A stretch of 48,683 bases of DNA from PVC group bacterium (GTDB taxonomy: Bacteria; Verrucomicrobiota; Verrucomicrobiia; Chthoniobacterales; SZAS-18): the NCBI GenBank assembly GCA_903642295.1, contig CAHJWO010000003.1, positions 1-48,683 on the forward strand. Direction: 5' to 3'. Both the position numbers and the translations under genes were made by a program. The notes beneath the pieces are model-generated. The model made no database searches. It saw nothing but the letters and a program-made list of their open reading frames with translations, and was not told the DNA's origin. Of the stretch, positions 1-48,683 are shown one piece after another. Position 1 is the first letter of the stretch. Each line of letters starts with the position of its first letter.

Positions 1-1
1 T

Positions 2-313
2 GCCCCGACCATTGCGTATCTCCTCCACCTGCCCGCCCCCCCACCGATGGATGGCCGCATCCTCTCCGAAGCGCTCCAGACGCCCCCGGCCGTCGGCCGG
101 CCCGCCGCTGCTCCGCCCGTCACGGAGCGTTTGACCGCGGCGAAATCCCTCCACGGCTTCGACTGGCAGCAATACCTCCAAGTCACGCGTTACGAAGGCG
201 TGGAGTATTTTGACGAAGGAAACGCCGTCAACCCCGCCCCGGGGGATATGACAAAATCCTCCATCCCGGTGCCGGAACAGATCACCGCCGCAGGCGGTCC
301 GTCACCCAGGTAG
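2..313 (+). CDS. Alkaline phosphatase superfamily (phosphodiesterase/sulfatase-like) protein, C-terminal part
   Basis: The reading frame is open from the window edge, so this is the 3' end of a larger gene. The first residues visible, APTIAYLLHLP followed by PPPMDGRIL, match the conserved end of the catalytic domain in type I phosphodiesterases, nucleotide pyrophosphatases and related sulfatases, where the motif P-T-hydrophobic-LLG-P-x-MDGRVL lies near the C-terminus. About 75 residues follow, with no domain I recognise. The metal and nucleophile residues lie upstream of the window, so substrate cannot be stated. The TAG stop at 311-313 is part of a repeat element (AGG TAG GGA), so the last residues (PSPR) may be dictated by that repeat. 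The gene converges with mlaD. Confidence 0.7.
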   Translation, partial: APTIAYLLHLPAPPPMDGRILSEALQTPPAVGRPAAAPPVTERLTAAKSLHGFDWQQYLQVTRYEGVEYFDEGNAVNPAPGDMTKSSIPVPEQITAAGGPSPR

Positions 314-419
314 GGAGGGCTCTCCGAGCCCCGCCCCATTGGGCCTCCCGGCCCTTCTTTGGCGTCACGTCCCTTCGTCGCCAGCAGTCAGGGCAGACCT
401 CAGAGAGGCCTCCCTACCT
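308..419. repeat. AGGTAGGGA palindromic element between convergent genes
   Basis: The left end reads AGGTAGGGAGGGCTC and the right end GAGGCCTCCCTACCTT, so the ends are inverted repeats. Each end contains the stop codon of the gene running into it: TAG at 311-313 on the plus strand and TAG at 414-416 on the minus strand for mlaD. The interior holds a second GC-rich inverted section (GGGCCTCCCGGCCC). Relatives lie at 2337-2400, 9709-9795, 15268-15378, 40933-40963, 44683-44795 and 46062-46121. It could fold into a stem at the 3' end of either transcript, so a bidirectional terminator or RNA-stabilising role is plausible. That role is inference. Confidence 0.8.
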
Positions 420-1460
420 TGGAAACGACTGGCGCGCCCGCTTCTTCCCCTCCACCGGCCTCGGCGTCGCTTCCACGACGCCGACCCGCCCACCCTCTAC
501 CGTATCAGCCGCCAGCGCCGCGTCGTACTTCTTCGTCGCGGGCCACAAAATCCGCCACGGCTGCCGCTTCAACGTGTCGGTCATCTGCTCCAGGTTTTCC
601 GTCGTCTTCTGTACGCTGGGCCGGATTCCCACCAACAGCGCATCGGCATTTTTCGCGGCGCGGTCCGCGCTCGCGCTCGCGCGCTCGAAATTCTGCAACA
701 ACTTTTCCACCCGGTTATCCTCGTTGATGACCGTCGTTGTCTTTTGCAAGTTATTGAGTGTACCCATCAGCGGGCCACGGTCATCCCGCAGCTTGTCGGT
801 CAGACCCTCCAGGTTCCCCAGCGACTTGCCCAGTGCGCCGTCGGGCTTCGTGATGCCCGTCAAATTATCCGCCGTCAGCCGCAGTTTGGTGAGCGCGTCG
901 CGCAAATCTCCCTCCTGCCCGAACACGCTGTTCAGCGCGTCGATCGTTTTGCGCAATTCGCTCAACGTCAGCGTCGCCGTGCTCGCCACGGGTTCGATCA
1001 CCGCCAGGATCTTCGGCAGCGCGGAATTCAGGTCCGCCGTGCGTTCCCCTACAAATTTGTATCCGTTTGGCGCGGCCCCGGAATCCTCCGTCCCGCCGAC
1101 GAAATCCACCACCTGCTCGCCGAGCAGCCCGTTCTGCGACAGGCGCGGCACGGCGTTGCGGAATACCGTGGCCCCGTGGTTGATCCGCACGGTGAGGAGC
1201 ACTTCGTAGTCGGGATACTTCGCCGGGCGCGCGGCTTTGGGGACCGGCGCGTCGATCCCCGCGACCTGTCCGATCTGGTGTCCGGCCACCAACACCGGTG
1301 CCCCGGGCTTGATCCCGGCGGCGTTGTCAAAAAACACCTTGAAATTCTCCTGTTTATTGAAGATGCCCGGCGCGGCGAGCAATAGGATCACGCCCACCAG
1401 AATCCCCAGGGTAATCACGACCAGCAACCCGGTCAGCACTTCATTCCGCTCGAATTTCAT
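414..1460 (-). CDS. mlaD: MCE-domain lipid transport protein MlaD
   Basis: Periplasmic, membrane-anchored substrate-binding subunit of an Mla-type ABC lipid transporter. The protein (348 residues from the chosen ATG) starts MKFERNEVLTG and has one membrane segment at about residues 11-30. An MCE domain follows at about 38-125 (FFDNAAGIKPGAPVLVAG and GLLGEQVVDFVGG). The long C-terminal part is helical, as in MCE proteins that form a tunnel or disc. A longer frame exists upstream, but it runs through a repeat array inside the 3' end of mlaF, and 1460 is the first Met that fits the family. The start lies 40 bp after the mlaF stop, so mlaE, mlaF and mlaD form one minus-strand unit. The stop codon lies in a repeat element. 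No mlaB or mlaC is seen here. Confidence 0.88.
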   Translation of the reverse strand: MKFERNEVLTGLLVVITLGILVGVILLLAAPGIFNKQENFKVFFDNAAGIKPGAPVLVAGHQIGQVAGIDAPVPKAARPAKYPDYEVLLTVRINHGATVFRNAVPRLSQNGLLGEQVVDFVGGTEDSGAAPNGYKFVGERTADLNSALPKILAVIEPVASTATLTLSELRKTIDALNSVFGQEGDLRDALTKLRLTADNLTGITKPDGALGKSLGNLEGLTDKLRDDRGPLMGTLNNLQKTTTVINEDNRVEKLLQNFERASASADRAAKNADALLVGIRPSVQKTTENLEQMTDTLKRQPWRILWPATKKYDAALAADTVEGGRVGVVEATPRPVEGKKRARQSFPR

Positions 1461-1500
1461 AAACGTAAAAAATGCCCCATCCACGTCTTCGTTCCGGGCT

Positions 1501-2304
1501 TTACTTCCGCATTCCGACTTCCCACTTCCCACTTTCCCCGATCGGGCCATTCGTCCGTCCTTCGACGAATTGCGCGACGACCGGATTTTGCGACTGCCGG
1601 AAATCCTGCGGCGGACCATCGGCGATAAACTTGCCTTCGTAAAGCATGACCATGCGCGTGCCGATGCGGAACGCGCTGTTCATCTCGTGGGTGACGATCA
1701 CGCTGGTCGCGCGGGTGTGTTCGGTCAGCGAAATGATCAGCTCGTCGATGACGCTGCTCGTCACGGGGTCCAGCCCGGCGGAGGGTTCATCGAACAGGAT
1801 CAGCTCCGGTTCGAGCACCAGCGCGCGGGCCAGCCCGATGCGTTTCTTCATGCCGCCGCTCAATTCGGAAGGCATCTGGTCCTTGACGTGGCCCATCTGC
1901 ACCAGTTCGAGCTTTTCATCGATGACCCGCTCGATCTCCTTTGCTCCCATCCGGGTCAATTCCTCCATCGGCAGCGCCAGATTGTCGCGCACCGACAGGG
2001 ACGAAATGAGCGCGCTGTACTGGTAAACCATCCCTGTTTTGGCTCGGATGACGTTGAGTTGCCGCCGCCCCAGCCTGTTCACCTCTTGATCTCGAAAACG
2101 CACCCTTCCCTCGCTGGGTGTCAGGATTCCGATGATCAGCCGCAGCAAGGTACTCTTGCCGCCGCCGCTCTGGCCCATGATGACGAGCCGTTCCTGCGGT
2201 TGCACCTGGAGGTGGATGCCGTCGAGCACCGTCTGCTCGCCGAAGCGCAGCTTGACGTGTTCAAGACTCAGCAGCGGCGATTGATTCATCTCTCCATCCA
2301 TCAC
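1501..2304 (-). CDS. mlaF: Mla-type lipid ABC transporter ATP-binding protein MlaF
   Basis: Cytoplasmic ATPase that powers lipid movement between inner and outer membranes together with MlaE and MlaD. Walker A is GQSGGGKST at residues 44-52, the ABC signature LSGGMKKR starts near residue 148, and Walker B is LILFDE at 168-173, followed by PSAGLDP. The SGGM-type signature and GLDPVTS run are characteristic of the MlaF/Ttg2A group. Alternative starts at 2304 and 2289 (MNQSP) are both possible. The last residues, GKWEVGMRK, are encoded by a block of five 7-nt repeats (1503-1537), so the tail is probably repeat-derived rather than functional. Confidence 0.92.
   Translation of the reverse strand: MMDGEMNQSPLLSLEHVKLRFGEQTVLDGIHLQVQPQERLVIMGQSGGGKSTLLRLIIGILTPSEGRVRFRDQEVNRLGRRQLNVIRAKTGMVYQYSALISSLSVRDNLALPMEELTRMGAKEIERVIDEKLELVQMGHVKDQMPSELSGGMKKRIGLARALVLEPELILFDEPSAGLDPVTSSVIDELIISLTEHTRATSVIVTHEMNSAFRIGTRMVMLYEGKFIADGPPQDFRQSQNPVVAQFVEGRTNGPIGESGKWEVGMRK
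1503..1537. repeat. Five-unit heptamer block (ACTTCCS family) at the mlaF 3' end
   Basis: Five consecutive 7-nt units, acttccg, cattccg, acttccc, acttccc and actttcc, cover the last codons of mlaF, starting just inside its stop codon. Read on the minus strand the unit is GGAAGTN. The same family occurs as five units at 17657-17691, 42467-42501 and 42553-42587, four units at 41898-41925 and seven at 11917-11965. Confidence 0.8.
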
Positions 2305-2549
2305 AGATTGCCCACCATATCAGAGATTGTCCGCCGCCGCAGGCCTCTTCAAGGCAGGGAGGCCTCTCCGAGGCCTTCCCTCTCGGGCCGCAGGCCCTTC
2401 CCTCGTTCCCAAAGCTCCACCTTGGGAATGCACTTGTCCTGAAAGCGCCTCCTTCCCTTCAATCCCCTCTTCCTTTCCTCTCCGCGTTTCTCCTCCCTCT
2501 CTGCGTCTCCGCGTCAAAACTCCGCTCCATTCCTACCCACCCCGCCCCC
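2305..2549. other. mlaE-mlaF spacer filled with repeats
   Basis: No gene is seen in this 245-bp gap. At 2337-2400 lies a relative of the palindromic element, with gaggcctctccgaggcc and gggccgcaggccc inverted sections. At about 2475-2516 lies a tract related to CTCTGCGTCTCCGCGT, which recurs at 3851-3899 and, inverted, at 39433-39460. Because mlaE and mlaF belong to one system, the transcript probably runs through this spacer. Confidence 0.6.
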
Positions 2550-3362
2550 TCAAATCTTCACCAACAAAATGTTAAAAACCGAATCCGCCGCGATCACGGT
2601 CGTAATGGAAGTCACGACGCTCGACGTGGTCGCCGCGCCCACGCCCGCCGCTCCTCCCTTGACGGTCAACCCCCGGTAACACGCCACCAGCCCGACGATC
2701 AACCCGAACATCAGGCTCTTGATGATCCCCGCGATCACGTCCTTGACCAGCAAACCCTCGCGCACCAGATCCACGAAATAAGACAGCGCAATGTTCAAGG
2801 TTGTGATGGAAATCACCGCCCCGCCGATCAGCGCGGCGACGTTGGAAATCACGACCAGACACGGCATCAGCAGCACGATGGCCACCAGCTTCGGCCCCAC
2901 CAGGAACCGCAGCGGCCCGATGCCCATCGCTTCGATGGCTTCCACCTCCTCGCTGACGGTCATGGTGCCCAACTCCGCCGTGTAAGCCGCGCCGATGCGC
3001 GCCGCCAGCACGATCCCGGTCATCAGCGGCCCCAGTTCGCGGCAAAATGCCGTGGCTACCAATTCCGGCACGAGCCGCTCCATCCCGAAAGTGCGCAATT
3101 CATACCCGGTCAGCAATGCCATCGTCAACCCCAGGAAGAACGAGACCATGCCCACCAGCGGGACGGAGCCGACGCCCGTGCGCGCGGTCTGCTCGAACAA
3201 CACGGCCCGCCGGAACGGCAGCCGCCCGCGCGCGAGGTGATCGCCGATCTCGCCGCCCATGCCGATGAGCAGCCAGACGATGCTGCTAACCTGCGCCAGC
3301 GCGCGCCGGAGGATCCCTAACCCGGGCAGGTCCGGCATCACGCCCCCCCCTCCTGCGAACAT
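2550..3362 (-). CDS. mlaE: Mla-type lipid ABC transporter permease MlaE
   Basis: Inner-membrane permease of the Mla lipid transporter. From the chosen ATG it has 270 residues, about the usual length, with five or so hydrophobic segments. It carries the MlaE/TtgB family run ELGPLMTGIVLAARIGAAYT followed by ELGTMTVSEEVEAIEAMG, the coupling region that contacts MlaF. The start at 3362 (MFAGGGG) is chosen because AAGGA lies 6 nt upstream and because 31 extra residues of a longer frame (start 3455) look non-conserved. It is the first gene of the minus-strand mlaE-mlaF-mlaD run. Confidence 0.92.
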   Translation of the reverse strand: MFAGGGGVMPDLPGLGILRRALAQVSSIVWLLIGMGGEIGDHLARGRLPFRRAVLFEQTARTGVGSVPLVGMVSFFLGLTMALLTGYELRTFGMERLVPELVATAFCRELGPLMTGIVLAARIGAAYTAELGTMTVSEEVEAIEAMGIGPLRFLVGPKLVAIVLLMPCLVVISNVAALIGGAVISITTLNIALSYFVDLVREGLLVKDVIAGIIKSLMFGLIVGLVACYRGLTVKGGAAGVGAATTSSVVTSITTVIAADSVFNILLVKI

Positions 3363-4048
3363 CTTTGGTCCTTCGTCATTTTCTTCGAATCTCTGCCTCC
3401 CGTATTCCACATACCATTGATGCGGCGATGGCGCTTCCCTCGTTCTCCAGCGCAAAAATTTCTCAACCCTCTGTCATCCTGAGCAAAGCGAGGCACGAGC
3501 GCAACCCAGTCTGCGAGATAGACGAAGTCAATCGAAGGCCCTGCTGCAAAGGACCAGGGTGATTTCGGGGAAGATCGTCCCCCGGCAGGCAGAGCGTATT
3601 CCTTGCCGAGAGGTCAAGGTCTTTGAATTTGCGGAGGATTCCGGGGAGCGCACGCGCCTCGCATGCCCGCTTTGGCGCCTCGCCAAAGCGCGGGGGGCCG
3701 TTACGCCGGAGCCAACGGCGGGGCGCCGTCGGCAGCACGCGAGGTGCGTGCGCTCCCCAAACTGACCTGCTTGGACCAAATGGAATGACCTTGGCCGAGA
3801 GGTTCTTCGGATTGTCAAACTCCCCCTAGAATGGCGGAATTCCCTCCTTCCAGCCCCTTCCTCTCCGCGTTTCTCCTCCCCCTCTGCGTCTCCGCGTTAA
3901 AAACCCCGCTGCTTCCACCCCCACCGCCTCAAAAATTAGCCACGGCATTCCAGTTTTAGCCTGCCCGCTTGTACAAAGATCGCCAAGCCGACGCAACCCC
4001 CCTTTCCCATCCGGGCATTTCGCCCCGGAAACGACCCTCTGGACGCCT
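3363..4048. other. Gene-free gap with dispersed repeats
   Basis: No credible gene is seen between mlaE and the glnB promoter. At 3473-3500 is a copy of a repeat around TCATCCTGAGC, which recurs inverted near 17812, 37693 and 37820. At 3637-3757 is a separate inverted repeat, listed on its own. At 3851-3899 is the tract ending CTCTGCGTCTCCGCGTTAAA, a near copy of that at 2475-2516. Open frames in this gap have no family features and follow the repeats. Confidence 0.6.
3637..3757. repeat. 121-bp element with 20-bp terminal inverted repeats
   Basis: The left end GGGGAGCGCACGCGCCTCGC and the reverse complement of the right end (3738-3757) agree at 19 of 20 positions. The interior contains further self-complementary pieces such as CTTTGGCGCCTCGCCAAAG, a perfect hairpin. 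There is no coding potential. The structure fits a miniature inverted-repeat element or a large RNA-hairpin repeat. No second copy is seen in this window. Confidence 0.65.
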
Positions 4049-4064
4049 TGGCACGCACATTGCT
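4049..4064 (+). promoter_or_regulatory. Sigma-54 promoter of glnB
   Basis: TGGCACGCACATTGCT matches the -24/-12 consensus TGGCACG-N4-TTGCW at every defined position, with the GG and GC doublets 10 nt apart. It would start transcription near 4075, leaving a leader of about 165 nt before glnB. Sigma-54 promoters need an NtrC-type activator, which is the usual arrangement for PII genes. The activator gene is not in the window. Confidence 0.85.
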
Positions 4065-4091
4065 AATGACACGAAGATCAGTTTGCAAAAG

Positions 4092-4133
4092 GCGAGGGGT
4101 GGGTGTTTTCGGGGGTTTGCACCCGCCCCTCGC
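4092..4133 (+). promoter_or_regulatory. Leader hairpin of the glnB transcript
   Basis: The arms gcgaggggtgggtg (4092-4105) and cacccgcccctcgc (4120-4133) pair over 14 bp with one G-U pair, around a 14-nt loop. It sits about 20 nt after the predicted transcription start and 106 nt before the glnB start codon. No T run follows, so it is not a classical terminator. It may be an RNA stability or control element. I do not recognise a known riboswitch. Confidence 0.55.
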
Positions 4134-4239
4134 TATCAGCTTTAACCACGGTGGCTCTCCGAATTTGAAGTAACAAAGTCGGGAGCCGCCGTTTCGCTTT
4201 TCCGGCGAGCGGCCTCTTCCGGCGACCCCGCTCCCGACC

Positions 4240-4578
4240 ATGAAAAAGCTGGAAGCCATCATCAAGCCGTTCAAGATCGAAGCGGTCAAGGATGCCCTCA
4301 CCGATCTGGGGGTCGAGGGCATGACCCTGTGCGAGGTCAAGGGCTACGGTCACCAGACCACCCACACCGAGACCTACCGCGAGGAGACCTACCGCGTGGA
4401 TTTCCTGCCGCGCATCAAAGTGGAGGTCGTCCTGACCGACGAGATGACCGACAGTGCCATCCACGTCGTTCTCAAAGCCGCCCGCACGGGCAAGACCGGC
4501 GACGGCAAAGTCTTCATCACGGAAGTGGAGCAAGCCATCCGCATCCGCACGGAGGAAACCGGCCCTGCCGCCCTCTGA
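4240..4578 (+). CDS. glnB: Nitrogen regulatory protein PII
   Basis: Trimeric signal protein that reports nitrogen and energy status by binding 2-oxoglutarate and ATP/ADP, and is uridylylated when nitrogen is low. The 112-residue length is exact for the family. MKKLEAIIKPFKIEAVKDAL opens the protein, the T-loop carries Tyr51 (the uridylylation site) within REETYRVDFLP, and the nucleotide-binding B-loop is TGKTGDGKVF. The gene follows a sigma-54 promoter and faces a BNR-repeat gene 39 bp downstream. The start codon follows a C-rich stretch (CTCCCGACC), not a Shine-Dalgarno sequence. glnII, with its own sigma-54 promoter, lies 2.6 kb away on the other strand. Confidence 0.96.
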   Translation: MKKLEAIIKPFKIEAVKDALTDLGVEGMTLCEVKGYGHQTTHTETYREETYRVDFLPRIKVEVVLTDEMTDSAIHVVLKAARTGKTGDGKVFITEVEQAIRIRTEETGPAAL

Positions 4579-4617
4579 ATCCGGCTTGAACCTGCGACGG
4601 TTCGGGCCGGGCGCGCT

Positions 4618-5868
4618 CTACTGCCCATGGGGTGCCGTACCATCGAGCTTGGTGCCGAAGCAATAGGTCCACGTGTGCCCACCATCGGTCGTTTGCAGCA
4701 ACTCGGACTTTGCGAACAAATGTCCCTTGTCATCCGGGCCTTCCAGATCGTCCACGAGCACCCAGCCGTGCGTGAGATCGAGAAATTGGATGACCCCAGG
4801 CCCGCTGCTCGTTCCCCGGGGCAGGCTGGAATTGATCTTCGTCCAGGTCGCCCCGCGATCCGTGGTGGCAAAGATTTCGTTGCCCGCCAGCAACCATCCG
4901 TGATCGGCATCGGCAAACGCGATGCTCGTATACCGTGGCTTACTCTGCTCAACGGGAGAGGTGCCGGTTTTTTCCCAATGCCCACCTCCGTCGTGGGTGC
5001 CGTAGAAGACCACGGCTCGTTGCAATGAACCACGATTCTCGAAACGCACTTCCATGACCCCGTCCATCTTCTGGGTTCCGGAGAAAATGGGCGTGTCATA
5101 ATCCCCATGGTCGAATTCTGTGCCCTGCGGCAAAGGGAAATTTTGGGACTGCCACGTTTTGCCGCTATCCGTGGTGTGGAAGAAAAATCCTTGCTGGTCG
5201 CCCTCCGCCGTCCCGCCGACCCAGCCATCTTCGTCGTCCCGGAACACCATCGGCGCACTGAACCCGAGGTACGGCAAAGCGCCCTCCGTCGGGTGTTTGG
5301 CCTCCCCGTCGGAAGCCGTCTGCCAGGTCCGCCCCCCGTTGACCGTCCGGTAAATCGCTTTTCTGTCATGACCCGTTTCGACGGTATCGGATACGACCTG
5401 GATGAAGCCGTGTTCTTTGTCGACAAATTGGATGCTGATGATTGTCCCAACCGAGGACTTGAATGCGTTCGCCTGCCAGTGCTTTCCTCCGTCGTCCGTG
5501 GAGAAAAGATCCATATTGTCCCCCGGCCCTTCCATGCTTCGGATGCAGCCCGCCCAGCCGTGCGTGGCGTCGACCAACCGGAACGTCAGCGCAACGTCCG
5601 CTATGGGCCACACCAGCGGTTTCTTCGTTTGGATAGGACGTGGCGAAATGTCGGCCCAGCTTTTCCCACCGTCCTCGGTGCGCAGCAGATAGACCGCATG
5701 GCTCGTCCGCCCGACTGCCCAACCATTCTTCTCATCCAGCATCTGCACTTCATTTAGATCGCCATCGAAGTTTTTGGCGGGCTGGGTGTCATCCGCTCTC
5801 GCCGGGGGGTGGAATGAGCAGCACGTCAAATAGGCGGCAACGAGCACGCAGGTCTTTATGGAGGGCAT
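4618..5868 (-). CDS. Secreted BNR/Asp-box repeat beta-propeller protein
   Basis: Predicted exported protein of 416 residues. It starts MPSIKTCVLVAAYLTCCSF, a signal-peptide-like stretch ending near PPARA-DD. The mature part has at least seven Asp-box type motifs: TEDGGKSW, STDDGGKHW, RTVNGGRTW, TTDSGKTW, THDGGGHW, TTDRGATW and TTDGGHTW. Each is followed by a hydrophobic strand, as in sialidase-type and YCF48-like beta-propellers. The repeated DEKNGWAVG/DATHGWAG/DDEDGWVGG phrases are typical of YCF48-like proteins. The ATG at 5868 has GGGAG just upstream; a 17-residue longer frame would put sequence before the signal peptide. Ligand and function are unknown, and no sialidase active-site residues are evident. 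Confidence 0.8.
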   Translation of the reverse strand: MPSIKTCVLVAAYLTCCSFHPPARADDTQPAKNFDGDLNEVQMLDEKNGWAVGRTSHAVYLLRTEDGGKSWADISPRPIQTKKPLVWPIADVALTFRLVDATHGWAGCIRSMEGPGDNMDLFSTDDGGKHWQANAFKSSVGTIISIQFVDKEHGFIQVVSDTVETGHDRKAIYRTVNGGRTWQTASDGEAKHPTEGALPYLGFSAPMVFRDDEDGWVGGTAEGDQQGFFFHTTDSGKTWQSQNFPLPQGTEFDHGDYDTPIFSGTQKMDGVMEVRFENRGSLQRAVVFYGTHDGGGHWEKTGTSPVEQSKPRYTSIAFADADHGWLLAGNEIFATTDRGATWTKINSSLPRGTSSGPGVIQFLDLTHGWVLVDDLEGPDDKGHLFAKSELLQTTDGGHTWTYCFGTKLDGTAPHGQ

Positions 5869-5923
5869 CTCCCAGACTTCGCGTGACAAGCAACCCGCGG
5901 TTGCACACGCCCATCCCAACGCA

Positions 5924-5949
5924 GAACGCCGCCCCTTGCGGAGCGGCGT
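5924..5949. terminator. Hairpin between glnII and the BNR-repeat gene
   Basis: AACGCCGC (5924-5931) and GCGGCGTT (5942-5949) are perfect 8-bp arms around a 10-nt loop. On the plus strand TTTGCTTTCCCC follows, and on the minus strand (the direction of glnII) TTCTGCGTT follows. It lies past the 3' end of glnII and upstream of the BNR gene, so it could end the glnII transcript, though the T run on that strand is poor. Confidence 0.45.
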
Positions 5950-5987
5950 TTGCTTTCCCCTAACTGCCGATCCGAAAAACCCGGTTC

Positions 5988-6081
5988 CCAGCCCCGGCAG
6001 GGGCGGCAGAGTTTAGCCCGGGGCGTAAGCCCCGGGGAAAAGCGCCATTCGCCCGAAGCCCCGGCAGGGGCGTAAGAAAAA
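5988..6081. repeat. CCCCGGCAGGGGCG repeats downstream of glnII
   Basis: AGCCCCGGCAGGGGCG occurs at about 5990 and again near 6057, separated by GCCCGGGGCGTAAGCCCCGGG, itself an inverted repeat. Both copies are followed by GTAAG- or GCAGA-type sequence. A second pair lies at 10876-10965, downstream of the esterase gene. Each copy is palindromic and could form a stem in the transcript of the upstream gene. Confidence 0.65.
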
Positions 6082-6131
6082 ACGCGTGGGTTTTCCGGAT
6101 AGGCAGTAAACCCTGTTTCCTTCCCTGAAAC

Positions 6132-7145
6132 TTACGCCGCTGGCACGGTCGCCACGGTCTGCAGGATGCGGCTGGCGATCTTGTACGGGTCACCCTGCGA
6201 ATTCGGACGGCGATCCTCCAGATATCCTTTGTAGCCGCTGTTGACGAACGAATGCGGGATGCGGATGGACGCCCCGCGGTTCGCCACGCCGTAGTTAAAC
6301 TTGTCGATGGACTGGGTCTCGTGCAGACCGGTCAGACGCAGGTGATTATCCGGGCCATAGACGGCGATGTGCTCGTTCTTGTACTTGTCGAACGCGCCCA
6401 TCAGCTTCTCGAAATATTCCTTGCCGCCGGTGTCGCGCATAAAGGCGGTGGAGAAATTGCAGTGCATCCCCGAACCGTTCCAGTCACCCTTGATCGGCTT
6501 GCAATGCCACTCCACGTCCACGTCGTACTTCTCGCACAAACGCGCCAGAATATACCGCGCCACCCACATCTGGTCGGCGGCGGATTTGGAACCCTTCCCG
6601 AAAATCTGGAATTCCCACTGGCCCTTCGCCACCTCGGCATTGATGCCTTCGTGGTTGATCCCGGCGTCCAGGCACAAATCCAGATGCTCCTCGACGATCT
6701 GCCGGGCGATGTCGCCCACCTGATTGTAACCGACGCCCGTGTAGTACGGTCCCTGCGGCCCCGGGTAGCCTTCGTCCGGGAAGCCGAGCGGACGCTTGTT
6801 GTGCATCAGGAAATACTCCTGCTCGAAACCGAACCATGCGCCCGGATCGTCCAGGATGGTCGCGCGGGAATTGGACGCATGGGGCGAGCCGTCCGGCATC
6901 AGCACCTCGCACATCACCAGCGCGCCGTTCTTGCGGGTGGTGTCCGGGAATACGGCGACCGGCTTGAGCAGACAATCCGAGCTGCCGCCCTCGGCCTGCT
7001 GGGTGGAACTGCCGTCGAAGTTCCACATGGGCAACTGCTCCAGCGTGGGGAAACTATCGAAGTCCTTGATGGTGGTCTTGCTGCGGAGATTTGGGACGGG
7101 TTCGTAGCCGTCGAGCCAGATGTATTCCAGTTTATACTTCGCCAT
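6132..7145 (-). CDS. glnII: Glutamine synthetase type II (eukaryote-like)
   Basis: Makes glutamine from glutamate, ammonia and ATP in the cytoplasm. The 337-residue length and the motifs are those of GSII, not the roughly 470-residue GlnA: LEYIWLDG, PMWNFDGSSTQQAEG, FGFEQEYFLM (metal-binding Glu), GINAEVAKGQWEFQ, WNGSGMHCNFST and VANRGASIRIP. The ATG at 7145 gives the normal family start MAKYKLEYIW; a longer frame adds 56 residues of leader-like sequence. A sigma-54 promoter lies about 110 bp upstream, so expression is probably under nitrogen control together with glnB. GSII enzymes lack the adenylylation control of GlnA, which fits transcriptional regulation as the main control. Confidence 0.95.
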   Translation of the reverse strand: MAKYKLEYIWLDGYEPVPNLRSKTTIKDFDSFPTLEQLPMWNFDGSSTQQAEGGSSDCLLKPVAVFPDTTRKNGALVMCEVLMPDGSPHASNSRATILDDPGAWFGFEQEYFLMHNKRPLGFPDEGYPGPQGPYYTGVGYNQVGDIARQIVEEHLDLCLDAGINHEGINAEVAKGQWEFQIFGKGSKSAADQMWVARYILARLCEKYDVDVEWHCKPIKGDWNGSGMHCNFSTAFMRDTGGKEYFEKLMGAFDKYKNEHIAVYGPDNHLRLTGLHETQSIDKFNYGVANRGASIRIPHSFVNSGYKGYLEDRRPNSQGDPYKIASRILQTVATVPAA

Positions 7146-7256
7146 TTTATCGGTGTGGTGTGTCGTTTTTTGGTCGAACTGCGCAGAATTGACCGCCGGA
7201 TTCAGTAGCCTCTTCCATGACGCTCCTCGGAGGGGATGTCGCGCGTCGCACCATTT

Positions 7257-7272
7257 AGCAAACACGATGCCA
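7257..7272 (-). promoter_or_regulatory. Sigma-54 promoter of glnII
   Basis: Read on the minus strand, TGGCATCGTGTTTGCT has the -24 GG and -12 GC doublets 10 nt apart and the TGGCA and TTTGCT boxes. It deviates from TGGCACG-N4-TTGCW at two positions. It lies 111 bp upstream of the glnII start codon. The pairing with a near-perfect copy before glnB supports a shared nitrogen regulon. Confidence 0.75.
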
Positions 7273-7362
7273 AACGGCAATCGAAGCTTCAAGATCCAAA
7301 ACCCGACCCGCAAAAAACGACGATTTCCGCGCCGATCCGCGACCTCGCCGGATCTCTGCTAC

Positions 7363-7389
7363 AGTTGCGACGCCCGCGACGCCTGCGAC
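7363..7389. repeat. Three-unit nonamer block
   Basis: The units agttgcgac, gcccgcgac and gcctgcgac are 9 nt each; on the other strand they read GTCGCNNNN. The same unit occurs in four copies at 34469-34504. The block lies in the divergent gap between glnII and the kinase gene, upstream of the glnII promoter. No coding role is seen. Confidence 0.6.
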
Positions 7390-7471
7390 GTAAAATTGGC
7401 ATTTCCGCCATTTTCCGCGCGATAAATCCTTGGACCTTTCCCGAACGGTGGTTTCTTGATTCCGCAACCTC

Positions 7472-7888
7472 ATGGAACAAGTCAAAGACACGCTCCGCGC
7501 CACCGTGCGCCTTTCCTACGATGGACGCGTGTACAAGACCTTTCGCGGCCCGCGGGCGCAGGAGCGTTTCGACAACGAGGCCCGCGTCCTGCGTCACCTG
7601 GCGCAGCGCGGCTGCGACTTTGTCCCGCGCCTCCTCGAAGCCGACCCCGCCACCCTACGTCTGGTCACGACCAACTGCGGCCGCCGGGTCGAACACCTCG
7701 ACGCCGACCGCGCCCGGGAAATCTTTGAATCCCTCTACGCCTACGGCGTGCGCCACGACGACGCCGAAACCCGCAACATCACCTACAACCAGCGGACGGG
7801 GCACTTCTGCGTGATCGACTTCGAGTTCGCGCGCACCTTCGACGGCCCCACCCCGCCCCCGCCCCAACCCGCCGATGCCGCCGCCTGA
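7472..7888 (+). CDS. Minimal protein kinase-fold protein paired with PP2C
   Basis: At 138 residues this is about half a normal protein kinase, yet it keeps the key positions in order: Lys22 in GRVYKTF (ATP-binding Lys), Glu36 in the following helix (FDNEARVLRHL), His95-Asp96-Asp97 with Asn102 (catalytic loop, HDDAETRNI) and Asp116-Phe117-Glu118 (metal-binding DFE in place of DFG). The arrangement recalls small kinases such as Bud32 and the lipopolysaccharide kinase/aminoglycoside phosphotransferase group. The C-terminal lobe is almost absent after DFE, ending in a Pro-rich tail. The stop overlaps the start of the PP2C gene by 14 bp, so the two are probably translated together and may act on the same target. 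Substrate unknown. Confidence 0.7.
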   Translation: MEQVKDTLRATVRLSYDGRVYKTFRGPRAQERFDNEARVLRHLAQRGCDFVPRLLEADPATLRLVTTNCGRRVEHLDADRAREIFESLYAYGVRHDDAETRNITYNQRTGHFCVIDFEFARTFDGPTPPPPQPADAAA

Positions 7889-8831
7889 TCACCGCTCCCT
7901 CGCTACTCCCCATCGTCTGCGCTGGCACGGCCACACGGATCGGGGCCGCGTCCGGCCCAACAACGAGGACGCCTTCCTCTGCCTGCAATTCGACGCGCAG
8001 GAAGTCCGCTACCTCGGCAAGATCGGCGACGCCTCCAGCGTCGGAAACGACCACGTTTTCGCGGTCAGCGACGGCATGGGCGGCGCGTCGGCGGGCGAGT
8101 TCGCCAGCCGCATCACGGTGGAGAAAGTCATGCGCATCATGCCGGGGGTCTTCAAGCAATCGGCGGTCGGGATCGAGGCGGGCTACGCCGACGTGCTGGA
8201 AGAACTCTTCGAGCAAATCCACCGGGCGCTGACCTTTGTCGGCTACTCCTACGAGGAAACCGCCGGGATGGGCGCGACGCTGAGCCTGTGCTGGTTCACC
8301 TCGGGTTGGATGTACTTCGCGCACATCGGCGACAGCCGCGTTTACTACCTGCCGGGGCGCGAGGGCGGCATCCGGCAGCTCACCCAGGACGACACCTACG
8401 TCGGTTGGCTCTACCGGCAGGGCAAGCTCAACGAGCGCGAGGCGCGCACCCACCCCCGGCGCAACGTGCTGCAAAAGGCACTCGGGGCGGGCAACCAGTA
8501 CGTCGATCCACAGGTGGGCGCGGTGGCCTGCGAGCCAGGCGACCGATTTCTGCTCTGCACGGACGGCTTGGTGGACGGCCTGTTCAACCAGCAACTCCTG
8601 GATTTCGCCACTCCCGAGGAAACAGACGGCGAAACCCGCAACGCCGCGCACCACCTCGTCGTCGCCGCCGTGGAACGCTCCGGGCGAGACAACACCACGG
8701 CGCTGCTGGTGGAGGTGCTGGCAGAAGAAGATGCAAGAGGCGGGATGCAGGATGCGGGATGCAGGATGCAGGATGCAGGATGCAGGATGCAGGATGAGAA
8801 CCCATCCATTAGCCCTTTTAGTCGCCGCTGA
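7875..8831 (+). CDS. PP2C-family serine/threonine protein phosphatase
   Basis: Metal-dependent phosphatase that removes phosphate from Ser/Thr residues. PP2C motifs are present in order: GRVRPNNEDAF (metal-binding Asp32), VSDGMGG (Asp66), GMGATLSLCWF, HIGDSRVYYL, LCTDGLVDGL and GRDNTTALLVEV. It lacks a membrane segment, so it is cytoplasmic. It overlaps the small kinase gene, suggesting a kinase-phosphatase switch. The catalytic domain ends at about residue 285. The last 35 or so residues are read from an array of GGATGCN heptamers (8742-8797) and give MQDAGCR repeats, probably not part of the fold. The MPPPDH start overlaps the kinase tail. Confidence 0.9.
   Translation: MPPPDHRSLATPHRLRWHGHTDRGRVRPNNEDAFLCLQFDAQEVRYLGKIGDASSVGNDHVFAVSDGMGGASAGEFASRITVEKVMRIMPGVFKQSAVGIEAGYADVLEELFEQIHRALTFVGYSYEETAGMGATLSLCWFTSGWMYFAHIGDSRVYYLPGREGGIRQLTQDDTYVGWLYRQGKLNEREARTHPRRNVLQKALGAGNQYVDPQVGAVACEPGDRFLLCTDGLVDGLFNQQLLDFATPEETDGETRNAAHHLVVAAVERSGRDNTTALLVEVLAEEDARGGMQDAGCRMQDAGCRMQDENPSISPFSRR
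8742..8797. repeat. GGATGCN heptamer array, eight units, forward
   Basis: Eight units, (A/G)GGATGC with the last ending GATGA, lie inside the 3' end of the PP2C gene. They are translated there as repeats of MQDAGCR, because three heptamers make seven codons. An inverted array of 13 units follows 47 bp later at 8845-8935, so the two could form a long imperfect stem. Confidence 0.85.
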
Positions 8832-8844
8832 ATTTTCTCTCCAC

Positions 8845-8935
8845 CTGCATCCCATATCCTGCATCCCGCATCCTGCATCCTGCCTCCTGCCTCCTGCCTC
8901 CTGCCTCCTGCCTCCCGCATCCTGCATCCTGCATC
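8845..8935. repeat. Inverted heptamer array of 13 units before tauE
   Basis: Thirteen units read ctgcatc, ccatatc, ctgcatc, ccgcatc, ctgcatc, five ctgcctc, ccgcatc and two ctgcatc. They are the reverse complement of the GGATGCN family and face the array at 8742-8797. TTTTT follows at once (8936-8940), so the long stem plus T run resembles an intrinsic terminator for the PP2C transcript. It ends 11 bp before the proposed tauE start. Confidence 0.85.
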
Positions 8936-8946
8936 TTTTTCCCGTT

Positions 8947-9714
8947 GTGCTGCAGCTTCTCCTTCTCTGCGGTTTTGCCTTCCTGGCCGGGTTCATCGAC
9001 TCGGTGGTGGGCGGCGGTGGGTTGATCCAGCTGCCCGCGCTCCTGTTGATCCTGCCTTCCTCGCTGCCCTTTGCCACCGTGTCGGGCACGAACAAAAGCG
9101 TCGGTTTTACCGGGACGCTCTCGGCGGCGGGGAACTACGCGCGGCACGTCCGCATCGAGTGGCGCGTGGCGCTGCCCGGCGCGGCGATGGGCTTCGTGTT
9201 TTCCGCCCTGGGTTCGAGGACGGTCAGCCACCTCGATCCGGCGTTGCTGCGTCCGATGGTGCTGGGGATGCTCGTCGCCGTGGCGATCTATACCTTCGCG
9301 CGCAAGGATTTCGGATCGTTGCACGCGCCGAAGTTGAACCACCGCCAACAGTTCTGGATCGGTGCGTTGGCCGGAGCCGTGCTCGGCTTTTACGACGGGT
9401 TCTTCGGGCCGGGCACGGGCAGCTTTTTGATCTTCATCTTTATCGGCGTGTGCGGGTTCGACTTCCTGTCGGCCTCGGCGGCGGCCAAGGTCATCAATTC
9501 GGCGACCAACCTCGCTTCGGTGATCTACTTCGCGGCGACCGGGCACATCCTCTACCACCTCGCGGTGCCGATGGCCGCGTGCAACGTGCTGGGATCCTTC
9601 GCCGGCACGCGCCTGGCGATCCTGCGCGGCAGCCGGTTCGTGCGAATCTTGTTCCTGATTGTGGTGAGCGCCATCATCTGCAAGCTCGCCTACGACATGG
9701 CGCACCCCAGGTAG
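8947..9714 (+). CDS. TauE/SafE-family sulfite/anion exporter permease
   Basis: Inner-membrane protein of 255 residues with about eight hydrophobic segments. The family marks are FLAGFIDSVVGGGGLIQLPALL near the N-terminus and, in the second half, FYDGFFGPGTGSFLIF, the internal repeat of the family. Members export sulfite, sulfoacetate or other organosulfonates, or are of unknown substrate. The start is uncertain: the frame stays open upstream through the heptamer array, and the GTG at 8947 gives the normal family start (VLQLLLLCGFAFLAGF). The TAG stop at 9712-9714 lies in a repeat element. No sulfur-metabolism gene is adjacent, so the substrate cannot be inferred. Confidence 0.85.
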   Translation: MLQLLLLCGFAFLAGFIDSVVGGGGLIQLPALLLILPSSLPFATVSGTNKSVGFTGTLSAAGNYARHVRIEWRVALPGAAMGFVFSALGSRTVSHLDPALLRPMVLGMLVAVAIYTFARKDFGSLHAPKLNHRQQFWIGALAGAVLGFYDGFFGPGTGSFLIFIFIGVCGFDFLSASAAAKVINSATNLASVIYFAATGHILYHLAVPMAACNVLGSFAGTRLAILRGSRFVRILFLIVVSAIICKLAYDMAHPR

Positions 9715-9795
9715 GGACGGCGCTCCGCCGCCGTCCCTGACTGTCTGGTCGAATCCATCCAAGGTAGGGATGGCTCTCCGAGCCCTTCCCTGGAC
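9709..9795. repeat. Two tandem AGGTAGGGA elements after tauE
   Basis: AGGTAGGGACGGCGCTCCGC with its inverted partner CCGCCGTCCCT lies at 9709-9730 and starts with the tauE stop codon. A second copy, AGGTAGGGATGGCTCTCCGA with CCCTTCCCTGG, lies at 9763-9795. Both fold into GC-rich hairpins. They are followed by a different inverted repeat at 9796-9934. Confidence 0.75.
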
Positions 9796-9934
9796 CTCCG
9801 ACAAAAGTCGGAAATGGTCCGCCGATGCCGCAGATTTTCGCAGATTAAAACCAGACCACGCACCGGCTTCCCTCCCGATCTTTTCCTCAATCTGCGGAAA
9901 TCTGCGTTATCGGCGGACTTTTGTCGGAAATCTC
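9796..9934. repeat. Long inverted repeat of CGCAGATT type
   Basis: The left arm (9796-9846) runs from tccgacaaaagtc through gtccgccgatgccgcagat to cgcagatt. The right arm (9889-9934) is close to its reverse complement (aatctgcggaaatctgcg, then cggcggacttttgtcgga). The spacer is about 42 bp. A relative with the same outer ends (CCGGCAAAA/TTTTGCCGG) and 9-nt units lies at 37448-37575. It separates tauE from the esterase gene. Confidence 0.75.
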
Positions 9935-10012
9935 CTGACTGTCCGGTCGAGCGCACCCGGCAACCGTCGCGTCCTCCCCTTGCATTCCCGGACCGCCGAC
10001 GCAACTTGACCC

Positions 10013-10828
10013 ATGCGTCCCCTCCTCCTTTGCGGCCTGCTCGCCGCCGTCACCGTTCCCCTGCACGCCGAAGAAAACCGTTGGGTCTCGCTCGACGGCC
10101 AGCCCGTTCCCCCGCCCAAATCCTACTACAAAGCCGAATGGCAATCCGAGGTCGTCGCGCCCGGCGAGCAACCTTGTCTGGAACTCTTTCCCACGTCCAG
10201 GAAACCCGCCCACGGCACGGTCATCATCGCACCCGGCGGCGGCTACGAGAACCTTTCGACGAGCAAGGAAGGCAGCAATCTCGCCGTCCCCCTCAATGAA
10301 AGCGGCTGGGATGCCGCCGTGTTGATCTACACCGTGGGCAAGAAGGAAGACAAAGACCACGTCAAACAGCAGGCGCTTGACGAAGCGGAAAAGGCGCTCG
10401 CCCTGGTACGGAAACGCGGCGGCGACCTTGGACTCTCTTCGGCGCAGGTCGGCGCGATGGGGTTTTCCGCCGGCGGCCACCTGGTGATGCGCTTGGCCCA
10501 CGAGACCGCCCAGAGCGCGCCTCTGAGCTTTCTGATCGTGATGTACCCGGCCTACCTGTCGAAGGACGGCCAATTGCTGCCGGAAATCGCCCCCCCGAAA
10601 ATCCCTATTTTCCTCTGCGTGGGCGACCAGGACCAATTCCTGCCGGAATCGGTCGCCCTGGATAAGTATTGCCGCGAGCACGACCTCCGGTGTGATTACC
10701 ACCTTGCCCTGGATGTCGGCCACGGCTTCGGCCTGACGGAAAATCTTCCCGGAGGCGCGAAGGACTGGCCCACCAAGCTTGTTACCTTCCTGGCGTCGCT
10801 GCCTGCCCCCGAGGCAGCCAAACCTTAA
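10013..10828 (+). CDS. Secreted alpha/beta hydrolase (acetylxylan esterase-like)
   Basis: Predicted exported esterase of 271 residues. It starts MRPLLLCGLLAAVTVPLHA-EEN, a signal peptide with a likely cleavage after LHA. The hydrolase core has an oxyanion-region motif GTVIIAPGGGYENLS, the nucleophile elbow GFSAGGH (Ser152), Asp in GDQDQFLP and the catalytic His in VGHGFG. This order matches the BD-FAE/Axe esterase group, which deacetylates xylan or other acetylated sugars. No other polysaccharide genes are nearby, so the substrate is open. The start codon follows CTTGACCC and has no Shine-Dalgarno sequence. Confidence 0.87.
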   Translation: MRPLLLCGLLAAVTVPLHAEENRWVSLDGQPVPPPKSYYKAEWQSEVVAPGEQPCLELFPTSRKPAHGTVIIAPGGGYENLSTSKEGSNLAVPLNESGWDAAVLIYTVGKKEDKDHVKQQALDEAEKALALVRKRGGDLGLSSAQVGAMGFSAGGHLVMRLAHETAQSAPLSFLIVMYPAYLSKDGQLLPEIAPPKIPIFLCVGDQDQFLPESVALDKYCREHDLRCDYHLALDVGHGFGLTENLPGGAKDWPTKLVTFLASLPAPEAAKP

Positions 10829-11096
10829 ACGTTGAGGGTGAAATGGCTGGCGTAACCGATGGCGGACCCGTCTTCAGCCCCGGCAGGGGCGACAGACCTC
10901 AGTCCACGGCGTCAGCCGTGGGAATCATCGCCCCACGCGGATAGCCCCGGCAGGGGCGTAAGAAAACTCGCTGTCCCGACCGATCCAGGCGCACTGCTTC
11001 CTCGCGCTCCTGCCGCGGCTAAAGAAGTAGATAATTCGCCTGGATCTCAGACCAAAGATAAACCCCGACCACCACGAAAAGGCCAATTCTTCGCTT
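10829..11096. repeat. Esterase-rdgB gap with CCCCGGCAGGGGCG repeats
   Basis: No gene is seen. AGCCCCGGCAGGGGCG occurs near 10876 and again near 10943, separated by ccacggcgtcagccgtgg, an inverted repeat of its own. The layout copies that at 5988-6081: a palindromic unit, an inner palindrome, then the unit again followed by GTAAGAAAA. It lies between the convergent esterase and rdgB genes. Confidence 0.65.
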
Positions 11097-11735
11097 TCAC
11101 CATGACTTTTCCGTCTGCAAAAACTCCGCCGCCAGCCGCAGTGCCTCCCCCCGGTGGCTGAGCCGGTTTTTTACCTCCGGCGGCAACTCGGCGAAGGTAT
11201 CCTGATAACCTTCCGGGATGAACAATGGATCGTAGCCGAAACCGCCTTCCCCCCGCGCCGCCGGGATGATCAACCCCTCCACCGCGCCGTCGAACTGGCC
11301 GACCACCTCGCCGCCCCGCGCCACGGCGATGCAACAGCGAAAACGCGCCGTGGGCAACCGCCCGGGATTTTGCTGTAAAGCGGCACGTAACTCCCGGGTC
11401 AGCTTCTGGCGGTTCGCCTCGTCGTCGGCGTCGGCTCCGGCGTAACGCGCGGAGTACACCCCCGGCTCGCCGTGGAGCGCATCCACCTCTAGCCCGGAGT
11501 CATCCGCGATAACCCAGCCGGTCGGGAAATGCCGCGAACCGGCCACCGCCTTCAGCGCGGCGTTCGCGGCGAAGGTCGTGCCGGTTTCCTCCACGTCCGG
11601 CAGATCCGGGTGGGCGAGCAGATCTTCCACGGTCCAGCCATCGCCCAGGATGGCGCGAACCTCACCGGTCTTGTGGGCGTTGCGGGTGGCGAGGAGGATG
11701 CGCCGGGGGGCGGAATTTTCGGGGTTCAAGCTCAT
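11097..11735 (-). CDS. rdgB: Non-canonical purine NTP pyrophosphatase (RdgB/HAM1)
   Basis: House-cleaning enzyme that hydrolyses dITP, XTP and ITP to monophosphates and so keeps deaminated purines out of DNA. The protein of 212 residues has the family motifs in order: ILLATRNAHKTGEVRAIL, ETGTTFAANAALKA, IADDSGLEVDAL (catalytic Asp), PGVYSARYAG, GEGGFGYDPLFIP and the ending SHRGEAL. A longer frame extends upstream, but residues before MSLNPENSAP show no conservation, so the ATG at 11735 is used. It is transcribed away from leuS and converges with the esterase gene. Confidence 0.95.
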   Translation of the reverse strand: MSLNPENSAPRRILLATRNAHKTGEVRAILGDGWTVEDLLAHPDLPDVEETGTTFAANAALKAVAGSRHFPTGWVIADDSGLEVDALHGEPGVYSARYAGADADDEANRQKLTRELRAALQQNPGRLPTARFRCCIAVARGGEVVGQFDGAVEGLIIPAARGEGGFGYDPLFIPEGYQDTFAELPPEVKNRLSHRGEALRLAAEFLQTEKSW

Positions 11736-11807
11736 AACATGGGAAGAGGTGCGTTTGTGGGCAAGGAAAGACGCACGTTTAAAAAGAATCTTCAGAGGAG
11801 AAAAAAA

Positions 11808-11843
11808 GATAACGCAGATAACGCAGGTAACGCAGGTGCATGA
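11808..11843. repeat. Nonamer block (gataacgca)
   Basis: The units gataacgca, gataacgca, ggtaacgca and a partial ggtgcatga lie upstream of rdgB in the divergent gap to leuS (11736-12000). Nothing else recognisable is in this gap apart from the heptamer block at 11917-11965. Confidence 0.5.
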
Positions 11844-11916
11844 GACAACCACCGCGCCCGGTGCATATTGTTCCCGACATTCCTGATACTCCGTGTTATA
11901 AACCCAGCCCCCTCCG

Positions 11917-11965
11917 ACTTCCCCCTCCCCACTTCCGCGTTCCGACTTCCCCCTTCCCACTTTGA
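11917..11965. repeat. Seven-unit heptamer block upstream of leuS
   Basis: Seven 7-nt units: acttccc, cctcccc, acttccg, cgttccg, acttccc, ccttccc and actttga. They lie 36 bp before the leuS start codon. The block belongs to the same family and has the same orientation relative to the gene as the blocks before ispF and cysS, so it would be transcribed as a C/U-rich leader. Confidence 0.75.
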
Positions 11966-12000
11966 ACCCCGCCCCCCGGCGCACCTACTACTTTGTCGAT

Positions 12001-14667
<2,667 letters not shown>

Positions 14668-14688
14668 CGGTATCGTGCAGGCACCCCC

Positions 14689-15273
14689 ATGAAGAACGTC
14701 CGCTTTATCCTCGGGGCTGGATCGGTGCTGGCAGCGGTATTCGTACTGGGAGGTTGCGGCAAGCCAGCCGCCCCCCCGCCGACCGTCGAGGCCAAGGCGA
14801 CGCCCAGTCCGACGCCGTTGACTTCGCTGCTCGACGGAAAGGATCTCGACAGCGGCAAACTCCGCGCCAAGGCCAACAAAGCGGCAGATTCCATCGGCAA
14901 ATACCTGGAAACGCAGGATCCGAAGCTGCGGGAAAAATTTCAGCAGTTGAGCAACAAGGTCGCGGGCCGTTTCGGACAGGACAAGGATCATTGGCGCGAA
15001 AAGCTGGAAGCGAAACGCCACGAACTGGAACCGCAAATCGAGAAACTCAAGGCGCAGTTGGCGAAAGAGGGCGGCCAGACCAAAGACAAGCTGCGGGAGG
15101 AACTTTCCGAATTGGAGACCAGGAACGACACCACGGAACAGAAGCTTTCCAAGCTCGAAGTCATCGGCGCGGACGCCTGGAAAAAGTTCAAGGCGCAGTT
15201 GAAGGATGACGAGGCCCGGGAGCGGACCCCACCGGTGGATTCGCCGGACCCGAGTCCGGCCCCCTCCAGGTAG
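14689..15273 (+). CDS. Coiled-coil lipoprotein, unknown function
   Basis: Small lipoprotein of 194 residues. It begins MKNVRFILGAGSVLAAVFVLGGCGK, with a lipobox LGGC whose Cys24 would be acylated, followed by a Pro-rich linker. The rest (about 60-180) is charged and almost purely helical, with heptad-like patterns such as LREELSELETRNDTTEQKL, so a coiled coil in the periplasm is likely. I do not recognise a family. It starts 21 bp after leuS and may be cotranscribed. The ATG is preceded by GGCACCCCC. The TAG stop at 15271-15273 is supplied by a repeat element and the last residues are PSR. Confidence 0.7.
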   Translation: MKNVRFILGAGSVLAAVFVLGGCGKPAAPPPTVEAKATPSPTPLTSLLDGKDLDSGKLRAKANKAADSIGKYLETQDPKLREKFQQLSNKVAGRFGQDKDHWREKLEAKRHELEPQIEKLKAQLAKEGGQTKDKLREELSELETRNDTTEQKLSKLEVIGADAWKKFKAQLKDDEARERTPPVDSPDPSPAPSR

Positions 15274-15378
15274 GGAGGGGGTCCGAGGCCTGCCCTATCG
15301 CAGACGGCGACCCTTTTGGCGCGGCAGCCAGAAGGGCCTGCGGCCCAATGGGGACGGCCTCGGAGGCTTCCCTACCTT
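15268..15378. repeat. AGGTAGGGA palindromic element between convergent genes
   Basis: This 111-bp copy starts AGGTAGGGAGGGGGTCCGAG, inside which is the lipoprotein stop codon, and ends CTCGGAGGCTTCCCTACCTT. The pdeM-like gene running the other way stops with TGA at 15384-15386, 6 nt past the element. The centre has GGGCCTGCGGCCC followed by AATGGGGACGG, nearly identical to the copy at 46062-46121. Confidence 0.8.
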
Positions 15379-15383
15379 TACAC

Positions 15384-16067
15384 TCAGCCTTGCTTCGGCA
15401 GCGGCGGCAGCACCCGCTTCGGGCTGCACAACCATTGCCGCACGCCGCGCCCGAACTTGCCGCTGCCGCCCGCCGCCCACGGCGAAAACGCCGGCAGCAC
15501 CCACCGGTCGGCGGTCGCCACGAAAGCGGGGAGCTTGAGCGCCAGGCCCGCACCGTCGCGCAACATGCCCGCCGGATGGTGGTGACCGACGACCTCGCGC
15601 CTGCCGTCGGCTTCCGCCGGGGTCAAGCCGTCACCGTGGTGGAAGCAGAAGCGATTCGTCGTCCAGCACGGGTGCATCTCTTCCGCCGAAAATGCGCGGC
15701 GGTCGTGGTTGCCCGCAACCAGGATGACTTCGGTGTGCTCGCGCAGGGTCGCCAGCAGCCGCAAAGCCGCCGGTCGCGCCGCCCGGTCATGGACGAAATC
15801 GCCCGCGATCACGAGTTGCGCGGGCCGGTAATCCGTCAATAATTCCAGCAGGCGCGCCTCGACCGAATCCATGCCCCACAATGGGAACAGTGCGCCCGAC
15901 GCCCGCTGGCTCAGTTCGTACCCGAAATGCACGTCCGCCACCGCCAGCCAGCGTTCCACGCGATGGAAGAGGGCGAGACGAGCGTCGAGGATCGTGTCGG
16001 GATCGACCAGGACGCGGGTCGGGCCGAGCGGGGGAATGGTTGGCGGGGCGGTCGTCTGCGGGTTCAT
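15384..16067 (-). CDS. PdeM-like calcineurin-type phosphoesterase
   Basis: Metal-dependent phosphoesterase of 227 residues. The two-metal motifs are all present: ADVHFGYE (D-x-H), GDFVHD, GNHDRR and GHHHP. The layout matches the small PdeM/COG1407 group, sometimes called ligase-associated DNA damage response endonuclease. Its usual partners (Lhr-like helicase, ligase, exonuclease) are absent. Here it overlaps the end of a MOSC-domain gene by 4 bp (ATGA), so the two are translated together. Whether it acts on DNA or another phosphodiester is not known from the sequence. Confidence 0.82.
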   Translation of the reverse strand: MNPQTTAPPTIPPLGPTRVLVDPDTILDARLALFHRVERWLAVADVHFGYELSQRASGALFPLWGMDSVEARLLELLTDYRPAQLVIAGDFVHDRAARPAALRLLATLREHTEVILVAGNHDRRAFSAEEMHPCWTTNRFCFHHGDGLTPAEADGRREVVGHHHPAGMLRDGAGLALKLPAFVATADRWVLPAFSPWAAGGSGKFGRGVRQWLCSPKRVLPPLPKQG

Positions 16068-16540
16068 CGGCCTTCACTCCGCAGTACGCCGGAGGTCAGG
16101 ATTTGGGCGCGCAAACCGCCCCAGCCCTTGAGCGCCCGTTCCGCGCCGGGCCCGAACGCCTGGTCCATCCAATAGCACGGTTTGCATTCCTCGCAGCCGC
16201 GAAAGGCAACGCCCTGCAACTCGAAATCCTGTCCCTTGAGCGTGTTGAGGTCCAGGCCCGCGCAGACGACGTTGCGCCGGAAAACCGCCGGAGTTTTATC
16301 CCGCACCGCCAATTCGGCGCAGAGGTGTTCGTAAACTTCCTGCGCGAAAAACGTGATCTGCCCCTTGTAGTTATCCTTGAAGTCGAAGAATCGGTCGCCT
16401 TCGATCCCCTGCCCCGGCAGGCAACGGATTTCCGGCACTTCCAGCGTTGGATGACTTCCCACCGGCTTGCCGTGATGGCCGAAGAAATTATGGCCGGGCG
16501 AAACGTACAGGTGCAGGATTCGCAGCGGGGGCTGGAGCAT
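16064..16540 (-). CDS. MOSC-domain protein
   Basis: MOSC domains are the C-terminal domain of molybdenum cofactor sulfurases and stand-alone relatives such as YiiM, which bind Moco and transfer sulfur or hydroxyl groups. The 158-residue protein has GQGIEGDRFFDFKDNYKGQITFF (the MOSC opening G-I-x-GDR), FRRNVVCAGLDLNTLKGQDF and the cysteine motif GCEECKPC, which fits a Moco-binding role. The start at 16540 (MLQPPLRILHLY) is chosen because the frame further upstream is only translated heptamer repeat. It lies next to fdhD, transcribed away from it, so a part in Mo-enzyme maturation is likely. Confidence 0.85.
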   Translation of the reverse strand: MLQPPLRILHLYVSPGHNFFGHHGKPVGSHPTLEVPEIRCLPGQGIEGDRFFDFKDNYKGQITFFAQEVYEHLCAELAVRDKTPAVFRRNVVCAGLDLNTLKGQDFELQGVAFRGCEECKPCYWMDQAFGPGAERALKGWGGLRAQILTSGVLRSEGR

Positions 16541-16583
16541 CAGGAAACGTAGGGAGTCGCGGGCGTAAAGTCCAGTGCGGGGA

Positions 16584-16701
16584 AGGATGCGGGATGCGGG
16601 ATGCGGGATGCAGAGGATGCAGAGGATGCAGAGGATGCAGGATGCAGGATGCAGGATGCAGGATGCAGGATGCAGGATGCAGGATGCGGGACGCGGGATG
16701 C
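16584..16701. repeat. GGATGCN array with a 9-nt variant, MOSC-fdhD gap
   Basis: About 15 units: one aggatgc, three gggatgc, three agaggatgc (9 nt), seven aggatgc, then gggacgc and gggatgc. It fills the space between the divergent MOSC and fdhD genes. All frames through it stay open and give MQDAGCR- or ASCILHP-type strings, so neighbouring genes are easily mis-extended through it. The rest of the gap (16702-16829) shows no recognised promoter. Confidence 0.85.
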
Positions 16702-16829
16702 GGGATAGTGCGGTTGGAGGTGAGCGAATGCTCGGCAGCCGTTTGCGTTGTTCCGGGCGATACTTTAATCTCGAACAGGTCGCTGGAATTGCGCTCGGCT
16801 TTTCAACGTCATCGATCCCCCCACGGTTT

Positions 16830-17774
16830 ATGGAACGCAGCGTCATCCGCAGCCTGATCGTCCGGGTCGAGGATTGCCAGCCCGGCGAACCACGCGAGGA
16901 TCTGCTCGCCGTCGAGGAACCGCTGGAAATCCAGCTTGGCTACGAGCGAAAGGGCTGGCGGGTCCATAAAAGCGTGTCGATCACCATGCGCACGCCCGGC
17001 TCGGACCGGGAACTCGCCGCCGGTTTTCTTTTCACCGAGGGCATCCTGACCGACGCCACCGAGATCGAGAACATCCGCGTTTCGGACGACGACGAGAACG
17101 TGGTCCGCGTGGAACTACGCGCGGGGGTGGCGGTGGATTTGCGCCGGTTGGAACGGCATTTCTACACGGCATCGAGTTGCGGCGTGTGCGGCAAGGCCTC
17201 CATCGCCGCGTTGAACCTCAACGGACGACAGCCGCGCCCCGCCCCCGGACCGGTGTTCGATGCCGCCGTCATTCACGGTCTGCCGGATGCCCTGCGCGCG
17301 ACGCAGGCCGTTTTCGACCAGACTGGTGGCCTCCATGCCGCCGCGCTTTTTGATGCGGTGGGTCGTCTCGATGGTTTGCGCGAGGATGTGGGCCGTCACA
17401 ACGCCGTGGATAAGGTGATCGGCGCGCAGCTTCTCGCGGGGAAGTCACTGCCGCTCAGCGAACGCGGGCTGTTCGTCAGTGGACGCGCCAGTTTCGAGCT
17501 GGTGCAAAAGGCGCTCGCCGCCGGGCTGCCGCTGCTGGCCGCCGTCGGCGCGCCGTCGAGCCTCGCGGTGGAACTGGCGCAAACCCACAGGATGACCCTG
17601 CTCGGGTTCGTGCGGAACGGGCGTTTTAACATCTACGCCGGTGAGCAACGCTTGAAGGAAGTGGGAACGCGGCACGCGGAAAGCGGAAATTCAGAGGAAA
17701 ATGAATCTCACATGCCACGTCTGCACGATTCCGTTCTCTCTGTGACGGGCAAGCTTTTGACCGTCGATTTCTGA
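16830..17774 (+). CDS. fdhD: Formate dehydrogenase accessory sulfurtransferase FdhD
   Basis: Transfers sulfur from IscS to the molybdenum bis-MGD cofactor, needed to activate formate dehydrogenases. The CxxC pair that carries the sulfur is Cys117 and Cys120 in TASSCGVCGKAS. Other family runs are REDLLAVEEPLEIQL, LAAGFLFTEGI, DVGRHNAVDKVIG, LFVSGRASFELVQKAL and FNIYAGEQRL. The family normally ends about there. The last 39 residues start in a five-unit heptamer block (17657-17691) and are probably a repeat-driven extension. The ATG at 16830 (MERSVIRS) is used, since the longer frame is translated heptamer array. The target enzyme is the next gene. Confidence 0.93.
   Translation: MERSVIRSLIVRVEDCQPGEPREDLLAVEEPLEIQLGYERKGWRVHKSVSITMRTPGSDRELAAGFLFTEGILTDATEIENIRVSDDDENVVRVELRAGVAVDLRRLERHFYTASSCGVCGKASIAALNLNGRQPRPAPGPVFDAAVIHGLPDALRATQAVFDQTGGLHAAALFDAVGRLDGLREDVGRHNAVDKVIGAQLLAGKSLPLSERGLFVSGRASFELVQKALAAGLPLLAAVGAPSSLAVELAQTHRMTLLGFVRNGRFNIYAGEQRLKEVGTRHAESGNSEENESHMPRLHDSVLSVTGKLLTVDF
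17657..17691. repeat. Five-unit heptamer block in the fdhD 3' end
   Basis: Units ggaagtg, ggaacgc, ggcacgc, ggaaagc and ggaaatt, 35 bp, lie at the point where conserved FdhD sequence stops. This is the forward orientation of the GGAAGTN family also seen after ispF. Confidence 0.7.
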
Positions 17775-17867
17775 TTTTTCTCAACTTCCCGGAACGCTGT
17801 GGAGGAAGGTCCTCCGGCTCGTGATACTCGCTCAGGATGACAGACTTAAAAAAATCCACAGTTCCCC
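17775..17867. other. fdhD-fdhF spacer with a TCATCCTGAGC-type repeat
   Basis: At 17812-17846 the spacer contains tccggctcgtgatactcgctcaggatgacag, the inverted form of the repeat at 3473-3500 and related to copies at 37693-37739 and 37815-37866. No terminator is evident, so fdhD and the oxidoreductase gene could still be cotranscribed. Confidence 0.5.
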
Positions 17868-20411
17868 ATGGATAAGCACACCACCCATGCGCCTGATCCG
17901 GCCCGCGACATTGATCCGGCTCATGAGCAGAACCTCGACACCGTCGCGCAGAAACCCACGCACATCGGCACGGGCGTCAAGCAGTCCGAACCAGTCGCCG
18001 CGGCTGACCTCGTGGACGTGCCGGGGGCGGAGTCAGTCGAGGAGACGGAAGGCGCACGCATCGGCCACATTCACAAGGTGGCCGCCGGCTTGCCTGCCGT
18101 GTACCAGAGCGCGCGTTTTACGATCCGCGAGATGGGGCTGGCGCGCGGCCTCAAGACCTGGCTGGAGGTGAACAAGAAGGGAGGGTTCGATTGTCAAAGT
18201 TGCGCCTGGCCCAGCCCGGACGAGGGACGCCACATCTTCGAATTCTGCGAGAATGGCGTCAAGGCTGTGGCCGACGAGGCGACAAAGCATTCCATCGCGG
18301 GCGATTTCTTCTCCAAGTATTCCATCCGGGATTTACAAGGCAAGAGCGACCTGTGGCTCGGCCAGCAGGGAAGGCTGACCAAGCCGATGGTCAAGCGCGC
18401 GGGCGCGACGCACTACGCGGAAATCACCTGGGACGACGCCTTCCGATTGATGGCGGACGAACTCAACGCCTTGCCATCGCCGGACGCCGCCGCGTTCTAC
18501 ACCAGCGGGCGCACCAGCAACGAGGCCGCGTTTCTCTACCAGCTTTTCGTGCGGCAGTTCGGCACCAACAACCTGCCGGATTGCTCCAACATGTGCCACG
18601 AATCCAGTGGAGCGGCGCTCAACGAGACCATCGGCATCGGCAAGGGTTGCGTGACGCTCGACGATTTCAACCACACCGATTGCGTGTTCATCATCGGCCA
18701 GAATCCGGGCACGAACCACCCGCGCATGATGACCAGCCTGGAGCACGCCAAACGGCACGGCGCGACGATCATCTCCGCCAATCCACTGCCTGAAACCGGC
18801 CTGATGCGCGTGGTCAACCCCAACCCGCAGGAGTACAGCAATCCGCTGGCTTTTCCCGTGGACATGCTGCGTAACAAGGGCGTGGCGCTCACGGACATCT
18901 GGCTGCCCGTGCGGATCAACGGCGACCTGGCCATGCTCAAGGGGATCTTGAAAGAAATGCTGGCCGAGGAGGACAAGGCTCCCGGCACTGTGTTCGACCT
19001 CGCTTTCATCCGCGATTACACCGTGGAGTCGGAGGGGGTGATCGCCGATTTGCGCATCACCGAATGGGACGACATCCTGCGGAGCAGCGGCCTGACGCGC
19101 GAACAAATCCGCGCCGCCGCCGAGGCCATCATGCGCTCCAAGAGCATGATCGTCTGCTGGGCAATGGGCCTGACGCAACAGAAGAACGCGGTCGCCACCA
19201 TCCAGTACGCGATGAACCTGATGTTGTTCGGCGGACACATCGGACGGCTCGGCGCGGGACCCTGCCCGGTGCGGGGTCACTCGAACGTGCAGGGCGACCG
19301 GACGATGGGCATCTGGGAGCGGATGAACGACGGGTTCATGGACAAGCTCGGCAAGGTGTTTGCGTTCGAGCCGCCGAAACCGCACGGTGTCGATGCGGTC
19401 GAGTGCGTCAAGGGGATGCACCGGGGCGAAATCCGGTTTTTCCTCGGGATGGGCGGCAATTTCCTGAGCGCGATGTCGGATACCAACTACACGGCGGCGG
19501 CGCTGCAAAAATGCCGTCTGACCGCGCACGCCTCGATCAAGCTCAACCGCGCGCACCTCATCACGGGCGAGATCGCGCTGATCCTGCCGTGTTTGGGTCG
19601 CTCCGAAAAGGATTACCAGAAGAGCGGCCTCCAGTTCGTGACGGTGGAGGATTCGATGGGCATCGTCAATTCCTCGCGCGGCAGCCTGGAGCCGCACAAT
19701 CGTCATCAGAAGAGTGAGGTGGCGGTCGTTTGCGGGCTGGCCCGCGCGACGCTCGGCAGCCGCACCAAGACCGATTGGCAGGCGTTCGAGGACGATTACG
19801 ACCTGATCCGCGATGGGATCGAAGCGGTCATCCCCGGGTTTGAGAATTTCAACGAGCGCATCCGCCGCAACGTTTTCTATTTGCCCAACGACGCGCGCGA
19901 CCACCGTAAGTTCAACAACGGCATCGGCAAGGCGAAGTTCATCACCGCACCCATCGACCATCCGAAATTGGAGCAGGGACAGTACGTGATGATGAGCATC
20001 CGAAGCCACGATCAATTCAACACGCATATCTACGGGTTGGACGACCGCTACCGCGGCATCTACAACGGTCGCCGGGTGATCTTCATGCATCCCGACGACG
20101 TGAGGGGGGCTGGTTTGCAGCAGGGCCAGCTCGTGGATCTCACCAGCCATTACGAGGGCGAGAAGCGGCAGGCGCGGCACTTTATGGTGACGCCCTACGA
20201 CATTCCGCGCGGCTGCGCGGCGACGTACTATCCGGAGACCAACGTCCTGGTGCCGATCAACAGCACGGCGGATCGTTCCAACACGCCGACTTCTAAATTC
20301 ATTGTTATCACGGTCGCGCCGTCGCCCGACGCCGATAAAGCAGTGAACCGGATCATCAGCGGCGCGCGGGAGAACACCACCCATGAACCGGCTGCCCTGA
20401 CGGCGAAATAG
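17868..20411 (+). CDS. FdhF/YdeP-family molybdopterin oxidoreductase (formate dehydrogenase alpha-like)
   Basis: Large cytoplasmic Mo/W bis-MGD enzyme of 847 residues. The N-terminal iron-sulfur site uses Cys109 and Cys112 (FDCQSCAWP) plus Cys127. The likely Mo ligand is Cys243, followed by His244 (NMCHESSG), where E. coli FdhF has selenocysteine-His. Cofactor-binding runs include FIIGQNPGTNHPRM, GRLGAGPCPVRGHSNVQGDRTMGIWE and the C-terminal YYPETNVLVPINSTADRSNTPTSK. The family includes E. coli YdeP and formate dehydrogenases of methylotrophs. The first 70 residues are variable. Neighbours (FdhD, oxalate/formate-type transporter, MobA) favour formate as substrate. No beta or gamma subunit is adjacent, so the electron acceptor is unknown. 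Confidence 0.9.
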   Translation: MDKHTTHAPDPARDIDPAHEQNLDTVAQKPTHIGTGVKQSEPVAAADLVDVPGAESVEETEGARIGHIHKVAAGLPAVYQSARFTIREMGLARGLKTWLEVNKKGGFDCQSCAWPSPDEGRHIFEFCENGVKAVADEATKHSIAGDFFSKYSIRDLQGKSDLWLGQQGRLTKPMVKRAGATHYAEITWDDAFRLMADELNALPSPDAAAFYTSGRTSNEAAFLYQLFVRQFGTNNLPDCSNMCHESSGAALNETIGIGKGCVTLDDFNHTDCVFIIGQNPGTNHPRMMTSLEHAKRHGATIISANPLPETGLMRVVNPNPQEYSNPLAFPVDMLRNKGVALTDIWLPVRINGDLAMLKGILKEMLAEEDKAPGTVFDLAFIRDYTVESEGVIADLRITEWDDILRSSGLTREQIRAAAEAIMRSKSMIVCWAMGLTQQKNAVATIQYAMNLMLFGGHIGRLGAGPCPVRGHSNVQGDRTMGIWERMNDGFMDKLGKVFAFEPPKPHGVDAVECVKGMHRGEIRFFLGMGGNFLSAMSDTNYTAAALQKCRLTAHASIKLNRAHLITGEIALILPCLGRSEKDYQKSGLQFVTVEDSMGIVNSSRGSLEPHNRHQKSEVAVVCGLARATLGSRTKTDWQAFEDDYDLIRDGIEAVIPGFENFNERIRRNVFYLPNDARDHRKFNNGIGKAKFITAPIDHPKLEQGQYVMMSIRSHDQFNTHIYGLDDRYRGIYNGRRVIFMHPDDVRGAGLQQGQLVDLTSHYEGEKRQARHFMVTPYDIPRGCAATYYPETNVLVPINSTADRSNTPTSKFIVITVAPSPDADKAVNRIISGARENTTHEPAALTAK

Positions 20412-20501
20412 CCGTCGGCTCCTCATTGCATGTCGCTTTTTCCACCCGAGATTTTCACCTCCCAGTCTCCCCAATTCAGTTCCCCTTAGAACCTGCCCCC
20501 C

Positions 20502-21854
20502 ATGTCGTTTTTGGATCGTGAGTCCATCGTGGCCAAACCCGGCTACTCCCGCTGGATGTTTCCACCCGCTGCCATTGCCGTACAAATGTGTATCGGCCAG
20601 GTTTACTCGTTCAGCGTCTTCAGCAAGCCGCTGACGCAACTGATCGGCAAAACAGAATCCATCAAAGGGCAGGATTGGACCATTCCACAGGTGGGCTGGA
20701 TTTATTCCCTGGCGCTCATCCTGCTCGGATTGTCCGCCGCCATTTTCGGAAAATGGGTCGAACGCAGCGGGCCGCGCAAGACGATGGTTGCCAGCGCGCT
20801 CTGTTTTTGCGGCGGATTATGGATCTCGGCAATCGGCGTGGCGTACCACCAGCTATGGCTGCTCTACCTTGGCTACGGACTGGTCGGCGGCATCGGGCTG
20901 GGCCTCGGCTACATTGCGCCCGTGTCCACGCTGATCAAGTGGTTCCCCGACCGCCCCGGCATGGCGACCGGGTTTGCGATCATGGGATTCGGCAGCGGCG
21001 CGTTGATCGGCGGACCGCTGGCCAACCTATTGATGAGCCACTTCAAGCACGGCGGCTCGGCGGGAGTGGGCGAGGCGCTGCTGTGCATGGGGGCGATTTA
21101 TATCGTGCTCATGCTGTTCGGGGCGCTGATTGCCCGGGTACCCGCCCCGGACTGGAAACCGGAAGGCTGGACCCCGCCTGCCACGAGCACCAACACCATG
21201 ATCACCAGCGGCAGCGTGTCCGCCGACCAAGCAATCAAGACGCCGCAATTCTGGCTGCTGTGGCTCGTGTTGTGCATGAATGTATCGGCGGGGATCGGCA
21301 TTCTCGGTCAGGCATCGTTGATGACGCAGGACATGTTCGGAGTCACCGCGGCGGTGGGCACCGGGTTCGTCGGGTTGTTATCGATCTTCAACATGGGTGG
21401 GCGATTCCTCTGGTCGTCCACGTCCGATCTTACGGGCCGCAAGGGCGTTTACCTGATCTACTTCCTGCTCGGAATCGGGCTGTATCTGACGATCCCGTAC
21501 GCGCAACGCACGGGCAGCCAGGTTCTTTTCGTGGCGGTGTGCTGCGTCATCATCTCGATGTACGGGGGCGGTTTTGCGACGATTCCAGCGTATCTGCGCG
21601 ACATGTTCGGCACCTATCAGGTGGGCGCGATTCACGGGCGGCTGATCACGGCCTGGTCGCTGGCAGCGGTCATCGGGCCACAGACGCTGAACAATATTTC
21701 CGTTTACAACAAGGAGCATGGCGTGCCGAAAGCCGAGGCGTACAACTCGGTGATGTACATCTGCGTCGGCCTATTGCTGGTTGGCTGCCTTGCAAATCTG
21801 CTGGTCCGGCCCGTGAACCCGAAGCACTACGTTGCCGATCCGGCCAAAGGTTGA
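20502..21854 (+). CDS. OFA-family MFS transporter (oxalate/formate antiporter-like)
   Basis: Inner-membrane carrier of 450 residues with about 12 membrane segments. Family marks are IGQVYSFSVFSKPL in segment 1, IYSLALILLGLSAAIFGKWVERSGPRK (motif A-like loop 2-3), GGIGLGLGYIAPVSTLIKWFPDRPGMATG in segments 4-5, and WSSTSDLTGRKGVY with IPAYLRDMFGTYQVGAIHGRLITAW in the second half. OFA members exchange oxalate, formate and other small carboxylates. The location 90 bp after the FdhF-like gene suggests it brings in formate or a formate-yielding anion. The ATG follows CTGCCCCCC, with no Shine-Dalgarno sequence. Confidence 0.92.
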   Translation: MSFLDRESIVAKPGYSRWMFPPAAIAVQMCIGQVYSFSVFSKPLTQLIGKTESIKGQDWTIPQVGWIYSLALILLGLSAAIFGKWVERSGPRKTMVASALCFCGGLWISAIGVAYHQLWLLYLGYGLVGGIGLGLGYIAPVSTLIKWFPDRPGMATGFAIMGFGSGALIGGPLANLLMSHFKHGGSAGVGEALLCMGAIYIVLMLFGALIARVPAPDWKPEGWTPPATSTNTMITSGSVSADQAIKTPQFWLLWLVLCMNVSAGIGILGQASLMTQDMFGVTAAVGTGFVGLLSIFNMGGRFLWSSTSDLTGRKGVYLIYFLLGIGLYLTIPYAQRTGSQVLFVAVCCVIISMYGGGFATIPAYLRDMFGTYQVGAIHGRLITAWSLAAVIGPQTLNNISVYNKEHGVPKAEAYNSVMYICVGLLLVGCLANLLVRPVNPKHYVADPAKG

Positions 21855-21895
21855 ACGGCACGAGTTTAGAGCAAACCCCCTGACAAATTTCCTTT

Positions 21896-22126
21896 ATGAA
21901 CCCCCGCATCCTTCTCTACTGGCTGGTTATCAGTCTGCCCCTTTGCTGGGGTGTCGCCCAATCCATCAATTCGGCGCTGCCTCTCTTTGGAATGAAGTCG
22001 GTGTACATCCCCGGTTTCACCGTCCCACCCCCGGCTCCGGCGAAACCTGCGGCGGCACCCACTGGTAAGGCAGAGCCGGTGCCAGCCAACCCCGTCCCGG
22101 CCCCTGCGCCGACCGCGACCCCGTAA
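21896..22126 (+). CDS. Probable MFS transporter small subunit
   Basis: A 76-residue membrane protein with one clear hydrophobic helix near the N-terminus: MNPRILLYWLVISLPLCWGVAQS is the whole recognisable part. Small proteins of the form LLxWLxVxxPLxWGVxxT are found directly after OFA-type MFS genes and are annotated as MFS transporter small subunits. The position here, 41 bp after the transporter, fits. The C-terminal half is Pro/Ala-rich and probably outside the membrane. How the small subunit helps the carrier is not known. Confidence 0.65.
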   Translation: MNPRILLYWLVISLPLCWGVAQSINSALPLFGMKSVYIPGFTVPPPAPAKPAAAPTGKAEPVPANPVPAPAPTATP

Positions 22127-22147
22127 TGTCCGGCGTGAGGAGTGGCG

Positions 22148-22729
22148 TTATCCGGCATCCTCCGGCGTATTCCAATTGGAAAACAATTCGCGCTCATCCG
22201 GGTTCCTCAGAATCCAGTCTTGCACCTGATCGGCAGCCACACTTTCGAGCACAAACCCTTGCAGTGAATAGTCAGCCCCGGCCAGCCTATCCCTAGCCCG
22301 GGTCAAGCACTCTAGCGGATAGACCGCCGCGAGCGGTTCGTAGAAGCAGCGGGTGCTTTCATCGATGCGTGGCACGACGCCGCAGCCCGCACGGCTGGCC
22401 CGGATCAGTTGCCACAAGAATGCCGTTGTCATCTTGGGCAGATCGATGGCCAACACCAGAAGGAGTGGCGATGTCATCGCTGTGAGCGCCGCCGTGATGC
22501 CGCCCAGTGGACCCCGGCCGGGAAACTCGTCCGCGAGGAGCGGAACATCGGCCGGAAACCCTTCCCGCCGGGGACCGGAAATGAACAACTCCGCCGGGGC
22601 CAGTTCGCGCAGGATGCCGAGTTGCCGCTCCCAGAGACGCTGTCCATCCGGCAGCAGCAGGGTGGCCTTGTCACGGCCCATGCGTCGGCTCTGTCCACCG
22701 GCCAACAGCACGGCGGCAAAGGGCGTCAT
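22148..22729 (-). CDS. mobA: Molybdenum cofactor guanylyltransferase
   Basis: Attaches GMP to molybdopterin to make the MGD form of the cofactor used by the FdhF-like enzyme. The 193-residue protein opens MTPFAAVLLAGGQSRRMGRDKATLLL, the classical MobA nucleotide-binding motif. ADEFPGRGPLGGITAAL and VLAIDLPKM supply the guanine and metal sites. The ATG at 22729 overlaps the lgt stop (ATGA, 4 bp); a longer frame running back inside lgt is a shadow. It converges with the small-subunit gene 21 bp away. With fdhD and the MOSC gene this completes a Mo-enzyme maturation set. Confidence 0.93.
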   Translation of the reverse strand: MTPFAAVLLAGGQSRRMGRDKATLLLPDGQRLWERQLGILRELAPAELFISGPRREGFPADVPLLADEFPGRGPLGGITAALTAMTSPLLLVLAIDLPKMTTAFLWQLIRASRAGCGVVPRIDESTRCFYEPLAAVYPLECLTRARDRLAGADYSLQGFVLESVAADQVQDWILRNPDERELFSNWNTPEDAG

Positions 22730-23742
22730 GCCTGCGCCGGTTTGGTCGTGGCAGCACCCGGAGAGTCTGTCCGGCGGGGCCGCATCCCCGGCAACTGGTA
22801 GCGGCGCGTCACGAGTGAATAGGCGATGAACGCGCCGCCGATCAGGATCAAAAAGAGCGAGAGAAATTGCCCGCGCGTCAGGCCCCAGGTAAACGCAATG
22901 CCGATATCCGGTTCGCGGAACTGTTCGCCCACGATGCGCAACACCGCGTAGGCCACCATGAATACCCCCGTTAGCATCCCCACCGGCGCGCGCATCCGGG
23001 TGCGGATGATCCACAAAATCGTAAACAGCACCACCCCTTCCAATCCGGCCTCGTAAAGTTGCGAGGGATGCCGCAGGGGCAGGATTTGCTCCAGCCGCGC
23101 CAGGGCTGCCGGATCGTGTGCATACCCTCCGTCCACCAACCGACCCGCCGTTTCGGCATCGAGGCCGGGCGGCAATTCTCCGCCCGCGAGTTCCTTGGGA
23201 AAACGCATCGCCCACGGCGGCGGATTCAACGTGGCGACGACCCTGCCCCATAACTCGCCGTTGACGAAATTCGCCAGTCGACCGAAGAGCAAACCAATCG
23301 GCGCGACGACGACCAGATTATCGCCCACGCCCGGCCAACTGAGCCGTTGCCACCGGGCATAGACCCAGGTGAAAATCACGAGCCCCATGATGCCGCCGTG
23401 GCTGGCCATCCCGCCCTCCCAGAGTTTGAACGCCGTCACCGGATGCGCCCGCACGCCGTCCCATCCGTAGAACAAAATCCAGCCCAGCCGCCCGCCGAGC
23501 ATCACGCCGAAGATCGCGGCCAACGTGATGAAATCCAACACCTTCTCCGGCGGCAATTCGCCGTATCCTCGCTTCGCCAGCCAGTGGTACAGCAAGTATC
23601 CCACGACAAAGGCCATCACGTAAGCAAAGCCGTACCAGTGCAACCCGAAGTTGCCGTAGAAACGCACGATGTACGAACTCAGTTGGTGCGTGTAATACGC
23701 GAGCGGCAGGGTCGGCGATGCCGGAAGGAGGGCGAAGAGCAT
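22726..23742 (-). CDS. lgt: Prolipoprotein diacylglyceryl transferase
   Basis: Inner-membrane enzyme that moves a diacylglyceryl group from phosphatidylglycerol to the lipobox Cys of lipoproteins, the first step of lipoprotein maturation. The family signature GRLANFVNGELWGR and the active-site motif HPSQLYEA are present, with HWYGFAYVMAF near the N-terminus and seven or so membrane segments. A 60-residue insertion (PPPWAMRFPKELAGG to LARLEQILPLR) separates the two motifs; similar insertions occur in the family. The ATG at 23742 is used; an upstream GTG (23823) would add 27 residues. The stop overlaps mobA. Confidence 0.93.
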   Translation of the reverse strand: MLFALLPASPTLPLAYYTHQLSSYIVRFYGNFGLHWYGFAYVMAFVVGYLLYHWLAKRGYGELPPEKVLDFITLAAIFGVMLGGRLGWILFYGWDGVRAHPVTAFKLWEGGMASHGGIMGLVIFTWVYARWQRLSWPGVGDNLVVVAPIGLLFGRLANFVNGELWGRVVATLNPPPWAMRFPKELAGGELPPGLDAETAGRLVDGGYAHDPAALARLEQILPLRHPSQLYEAGLEGVVLFTILWIIRTRMRAPVGMLTGVFMVAYAVLRIVGEQFREPDIGIAFTWGLTRGQFLSLFLILIGGAFIAYSLVTRRYQLPGMRPRRTDSPGAATTKPAQA

Positions 23743-23905
23743 GAGGACGTTTTGACGGTCGAACACTGAAAGGGGCACTTCTCCCCGTGGCAAGCAAATT
23801 CGCGCCGGGGTCGCGGTGCTCACTTTGATTCTTGAGCTTCAAACCTTCTTTAAAGCGCGGTTCTTGAATCTTGAACCTTGTTCCCGCCCGTGTCTTGATG
23901 GTGGC

Positions 23906-25522
23906 GTGCCCGTTCCCGCCTCCGCCAGCCCTGCGCCTACCCCGACGACGATCCGCCGCGCCTTGACGACATGGGAGTGGCGGTTGCTCGCGCTGCTGCT
24001 GGCGTTGTTCTTCCTGCGATCATTTCCGTGGAGGCTCGACGAATACGATCAGGCGAAACAAGCCTTCACCTCGCTGGAAATGGTCAAGGCAGGCCAATGG
24101 TGGTTCCAGCACACGCCCGGTTGCCGGAGCGTGGCCACCAAGCCACCGCTGATCGGCTGGATTTCGGCGGCTCTTTATGGGCTGACCGGCAGTTGGGAAT
24201 GGGCGTGGCGGCTGCCGTCGCTACTGGGAGCGGGCGCGCTGATCGTGCTGCTCTGGCGTGAGGGCGAACGCCTGCTGCCCGGTTTCGGCGGGACGCTGGC
24301 GGCGGGCGCTTTCGGTTTTAATCTGCTGACGCCCCGGCTCGCACTGCTCGTCCGCACGGACATGCCGCTTTGTTTGTGGATCACGCTCCTGGGGCTGATT
24401 GTCACCCATCACGTCCGCGACGGCGGACGCCGTTGGACGCCGCGCGCCCGCTGGGCGGTGTTCGCGCTGCTGCTGGCCGCGATGATGACCAAGGGCCCCA
24501 TCGCCTACGCATTTCTGTTGCCCGGCATGATCGTGTGGTCGTTCGTCGTGGGTCGGCGCGGTGGACGCTGGCAGGACGCCTGGGGTGGCTGGTGGCACTG
24601 GACGCTGCCGATGCTCCCGTTTTGCGTCTGGCTGGAGCGCGGCATGGTAACGATGCCTGATTTCTACCAAACGGTCGTCGTCCGCGAGTTCCTGGGCCGG
24701 TTCACGGCAGGCGAGGCGGCGGTCCATCACACGGGGCCGGTCTGGTCATACTTTCTCGGGTTGCTCGGGCGCTGGGCACCCTGGAGCGTCCTGCTGTTGG
24801 CGGTGCGCTTCCGCGCCCGGCGGGTCTGGTGGTCGCTCTGCCGCGACAACGAGACCCTTTGGCTGATTTGCTGGGCTGCCGGTGGATTGGTCCTCATGTC
24901 GCTGATTCCCTCCAAGCGGATCGACCGAATTTATCCCGTCCTGCCGCCGCTGTGTCTCGTGCTCACGGTGTTGATCTCCCGTGCGCGGCGTGCGCCCGGG
25001 TTACCGCAAGGCACGCTTCCCTCGCCTTGGCCGCTTGACTGGGCGAAACTGGCCTTGGTCCTTGCCGTTTGCATTCCCTTTGTCGATGTCGTGAAAGGCA
25101 TCGGTGAGGTTTATATGCAGCGCGAAGACGCCCCTGCCCGCTTCGGCGCTCAGGTGCGCGAAAGGACCGCAGGCAAACAGGTTGAACTCGTCATCGGACA
25201 AAAAGAGGTGGCCGGCGATGAAGCGATGATCGTGTATCTGCGCCGCATCCGGTTCTTCCAACCTGGGGAGGCCGACAAGCTGGCGCGCGAAGGCAAGCTA
25301 GACGCCGTCGTCATCAATACCCACAGCCTGGATTACGCGCGCGGCTTGCTCGGCGCGTTTGATCCATCCAACCCGCGCCTGATCTCCGACGACAAGACAT
25401 CCCCCTGCCTGTTGCTCGCTCAACCCACGATCCTTCCGGCCTCCGCGGTTCCGGTCGCCTCGCCGACGCGGGCTCCGGCTACTCATCAAAAGGCCCGTCC
25501 ACCCTCGACCAAGATTCCATAA
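23906..25522 (+). CDS. ArnT-like glycosyltransferase (GT39/GT83 superfamily)
   Basis: Integral membrane protein of about 538 residues with roughly 10-12 hydrophobic segments, then a periplasmic C-terminal domain. The catalytic loop motif RLDEYDQAKQAFTSLEM (acidic pair) after the first helix and SVATKPPLIGWISAALYGL (KPPL) are those of ArnT and the PMT-type glycosyltransferases, which move a sugar from undecaprenyl phosphate to lipid A or proteins. The later SLIPSKRIDRIYPVLPPLCLVL run is also typical. The GTG at 23906 is proposed; GTG at 23816 would add 30 residues rich in repeat-like sequence. The acceptor is unknown. Confidence 0.82.
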   Translation: MPVPASASPAPTPTTIRRALTTWEWRLLALLLALFFLRSFPWRLDEYDQAKQAFTSLEMVKAGQWWFQHTPGCRSVATKPPLIGWISAALYGLTGSWEWAWRLPSLLGAGALIVLLWREGERLLPGFGGTLAAGAFGFNLLTPRLALLVRTDMPLCLWITLLGLIVTHHVRDGGRRWTPRARWAVFALLLAAMMTKGPIAYAFLLPGMIVWSFVVGRRGGRWQDAWGGWWHWTLPMLPFCVWLERGMVTMPDFYQTVVVREFLGRFTAGEAAVHHTGPVWSYFLGLLGRWAPWSVLLLAVRFRARRVWWSLCRDNETLWLICWAAGGLVLMSLIPSKRIDRIYPVLPPLCLVLTVLISRARRAPGLPQGTLPSPWPLDWAKLALVLAVCIPFVDVVKGIGEVYMQREDAPARFGAQVRERTAGKQVELVIGQKEVAGDEAMIVYLRRIRFFQPGEADKLAREGKLDAVVINTHSLDYARGLLGAFDPSNPRLISDDKTSPCLLLAQPTILPASAVPVASPTRAPATHQKARPPSTKIP

Positions 25523-25605
25523 ACCCTGTCGCGTCTCTCCTTCCCCTTCTCCACGTTTCTGCATACGGACCTCATAAATCTCCTCACACCTTCCGCTTTC
25601 ATTCT

Positions 25606-28600
25606 TCACCCTTTCGTCCCCTGAAGCACTTTCCGCAAGAACGGCGCGATCCGGCTAACCTTGTGACGCGACACCTGCTCGGGCGTGCCGGTGGCCACGA
25701 GTTTGCCGCCCATATCACCCGCTTCCGGGCCGATGTCCACGACATAATCCGCCTCGGCGATGACGCTCAGATGATGCTCGATGACGACCACCGTGTTTCC
25801 CTCGTCCACCAACCGGTGCAGCACCTTGAGCAACTGTTCCACGTCCGCCATGTGCAGGCCCACGGTCGGCTCCTCCAACAGATACAGCGTCGATTTCGTC
25901 GCGCGCATTTTCCGCAGTTTCGCGTGCTGCGCGTTGCCGACGCCACGCGTTAACTCCGTGACCAGCTTCATGCGTTGGGCCTCGCCGCCGCTTAATGTCG
26001 GGCTGGGCTGACCCAGTTTTAGGTAACCCAATCCCGTCTGCGTCAGGAGTGATAATGGACGGTGGATCTTGCTCACCGCCGCGAAAAATTCCGCCGCCTG
26101 TTCGATGGTCAGGTTGAGCACCTGCCCGATGCTCTTGTCGTTGTAGAGCACTTCCAGGGTCTGGGCATTGTACCGCAGTCCGCCGCAATCTTCGCAAGGC
26201 ACGTAGCTCGTCGGCAGGAAACTCATCTCGTGCTTGATGACGCCCTGACCCATGCAGCTTTCGCAACGCCCGCCCTCGTTGTTGAACGAAAACCGGCTGG
26301 AGCTATAGCCCCGGATGCGCGCGAGCGGCAACTGCGCGAACAACGCGCGAATCTCGTCCAGCACCCCCACGTAGGTCGCCGGGGTCGAGCGCGAGGTTTT
26401 GCCGATGGGCGATTGGTCCACCTCGTACACCGCCTCCAAATGCTCGACGCCGGTAAACGCCTTCCAGTCCTGCGCTTTCTTTTTCGCCCCCTTCGCCTCC
26501 TCCTTGGCACGCTTGCTGGGTTTGACCTTGGCGAGCGCCAGTTGTGCGGCGGGCAGCAGCACGCTGCGCATCAGGGTGCTCTTGCCGGAACCGCTGATCC
26601 CCGTGATGACCGTCAATCGGCCCACCGGAAAGCGCACGTTCACGTCCTGCAAATTGTTCGCCGTCGCTCCTTCCAAACCGAGCCACCCCCCGGTCGTTTT
26701 CTTCCCCTCGACGACCCGCCGCGAGCCGTTCATCGGATGTTTGATCGGTGTCTCCAGACACCGGCCCGTCACCGACATCGGATTCGCCATGATCTCCGGC
26801 AATGTCCCTTGCGCGACGACCTCGCCGCCGTGCACTCCCGGCCCGGGTCCGAGGTCCACGATATAGTCCGCGCGCCGCATCGTCTCGTCGTCGTGCTCCA
26901 CGATGATCAACGAGTTCCCCTTGCTGCGCAGCGCCTCCAACGTATCCAGCAACCGGTCGTTGTCACGCGGATGCAACCCGATGGTGGGCTCGTCCAGCAC
27001 ATACAACACGCCGCGCAGATTAGACCCCAATTGCGCCGAAAGCCGGATGCGCTGCGTTTCGCCGCCGCTCAGCGTCTTGGCCGAACGATCCAGCGCGAGG
27101 TAGTCCAGCCCCACCTCCTCCATGAACGTCAGGCGCTGCCGGATTTCGTCGAGAATATCCTGCGCAATCGTCGCCTGCGTTCCTTTGAACTTGAACTTGT
27201 TGGCCGCCGCCAACGCTTTGGAAACCGACATCGCCGCCAACGCATCAATACTCAAATCGCGCACCCGCACCGCGCGCGCCGTCGGGTTGAGCCGCCCGCC
27301 GTGGCAGTCAGGACACATTCGGGTATCTTCGTCATCCAGCCACGCCGTCGCCCGTTCCACGGCCAATTCCTGTTCCGCGGCCGACGCGCTGTCGTCTTCT
27401 TTGACGAGGCTCCCCTTCCACACCACGCCGAACCCCCGGCACTCCGGGCACCACCCGTGCGGCGAATTGTACGAGAACAGGCGCGGGTCCAATTCTTCAA
27501 ATGCCGTCCCACATTCGGGACAGCTCATCTCCGTGCTCAGCACGACGGATTTTCCCTTCGCATCCACGAACCGCGCCGTCCCTTTCCCGATCTCCAGCGC
27601 GCGCTTCACGATGTCGCGCGGATCATCGGTCGTGGCGGCGTTTTTCAGCGCCCGCCCTTTGGCCTTTTCCGGCGTCTTCGCCACGGGTTTCTTTTTTACC
27701 CCGCCGACCTCGCCCACCACCACGTCAATGGTGTGTTCGCGGAACCGTTCCAGCCGCTCGAACCCGAACGCCGAGACGAACTTCCCGTCCACCAGCAATT
27801 CCTCGAACCCATGTTTGACCGCCCACGCGGCGACTTCCGTATGGAACCCCTTGCGCGCCTTGATAAGCGGCGCCAGCACGCGCACTCGACCCTTTTTCGC
27901 GGCGTCCTCCACCTGTTTGACGATGGCCGCCTGGCTCTGCTTCTCCACCGGGACGTTGCAATGCGGACAATACTGGGTCCCAAGCTTGGCATAGAGCAGC
28001 CGCAGGAAATGGTAAACCTCCGTCACGGTGGCCACGGTCGATTTTCCGCCGCCGCGCGTCACGCGTTGCTCGATGGCCACGCTCGGCGGCAGCCCTTCGA
28101 TCAAGTCCACATCCGGCTTCTCCAACTGCTCCACGAACTGCCGCGCATACGGCGACATGCTGTCCAGAAACCGCCGCTGTCCCTCCGCAAACAAAATGTC
28201 GAACGCCAGGGTCGATTTCCCCGAACCGCTCAACCCCGTGACGATCACCATCTGGCCACGCGGCAGATCCAGTGAAAGATTCTTCAAATTGTGCTCGCGC
28301 GCCCCGCGCACCCGGATCGACGGCGCGACCTTTACCTTCCCGTTGCGATGACCGTTTCGCCCTTCCCGCGTCGGCATCTCCGTCGAATGAATTTCGGAGT
28401 CCTGACGATAACCGTCGCCGTACAGATTTGCCGCTTCTTCAACCGCCACGCCGTCCAGCGCGATGACTTTTTCGTCCCGTCCGCCTCGCAGCAGCGGGCG
28501 CAGGTAATGCCCGGTATGCGACGCGTCCACCTTGGCCACCTCCTCCGGTGTGCCCACCGCGACGACCAACCCACCGCCCGTACCCGCTTCCGGGCCAATG

Positions 28601-31434
28601 TCCACGAGATAATCGGCGCACTTGATCACTTCCAAATTGTGTTCGATCACCAGCAGGCTGTCGCCCTGCTCCACCAACCGTTGGAACACGCGCACCAGCA
28701 GCGCCACATCGTCAAAGTGCAGCCCGGTCGTGGGTTCGTCGAAGATTAACAACGCCCCTTTTTCTCCGGGGTTTTTCTCCCGCTCGACCAGATGCCCGAC
28801 GAGCTTCAACCGTTGCGCCTCGCCGCCCGAAAGCGTGTTGAGCGGCTGACCCAGCCGCACATAACCTAAACCGACATCGCACAAAATCTTCAACGCGGCC
28901 AGCGGCACCTTCAGGTTGTTCGGAAGCCCCTTCAGCCCGTGCCGCGACTCCAGGAACGTCACCGAATCGTCCACGGTCATTTCGAGGACCTCGTGGATGT
29001 TCTTGCCGTGGTAACGCACTTTCAAGACGTGTGGCTGGAACCGCTTGCCCTCACACTCCGAGCAACGCACGTACAGGTCGCTCAGGAACTGCATCTCGAT
29101 TTTCTCGAACCCGATGCCTCCGCAACGTTCGCAGCGCCCGTCGCCCGTGTTGAACGAGAATGAACCCGCCGACAATCCCGCCGCGCGCGCCTCGTCGCAC
29201 GTGGCGAACAGCTCGCGCACGGCATCGAACACACCCAGATACACGACCGGGCTGGATCGCGGCGTCTTGGCCAGCGGCGTCTGGTCCACCATGACGACCG
29301 TGCCGACGTGGTGTCCGCCGGTGATCTCGTCGCAACGACCTGCGGCCTCGTCGCTGCTGCCCCCGCGCTGCCGCAATAAATTTTGATAGACGACATCGTG
29401 AATCAGCGTGCTCTTGCCCGAACCACTGACCCCCGTGATGCACGCGAACACGCCCAGCGGCAGATCCACGTCCACCTTCTGCAAGTTGTGCTCGCGGGCG
29501 CCGCGCACCTTCAGCCATTTCTCCACGCTCCGCCGCCGCGCGGGCAGCGGGATACGCTTGCGTCCGGTGAGGTAATCCGCCGTCAGCGAATCGGCGCAAC
29601 TGCCCAGCCGGTTCAGTGGTCCCGAGAATACCAGTTCGCCGCCGCCTTCTCCGCGCCCGGGTCCGATGTCGATGAGATTATCCGCCGCGCGAATGATCGC
29701 TTCCTCGTGCTCCACGACGAGCAGTGTGTTTCCCTTGTCGCGCAGATCCTCCATCACGCGGATCAACCGTCCCACGTCGCGCGGGTGCAGCCCCACGCTC
29801 GGCTCGTCCAGCACGAACAGCGTGTTCACCAGCGACGCCCCCAGGCAGGTCGTCAGGTTCACCCGTTCGATCTCCCCGCCCGACAGCGTCCGCGTCGCCC
29901 GATCCAGGTTCAGATAGCCCAACCCCACCGCGAGCAAGTATCGCAGCCGCGTCACGATTTCCTTGTGCAGCATCTCCGCGCTGGAATCGTTCGCCGGCAT
30001 CACCAGTGACGCCATCACCGGTTCCATCTCGGTCACGGGCAACTGCGCCAATTCCGGCAGGTTAAAACCCGGCAGCAGCGAATATCGCTTGGTGGCCGGG
30101 GTCCATTCCGCGCCCGGCACCAGCCGGTAATTCAGCGTCGCCGGTTGGAACCGCCCGCCGTCGCAGTCGGGGCAGGTCGTGTAAGCACGGTAGCGGCTCA
30201 GCAGCACGCGCACATGCATCTTGTACGTCTTGGTTTCCAGCCAGTCGAAGTACCCCTTCACGCCGTACCACCCGCCGCTCTGCCAAAGTTCCTCGTTGTC
30301 CGAGCGGCCCCCGCCCTCGCCTTGAATCACAAACTTCTGGTCCGCCTTGGGCAGGTCCTCGAACGGTTTGTGGATGTCCACTTCCTGTCGGGCGCACGCC
30401 CGCAATAAATCCCGCTGGCAATCCGCTGATTGCCCGCTCTGGAACGGCTTCACCACGCCCCGCGCGATGGACAGCCGCCGATCCGGCAGCGCCCGGTCGA
30501 GGTCGATGCCGACCGTTCGCCCGAAACCCCGGCACTTCGGGCACGCCCCCACCGGATTATTGAACGAGAACAGCCCCGGCGTCGGGGGCTTGATGTCGAG
30601 GTCGCATTTTGGGCAGTGCCAGCCCGTGGAAAAACATTCTTCCTGCCCGTTACTTGGGTCAATGAACCGGATGCGCCCCTTGCCGAACCGCAACGCCGTT
30701 TCGATGGACTCCGTCAGCCGCGAGCGCGTTTCCGGCCCCACCGTCGCCCGGTCCTGGATGACGTGGACCCGCAGCGGCAGTTTCTTCAAGCTCTCGGGCG
30801 GCTCGTCCGTCCGCAGCACCTCGCCGCCCACCCACACGCGCAAATAACCTTGCGCTTGCAGGAACGCGAAAAACTCCGCCGGGTCCGCGCCCACCGGCGC
30901 GGGCACCGCAAACGTCACGAGCAGCGCGACCCCGGCCTTCCGCGCCAGAATTTGCTCGGCGATCCCGCGCGGCGAATCCGGCTTGATCGGCCCGTGGCAC
31001 GACGGGCAAAACGCCTGGCAAACCCGTGGCATCAGCAGCTTCAGGTAGTCATTGACCTCCGTGATCGTCCCGACCGTCGAACGCGTGCTCTTGACCTGGT
31101 TGGATTGCTCGATGGCGATGGCCGGCGGAATCCCGGTGATGCGGTCCACCTTGGGCTTATCCATCCGGTCCAGGAACTGCCGCGTGTACGGCGAAAACGT
31201 CTCGACGTAGCGCCGTTGTCCCTCGGCGTAGATCGTGTCGAACGCGAGCGAACTCTTGCCGCTGCCACTCGGCCCCGTGATGACGTTGAGCTGCCCCAGG
31301 GGCAGGTCCAAATCAATTCCTTTGAGATTGTTCTGGCGTGCGCCGCGAATCTCCACCACCTCGCACGGCGGCTCGGTTTCCGGGGTGGGAGAAACTTCGG
31401 TTCGTGAGTCCTTTTTGGAGCGGGCAATCGACAC
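25606..31434 (-). CDS. uvrA: Double-length excinuclease ABC subunit A
   Basis: Damage-sensing ATPase of nucleotide excision repair. At 1942 residues it is twice the usual length (about 940): two complete UvrA units are fused in one chain. Walker A motifs lie at about residues 54, 666, 1065 and 1611, each G-x-SGSGKS, so all four ATPase sites look intact. Each half has its own zinc motifs, for example CPSCHGPIKP and CPKCRGFG in the first, and CPHCNVPV and CPECRGFG in the second. LSGGE signatures occur in each. The join near residue 1020-1055 is a polar linker. Double UvrA is known from Chlamydiae, which supports a PVC origin. The start is GTG. Confidence 0.96.
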   Translation of the reverse strand: MSIARSKKDSRTEVSPTPETEPPCEVVEIRGARQNNLKGIDLDLPLGQLNVITGPSGSGKSSLAFDTIYAEGQRRYVETFSPYTRQFLDRMDKPKVDRITGIPPAIAIEQSNQVKSTRSTVGTITEVNDYLKLLMPRVCQAFCPSCHGPIKPDSPRGIAEQILARKAGVALLVTFAVPAPVGADPAEFFAFLQAQGYLRVWVGGEVLRTDEPPESLKKLPLRVHVIQDRATVGPETRSRLTESIETALRFGKGRIRFIDPSNGQEECFSTGWHCPKCDLDIKPPTPGLFSFNNPVGACPKCRGFGRTVGIDLDRALPDRRLSIARGVVKPFQSGQSADCQRDLLRACARQEVDIHKPFEDLPKADQKFVIQGEGGGRSDNEELWQSGGWYGVKGYFDWLETKTYKMHVRVLLSRYRAYTTCPDCDGGRFQPATLNYRLVPGAEWTPATKRYSLLPGFNLPELAQLPVTEMEPVMASLVMPANDSSAEMLHKEIVTRLRYLLAVGLGYLNLDRATRTLSGGEIERVNLTTCLGASLVNTLFVLDEPSVGLHPRDVGRLIRVMEDLRDKGNTLLVVEHEEAIIRAADNLIDIGPGRGEGGGELVFSGPLNRLGSCADSLTADYLTGRKRIPLPARRRSVEKWLKVRGAREHNLQKVDVDLPLGVFACITGVSGSGKSTLIHDVVYQNLLRQRGGSSDEAAGRCDEITGGHHVGTVVMVDQTPLAKTPRSSPVVYLGVFDAVRELFATCDEARAAGLSAGSFSFNTGDGRCERCGGIGFEKIEMQFLSDLYVRCSECEGKRFQPHVLKVRYHGKNIHEVLEMTVDDSVTFLESRHGLKGLPNNLKVPLAALKILCDVGLGYVRLGQPLNTLSGGEAQRLKLVGHLVEREKNPGEKGALLIFDEPTTGLHFDDVALLVRVFQRLVEQGDSLLVIEHNLEVIKCADYLVDIGPEAGTGGGLVVAVGTPEEVAKVDASHTGHYLRPLLRGGRDEKVIALDGVAVEEAANLYGDGYRQDSEIHSTEMPTREGRNGHRNGKVKVAPSIRVRGAREHNLKNLSLDLPRGQMVIVTGLSGSGKSTLAFDILFAEGQRRFLDSMSPYARQFVEQLEKPDVDLIEGLPPSVAIEQRVTRGGGKSTVATVTEVYHFLRLLYAKLGTQYCPHCNVPVEKQSQAAIVKQVEDAAKKGRVRVLAPLIKARKGFHTEVAAWAVKHGFEELLVDGKFVSAFGFERLERFREHTIDVVVGEVGGVKKKPVAKTPEKAKGRALKNAATTDDPRDIVKRALEIGKGTARFVDAKGKSVVLSTEMSCPECGTAFEELDPRLFSYNSPHGWCPECRGFGVVWKGSLVKEDDSASAAEQELAVERATAWLDDEDTRMCPDCHGGRLNPTARAVRVRDLSIDALAAMSVSKALAAANKFKFKGTQATIAQDILDEIRQRLTFMEEVGLDYLALDRSAKTLSGGETQRIRLSAQLGSNLRGVLYVLDEPTIGLHPRDNDRLLDTLEALRSKGNSLIIVEHDDETMRRADYIVDLGPGPGVHGGEVVAQGTLPEIMANPMSVTGRCLETPIKHPMNGSRRVVEGKKTTGGWLGLEGATANNLQDVNVRFPVGRLTVITGISGSGKSTLMRSVLLPAAQLALAKVKPSKRAKEEAKGAKKKAQDWKAFTGVEHLEAVYEVDQSPIGKTSRSTPATYVGVLDEIRALFAQLPLARIRGYSSSRFSFNNEGGRCESCMGQGVIKHEMSFLPTSYVPCEDCGGLRYNAQTLEVLYNDKSIGQVLNLTIEQAAEFFAAVSKIHRPLSLLTQTGLGYLKLGQPSPTLSGGEAQRMKLVTELTRGVGNAQHAKLRKMRATKSTLYLLEEPTVGLHMADVEQLLKVLHRLVDEGNTVVVIEHHLSVIAEADYVVDIGPEAGDMGGKLVATGTPEQVSRHKVSRIAPFLRKVLQGTKG

Positions 31435-31695
31435 CCGCCAACTTATCTTGGATCACGAAAAAAGGAAAGGTGCGACGCACTTTTTCTTGATGCCGAAATC
31501 TCCGATTCGACACGTTGGGAGTGTCCGCGTGCGGCCAGACAAAACCCGCGGCAATCCTTTGCAATTCGTCCGCCCACAAATCCTTACAAAAAACAAGAAG
31601 CCCACCAGCGCATTGCCCGCCAGTTGGCAGGTGTGCGGTGATGGGCCTTGGAAACCCGGAAGCGAACTCCCGGACTTTACCCCGTACCGACGAGA
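31435..31695. other. uvrA-HU gap, nothing recognised
   Basis: The gap between the uvrA start and the HU stop codon holds no gene, no clear terminator and none of the repeat families found elsewhere. It should contain the uvrA promoter; no LexA-type or other operator was recognised. Confidence 0.5.
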
Positions 31696-32097
31696 TCAGT
31701 TGTTGCCGTGGGCGGCAGCTTTCTTCGTGGCGGCCACGCCGGTTGCGCGGCCGTTCACTTTCGCCGCACCCTTCTTCGCGGTTCCGTTGCTCTTCTTCAT
31801 CGCGTCGGAAAGGTCGAGCACATCGCGGCGCATGATCTTGCCGCTCTTGAACTTCACGGTCGCACGCGGCGGAATGGCAAAATTGCTGCCTGGGATGTTC
31901 GGGTTGCGGCCGACGCGCGCCTTGCTCAAACGGACCTGGAACACCCCGAAATTACGGAGTTCCACGTCCTGGCCTTTGGCAAGGGCTGAGGTGATGTGAT
32001 CAAGGGTTTTCTGGATGACCTCGAACACTTCGTGTTGGACCAGGCCAGTCTCGTTGCTGATTTTCACAACGAGGTCTCGTTTTGTTAGGTTGGGCAT
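31696..32097 (-). CDS. HU/IHF-family DNA-binding protein with basic tail
   Basis: Nucleoid protein that bends DNA as a dimer. The core (residues 1-97) follows the family: MPNLTKRDLVVKISNETGL, VIQKTLDHITSALAKGQDVELRNFGVF, the DNA-inserting arm RVGRNPNIPGSNFAIPPRATVKF and the end SGKIMRRDV. The arm has the Pro expected at the tip (NPNIPG). The tail from about residue 100 is rich in Lys, Ala and Gly (KKGAAKVNGRATGVAATKKAAAHGNN). The total of 133 residues compares with about 90 for plain HU. The ATG at 32097 is chosen; an upstream frame has no family sequence. Together with the H1-like protein at 40504 it suggests an unusually basic nucleoid. Confidence 0.92.
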   Translation of the reverse strand: MPNLTKRDLVVKISNETGLVQHEVFEVIQKTLDHITSALAKGQDVELRNFGVFQVRLSKARVGRNPNIPGSNFAIPPRATVKFKSGKIMRRDVLDLSDAMKKSNGTAKKGAAKVNGRATGVAATKKAAAHGNN

Positions 32098-32422
32098 AAT
32101 GGGAAATGGTGGTGCTTTGTGTTTGGGCTTGCCGATGGAACCGGCTGACAAAGTGATTTTTGGTTGGGTCAAACAACACACCAACGGAAATTCCAGGCCT
32201 CGAACTTTCCGGTGGAGGATCACGATATTCGCGCCAGGTAGGCGCGAACTTTTCTATTCAGACGAACCCCATCACTTTATGTTCAAATTACCACACGTTG
32301 AACACTTCGCTTGGAAAAGTGCGTTCGGACGCAAGATTTGTCCGTGCTGGGGGAGATGCCCGATAACGGTAGTCCGTCTGCCCCGGGCATTTGGACGCCT
32401 GCGCTTTGCGCCAAGGCAGGCG
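32098..32422. other. HU-rnhC gap with two hairpins
   Basis: No gene is seen. At 32228-32248 TTCGCGCC and GGCGCGAA pair perfectly around AGGTA, followed on the plus strand by CTTTTCT. At 32395-32423 ACGCCTG and CAGGCGT pair, with an inner GCGC/GCGC stem, directly at the rnhC stop codon (32423-32425, read on the minus strand). The second hairpin could mark the 3' end of rnhC mRNA but lacks a T run. Confidence 0.5.
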
Positions 32423-33376
32423 TTACAGGGAGGGCAACGGCTCGTCCGCCGGGCCGAACTCGTCGGGCGCGATTTCCCGGGATGTGCGGAAGTGCGTTTT
32501 CGCCAGGGAGCGCAGGATGGCACCCCCGTTTTTCGCCACCAGGGCGCGGGCGACGGCCTTGACTTGCGCGGACGCTCCGCGCGGCAGGACCGTGCCGTGC
32601 GCCCGCCCGGCGGCGGCCAGCCAATCGATGAATTTCTCGCGCGCGAGGATGGAAGCCGCCGCTACGGCGGGGTCGCTCTCGGCCTTGGTGCGCTGGTCGA
32701 TCCGGATGCGGCGGCCTTTCTCTAGAAGCTGGCGCTGGATGATATTCGGGTTGGCGAACTGGTCGCTGAGCGAGCGCGGGCAGTCGGGCCGTTGTTCGAG
32801 GAGGTTTTCGATCACGCGCGCGTGGCCCCAGCCCAGCAAGTTATTGACGTTGCGCATCTTCTGTTGGAGCACGTTGTAACGCTCCGGCCCGATGCTCACG
32901 ACGCTGTGCGCCACCCCCGGCATGGTCTTGATGATCCCCGCCAGGGAGCGGATTTTCGCGTCGCTGGTGATCCGCTTGCTGTCCTGCACCCCGGCGTCGA
33001 TCAGCGCACGGGCGATTTCCCGGTCCACGTACACCCCGGCGACGACCAGCGGACCGAAGAAATCGCCCTTGCCGCTTTCGTCGATGCCGAAGTGCGGCGT
33101 GAACTTCTCGGGGGAGAGTTCCTCCTCGTAGCCGAGCGTCGCCGCGCCGAGGATTTCCGGCTCCAGTGTGAACGTCACAAAGTCCTCCGTTTCCTTGCCT
33201 TGGACGAGGACCTTGGGACCTTTCTCGTACACGGCGACGTTGAGCTTGCCCTTTTGCGCGGCGTAGAGCGTGTAGGGCTTTTCCTGGAAGTCGAAACCCA
33301 TCTCTTGCAGCCGGGTGCGGAGTTTGTCCGCTTGTGCGGAGGTCAGCGGAGAGGTAAAGGAGTGCAGAGGTGGCAT
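32423..33376 (-). CDS. rnhC: Ribonuclease HIII
   Basis: Cuts the RNA strand of RNA-DNA hybrids. The N-terminal 90 residues form the TBP-like substrate-binding domain typical of HIII. The catalytic domain opens with HFGIDESGKGDFFGPLVVAGVYV, the type 2 RNase H motif (Asp-Glu pair plus G-K-G). QDSKRITSDAKIRSLAG and AVAAASILAREKF supply the remaining conserved acids and basic residues. The ATG at 33376 (MPPLHSFTSPL) is used rather than a TTG 6 nt upstream. The start codons of rnhC and mutY lie 6 bp apart and the genes overlap head to head, so their translation starts are opposed in one spot. Confidence 0.93.
   Translation of the reverse strand: MPPLHSFTSPLTSAQADKLRTRLQEMGFDFQEKPYTLYAAQKGKLNVAVYEKGPKVLVQGKETEDFVTFTLEPEILGAATLGYEEELSPEKFTPHFGIDESGKGDFFGPLVVAGVYVDREIARALIDAGVQDSKRITSDAKIRSLAGIIKTMPGVAHSVVSIGPERYNVLQQKMRNVNNLLGWGHARVIENLLEQRPDCPRSLSDQFANPNIIQRQLLEKGRRIRIDQRTKAESDPAVAAASILAREKFIDWLAAAGRAHGTVLPRGASAQVKAVARALVAKNGGAILRSLAKTHFRTSREIAPDEFGPADEPLPSL
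33357..33362 (+). promoter_or_regulatory. Shine-Dalgarno sequence deciding the mutY GTG start
   Basis: AAGGAG lies 7 nt before the GTG at 33370, within the first codons of rnhC on the opposite strand. It supports GTG as the mutY start, and is one of the few strong Shine-Dalgarno sites in the window. Confidence 0.65.
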
Positions 33377-34413
33377 CAGCAAGAAAAACGGGGTCGCGTT
33401 TACGCCTCAAGCTTCCCCAAAACCGCCTGGCCTTCCAGTCGGCGCTGACGGATTGGTTTGCCCACCACGGGCGCGACCTGCCCTGGCGGCACACGCGCGA
33501 CCCTTACGCCGTGATGGTCAGCGAGTTCATGCTGCAACAGACGCAGGTGGTCACGGTGCTGGATTATTACCGCCGCTGGCTGGAGCGTTTCCCCACCGTC
33601 CGCACCCTGGCCGACGCCCCGCTGGAGGACGTGTTGCGGCTGTGGGAGGGCCTTGGTTACTACGCCCGTGCGAGGAACTTACACCGCGCCGCGCAGGTCA
33701 TCCGCGACGGGCACGGCGGCGAATTTCCGCGGGACCTGGCGGCCATCGCCGCGCTGCCGGGCGTGGGCCGCTACACGGCGGGCGCGATCTACTCGTTCTC
33801 CTACGACCTGCCCGCGCCCATCGTGGACGCCAACGTGGCGCGGGTCATCGCGCGCCTCATCCACCTGCGTATCCCCATCGACACCGCCCCCGGCCAGCGC
33901 GCCCTGTGGGCGGCGGCGGAGGAGTTTCTGCCCCCGGAGAACGCCCGCCTCTACAACTCCGCGCTGATGGAACTGGGGGCCATCGTGTGCCGGGTCCGCG
34001 CGCCGCAATGCCTGATCTGCCCGGTACTTAGCTATTGCGCCGCCGCGCCGCACGACCCCGAATTACTGCCCATCAAGAAGGCGCGCAAGGCGACCATCCC
34101 GCTGACGGAAGACTGCGCCTGGACCGTCCACGCCGGGCGGCTGCTGCTGCAACAGGGCGTCGGGTCGCGCTGGAAAGGGTTGTGGAAACTGCCGCCGCTA
34201 ACCGATGCCGCCATTGCCGCCAATAGCGAGCCCATGATGCACCTCACGTACCCGTTCACCCATTATCAGGTGACGCTCCGGGTATATGCCGAGGACCCGC
34301 CGCTGGTGCCCGGATCGAACCAGGCCTGGTGCCCTTTGGACGGCCTGGAAGCCGTGGCGATGGCGGCTCCGCACCGGCGCGCGGTTCGGCAACTGACGCA
34401 GGCCCGTTTTTGA
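33370..34413 (+). CDS. mutY: A/G-specific adenine glycosylase
   Basis: Removes adenine mispaired with 8-oxoguanine. The protein of 347 residues has GRDLPWRHTRDPYAVMVSEFMLQQTQV with catalytic Glu52, the helix-hairpin-helix LPGVGRYTAG (130-138), catalytic Asp153 in PIVDANVARV and the iron-sulfur ligands Cys207, Cys214, Cys217 and Cys223 (C-x6-C-x2-C-x5-C). The C-terminal Nudix-like domain that recognises 8-oxoG is present (RWKGLWKLPPL, then LTYPFTHYQVTLRVY). The N-terminal 20 residues are not conserved. With rdgB and uvrA it is one of several repair genes in the window, but not in one operon. Confidence 0.95.
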   Translation: MASARKTGSRLRLKLPQNRLAFQSALTDWFAHHGRDLPWRHTRDPYAVMVSEFMLQQTQVVTVLDYYRRWLERFPTVRTLADAPLEDVLRLWEGLGYYARARNLHRAAQVIRDGHGGEFPRDLAAIAALPGVGRYTAGAIYSFSYDLPAPIVDANVARVIARLIHLRIPIDTAPGQRALWAAAEEFLPPENARLYNSALMELGAIVCRVRAPQCLICPVLSYCAAAPHDPELLPIKKARKATIPLTEDCAWTVHAGRLLLQQGVGSRWKGLWKLPPLTDAAIAANSEPMMHLTYPFTHYQVTLRVYAEDPPLVPGSNQAWCPLDGLEAVAMAAPHRRAVRQLTQARF

Positions 34414-34636
34414 TGAATTTCTACCACGAAATAAGGCCGAAATTAATGGGTATTAATTCGCCAAAGAAGTCGCAGGTGTCGCACCTGTCGCAGGCGTCGC
34501 GAAAGACACACGCGACGCCCGAAACGCGGGCAAAAGAGACAAATCGGCGAAAGGATGGCAGAATGCGGTCGCGCCAAAGCCCCGCGCTGTTCTGCCCAAC
34601 CATCCGATTTCGACCGCAGCACGCTTGACTCCTCCC
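34414..34636. repeat. mutY-trpB gap with a four-unit nonamer block
   Basis: At 34469-34504 the units gtcgcaggt, gtcgcacct, gtcgcaggc and gtcgcgaaa form a 36-bp block. The second unit is complementary to its neighbours (cgcaggtgtcgcacctg), so the block can fold. The remaining sequence shows a partial inverted piece (gcgacgcccgaaacgcggg) but no gene or clear promoter. Confidence 0.6.
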
Positions 34637-35854
34637 ATGCAAACGCTTCCCGACGCGCACGGCTACTTTGGCCCCTACGGCGGCATGTTCGTGCCCGAAA
34701 CCTTGATGACGCCCCTGCGCGACCTCGCCGACGAGTACGAGCGCGCCAAACGCGACCCCCAGTTCCAGGCCGACCTCGCCAACCTGCTGGGCGACTTTGC
34801 CGGTCGCCCGACCCCGCTTTACTTCGCCGAACGACTCACCGCGAAACTCGGCGGCGCGAAGATTTACCTCAAGCGCGAGGACCTGCTGCACACCGGCGCG
34901 CACAAGATCAACAACGCGCTCGGCCAGATCCTGCTGGCGCAACGCATGGGCAAAAAACGGATCATCGCCGAGACGGGGGCGGGGCAGCACGGCGTCGCCA
35001 CGGCGACGGCGGCGGCGCGGTTCGGCTGCGAGTGCGTTGTGTACATGGGCAAGGTCGATATGGAGCGGCAGGCGCTCAACGTCGCACGGATGCGGTTCCT
35101 GGGGGCGACCGTCGTGCCCGTCACCGCCGGAGCCGCCACGTTAAAGGAGGCCATCAACGAGGCCATGCGCGACTGGGTGACCAACGTACGCACCACCTTC
35201 TATATATTAGGGAGCGCGCTCGGGTCACATCCGTACCCGATGATGGTGCGCGATTTTCATCGCGTCATCGGCGACGAGGCGCGGCGGCAGATGCTGGCCC
35301 GCGAGGGCCGGTTGCCGCATCTGTTGATTGCGTGCGTCGGCGGCGGCAGCAACGCCATCGGGTTGTTTTATCCGTTCCTGGATGACGAGGCCGTGCGCAT
35401 GGTCGGCGTGGAGGCCGGGGGCGAGGGCGTCGGCGTGGGGCAGAAACACGCCGCGCGTTTCCAGGGCGGGCGGCTGGGCGTGCTGCAAGGGACGAAGACC
35501 TTCCTGCTGGCGGACGAAGACGGGCAGATTCAACTCACCCATTCCATTTCCGCCGGTCTGGACTACGCGGCGGTGGGACCGGAGCATAGCCTCCTGCGCG
35601 ACCAGGGCCGGGCCGATTACGTGCACGCCACCGACGACGAGGCGCTGTCCGCGTTCCATCTGCTCTCCGAAACCGAGGGCATCATCCCCGCGCTGGAGAC
35701 CGCCCACGCCATCGCCTACGCCGTCCGCGTCGCGCCCACGATGCGCCCGGAGGAAATCATCCTCGTCAACCTGTCCGGGCGCGGCGACAAGGACGTGCAG
35801 CAGGTCGCCGACCGGGAAGACATGCTGGAAAGCGTGGCCACTCCGAAGATATGA
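34637..35854 (+). CDS. trpB: Tryptophan synthase beta chain
   Basis: Condenses indole and serine to tryptophan, using pyridoxal phosphate. The protein of 405 residues has [29 protein letters not shown] with PLP-binding Lys90, [14 protein letters not shown], the phosphate-binding loop [11 protein letters not shown] and the closing [11 protein letters not shown]. All are hallmarks of classical TrpB1. No trpA or other trp gene lies within the window, so it is separated from its partner. The ATG at 34637 follows CTCCTCCC; a TTG 12 nt upstream is a poorer choice. The stop overlaps the next gene by 4 bp. Confidence 0.97.
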
Positions 35855-36507
35855 GCAACCACGCGCCGTTCTTCCGCCACCTGAAGGCCTGGACGCCGTA
35901 TGTCCTCCTGATTGCCGCGCCGAGTTTCGGCGCGGCGTATCTGGTAGAGTTCAACCGGCCGCAATCCATCGTCGGGATGGTGGGCGGCATCGCGGTCTTC
36001 CTCGTGCTATTCGCCGCGGTCTGGAGCAGCGCGTGGTTTCGCCGCCGCGTCCCGGAGGGATGTCCGTGGGATCGGGCGCTCACTTACGGGGCGCGGGCGC
36101 GCGCTGGTCTGAGTGTGCTCGGCCTGTTCGGCGTTTTACTGAGCACCATCCACGGCACGCATTCGCAGCCGCCCCCGTACGTGATCCCGTTTCTAATGAT
36201 CTTGATGCCGGACCTGCTTTCGGGATTTTTGTCCGGTCTGTTCATCAACTGGGCGGTGCAGAGTCCGTTCGTCCGCACGGTCCGCGTGATGGTCGCCGGG
36301 CCGGATGCGCACGAGCGCAGTCAGAGCCTCGTGGTCGGCGATGTCAATTCCCTGGTGCCCACGTTCGTCACGACGTTGGCGCAGGGCGTTCTCCTGACGT
36401 TGATGCTGTTGCTTCTCGCGCTGGTCTGCCGGGGCTGCATGAGTTTGCACGCCGGGTGGAAATCCGGGCGCGCTTCGATGGGCAATCCGACGGCGGCTTT
36501 GACTTAG
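35851..36507 (+). CDS. Membrane protein of unknown function, coupled to trpB
   Basis: A 218-residue protein with about five hydrophobic segments (near residues 17-33, 42-60, 86-103, 112-132 and 170-192) and no recognised family motif. The ATG overlaps the trpB stop (ATGA), so it is translationally coupled to trpB. Coupling may be only organisational, as nothing in the sequence points to tryptophan transport. yicC follows after 28 bp. Confidence 0.6.
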
Positions 36508-36535
36508 CCCACCACAGGGCCAACGTTCCCGATCT

Positions 36536-37420
36536 ATGCGCAGCATGACAGGTTACGGCAGCGGGCGGGCGACGGCGGCGAACGGCGCGCAGTGCGCCGT
36601 GGAGGTGCAGAGCGTCAACCGCAAACAGGCGGAACTCATGATCAACCTGCCGCGCGATCTTTCGAGCCTGGAACCGGCGGTGCGGGAGATCGTCAACTCA
36701 CGCGTGGCGCGCGGTCGGCTGGTCATCAACGTCAACCCGCAGGCGCGGGCGGCGGCCACGGTGGCGACCGCCCCCGCGCTGGATGTCGCGGCGGCGCGCG
36801 CGTACTACCAGGCGATGCTCGCGCTTCAGAAGGAACTCGGCGCGGGCGGCGAGATCGGGATTGAAATGGTGTTGCGCGCGCCGGGGGTCTTGCGGCTGAC
36901 GGAGGAAACCGTTTCGCCCGACCAGGTGTGGCCGCAGGTCGAGGCGGCGCTGCGGCAGGCGCTGGACGAACTGGTAAGGATGCGCACGCGCGAGGGTCAA
37001 AACCTCGCCAACGATCTGCGGGCGCGGCTGGAGGAGATGCGCGCCAGGCTCGGGGAGATCCGGCGGCGGCAGCCGGACGCGGCGCAGCACTACCGGCAGG
37101 CGTTGCAGGATCGGCTCAAGCGCGCGGGATTGGAGTTGCCGCTGGAAGAAGACCGCTTGCTGAAGGAGGTGATTTTGTTCGCGGACAAGGCGGATATTTC
37201 GGAAGAGGTCACGCGGATGGAGAGCCACCTGGATCAATTCGTGGCGCTGCTGGCCAAGGACGAGCCGGTCGGCCGCACGATGGATTTTCTCACCCAGGAA
37301 ATGGCGCGCGAGTTGAATACGCTCGGCGCGAAAGCGAACGATCTGGCGATTGGCCAATTGGCGCTGGCGTGCAAGACCGAATTGGACAAGGTGCGCGAAC
37401 AGGTTCAGAACATCGAGTAG
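36536..37420 (+). CDS. yicC: YicC family endoribonuclease
   Basis: YicC proteins take part in RNA turnover and stress response; E. coli YicC has RNase activity. The protein of 294 residues opens MRSMTGYGSGRAT and EVQSVNRKQAELMINLPRDL, and closes with the conserved stretch NTLGAKANDLAIGQLALACKTELDKVREQVQNIE. EEVTRMESHLDQFVALL with GRTMDFLTQEMARE is the C-terminal domain. The order yicC, gmk, then coaC and coaB is the common bacterial arrangement (often with rpoZ, absent here). Confidence 0.93.
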   Translation: MRSMTGYGSGRATAANGAQCAVEVQSVNRKQAELMINLPRDLSSLEPAVREIVNSRVARGRLVINVNPQARAAATVATAPALDVAAARAYYQAMLALQKELGAGGEIGIEMVLRAPGVLRLTEETVSPDQVWPQVEAALRQALDELVRMRTREGQNLANDLRARLEEMRARLGEIRRRQPDAAQHYRQALQDRLKRAGLELPLEEDRLLKEVILFADKADISEEVTRMESHLDQFVALLAKDEPVGRTMDFLTQEMARELNTLGAKANDLAIGQLALACKTELDKVREQVQNIE

Positions 37421-37950
37421 GGTCGGCGGAGCCGGGAAGAATAGACTTCCGGCAAAAAACGGCAACCGTCCGCAGGTTTCCGCAGATTTCCGCCGATGGG
37501 AGGAAGGAAAGACCACCCGAGTGGTCCCTCTGCTGGTTATCTGCGAAATCTGCGAAATCTGCGGACTTTTGCCGGAGGTCTGATATGAGGAACCAAGAAT
37601 TCAAGGAAGGTCCGAGGTTCATGGGAGGGAGATGATCGTGCAGGGAACGGCGGTGACTGGGACCGCCGCGGTTGGCTGCCGCCGGCCGGAAGGTCCTTCG
37701 ACTGCGCTCGTTCCTCGCTCCGCTCAGGATGACAGAGTTTGGGGAGGGGAGGGGTGGATCGGTGGTAGAAGGGAAGCTTGTACTTTGCTGAGAGGTTTGC
37801 CTGTGGCTATCTCGCCGACTCGGCTTTCGACTGCGTTCTTGCCCCACTCCGCTCAGGAGGACAGAAACTTTTGGAGGCAGAACGCCGATCATTGGCGCAT
37901 CTTTCGTGGGAACGGAGGCGCGAAATCCGCAAAGCACAGCCAAATTTTTC
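37421..37950. repeat. yicC-gmk gap filled with inverted repeats
   Basis: At 37448-37575 an inverted pair of nonamer arrays lies around a 45-bp spacer. The left arm starts ccggcaaaaaacgg and runs into cgcaggtttccgcagat. The right arm has atctgcgaa twice, atctgcgga, then cttttgccgg. At 37693-37739 and 37815-37866 lie two copies of the TCGACTGCGCTCGTTCC...CTCAGGATGACAG repeat, of the same family as 3473-3500. No gene is seen. Confidence 0.7.
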
Positions 37951-38586
37951 ATGAATTCTGAATCCCCCGAACCGCGAAAGATTTTCCGTGAAGGGATTCT
38001 TTTCGTGATCTCCGCGCCTTCGGGCGCAGGCAAGACGACGCTCTGCACCGCGCTGCGCCAGACGCGCGATTTTGTTTATTCCGTAAGCTGCACCACGCGC
38101 CCGCCGCGTCCGGGCGAGATCGAGGGCGAGGATTATTATTTCCTGCCGGTCGAACAGTTCCGCGCGCACGTCGAGGCCGGGGAGTTTTTGGAGCACGCGG
38201 AGGTCCACGGGAATTTCTACGGGACACTGCGCGGCAATGTGCTCGGGCATCTGCAAGCGGGCGTCGATGTGCTCATCGACATCGACACGCAGGGCGCGGC
38301 GACCATCCGCGCCAACGCGCACCAGACGATCCGGGACGCGCTGGCCGACGTGTTCATCATGCCGCCCAGCCGCGAGGAATTGCGGCGGCGGCTGGTGAAG
38401 CGCGGCAGCGAAACGCCCGAGCAGATCGAGCGCCGGTTGACCAACGCCGCGCGCGAGGTGGCGCGGTGGCGGGATTATCGTTACACGATCATCAGCGGAT
38501 CGGTGGAGGAAGACCTGTCGAAGTTCCGCGCGATCATGCGGGCCGAGCGTTACCTGAGCCGCCGGTTCGCGGACGTGGAGTTTTAA
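37951..38586 (+). CDS. gmk: Guanylate kinase
   Basis: Phosphorylates GMP to GDP. The protein of 211 residues has the P-loop ISAPSGAGKTTL, the GMP-binding segment SVSCTTRPPRPGEIEGEDYYFL, AEVHGNFYGT, LIDIDTQGAATI and the lid RGSETPEQIERRL. The ATG at 37951 (MNSESPEP) gives the expected N-terminus; a 15-residue longer frame is repeat-like. coaC starts 14 bp after the stop. Confidence 0.96.
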   Translation: MNSESPEPRKIFREGILFVISAPSGAGKTTLCTALRQTRDFVYSVSCTTRPPRPGEIEGEDYYFLPVEQFRAHVEAGEFLEHAEVHGNFYGTLRGNVLGHLQAGVDVLIDIDTQGAATIRANAHQTIRDALADVFIMPPSREELRRRLVKRGSETPEQIERRLTNAAREVARWRDYRYTIISGSVEEDLSKFRAIMRAERYLSRRFADVEF

Positions 38587-38600
38587 GCGTAGGCTGCCGG

Positions 38601-39161
38601 ATGGAAAGCCGGGCGAAATCAGTGGTGTTGGGCGTGACCGGTTCGATTGCAGCGTACAAGGCGGCGGACATCGCCAGCCGGTTGACCAAGCTCGAACGGG
38701 AGGTGCAGGTCGTGATGACGAGAGAAGCCCGCGAATTCATCACGCCGCTGACGTTGCAGGTGTTGTCGAAGCGGCCCGTGGTGAGTGACCTGTTCGATGA
38801 AAAGGAAGGGTGGCAGCCGGGGCACATCGAGTTGGCGGATCGCGCGGATTTATTGCTCATCGCGCCCGCGACCGCGCAGATCGTGGCGGAGCTGGCGCAT
38901 GGGTTCGCCAGCCATGCGCTGGCAGCGATTGCGCTGGCGACACGCGCGCCCATTTTGCTGGCGCCCGCGATGAACGGCAAGATGTGGCTGCATCCGGCGA
39001 CATTGGAAAACGTGGAGGTCTTGAAGCGGCGGGGCGTGAAATTTATCGGGCCGGAGGAGGGGTTGCTCGCGTGCGGGTATGAGGGCGTCGGGCGGTTGTG
39101 GCCGGTGGACGGGATCGTGGAGGCGGCGGAGGGGATGTTGGCGGAGAAGGATGAAGGATGA
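38601..39161 (+). CDS. coaC: Phosphopantothenoylcysteine decarboxylase (separate CoaC)
   Basis: Flavin-dependent decarboxylase of coenzyme A synthesis, making 4'-phosphopantetheine. The protein of 186 residues opens VVLGVTGSIAAYKAADIASRL. The catalytic His is in QPGHIELADRADLLLIAPATA, FMN-site sequence is LAPAMNGKMW, and the substrate clamp is EGLLACGYEGVGRL. In most bacteria this is the N-terminal half of a fused CoaBC. Here the frame ends EKDEG within the first units of a heptamer array (stop TGA from aggatga), and the CoaB half starts 581 bp later as its own gene. Confidence 0.93.
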   Translation: MESRAKSVVLGVTGSIAAYKAADIASRLTKLEREVQVVMTREAREFITPLTLQVLSKRPVVSDLFDEKEGWQPGHIELADRADLLLIAPATAQIVAELAHGFASHALAAIALATRAPILLAPAMNGKMWLHPATLENVEVLKRRGVKFIGPEEGLLACGYEGVGRLWPVDGIVEAAEGMLAEKDEG

Positions 39162-39392
39162 AGGATGAAGGATGAAGGATGCGGGATGCGGGATGCTGGA
39201 TGCTGGATGCGGGATGCGGGATGCAGGATGCAGGATGCGGGATGCAGGATGCTGGATGCAGGATGCAGGATGCTGGATGCTGGATGCGGGATGCGGGATG
39301 CTGGATGCGGGATGCGGGATGCAGGATGCAGGATGCAGGATGCAGGATGCAGGATGCAGGATGCGGGATGCAGGATGCTGGATGCTGGATGC
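39148..39392. repeat. 35-unit GGATGCN heptamer array between coaC and coaB
   Basis: Exactly 35 units of 7 nt (245 bp). The first four are aggatga, and all later ones are NGGATGC with N = A, G or T, never C. The core GGATGC is invariant. The array overlaps the last four codons and stop of coaC. All three forward frames stay open in the GGATGC part and would read DAGCRMQ-type peptides. It has no spacers, so it is not a CRISPR array. No inverted partner is seen nearby, unlike the array at 8742-8935. Confidence 0.9.
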
Positions 39393-39742
39393 GGAGGCGA
39401 AGGAATGCAGGTTCGTTGAAGAGACGATTTTTTAACGCGGAGACGCGGAGAGAGAAGAGACTCGTGGAGGAAGGGAAGAAGAGGGTGAGGGTGATAAACC
39501 AGGCCGATCGTGAAGGGTGAACAGGTGCCTTTGGAAGAGGTTTGGCTTCGCCGGTCTCATGGTCTCCCGCGGCGGTCGCGGAAAATACGGTCGTCGTGCT
39601 TGAAAGAAGTTTGGCTTCGCCTGTCCCATTGCCTCGGTTTTCGACTGCGTTCGTTCCTCATTCCGTGCAAGAGTTTTGACGCGACACCGTTCGCCGCAGG
39701 AAAATGTTGGCGGCGGTCTGCAATGTGTGGCTCGTAACTCCC
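39393..39742. other. coaC-coaB gap after the heptamer array
   Basis: No gene is seen. taacgcggagacgcggagagagaag (39433-39457) is the inverted form of the CTCTGCGTCTCCGCGTTAAA tract at 3851-3899. gaagaggtttggcttcgcc near 39534 recurs as gaagtttggcttcgcc near 39606. TTCGACTGCGTTCGTTCCTC at 39641 is a partial copy of the repeat at 37693. No promoter for coaB is recognised. Confidence 0.55.
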
Positions 39743-40390
39743 ATGAAATTCCTCATCACCGCCGGACCCACGCGCGAGCCGATTGATCCTGTCCGGTACC
39801 TGAGCAATCGGTCTTCGGGAAAAATGGGGTATGCGCTGGCGCGGGCGGCGCTCGACGCCGGACACGAGGTGGTGCTGGTCAGCGGTCCGGTTTGTCTGGC
39901 CGCGCCGGAGGGCGCGGCTATCGTGCGGGTAACCACCAGCGACGAAATGTTCGATGCGGTACATGCACGGGTTGGGGAGGCGGAGGTGTGTGTCCTGTGC
40001 GCGGCCGTGGCGGATTTTCGGCCCGCAGTCGTCGAGCCGCGGAAGATCAAAAAAGGCGACGCGGAATCGCGGCGGATCGAACTCGTGCCGACGCGGGATA
40101 TTTTGCTTTCGCTACGTGATTTACCGCCGCCTAAAAACGGGCGGAAGCCCGTGGTCGTCGGGTTCGCGGCGGAGACCGACGACGTGATGGAAAACGCCCA
40201 CCGGAAATTGCGCGCGAAAGGCTGCGCGTTGCTCGTCGTCAATGACGTGAGCCGGGCCGACATCGGTTTTGAAACCGACGAAAATGAACTCACGCTTTTG
40301 TTCGCGTCCGGCGAGATTCGCCCGCTCGCTTTTTCCAAAAAAGACACGCTGGCGGCTGAGTTGATCAAAATAATTTGCACAATTAGTTAA
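39743..40390 (+). CDS. coaB: Phosphopantothenate-cysteine ligase (separate CoaB)
   Basis: Joins cysteine to 4'-phosphopantothenate, using CTP or ATP, in coenzyme A synthesis. The protein of 215 residues opens MKFLITAGPTREPIDPVRYLSNRSSGKMGYALA, the nucleotide-binding motif of CoaB, with AAVADFRPA and IKKGD in the middle and VGFAAETDDV and VVNDVSRADIGF near the end. It corresponds to the C-terminal half of fused CoaBC. The ATG at 39743 follows AACTCCC, with no Shine-Dalgarno sequence. The gene pair is split by the heptamer array. Confidence 0.94.
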   Translation: MKFLITAGPTREPIDPVRYLSNRSSGKMGYALARAALDAGHEVVLVSGPVCLAAPEGAAIVRVTTSDEMFDAVHARVGEAEVCVLCAAVADFRPAVVEPRKIKKGDAESRRIELVPTRDILLSLRDLPPPKNGRKPVVVGFAAETDDVMENAHRKLRAKGCALLVVNDVSRADIGFETDENELTLLFASGEIRPLAFSKKDTLAAELIKIICTIS

Positions 40391-40397
40391 ATATTAG

Positions 40398-40426
40398 TTG
40401 ACGAAGTGCATAGAGGTCGCTAACTC
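40398..40426 (+). promoter_or_regulatory. Likely sigma-70 promoter of the H1-like gene
   Basis: TTGACG (40398-40403), a 17-nt spacer and TAACTC (40421-40426). The -35 box is good and the -10 box moderate. It would start transcription near 40433, just before the leader hairpins. Confidence 0.5.
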
Positions 40427-40434
40427 CATTGGAT

Positions 40435-40485
40435 GTGGAGCAACCCTTGCTCCACCACAACATCTAGCGGTCGCACCTCGCGACC
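40435..40485 (+). promoter_or_regulatory. Double-hairpin leader of the H1-like gene
   Basis: GTGGAGCAA and TTGCTCCAC (40435-40443, 40447-40455) pair perfectly around CCC. GGTCGC and GCGACC (40469-40474, 40480-40485) pair around ACCTC. The ribosome site AAGGGG follows at about 40489-40494, about 9 nt before the ATG. A structured leader and good ribosome site suggest a stable, highly translated mRNA. Confidence 0.65.
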
Positions 40486-40503
40486 AGAAAGGGGTGACAC
40501 ACC

Positions 40504-40725
40504 ATGCCAGTTAAAAAAACAACCACCACCAAGAAAGCAACCGTCAAGAAAGCCCCGGCCAAGAAGATGGCCGCCAAGAAGCCCGCTGCCCCCAAGGCTG
40601 CGGCTCCTGTGAAGAAGGCACCGGCCAAGAAGTTGGCCGCGAAAGCTCCGGTTGCTGCCAAAGCTCCCGCGAAGGCTGCGAAGCCCGCCGCGGCTCCGGC
40701 GAAGAAGACTGCCGCGAAGAAGTAA
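40504..40725 (+). CDS. Histone H1-like lysine/alanine-rich protein
   Basis: A 73-residue protein made almost wholly of Lys, Ala, Pro, Thr and Val, with repeated KKAPAKK, AAKKPAAPKAA and PAKAAKPAA phrases. There is no globular domain. It resembles the tail of histone H1 and the bacterial H1-like proteins such as chlamydial Hc1/Hc2 and Bordetella BpH1, which bind and compact DNA. It is a stand-alone gene with its own promoter, leader hairpins, a good ribosome site and a strong terminator, so it is likely abundant. Target specificity is not predicted. Confidence 0.82.
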   Translation: MPVKKTTTTKKATVKKAPAKKMAAKKPAAPKAAAPVKKAPAKKLAAKAPVAAKAPAKAAKPAAAPAKKTAAKK

Positions 40726-40769
40726 TTTCGCGCGGTTTCTCTTTGTTCAAACCATCACCTTTAACCGCT

Positions 40770-40812
40770 CAGGGAGAGAAGACCTTCGGGTTTTCTCTCC
40801 CTGATTTTTTTT
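40770..40812 (+). terminator. Intrinsic terminator of the H1-like gene
   Basis: A 15-bp stem, cagggagagaagacc and ggttttctctccctg, closes a TTCG tetraloop (40785-40788) and is followed by A and eight T residues (40805-40812). The only mismatch in the stem is one G-T (G-U in RNA) pair. This is the clearest rho-independent terminator in the window. Confidence 0.92.
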
Positions 40813-41062
40813 GGAGATAGGATGCGGGAGGATGTGGGCGGCGAGGTGTGGGATCGCTATGGCCGACCCGTGGGATTTAGAGCGGATTGCAATGGGATCT
40901 GCGGGCGGCGAGGCCCACGGTTGCCAGATAGTCAGGGACGGCTGGGACAGCCGTCCCTACCTTACATGGGCACGAGCCGCTCCACGGCAAAGGCTGACTC
41001 GAACGATATTCGCGCTTGCAACTCGCACGCGACGGCACGCGGTTTTTGCGTCAGGTTTCGAC
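40813..41062. other. Gap before the inositol monophosphatase gene
   Basis: An open frame runs in from about 40811, but its residues show no family features. At 40933-40963 lies a short copy of the palindromic element: GGGACGGCT and AGCCGTCCC are perfect 9-bp arms around GGGAC, followed by TACCTT. No clear promoter for the next gene was recognised. Confidence 0.55.
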
Positions 41063-41833
41063 ATGAATGATTATCTGGACACCGCCGTCATCGCGGCAAG
41101 GGCGGCGGGCGCGCTGCTGCGCGAAAACTTTGGCAGCAAGCTCAACGTCAACGAATTCGCCGCGCACGACATCAAGCTCGAACTCGACGAACGCGCGCAG
41201 GAATTGATCACGCGGATCATTCTGGAGCGGCATCCCCAGCACGCGATTCTGGGCGAGGAAGGCATCGGCGGAAACCAGGCGAGCGAGTTCGAGTGGATCG
41301 TCGATCCGCTCGACGGGACCGTGAATTATTTCTACGGCATCCCGCACTTTTGCGTGTCGGTGGCGGTGCGGCAGGGCGAGGAGATTCTGGTGGGCGTGAT
41401 CTATGATCCGATGCGCGAGGAATTATTTTCCACGGAGCGCGGCGGCCAGGCGCTGTTAAACGGCAAAGTCATTGCCGCCAGTACGCGCGATAAACTTTCG
41501 GAGGCGATTGTATCGGTGGGTCTGGCGAAGATGTCGCAGACAATCGATCTCGGGTTGCCCGTGTTGCAGGATCTGATTCATCGGGTGCGCAAGGCGCGCA
41601 TGATGGGCAGCGCCGCGCTGGACCTCGCGTATGTCGCCGCCGGTCGGCTGGACGCCTATATCGAGGCGGGCGTGCGCATCTGGGACGTGGCGGCGGGCGT
41701 GCTGCTCGTACAGAACGCGGGCGGCCAGCTCGTGATGAATCCACGGGCGGATGCGCCGGACAAATTGACGGTCGTTGCGTCCGGCGGGAAGATTCGTGAG
41801 ATCGCGGAAAGCGGCCAACGACTGATCGAATAG
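41063..41833 (+). CDS. suhB: Inositol monophosphatase family protein
   Basis: Metal-dependent phosphatase of the IMPase/SuhB group, 256 residues. Motifs in order: the metal-binding GEEG (Glu65-Glu66), WIVDPLDGTVNYFYGIPHF (Asp81 and Asp84), GSAALDLAYVAAGRLDAYIE and WDVAAGVLLVQNAGG (third metal Asp). Family members act on inositol phosphate, histidinol phosphate, adenosine bisphosphate or as SuhB in rRNA transcription, so the exact substrate is open. The ATG at 41063 gives the normal N-terminus; longer frames run into a repeat. ispF follows after about 100 bp of repeat. Confidence 0.88.
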   Translation: MNDYLDTAVIAARAAGALLRENFGSKLNVNEFAAHDIKLELDERAQELITRIILERHPQHAILGEEGIGGNQASEFEWIVDPLDGTVNYFYGIPHFCVSVAVRQGEEILVGVIYDPMREELFSTERGGQALLNGKVIAASTRDKLSEAIVSVGLAKMSQTIDLGLPVLQDLIHRVRKARMMGSAALDLAYVAAGRLDAYIEAGVRIWDVAAGVLLVQNAGGQLVMNPRADAPDKLTVVASGGKIREIAESGQRLIE

Positions 41834-41929
41834 CGAAGTAGAAGGAAGTCGGAATTGATAATTCGATGCTCGCGGCAAAGAGAACGTAAGCGCCTTTACT
41901 TCCGACTTCCCACTTCCGACTTTTCTTTT
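41834..41929. repeat. Inverted heptamer blocks between the IMPase gene and ispF
   Basis: Beginning at the IMPase stop codon, gaagtagaaggaagtcggaa (41835-41854) gives the forward form. The inverted block acttccg, acttccc, acttccg, acttttc (41898-41925) ends 4 nt before the ispF ATG. About 40 bp separate them. Transcribed, the two sides could pair and close the region just before ispF. Confidence 0.75.
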
Positions 41930-42466
41930 ATGGCTACCACCGTTCTCTCGGGCATCGGGTATGATGTACACGCATTCGCGGAAGGCCGTCCGCTGGTTTT
42001 GGGCGGCATCGAAATTCCGCACGCCAAGGGCCTGGCCGGGCATTCGGATGCGGACGTGTTGATCCATGCGATTGCCGATGCGTTGCTGGGGACCGTCGGC
42101 GAGGCGGACATCGGACACCATTTTCCGAACACCGATGAGTCGATCCGCGGGATTCGGTCCACGGAGATTTTGACGCGCGTGGTCGAGATCCTCGCGGGGA
42201 AAGAAGCGCGGATTGTGAACGTCGATGCCACGTTGATCGCCGAGGCGCCGAAGATTGCGCCGCATCTTGCGAAAATGCGCGCCAGCCTGGCCGCGTGCCT
42301 GCGGCTGCCGGTGACGCGCGTGAGCGTGAAGGCCACGACCAACGAAGGTTTGGGGTTCGTCGGACGCGGAGAAGGAATCGCCGCGATGGCGGTGGCGAGC
42401 GTCGCGGTAATCGAGGAAATGCTCGATCCCGAAACCGCGCCGCCCGCGCCGGTGCCGGGACTTTAA
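41930..42466 (+). CDS. ispF: 2-C-methyl-D-erythritol 2,4-cyclodiphosphate synthase
   Basis: Fifth enzyme of the MEP (non-mevalonate) isoprenoid pathway. The protein of 178 residues has GIGYDVHAFAEGRPLVLGG (zinc ligands Asp and His), LAGHSDADVLIHAIADALLG, DIGHHFPNTD and TTNEGLGFVGRGEGIAA, all family hallmarks. The ATG at 41930 follows a pyrimidine run (TTTTCTTTT) that is the end of a heptamer block, not a Shine-Dalgarno sequence. cysS follows after a repeat-filled 123 bp. The pair ispF-cysS is also seen in other bacteria. Confidence 0.97.
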   Translation: MATTVLSGIGYDVHAFAEGRPLVLGGIEIPHAKGLAGHSDADVLIHAIADALLGTVGEADIGHHFPNTDESIRGIRSTEILTRVVEILAGKEARIVNVDATLIAEAPKIAPHLAKMRASLAACLRLPVTRVSVKATTNEGLGFVGRGEGIAAMAVASVAVIEEMLDPETAPPAPVPGL

Positions 42467-42589
42467 GGAAATGGGAAGGCGGAAGGTGGAGGGCGGAAGT
42501 TTTGAAGAACTGATTTGCTTGCTGTGGCTGTCTTGGTCAATTTGGTTGTCTGACTTCCGCGTTCCGATTTCCCACTTTCGACTTTCTGC
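42467..42589. repeat. Mirror-image heptamer blocks filling the ispF-cysS gap
   Basis: Five forward units (ggaaatg, ggaaggc, ggaaggt, ggagggc, ggaagtt) run from 42467, the base after the ispF stop codon, to 42501. Five inverted units (acttccg, cgttccg, atttccc, actttcg, actttct) run from 42553 to 42587, 2 nt before the cysS ATG. The 51-bp middle is unique sequence. The gap is thus 35 + 51 + 35 + 2 bp. The arms can pair only imperfectly. Confidence 0.85.
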
Positions 42590-43993
42590 ATGGCTCCGCG
42601 TCTCTTTAATACTTACTCGCGCCTGCTCGAAGAATTTGCGCCGATTGACCCCGCCGGGAAGGCGGTCAAACTTTATACGTGCGGGCCGACCGTCTATAGC
42701 TTTGCGCACATCGGGAATTTCCGGGCGTATGTTTTTGAGGACCTGCTGCAACGGCACCTGGAGGCGCGCGGATACCATGTTCATCGCGTGATGAACCTGA
42801 CGGATGTCGATGACAAGACGATCCGGAATAGTCGGAAAGAAGGGAAGGCACTGGAGGAGTTCACCGCGCCATTCAAGCAGGCTTTTTTCGAGGACTTGCG
42901 CGTGCTGCGCATCAAGGAAGCGAATGCGTATCCCGCCGCAACCGATTATGTCGCGCGGATGGTCGAGATGATCGGGGTGCTAATGGAGCGGAACTTTGCT
43001 TATCAAGCGGACGATGGGAGCATTTATTACCGGATCAAGGAATTTCCCGAGTACGGGAAACTGGCGCATCTGGATCTGGATCAGTTGAGGCCCGGCGCGC
43101 GGGTCAAGAGCGATGAGTACGAAAAGGAGAACGTCGGCGATTTTGCGCTCTGGAAAGCGTGGGATGAGGAGGACGGCGACGTGGGCTGGGCGAGTCCCTG
43201 GGGACGCGGACGCCCGGGGTGGCACATCGAATGCAGCGCGATGGCCGGCGCGTTGCTGGGCGACGAGATCGACATCCACTGCGGCGGCGAGGACAACATT
43301 TTTCCTCACCACGAAGCAGAAATCGCGCAGAGCGAGGCTGTGACCGGCAAAAAATTCGTGCGCTACTGGATGCACTGCAAGCATCTCATGGTCAACGGCC
43401 AGAAGATGAGCAAGTCGCTCGGCAATTTTTACACGCTAAGAGATGTGTTGGCGAAGGGGTACACGGGACGCGAGGTGCGCTATGCCCTGCTGAGGGTAAA
43501 TTACGGATTACCGCTGAATTTTACGTTCGAGGGGATGGCGGATGCGCGAGCGTCACTGAAACGGATTGATGCGTGGGTGGCGCGGCTGAAAGACCACGCG
43601 ACCACGGCGTCAGGAGAGGGCGACATGCCCGCGCTGGCGGCACATGACCGGTTCGGGCAGGCGTTGGATAATGATTTGAATATTTCCGGCGCACTGGGTG
43701 AGCTTTTCAAGACCATTACGGAGTGCAACCTCGCGTTCGACAAGGGCGAGTTGTCTCCGGTGCAGGCGCGGGGGGTGCTGGCGTGGTGGGAGCGGGTGAA
43801 CGCAACGCTGGCCATCGAGACCGACGCCGATACAAACGCGGTGCCCGCTGACGTGCAGGCTTTGGTGGATCAGCGGGCCGCCGCCCGGGCCGAGAAGAAC
43901 TGGAAGGATAGCGACGAGTTGCGTGATGCCGTAGCCGCACTCGGCTGGACGATCCAGGATTCCAAGGATGGTCAGAAAGTCACCAAATCGTGA
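42590..43993 (+). CDS. cysS: Cysteinyl-tRNA synthetase
   Basis: Charges tRNA-Cys with cysteine. The protein of 467 residues has [17 protein letters not shown] (zinc Cys31 and HIGN at 40-43), [23 protein letters not shown] and [19 protein letters not shown] (zinc ligands), and the class I KMSKSLGN motif. The C-terminal anticodon-binding domain ends [13 protein letters not shown]. The ATG at 42590 follows heptamer repeats with no Shine-Dalgarno sequence. The stop overlaps the next GTG start by 4 bp (GTGA). Confidence 0.98.
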
Positions 43994-44682
43994 GCACGCT
44001 TACTTTCCCGGCACAGGAGTTTCTCGATTTGTCACACACGAATCATCGGATGCTGTTCGAGAACACGGCGAACGTGTGGGAGGCCATCGGCAAGATCGCG
44101 GGGTATTTGCAGTTTAGTTTGCGTCCGGCGATCTTGGGGGAACTGGTGGGGAAGCCGTACATCGGGCCGGACGTGTTCGTGGGCGAAGGCACCATCATCG
44201 AGCACGGCGCGATGATCAAAGGCCCGGCGTGGATCGGCGCGAATTGCCACGTGCGCAACGGATGTTACGTGCGGGAAAACGTGATCGTGGGGGACGACGC
44301 GGTGTTGGGAAATTCGTGCGAATTCAAAAACTGCGTGTTGTTCGACGGCGCACAGGTGCCGCACTTCAATTACGTGGGAGATTCTGTTTTGGGTTATAAA
44401 AGCCACCTGGGCGCGGGCGCGATCCTTTCCAACGTGAAGCTGGACCACGGAGAAATCGCCGTGGAGACGGAGGACGGCGGGCGGGTGCCGAGCGGATTGC
44501 GAAAGTTCGGCGCGGTGCTCGGGGATTTTGCGGAGGTGGGTTGCAACGCGGTGCTGAATCCGGGGTCGATCATTGGCCGGCGGTCGGTGGTGTACCCGGG
44601 CGCACAATGGCGCGGGGTGCTCCCGGCGAACAGCATCGCCAAATTCCGGCAGAGTTTCAGCGTGCTGGCACGGAGGGATTAG
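43990..44682 (+). CDS. Left-handed beta-helix (GlmU C-terminal-like) acyltransferase-type protein
   Basis: A 230-residue protein dominated by hexapeptide repeats of the left-handed beta-helix: IGPDVFVGEGTIIEHGAMIKGPAWIGANCHVRNG, then VIVGDDAVLGNSCEFKNCVL and YVGDSVLGYKSHLGAGAILSNVKLD. The last phrase resembles the acetyltransferase half of GlmU (FVGDSxLGxxxxxGAGxxxxNxK). The nucleotidyltransferase half of GlmU is absent. Such proteins are often labelled UDP-N-acetylglucosamine diphosphorylase or sugar nucleotidyltransferase-like; the acceptor is unknown. It is coupled to cysS by a GTGA overlap, and a repeat element begins at the stop. Confidence 0.75.
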   Translation: MSTLTFPAQEFLDLSHTNHRMLFENTANVWEAIGKIAGYLQFSLRPAILGELVGKPYIGPDVFVGEGTIIEHGAMIKGPAWIGANCHVRNGCYVRENVIVGDDAVLGNSCEFKNCVLFDGAQVPHFNYVGDSVLGYKSHLGAGAILSNVKLDHGEIAVETEDGGRVPSGLRKFGAVLGDFAEVGCNAVLNPGSIIGRRSVVYPGAQWRGVLPANSIAKFRQSFSVLARRD

Positions 44683-44795
44683 GAGGTAAGGACGCTGGGA
44701 CAGCCGTCCCGTTAGTTCTGATTTGGGAGGCGCTTGGGCAATGGGTGACGCGTATTCCGGACATCGACGGACGGCTGGGACAACCGTCCCTACCT
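44683..44795. repeat. AGGTAGGGA-type element between convergent genes
   Basis: The left part is aggtaaggacgctgggacag followed by ccgtccc, directly after the beta-helix gene stop. The right part is ggacggctgggacaaccg followed by tccctacctt. The rodA stop codon (TAG on the minus strand, 44790-44792) lies inside the right end. This is the third convergent gene pair in the window with this element between the stops. Confidence 0.8.
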
Positions 44796-45905
44796 TAATG
44801 TCTTGCGGTGAATCCACACGCTTTGCACGATGCCCAGCGCGAACATGATGATCATCACGAACGTACCGCCGTAAGAGATGATCGGCAGGGGCAGGCCGGC
44901 GATGGGCGTGAGTGAAACCGTCATGCCCGCGTTCATGTAGATGTGCGTGAACAGCAGGCCGGTGACGCCGATGCAAAGCATCAGGCCGAGTTGATCTTTT
45001 GCCTGGTAGGCGATGTAGAGGATGGTCACGAGGAGCGCGGCGAAGATGCACAGCAACAGCAGCGCACCGCGGAATCCGTAGGCCTCGCCGATGACCGAAA
45101 AAATGAAGTCGGTGTGGGCGATGCTCTTGGGCAGCAGGTCCTGCTCGACCAGCGTGCCGTGCGCCTTGAAGCCTTTGCCGCGCAAGCCGCCGGAGCCGAT
45201 GGCCGTCATGGATTGGGTGATCGTCCAGCCTGCGCCGAGCGGGTCGGCATCGGGATTGAGGAAGGTCGTGAGGCGCTTGAACTGGAAGTCCTTGAGCATG
45301 TGCGCCGCGATGGGCAGGATCGAAATCACCGACAGGATAATTGCCAGCAGATAGCGGATCGGGATGCCGCCGACGAAGAGCATCGCCAGCATGACGGGTC
45401 CCCAGACGATGACGCCGCCCAACTGCGGCTGCGCCGCCACCAAGAGACACGGCGGCCCGGCGATGAGCCCGCACAGCAGCAGCTTGAGCATCGGATGGAG
45501 CCGCCGGTATTCGCTCAACAGCACGGCGATGATCATGATGCCGCCCAGGATGGCGAGCTGCGAGGGTTGCAGGCTGAAACTGCTGCCGAATTCGATCCAG
45601 CTTTTCGCGCCGTAGTGGGTCTTGCCGATGAACTTGCAGAGGACGAGGAGGGCCACGCCCATGATGTACATGGGCAGACCGCCCCATTTGATCCACCGGT
45701 AATCCGTGAGGCTGACCGCCACGAAAACGACCATGCTGGCGGCGATGTAAATGGTTTGCTTGCGCGCCGATTGCGCGAGGTACGAGGTTGATTCCCGCAT
45801 GAACGTCGCGGAATAAATCGCCAGCACGCTGCACGCGCAGAGCGTCAACATGAGCGCCAGCAGCACCCAGTTGAAGCGGAAGAGTTTTTGGAGATAGGGG
45901 TTCAC
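44790..45905 (-). CDS. rodA: Rod shape-determining SEDS protein RodA
   Basis: SEDS peptidoglycan glycosyltransferase that builds the side wall in rod-shaped cells with PBP2. The protein of 371 residues has about ten membrane segments. Conserved runs include FGSSFSLQPSQLAILGGIMIIAVLLS, LVAAQPQLGGVIVWGPVMLAMLFVGG, SGGLRGKGFKAHGT, LPKSIAHTDFIFSVIGEAYGF with the catalytic Asp, and the closing GLPLPIISYGGT. The start is GTG. mreB, mreC, mreD and the partner PBP2 are not in the window. The stop is in a repeat element and the protein ends KTLR. Confidence 0.95.
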   Translation of the reverse strand: MNPYLQKLFRFNWVLLALMLTLCACSVLAIYSATFMRESTSYLAQSARKQTIYIAASMVVFVAVSLTDYRWIKWGGLPMYIMGVALLVLCKFIGKTHYGAKSWIEFGSSFSLQPSQLAILGGIMIIAVLLSEYRRLHPMLKLLLCGLIAGPPCLLVAAQPQLGGVIVWGPVMLAMLFVGGIPIRYLLAIILSVISILPIAAHMLKDFQFKRLTTFLNPDADPLGAGWTITQSMTAIGSGGLRGKGFKAHGTLVEQDLLPKSIAHTDFIFSVIGEAYGFRGALLLLCIFAALLVTILYIAYQAKDQLGLMLCIGVTGLLFTHIYMNAGMTVSLTPIAGLPLPIISYGGTFVMIIMFALGIVQSVWIHRKTLR

Positions 45906-46121
45906 AGGCGAAAGGTGTGCTCGGAGCGCGGGAAGAGAGCGCGCAATTTAGCGGAGGATCGGGAAAGCCGCAACGTCGGGGGTTTGGTAGCGGACGAGCG
46001 GGGGCAGGAAATGGCGGCGGGGCGATGGAGGCCAGCGGCGCCGGGAGGTCGCCATCCACCTGCCAGAGAACCAGAGGGGCCTGCGGCCCGATGGGGACGG
46101 CTGGGACAGCCGTCAGGACCT
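45906..46121. other. rodA-ABC ATPase gap with a repeat element
   Basis: At 46062-46121 is a copy of the palindromic element: gggcctgcggcccgatgggg then acggctgggacagccgt and caggacctt. Its end directly touches the TGA stop (46122-46124) of the minus-strand ATPase gene. It closely resembles the centre of the copy at 15268-15378. The remaining 150 bp show nothing recognisable. Confidence 0.6.
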
Positions 46122-46898
46122 TCACGTGGCGGCGGCGAGGAGCCTTTTGGTGTAGTCGTGCTGCGGGTCGCGGTAGATGCTTTCCGCCGGAGCGGCCTCC
46201 ACGATCTTGCCGTGGTACATGACGAGCACCTGATCGCTGATGTGCTCGACCACGGCAAGATCGTGCGCGATGAAGAGATACGTGAGGCCAAGTTGTTCCT
46301 GAAGGTCTTGCAGCAGGTTGACGATTTGCGCCTGCACGCTGACATCCAGCGCACTGACGGGTTCGTCGCACACGATGAAACGAGGCCGGGCCGCGAGGGC
46401 GCGCGCGATGCCGATCCGTTGGCGTTGGCCCCCGCTGAACTCGTGGGGGTAACGGGTTGCTGCCTCGCGCGGCAAGCCGACCTGATCGAGCAGTTCCACC
46501 ACGCGGGCACGGCGGTCGGCCCGGGACAGGTCGCGGCAGTGGATTTCCAGCGGCTCGGCGAGAATGGATTCCACGCGCTGACGCGGGTTCAGCGAGTTGA
46601 ACGGGTCCTGGAAAATCATCTGGATTTCCCGCCGCAGCGGGCGAAACTCGCGTTCCGGCAGCCCGAGGATTTCCCGACCCGCAAACTCCACCTTGCCGTT
46701 GAGGCGGGCGGTGGGCGGAGTCAGTTTGAGCAGCGCACGTCCGATGGTGGTTTTGCCGCTGCCGCTCTCGCCGACCAACCCGACGGTGGTCCCTTCCTCC
46801 ACGGTGAAGCTGACGTCGTCCACCGCCTGAATTGCGCTGGTTGGGGTCGGGAAGGCAACGCATAAACCAGCCACCTTTAGTAGTGCTGTCAGTCCCAT
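46122..46898 (-). CDS. Oligopeptide/dipeptide-type ABC transporter ATP-binding protein (OppF/DppF-like)
   Basis: ATPase of 258 residues. Walker A is [14 protein letters not shown], the signature is [15 protein letters not shown] and Walker B is [19 protein letters not shown]. The Q-loop region [16 protein letters not shown] and the end [29 protein letters not shown] are specific to the OppF/DppF peptide-uptake group. Permease, binding-protein and OppD genes would be expected alongside but are not seen in the window. AGGAGAG lies 7 nt before the ATG at 46898. It may work with permeases encoded elsewhere. Confidence 0.92.
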
Positions 46899-46944
46899 TG
46901 TATCTCTCCTAATGAAGGCTGCTCGAAGACGCTGTAACAGAGTT

Positions 46945-47469
46945 TTAAGAGATCAGGCCGTGTTTTCGCGCACCCTCTTCATTCAAAACGACGACTGCCA
47001 TGCTTCCCAACGCCCAAGTTCGAACTACCGTGTGCAGCGCTTTGCTCAATGCGTTTTGCAATTCCGGCAGCCATTCCCTTTTGTGACCGTTAATCACCAG
47101 CACCAGCCGAAACTCCGCCGTCGCCAGGTCCATGCTCTTGAAGTCTGGCGATAATTCGTTTTCCGCCGCCACGTGACGTTTCAAGCGCGCGGCCACACCC
47201 AAAGTTAGTCCATTTGTCAATTTCTGCCGGGTCTCGTCGATGAAGTGGTGAAATCTGATAAAATCGCCCGATTGCGGGGAACTCTTTTTTGCCTCCACCA
47301 CCCAAACGCGCAAAGGCCGGGCTGCTTTCGGTTGCAAAAGGAGAAATTCGGCCATCGGCACGCGGTTTTGCACCGCCAAGTAAACGGCACTCTTCTCGAT
47401 GTAAAAGCAGTGAGCATCGTGGAAAGGCCCGAAGACCAGCCCAGACTCGGCGATGGTCATCATGCTCAC
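46945..47469 (-). CDS. Small protein with PD-(D/E)xK-nuclease-like motif, partner of the ATPase
   Basis: A 174-residue protein with no family I can name. It has Glu25 (FYIEKSAVY), Glu41 (MAEFLLL) and Glu59-x-Lys61 ([11 protein letters not shown]) in predicted helix, strand and strand order. This is the spacing of a PD-(D/E)xK nuclease core, where an acidic residue and E-x-K sit on neighbouring strands. The following [13 protein letters not shown] looks helical. The start is GTG at 47469, overlapping the stop of the ATPase gene (GTGA), so the two are translated together. A nuclease effector role is inference; catalytic activity is not shown. Confidence 0.55.
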
Positions 47470-48479
47470 GCCAGGGCCAATTCCACCTCTTGTTCGTAGA
47501 GGCTGATCGATTCGTTAATGATCGCATTGTCAGGCATCCCATCCTTCAAGTCGGCTTGGCGCCACCCGTCGTTTTCGGAGGCGAGCACCGGGATGGACAT
47601 CCCTTTCTCCTGAGCAATGAGCAACAACTTCTTCACGACGAAATAAGAATGGCTTGCCATGAAAAATTGGATACCTCGCTCCGCCAGCATCACCACGATG
47701 TCCAGCAAGGCCGAAATGGCTTTCGGGTGCAGCGCTGACTCCGGTTCGTCGATAAAGACAATTGATTCCGGGTCGAGAAAGCGGTTGCTCAACAGCAGAT
47801 CGAGGATCGCTATCTTTTTGACGCCTTCCGCCGTCACCCCGATGGGAAATTTCTGACCGCTCCGCCTGAAGTACCACCGTCCGGCCCCCTCTTCGTACTC
47901 GATTTTTCCGTCGAAAAGTTCCTCCAACTTCTCACGTGATTTGGCAAATTCCTTGTAGTTTCTGCCGATAACCGAGCGCTTGCGTAGAGCGCGTGCCAGA
48001 TCAAGGTAGGTATCATCGAACCCGAAGACTTTATCATCTTCCCGCGACTTCAAGATGACATTGTGCAGCGACAACACCTCCTTGGCCGGCAAAAAGATGG
48101 AATTGCTCGCGCGCGGCGGCACATGGTTTTCCAGCGAGGAAATCTGTTTGGCAGTATCTTTTCCGAAACCGTAGCAGAAATCATTCGTTTTCCAGGTCAG
48201 GGTGAACTGTAGCTGGCCATCCGCGCCTTTGGTGACCAGGTCCCCGATTTTATCCGGCTGAAAGGTCCAATATAGTTTGTCGACCAGAATCTCCGCCGCC
48301 GTCCGCTGGATGTTACCGCGCCGGTACTCTTCCAGCGTCCGCATAGCGCTGTAGAGTGATTTGAGGAGGAAGGTTTTGCCCCGACTGTTGCCGCCGATGA
48401 CCAAATTGATCTTACCCAACCTGGCCCAATCGATACTTGTGAGTGGTCCAAAATTCGTGAGTTGAACGCGCGTGATCAT
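47466..48479 (-). CDS. ABC-type AAA ATPase (OLD/AAA_15-like)
   Basis: ATPase of 337 residues of the Rad50/OLD-like class. It opens MITRVQLTNFGPLTSIDW. Walker A is GGNSRGKT at 29-36. After a long mixed middle region comes a signature-like segment TAEGVKKIAILDLLLS (216-231), Walker B IVFIDEPESALHPKA (240-254) and the switch His277 in MASHSYF. This class is common in phage-defence pairs such as Gabija, PARIS and retron-associated systems, in which the ATPase senses and a partner protein cuts or inhibits. The downstream gene overlaps by 4 bp and has a nuclease-like motif. It also has relatives outside defence, so the role is not certain. Confidence 0.75.
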   Translation of the reverse strand: MITRVQLTNFGPLTSIDWARLGKINLVIGGNSRGKTFLLKSLYSAMRTLEEYRRGNIQRTAAEILVDKLYWTFQPDKIGDLVTKGADGQLQFTLTWKTNDFCYGFGKDTAKQISSLENHVPPRASNSIFLPAKEVLSLHNVILKSREDDKVFGFDDTYLDLARALRKRSVIGRNYKEFAKSREKLEELFDGKIEYEEGAGRWYFRRSGQKFPIGVTAEGVKKIAILDLLLSNRFLDPESIVFIDEPESALHPKAISALLDIVVMLAERGIQFFMASHSYFVVKKLLLIAQEKGMSIPVLASENDGWRQADLKDGMPDNAIINESISLYEQEVELALA

Positions 48480-48503
48480 GGATATCAGGACGGCGCAGGG
48501 ACG

Positions 48504-48683
48504 TTACCCTTTTCGCAGAAACCCGGTCAAGGGACTTGTCGCGCTGGCCGTTTGGCGTGGCGGGCCGAGACCGATCTCGTAGGCCTCGCGCCCGGCTTCC
48601 ACGGCCTGCCGGAAGGCGCGCGCCATCCGCACGGGGTCGTCCGCGATGGCGATGGCCGTGTTGACGAGCACGGCGTCCGCCCC
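48504..48683 (-). CDS. thiG: Thiazole synthase ThiG, C-terminal part
   Basis: The frame is open to the window edge and covers 59 residues to the TAA at 48504-48506. [36 protein letters not shown] is the end of the ThiG barrel, where the VLVNTA run binds the substrate phosphate, and [10 protein letters not shown] is the usual C-terminus. ThiG makes the thiazole phosphate of thiamine with ThiS. The start and neighbours lie outside the window. Confidence 0.9.

Follow-up and report, generated by a model that had tools for sequence, protein, structure and literature searches.

Genes of a Verrucomicrobiota genome stop on the first bases of a GTAG-tagged REP element

How does a repeated element come to provide the stop codons of several genes? 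The question is raised by a stretch of 48,683 nucleotides from a PVC group bacterium (Verrucomicrobiota, Chthoniobacterales; hereafter "the window"), in which a short palindromic element lies at gene 3' ends. A preliminary description of this DNA left two possibilities: either insertion is aimed at stop codons, or copies that bring both a stop and a 3' hairpin are retained by selection. We therefore characterized the element, its position relative to stop codons in the rest of the genome and the stops used by orthologous genes.

The palindromic element of the window is a GTAG-tagged REP, made of the tag AGGTAG followed by a GC-rich hairpin and often arranged in head-to-head dimers (Table 1). 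The sequence AGGTAGGGA is found exactly at 308+, 411-, 9709+, 9762+, 15268+, 15369-, 40954- and 44787-, and the copies with one mismatch include 2352+ and 44684+. With up to one mismatch, the window holds 14 sites for 3.6 expected, a number reached in 0 of 100 shuffles. Stops were placed by gene calling on codon usage, with training on this same genome and no information on the repeat. This calling returned the five genes previously described as stopping on the TAG of AGG-TAG-GGA, all of them ending in AGG-TAG and therefore with Arg as the last residue of the protein. The first of these genes had been called phosphatase-like, and no Pfam match was obtained for its 103 aa within the window. Two further copies had been said to touch or nearly touch a stop, which is also what we observed: the hexapeptide beta-helix gene stops 1 base away from its copy and the OppF-like gene directly abuts the other. 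At the second dimer (15268-15377), the right TAG lies 12 nt from the stop (15384-15386) of the convergent metallophosphoesterase gene. Two points of the earlier account have to be amended. The inverted ends attributed to the element do exist as head-to-head dimers, but the copies at 9709 and 9762 form a direct pair and those at 40954 and 46121 are single. In the list of copies, the one near 2337 is real but has its tag at 2352; the copy that we place at 46121 carries a different tag (AGGTCCTGA).

Table 1. REP copies of the window and the stop codons associated with them
Feature	Position	Strand	Remarks
Head-to-head REP dimer, 112 bp	308..419		Both outer AGGTAGGGA tags supply stops; MFE -67.9 kcal/mol, z -6.2
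TAG stop of gene 2-313	311..313	+	From the left REP tag of the 308..419 dimer
TAG stop of mlaD (414-1460, PF02470)	414..416	-	From the right REP tag
REP singleton, tag AGGCAGGGA	2352..2380	+	No same-strand gene end close by
REP	9709..9738	+	TAG 9712-9714 is the stop of tauE (8947-9714, PF01925)
Second REP, direct orientation	9762..9790	+	53 nt downstream of the 9709 copy
Head-to-head REP dimer	15268..15377		Left TAG 15271-15273 (+) is the stop of gene 14689-15273 (lipoprotein of the preliminary description)
REP singleton AGGTAGGGACGGCTGTCCCAGCCGTCC	40936..40962	-	
Head-to-head REP dimer	44684..44795		Between the convergent hexapeptide gene (stop 44680-44682) and rodA; left tag mutated to AGGTAAGGA
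TAG stop of rodA (44790-45905, PF01098)	44790..44792	-	From the right REP tag
REP, variant tag AGGTCCTGA	46095..46121	-	Abuts the TGA stop 46122-46124 of the OppF-like ATPase gene

Each REP unit comprises the tag (A)AGGTAG and then a stem-loop with a hairpin of about 8 bp, i.e. the GTAG beside a short palindrome (20-50 nt) by which GTAG REPs are recognized. Two main kinds of stem-loop were found, GTAG-GGACGGCT-GTCCC-AGCCGTCC and GTAG-GGAGGCCT-CTCCG-AGGCC. The upstream edge is sharp, conservation ending at (A)AGGTAG in the logo of the copies. The variant tag AGGTCCTGA (e.g. 46113-46121 in the window, or locus L153) reads AGG-TCC-TGA in the same frame, which is again a stop. An Rfam search with the element gave no matching family. 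In copies remote from any stop, a small hairpin (e.g. CCGCCGCAGGCGG + TCGTNNCCA) often stands just before the REP tag, and a pre-tag hairpin of this type, at 280-307 in the window, encodes the last residues of gene 2-313.

The strict pattern AGGTAGGGANNNCTSTCC has 111 exact copies in the whole genome versus 0 for the reversed pattern, and AGGTAGGGA has 162 versus 31 for its reversed-pattern control. In place of the covariance model that had been suggested for a genome-wide search, we used an nhmmer profile with a reversed-sequence control, which confirmed the excess: 121 copies were detected in 2.34 Mb of the genome (about half of it) and 0 in the reversed sequence. The placement of copies relative to genes covers these 2.34 Mb, and it is based on 123 copies, i.e. 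the 121 profile matches plus the window copies 15268 and 15369 added by hand. Copy number is thus high and location mostly intergenic, 5 of the 123 copies being inside called genes. Twenty-four BIME-like head-to-head dimers (outward-facing, most of them 99-135 bp long) were identified. A second GTAG family of the same genome (GTAGCCACGGCA) has too few copies to be used as a replicate.

The window also carries other repeats. An Acido-Lenti-1 RNA, another dispersed repeat (RF01687, 49.5 bits), is located at 5990-6036 (-), with a second copy of 76% identity at 10875-10971. Degenerate 7-bp units (GGATGCG/GGATGCA and complement) form long arrays at positions 8844-8935, 16577-16757 and 39100-39434, and degenerate ACTTCCGACTTCCCACTT heptamer-like repeats recur at 1503-1535, 11903-11963, 41884-41930 and 42553-42585. 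Among the genes, that at 25606-31359 (-) encodes a double-length UvrA of 1917 aa; full-length UvrA models align with its first 957 residues, and ABC ATPase matches extend to the end.

To describe the position of the copies, we used the distance d from the T of a gene's stop to the T of the tag's TAG, counting same-strand stops within 300 nt. Such a stop is present for 83 heads: d=0 in 15 of them, 4-5 in 11, 6-14 in 23, 15-60 in 21 and farther in 11, while the gene reads through the copy in 2. For 40 of the 123 copies, there is no same-strand stop within 300 nt. Both d=0 (p=1e-12) and d=5 (p=3e-7) form spikes compared with the local rate; d=5 concerns ten heads, in which a TGA or TAA stop shares its final A with the AGG of the tag. 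A total of 33 genes have a copy 4-14 nt beyond their stop. By type of gap, the counts are 47 for convergent gaps (55 kb), 56 for tandem gaps (188 kb) and 3 for divergent gaps (70 kb), which reflects a preference for the first two. If insertion near gene ends were blind to the frame, copies that are read through should outnumber those with d=0 by two to one. An in-frame AGG-TAG stop was observed for 15 of the 123 copies versus 2 read through (p=4e-6 against one third, over 2.34 Mb). Conversely, 14 of the 18 AGG-TAG gene ends counted from the list for the stretch read are REPs, some of them degenerate, and this list also shows degenerate d=0 copies missed by the profile. The bias to the AGG-TAG frame and to gene ends first noticed in the window is therefore present across half of the genome: copies cluster at gene 3' ends, and about one copy in eight provides a gene with its stop through the first bases of the REP, the frame being almost always AGG-TAG.

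We then considered the orthologues of the 15 genes with d=0, whose loci were obtained from two congeners, G001 and G002, in one multiplex search. Nineteen orthologues without a REP at that stop were usable, and counts were read from the output. They stop on TGA in 15 cases and on TAG in 4, the latter corresponding to the background rate. This comparison with empty sites, which had been proposed as a way to see the ancestral stop, indicates that TAG is not ancestral there and that the TAG found here came from the REP, with the polarity being assumed, as G001 and G002 could have lost a REP. At four sites, the end of the protein is unchanged relative to the orthologues (rodA, dnaA and the genes at C15, minus strand, and C99), while in others it is displaced, by a few residues at least. 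The change is best seen at rodA. In G001, only 6 nt separate the TGA of this gene from that of the convergent hexapeptide gene; the present genome has a 112-bp dimer at that place, and both proteins have the same length. REPs also occur at some of the sites in G002. There, the orthologue of the C23 gene takes an in-frame stop from a REP with the tag AGG-TCC-TGA, and the counterpart of the first gene of the window has as its stop the in-frame TAG of a REP of its own, at another position. The orthologue of the C99 gene ends in CGG-TGA and is followed by a REP after about 27 nt, which may be an intermediate toward a later loss of the spacer.

The last residue of these orthologues is frequently Arg. 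Terminal Arg was found in 12 of the 19 REP-free orthologues, versus a background of 10-12% (12% of the genome's own genes; 6 of 60 among the remaining genes of the orthologue loci). To allow for the dependence between orthologues of one gene, the excess was evaluated per gene (p about 0.001-0.003), in a post hoc test of modest size on 13 genes with partly dependent orthologues. By comparison, among own genes followed by a REP at 4-14 nt, terminal Arg occurs in 4 of 33, which is the background rate. The in-frame class therefore appears enriched for genes that already ended in Arg followed by a stop.

The REP is probably spread by a cognate RAYT (Y1/HUH transposase). A RAYT gene flanked on both sides by inverted copies of the same REP, the arrangement of a REPtron, was found in both congeners (L178 in G001, L190 in G002) and in one GTDB contig from an uncultured Verrucomicrobium (L191), which is probably G001 or a close relative. 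The three RAYTs are IS200-like, with a Y1_Tnp domain and the HUH motif LMPDHxHM. In the bacterium's own assembly (92% complete), no RAYT flanked by the main REP was found; the nearest one (C15:29054-29515, 153 aa) is 47% identical to the L190 RAYT and is flanked by another inverted repeat. The long inverted repeats around it (G000:C15:28970-29580) contain GGTGGATGGCGACCTCCGG, a motif that is also located downstream of several main-family REPs. Another RAYT of the same genome (L003 1315-1980, G000:C255) lies between dimers of a second GTAG REP family (GTAGCCACGGCACTCCGTTGCCGTGTC), of which few copies occur in the half-genome read. In other Verrucomicrobia MAGs, RAYT relatives adjoin hairpins whose tag is identical or very similar and whose stems differ.

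Near-random RAYT-driven insertion combined with selection is the probable explanation of these observations, in-frame copies surviving mostly where AGG-TAG rebuilds an Arg-stop ending. Insertion would be near-random with respect to stops, and the copies falling in coding sequence, in promoters or in the two read-through frames would be purged. Those in the AGG-TAG frame, in or near the last codon, would survive, since the protein would end almost at its old place, most easily if the gene already had an Arg-stop ending. The bias of the in-frame class to prior Arg endings fits such a filter acting on the outcome. Of the two possibilities initially raised, selection for copies supplying a stop and a hairpin is thus the one supported, by the frame bias (15 vs. 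2), the abutment of stops and the avoidance of divergent gaps. The retained hairpin might act as the 3' end of the mRNA, and of both mRNAs when a dimer lies between convergent genes. We also propose, as a tentative extension, that the AGG-TAG head of the REP could be a mimic of Arg-stop: the mobile repeat would overwrite the gene end, converting Arg-TGA into Arg-TAG plus a 3' hairpin with the protein unchanged. If so, the REP would alter stop-codon identity genome-wide and occupy gene ends harmlessly.

Convergent gaps that hold a dimer are remarkably tight. Once the dimer is subtracted, these gaps have a median of 2 nt (11 cases) versus 97 nt in REP-less convergent gaps (p=2e-4), a tighter fit than plain random insertion would produce. 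As random insertion alone would favour long gaps, selection for a shared 3' hairpin, loss of the spacer or a local preference is also needed. Under the second of these, the REP would insert tens of bases downstream of the gene, and a deletion between short matches, xGG-T in the gene's last codons and AGG-T in the tag, would then remove the old stop and the spacer and fuse the gene with AGG-TAG. The filling of convergent gaps by dimers and the Arg excess among orthologues would both be expected from such deletions, as would the C99 gene, which has d=0 here and the same end residue as its G002 orthologue. However, the terminal Arg codons of the orthologues are CGC, CGT and CGG rather than mainly xGG, the 6-nt gap beside rodA in G001 holds no REP remnant, and a single intermediate was seen. 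Although we consider spacer collapse rather unlikely, it may act jointly with near-random insertion and selection, and some d=0 junctions may have formed later, once the spacer separating the old stop from a nearby REP was lost.

RAYT-directed insertion, in which the transposase or the REP guide (GTAG) would recognize a stop-proximal sequence so that copies land by target choice, is much less credible. IS200/IS605 elements choose the tetranucleotide beside the element. The spikes at d=0 and d=5 and the occupation of very short convergent gaps by dimers would agree with target choice, and the endings CGG-TGA or CGG-TAG present at the sites orthologous to those of dnaA and the C99 gene resemble AGGTAG. 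Nevertheless, TAG is no more frequent than the background among the orthologue stops, by which a pre-existing GTAG stop was rejected as the target. The logo shows no conserved bases 5' of the tag, by which a longer conserved target upstream was rejected too. Moreover, 32 of the 83 heads are 15-300 nt from the stop, the copies without a same-strand stop are numerous and the Arg excess is absent at d=4-14. Insertion targeted to stop codons is therefore not supported.

It is very improbable that the repeat is an immobile host bidirectional terminator or 3' mRNA stabiliser overlapping stops as a by-product of compaction, since, despite its 3'-end location and strong hairpins, the listed hairpins lack a U-run, RAYT genes lie between inverted copies and copies differ between congeners at orthologous genes. 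A plain intrinsic terminator was likewise set aside as unlikely, on the grounds of hairpins without U-runs: CCTGACTGTC, CCATTGGGCC or similar sequences follow the listed hairpins instead. A terminator scan of one region remained near its shuffle level.

This genome provides a measured case in which a non-autonomous mobile repeat supplies stops to ordinary and essential-looking genes (dnaA-like, rodA, mlaD), with another stop at the orthologous sites. The Arg bias is a testable point on how REPs settle at gene ends. Gene callers and comparisons of C-termini should expect REP-derived ends.

The supply of stops by GTAG REPs is already known. Di Nocera et al. 2013 (PMC3733652), in the passages considered here, define the GTAG REP superfamily, report it from Verrucomicrobia including Opitutus terrae, and describe that GTAG REP termini often give a TAG stop to flanking ORFs. 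The present element resembles the families of these passages by its GTAG tag followed by a short stem-loop, its head-to-head dimers and its location in convergent and tandem gaps near 3' ends; it differs from them by new stems and loops and by a tag extended to (A)AGGTAGGGA. Beyond these passages, the present analysis adds the test of the reading frame, the stops of the orthologues and the bias to Arg. With a HUH RAYT gene between inverted GTAG REPs, the loci of the congeners are similar to the REP/RAYT (TnpAREP) REPtrons of E. coli, Stenotrophomonas and Marinomonas (PMC2817692, PMC8266576), and in TnpAREP the GTAG has a role in recognition and in the choice of the cleavage site (PMC8266576). 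Unlike those REPtrons, this one belongs to a Verrucomicrobiota family known here from sequence data, in which the RAYT with the exact REP is carried by congeners and not by the assembly itself. The RAYT loci of Opitutae and other Verrucomicrobia MAGs (L193-L196) present GTAG hairpins with AGGTAGGG or a closely similar tag, but their stems differ (e.g. AAGGTAGGGTCAGCACTGCGTGCTGACC). Finally, Rickettsia palindromic elements, as cited in the passages of PMC3733652, are located inside genes and read through. In both cases palindromic repeats are incorporated into coding sequence, but the REP described here ends the gene.

Follow-up and report, generated by a model that had tools for sequence, protein, structure and literature searches.

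The ispF-cysS gap of a Chthoniobacterales-like Verrucomicrobia genome is almost wholly one copy of a dispersed family of heptamer inverted repeats

Short intergenic repeats are usually classed as microsatellites, REPs or terminators. Heptanucleotide repeats, the STRR family, are also known from cyanobacteria. The closest described system to the repeats reported here is that of the GGGAATC-type heptamers of Xanthomonas (Rehm et al. 2015, PMC4692102). The GGGAATC repeats of Xanthomonas and the GGGGAYT (GGGGA(C/T)T) repeats of Nostoc are intergenic, occur most often as four units and favour the vicinity of stop codons on the coding strand and of start codons on the non-coding strand; each Xanthomonas genome carries 70-75 convergent inverted heptamer pairs (Rehm et al. 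2015, PMC4692102). The heptanucleotide repeats of Calothrix resemble the present family in being intergenic tandem heptamers with several families per genome (cited in PMC4692102), whereas the convergent paired arms and junction fit found here are not described in the limited literature consulted on them. The TAACTGA direct repeats of Beggiatoaceae, cyanobacteria and Bacteroidetes are also runs of few heptamer units within nucleotides of start codons; unlike the present family, they have one fixed unit, almost never form inverted pairs and build no hairpin that fills the space from stop to start (MacGregor 2015, PMC4679880). Finally, REPINs and REP doublets share with our elements a dispersed, extragenic and lineage-specific arrangement of inverted doublets that form hairpins, with a spacer that is less conserved or variable (Bertels and Rainey 2011, PMC3116915; Di Nocera et al. 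2013, PMC3733652).

We analyzed a window of 48,683 nucleotides, which is contig 3 of a 4.38-Mb draft genome (an uncultured Chthoniobacterales-like Verrucomicrobia MAG rated 92% complete). The comparison of CysS revealed that its closest named relatives were uncultured Verrucomicrobia, chiefly soil Spartobacteria/Chthoniobacterales genomes. The gap between ispF and cysS (42467-42589) is almost wholly one copy of a dispersed heptamer inverted-repeat family. The left (GGAA) arm (42467-42501, + strand) starts with the base directly after the ispF TAA, as a preliminary description of this DNA had stated, and is composed of five heptamers (GGAAATG, GGAAGGC, GGAAGGT, GGAGGGC and GGAAGTT). The right (TTCC) arm (42552-42586, - strand) also contains five heptamers (GACTTCC, GCGTTCC, GATTTCC, CACTTTC and GACTTTC), three with an exact TTCC and two with TTTC, with 3 nt left between its end and the cysS ATG (42590). 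The central part (42502-42551) was unique, with no blastn-short match at 1e-3 in 1.68 Mb of its own genome. The sequence agreed with the preliminary description apart from small corrections: the centre measured 50 nt rather than 51, and the right arm stood 3 nt rather than 2 from the start codon. The arms, previously called mirror images, are inverted (reverse-complement) repeats capable of forming a hairpin and not mirror repeats. The RNA fold of the gap had a z of -3.3, and an Rfam search gave no match at the element.

The gap upstream of ispF (41834-41929) was found to hold a shorter second copy with the same layout and an RNA fold z of -2.65. Its left arm (41844-41865, +) is short and degenerate and lies 10 nt after the stop codon of an inositol-monophosphatase-like gene, and its right arm (41898-41922, -) lies 7 nt before the ispF ATG. 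A TTCC arm of seven units (11908-11962, -) was located upstream of leuS, approximately 38 nt from its likely ATG (12001), and does not abut that gene. Additionally, a single GGAA arm (1503-1539, -) was observed on the coding strand where an ABC ATPase gene ends, at the ABC-ATPase/MCE junction, and another GGAA arm (17657-17688, +) immediately after the FdhD domain, which ends at approximately 17655. Some arms enter coding sequence: the ABC ATPase stop codon (1501) is inside the arm and is supplied by its inner end (GGAAGTAA), and the fdhD ORF runs through its arm. This ORF continues to 17774, and its C-terminus is apparently lengthened by read-through of the arm (17657-17774). The further blocks listed in the preliminary description are real, with the extents corrected to those given here. 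The suggested link to translation and isoprenoid genes did not survive within the window, where copies also occur at the ABC-ATPase/MCE junction, at the end of fdhD and after the inositol-monophosphatase-like gene.

The family was surveyed in a sample of 1.68 Mb, or approximately 38% of the genome, consisting of the window and 100 stretches; 80 of these were complete or almost complete contigs taken without regard to repeats, and 20, mostly from larger contigs, were partly picked for hits. This choice slightly enriched the pair counts, while distances, orientation and unit order should be unaffected. In the 4.38-Mb genome, four successive GGAANNN units occurred 114 times, with overlapping matches in longer arrays counted separately, compared with approximately 0.001 expected from base composition by our own arithmetic. 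Intergenic chains of three, four and five exact GGAA units numbered 18, 34 and 8, whereas first-order Markov shuffles gave 1.0, 0 and 0, which bears out the large genome-wide excess of phase-locked heptamers that had been anticipated. Seven was also the commonest period of intergenic tandem repeats (47 rows versus 21 for period 9, the next). The block size, described earlier as a fixed 35 bp of five units, was indeed nearly constant, but its mode was four units and approximately 33 bp. Phase-locked heptamers with a mode of four are shared with Xanthomonas and Nostoc, as are convergent inverted pairs; within 260 bp, we found 31 convergent and no divergent arm pairs in the 1.68 Mb, plus two same-strand neighbours. 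In contrast to those repeats, the unit here is GGAAGTS/GGAACGC and not GGGANTN/GGGGAYT, G3 tracts are hardly present, and the host belongs to a different phylum.

The 31 arms anchored at GGAACGC or GGAATGC revealed a consensus of approximately 33 bp, AAAGTC-GGAAGTG-GGAAGTC-GGAACGC-GGAAGT, with sharp ends where conservation dropped on either side. In particular, the modal arm had four exact GGAA units and a leading AAAGTC half-unit, and GGAACGC was usually the second unit from the inner end. The reversed-sequence control for the arm scan was unclean: other heptamer arrays of the genome (AAGGATG and AAGGCAG) caused reversed DNA to score as well; Markov shuffles, unit order and pairing were therefore used as controls. 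The centres had a median length of 54 nt and no match elsewhere in the sampled genome, except for one that held a different nested repeat, and they were unalike even at loci sharing identical 25-bp arms. End-to-end pairing in tandem gaps with elements reached 15.5 bp versus 5.9 in shuffles. Partner arms of the same locus were no more complementary than arms of different loci within one family (21.9 versus 22.2, p 0.78), which suggests that arms are homogenised across the genome and not copied locally. Compensatory evolution at the level of single loci was also considered; arm complementarity seemed significant over all pairs, but this was gone within one family, and the idea was not retained.

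A simple in-house script supplied the gene starts, and for leuS it wrongly chose a TTG beside the arm; the starts were therefore re-called with ATG only, and distances to stop codons, which are unaffected, served as the main statistic. With these starts, 23 pairs lay between same-strand genes. In 19 of them, no more than 10 nt separated the stop codon from the beginning of the arm, where random placement in element-free gaps of 130 nt or longer would give 15% (p ~1e-12), and the spacer remaining outside the element was 20 nt or less in 16, compared with 19% of element-free tandem gaps (p 2e-7). The border fit of the arms is genuine, and the gene-border placement of the preliminary description is upheld together with the heptamer excess; the outcome that it had named as refuting it did not occur. 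Of the 859 tandem gaps, 37 contained arms, as did 11 of the 188 divergent gaps and 1 of the 185 convergent ones (p 0.006 for convergent versus divergent); convergent gaps are therefore avoided and divergent gaps are not, which is opposite to the preference in Xanthomonas. In most informative divergent gaps, one arm adjoined a start codon. For pairs, the rule of GGA after the stop and TCC before the start results from their convergent orientation, but 20 of 24 unpaired arms near a border also obeyed it, which is independent evidence for the rule. This placement, near stops on the coding strand and near starts on the non-coding strand, is as in Xanthomonas and Nostoc. Shine-Dalgarno-like motifs (GGAG, GAGG or AGGA, from -20 to -4) preceded 140 of the 1306 called starts of this genome (approximately 11%), which suggests little Shine-Dalgarno use.

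The exact arm consensus of this genome was absent from 37 related genomes. Two genomes of the same genus, G001 and G002, were compared at a median best-hit protein identity of approximately 70%. G002 had the same layout with GGAACGC/GGAACTC units and 11 pairs, all convergent, and the units of G001 were GGAAGGC. The ispF-cysS copy was absent from both, with a spacer of 65 nt in G001 and 33 nt in G002, the centre being compared with these spacers by inspection only; conversely, one G002 element was missing from the orthologous gap in this genome. As the presence of copies differs among genomes of one genus, the family turns over within the genus. The ispF-cysS spacer was resolved in 42 relatives; in 12 of these the two genes overlapped, by 1 or 4 nt, and in some others they were close together. 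Most of the ispF-cysS spacers of 82-124 nt in relatives held other inverted repeats (TGTCATGTCGAGCGAAGTCGAGG... and the family of the 8-mer GGAGTAAT), several of which close within approximately 10 nt of both borders, and spacers of 147-152 nt contained a related repeat with weaker predicted closure. In soil Verrucomicrobia (L057, L059, L087, L091, L093 and L095), the ispF-cysS spacer upstream of cysS was filled by a different inverted repeat, TGTCATGTCGAGCGAAGTCGAGGAATC ... GATGTCTCGACTNCGCTCGACATGACA.

Within the genome under study, tandem gaps that lacked GGAA arms but paired strongly from end to end showed a lag-7 identity of 0.47, compared with 0.29 in unpaired gaps, and by eye they included GGATGAA, GGATGCA and AAGATCC heptamers. 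Hairpins of these units, with the same architecture as the GGAA family, filled whole tandem gaps at L142 13754-13907, L148 1171-1278, L195 4710-4865, L165 12559-12747 and L043 6368-6531. The layout is therefore common to several heptamer families. Such multiple families with one layout, the ordered 33-bp arm and the unit swaps between same-genus species distinguish the present repeats from those of Xanthomonas and Nostoc.

Our best explanation, held tentatively and at somewhat under an even chance, is a lineage-specific dispersed family of intercistronic stem-loops, with arms of approximately 33 bp and four to five phase-locked heptamers, that enters tight junctions and is tolerated because it folds out. 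It builds on a family with a fixed ordered arm, convergent pairing, unrelated centres, junction fit, avoidance of convergent gaps and turnover within a genus. The copies at other genes, the changed heptamers of sister species, the missing ispF-cysS copy and the several heptamer families indicate neither a microsatellite nor a regulator specific to ispF and cysS. The elements would insert into tight or overlapping stop-start junctions, and, as almost no other spacer is then left, elements in tandem gaps would fit both borders. The paired arms may loop the insert out of the mRNA and hold stop and start near each other in space; translational coupling or re-initiation would then be little disturbed, and the insert would survive. 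Looping out would thus account for both the tolerance and the need for paired arms. Recombination, gene conversion or some copying process could keep the arms alike genome-wide, while the centre would drift or would never have belonged to the copied unit, and a locus-specific regulatory role would not be required. However, insertion into short spacers leaves the start-abutting elements of divergent gaps unexplained, and neutrality does not explain the avoidance of convergent gaps; together, these might indicate a connection with translation starts or 5' regions. The equal complementarity of partner and non-partner arms and the lack of a target-site duplication also weigh against this explanation.

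A non-autonomous mobile element similar to REPINs or MITEs, with single-stranded inverted arms recognised by a Y1/RAYT-like or other transposase, is possible but unlikely as an alternative. Species-specific, hairpin-forming inverted doublets dispersed outside genes are typical of REPINs, REP dimers with variable spacers are known, and the presence of copies differs between same-genus genomes. However, the arms are tandem heptamers and not palindromic GTAG-type REPs, whereas REPIN ends are GTAG/CGTC-tagged palindromes, and the centres share nothing alignable even next to identical 25-bp arms, whereas REPIN spacers are merely less conserved. The genome contains few Y1 genes (two Y1_Tnp matches over the cut-off and one below), none of them flanked by arms, and the best match (RAYT/IS200-like; L234, G000:C6:24557-24883) has an in-frame TAG. 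MITEs combine terminal inverted repeats with a target-site duplication, but around the present elements we found neither such a duplication nor an excess of shared flank words. We consider it improbable that the elements separate transcription units as intrinsic terminators working in both directions or as hairpins that protect 3' ends. Strong hairpins do adjoin stop codons, and just outside the TTCC arm, T prevails at the first base and pyrimidines beyond it. Intrinsic terminators, however, consist of a GC-rich hairpin and a U tract and occur in convergent gaps too, where they belong and where arms are nearly lacking (1 of 185); moreover, the T runs are short, the 50-nt loops are long, and the elements sit tightly before start codons, divergent gaps included.

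Arrays of binding sites beside start codons for an RNA-binding protein (CsrA, cold-shock or S1-type) that acts on translation initiation are very improbable. They would agree with arms adjoining starts and stops, with the strand rule of single arms (20 of 24), with the SD-like motifs at just 140 of 1306 starts, with the TAACTGA heptamers upstream of start codons in Beggiatoaceae and with the reported binding of cold-shock protein B at about one protein per heptamer. On the other hand, the unit sequence is not constant among sister species or among the families of a single genome, copies come and go within a genus, and the genome, rated 92% complete, has no match to CsrA (PF02599), which also separates the arms from a CsrA-binding sponge or leader. 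Expansion of a heptanucleotide microsatellite by slippage, with purifying selection purging it from genes, appears less probable again; the dominance of period 7 among intergenic tandem periods, the heptamer excess known in bacteria and the long homogeneous arrays of the same genome (AGGATGC x35, 39148-39392) are compatible with it. Simple sequence repeats nevertheless decay monotonically in unit number and have an arbitrary unit order, whereas here the mode is at four, an ordered arm with GGAACGC second from the inner end is common to tens of loci, and convergent pairing is obligate. The blocks are thus unlike ordinary microsatellites, as first noted; slippage is largely refuted for the GGAA arms, although it may apply to the long GGATGC arrays. 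The least probable reading is that of G-quadruplex elements, as proposed for the Xanthomonas and Nostoc heptamers. The architecture and four-unit mode match those of Rehm et al., and most arms have at least four GG tracts, but four G3 tracts were present in only 3 of 62 arms, the GGAAC units of G002 almost lack G3 tracts, and AATGACG and AAGCTCC arrays of similar copy number occur in relatives. As the four-unit mode is shared by units without G3 tracts, quadruplexes are arguably not its general reason, and the family weakens the quadruplex explanation for its Xanthomonas look-alike.

A fixed arm, an obligatory partner, an unrelated centre and a tight fit to coding borders coexist here with units that change between same-genus species, which makes these elements a concrete and countable example of how non-coding DNA at operon junctions evolves in concert. 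More speculatively, and with considerable doubt, these elements might belong to a general bacterial class of heptad-phased intercistronic hairpins, in which the unit would be free and lineage-specific, while period seven, approximately four units per arm, convergent pairing and stop/start abutment would be invariant. Such a class would bring together the cases from Verrucomicrobia, Xanthomonas, Nostoc and perhaps Beggiatoaceae and would imply a shared mechanism that, regardless of the intervening sequence, writes or copies arms of 30-35 bases at translation junctions.

Several other repeats were observed in this genome. The 35-copy AGGATGC array of the window (39148-39392) begins right around a stop codon, and further GGATGC/GATGCAG arrays are located at 8730-8935 and 16585-16706. 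Chains of GGAT units likewise have a mode of four but extend beyond 15 units. Other dispersed palindromic repeats (GGACGGCTGGGACAGCCGTCC; GGCCTCGGAGGC...; GGAGGTCGCCATC type) were found in the window at 44683-44789 and 15274-15383 and at L173 3927-4112, and one was nested in the centre of a heptamer element. Additionally, an Acido-Lenti-1 RNA (Rfam RF01687) was identified in the window at 5990-6036 on the - strand, with 49.5 bits, over the gathering score.
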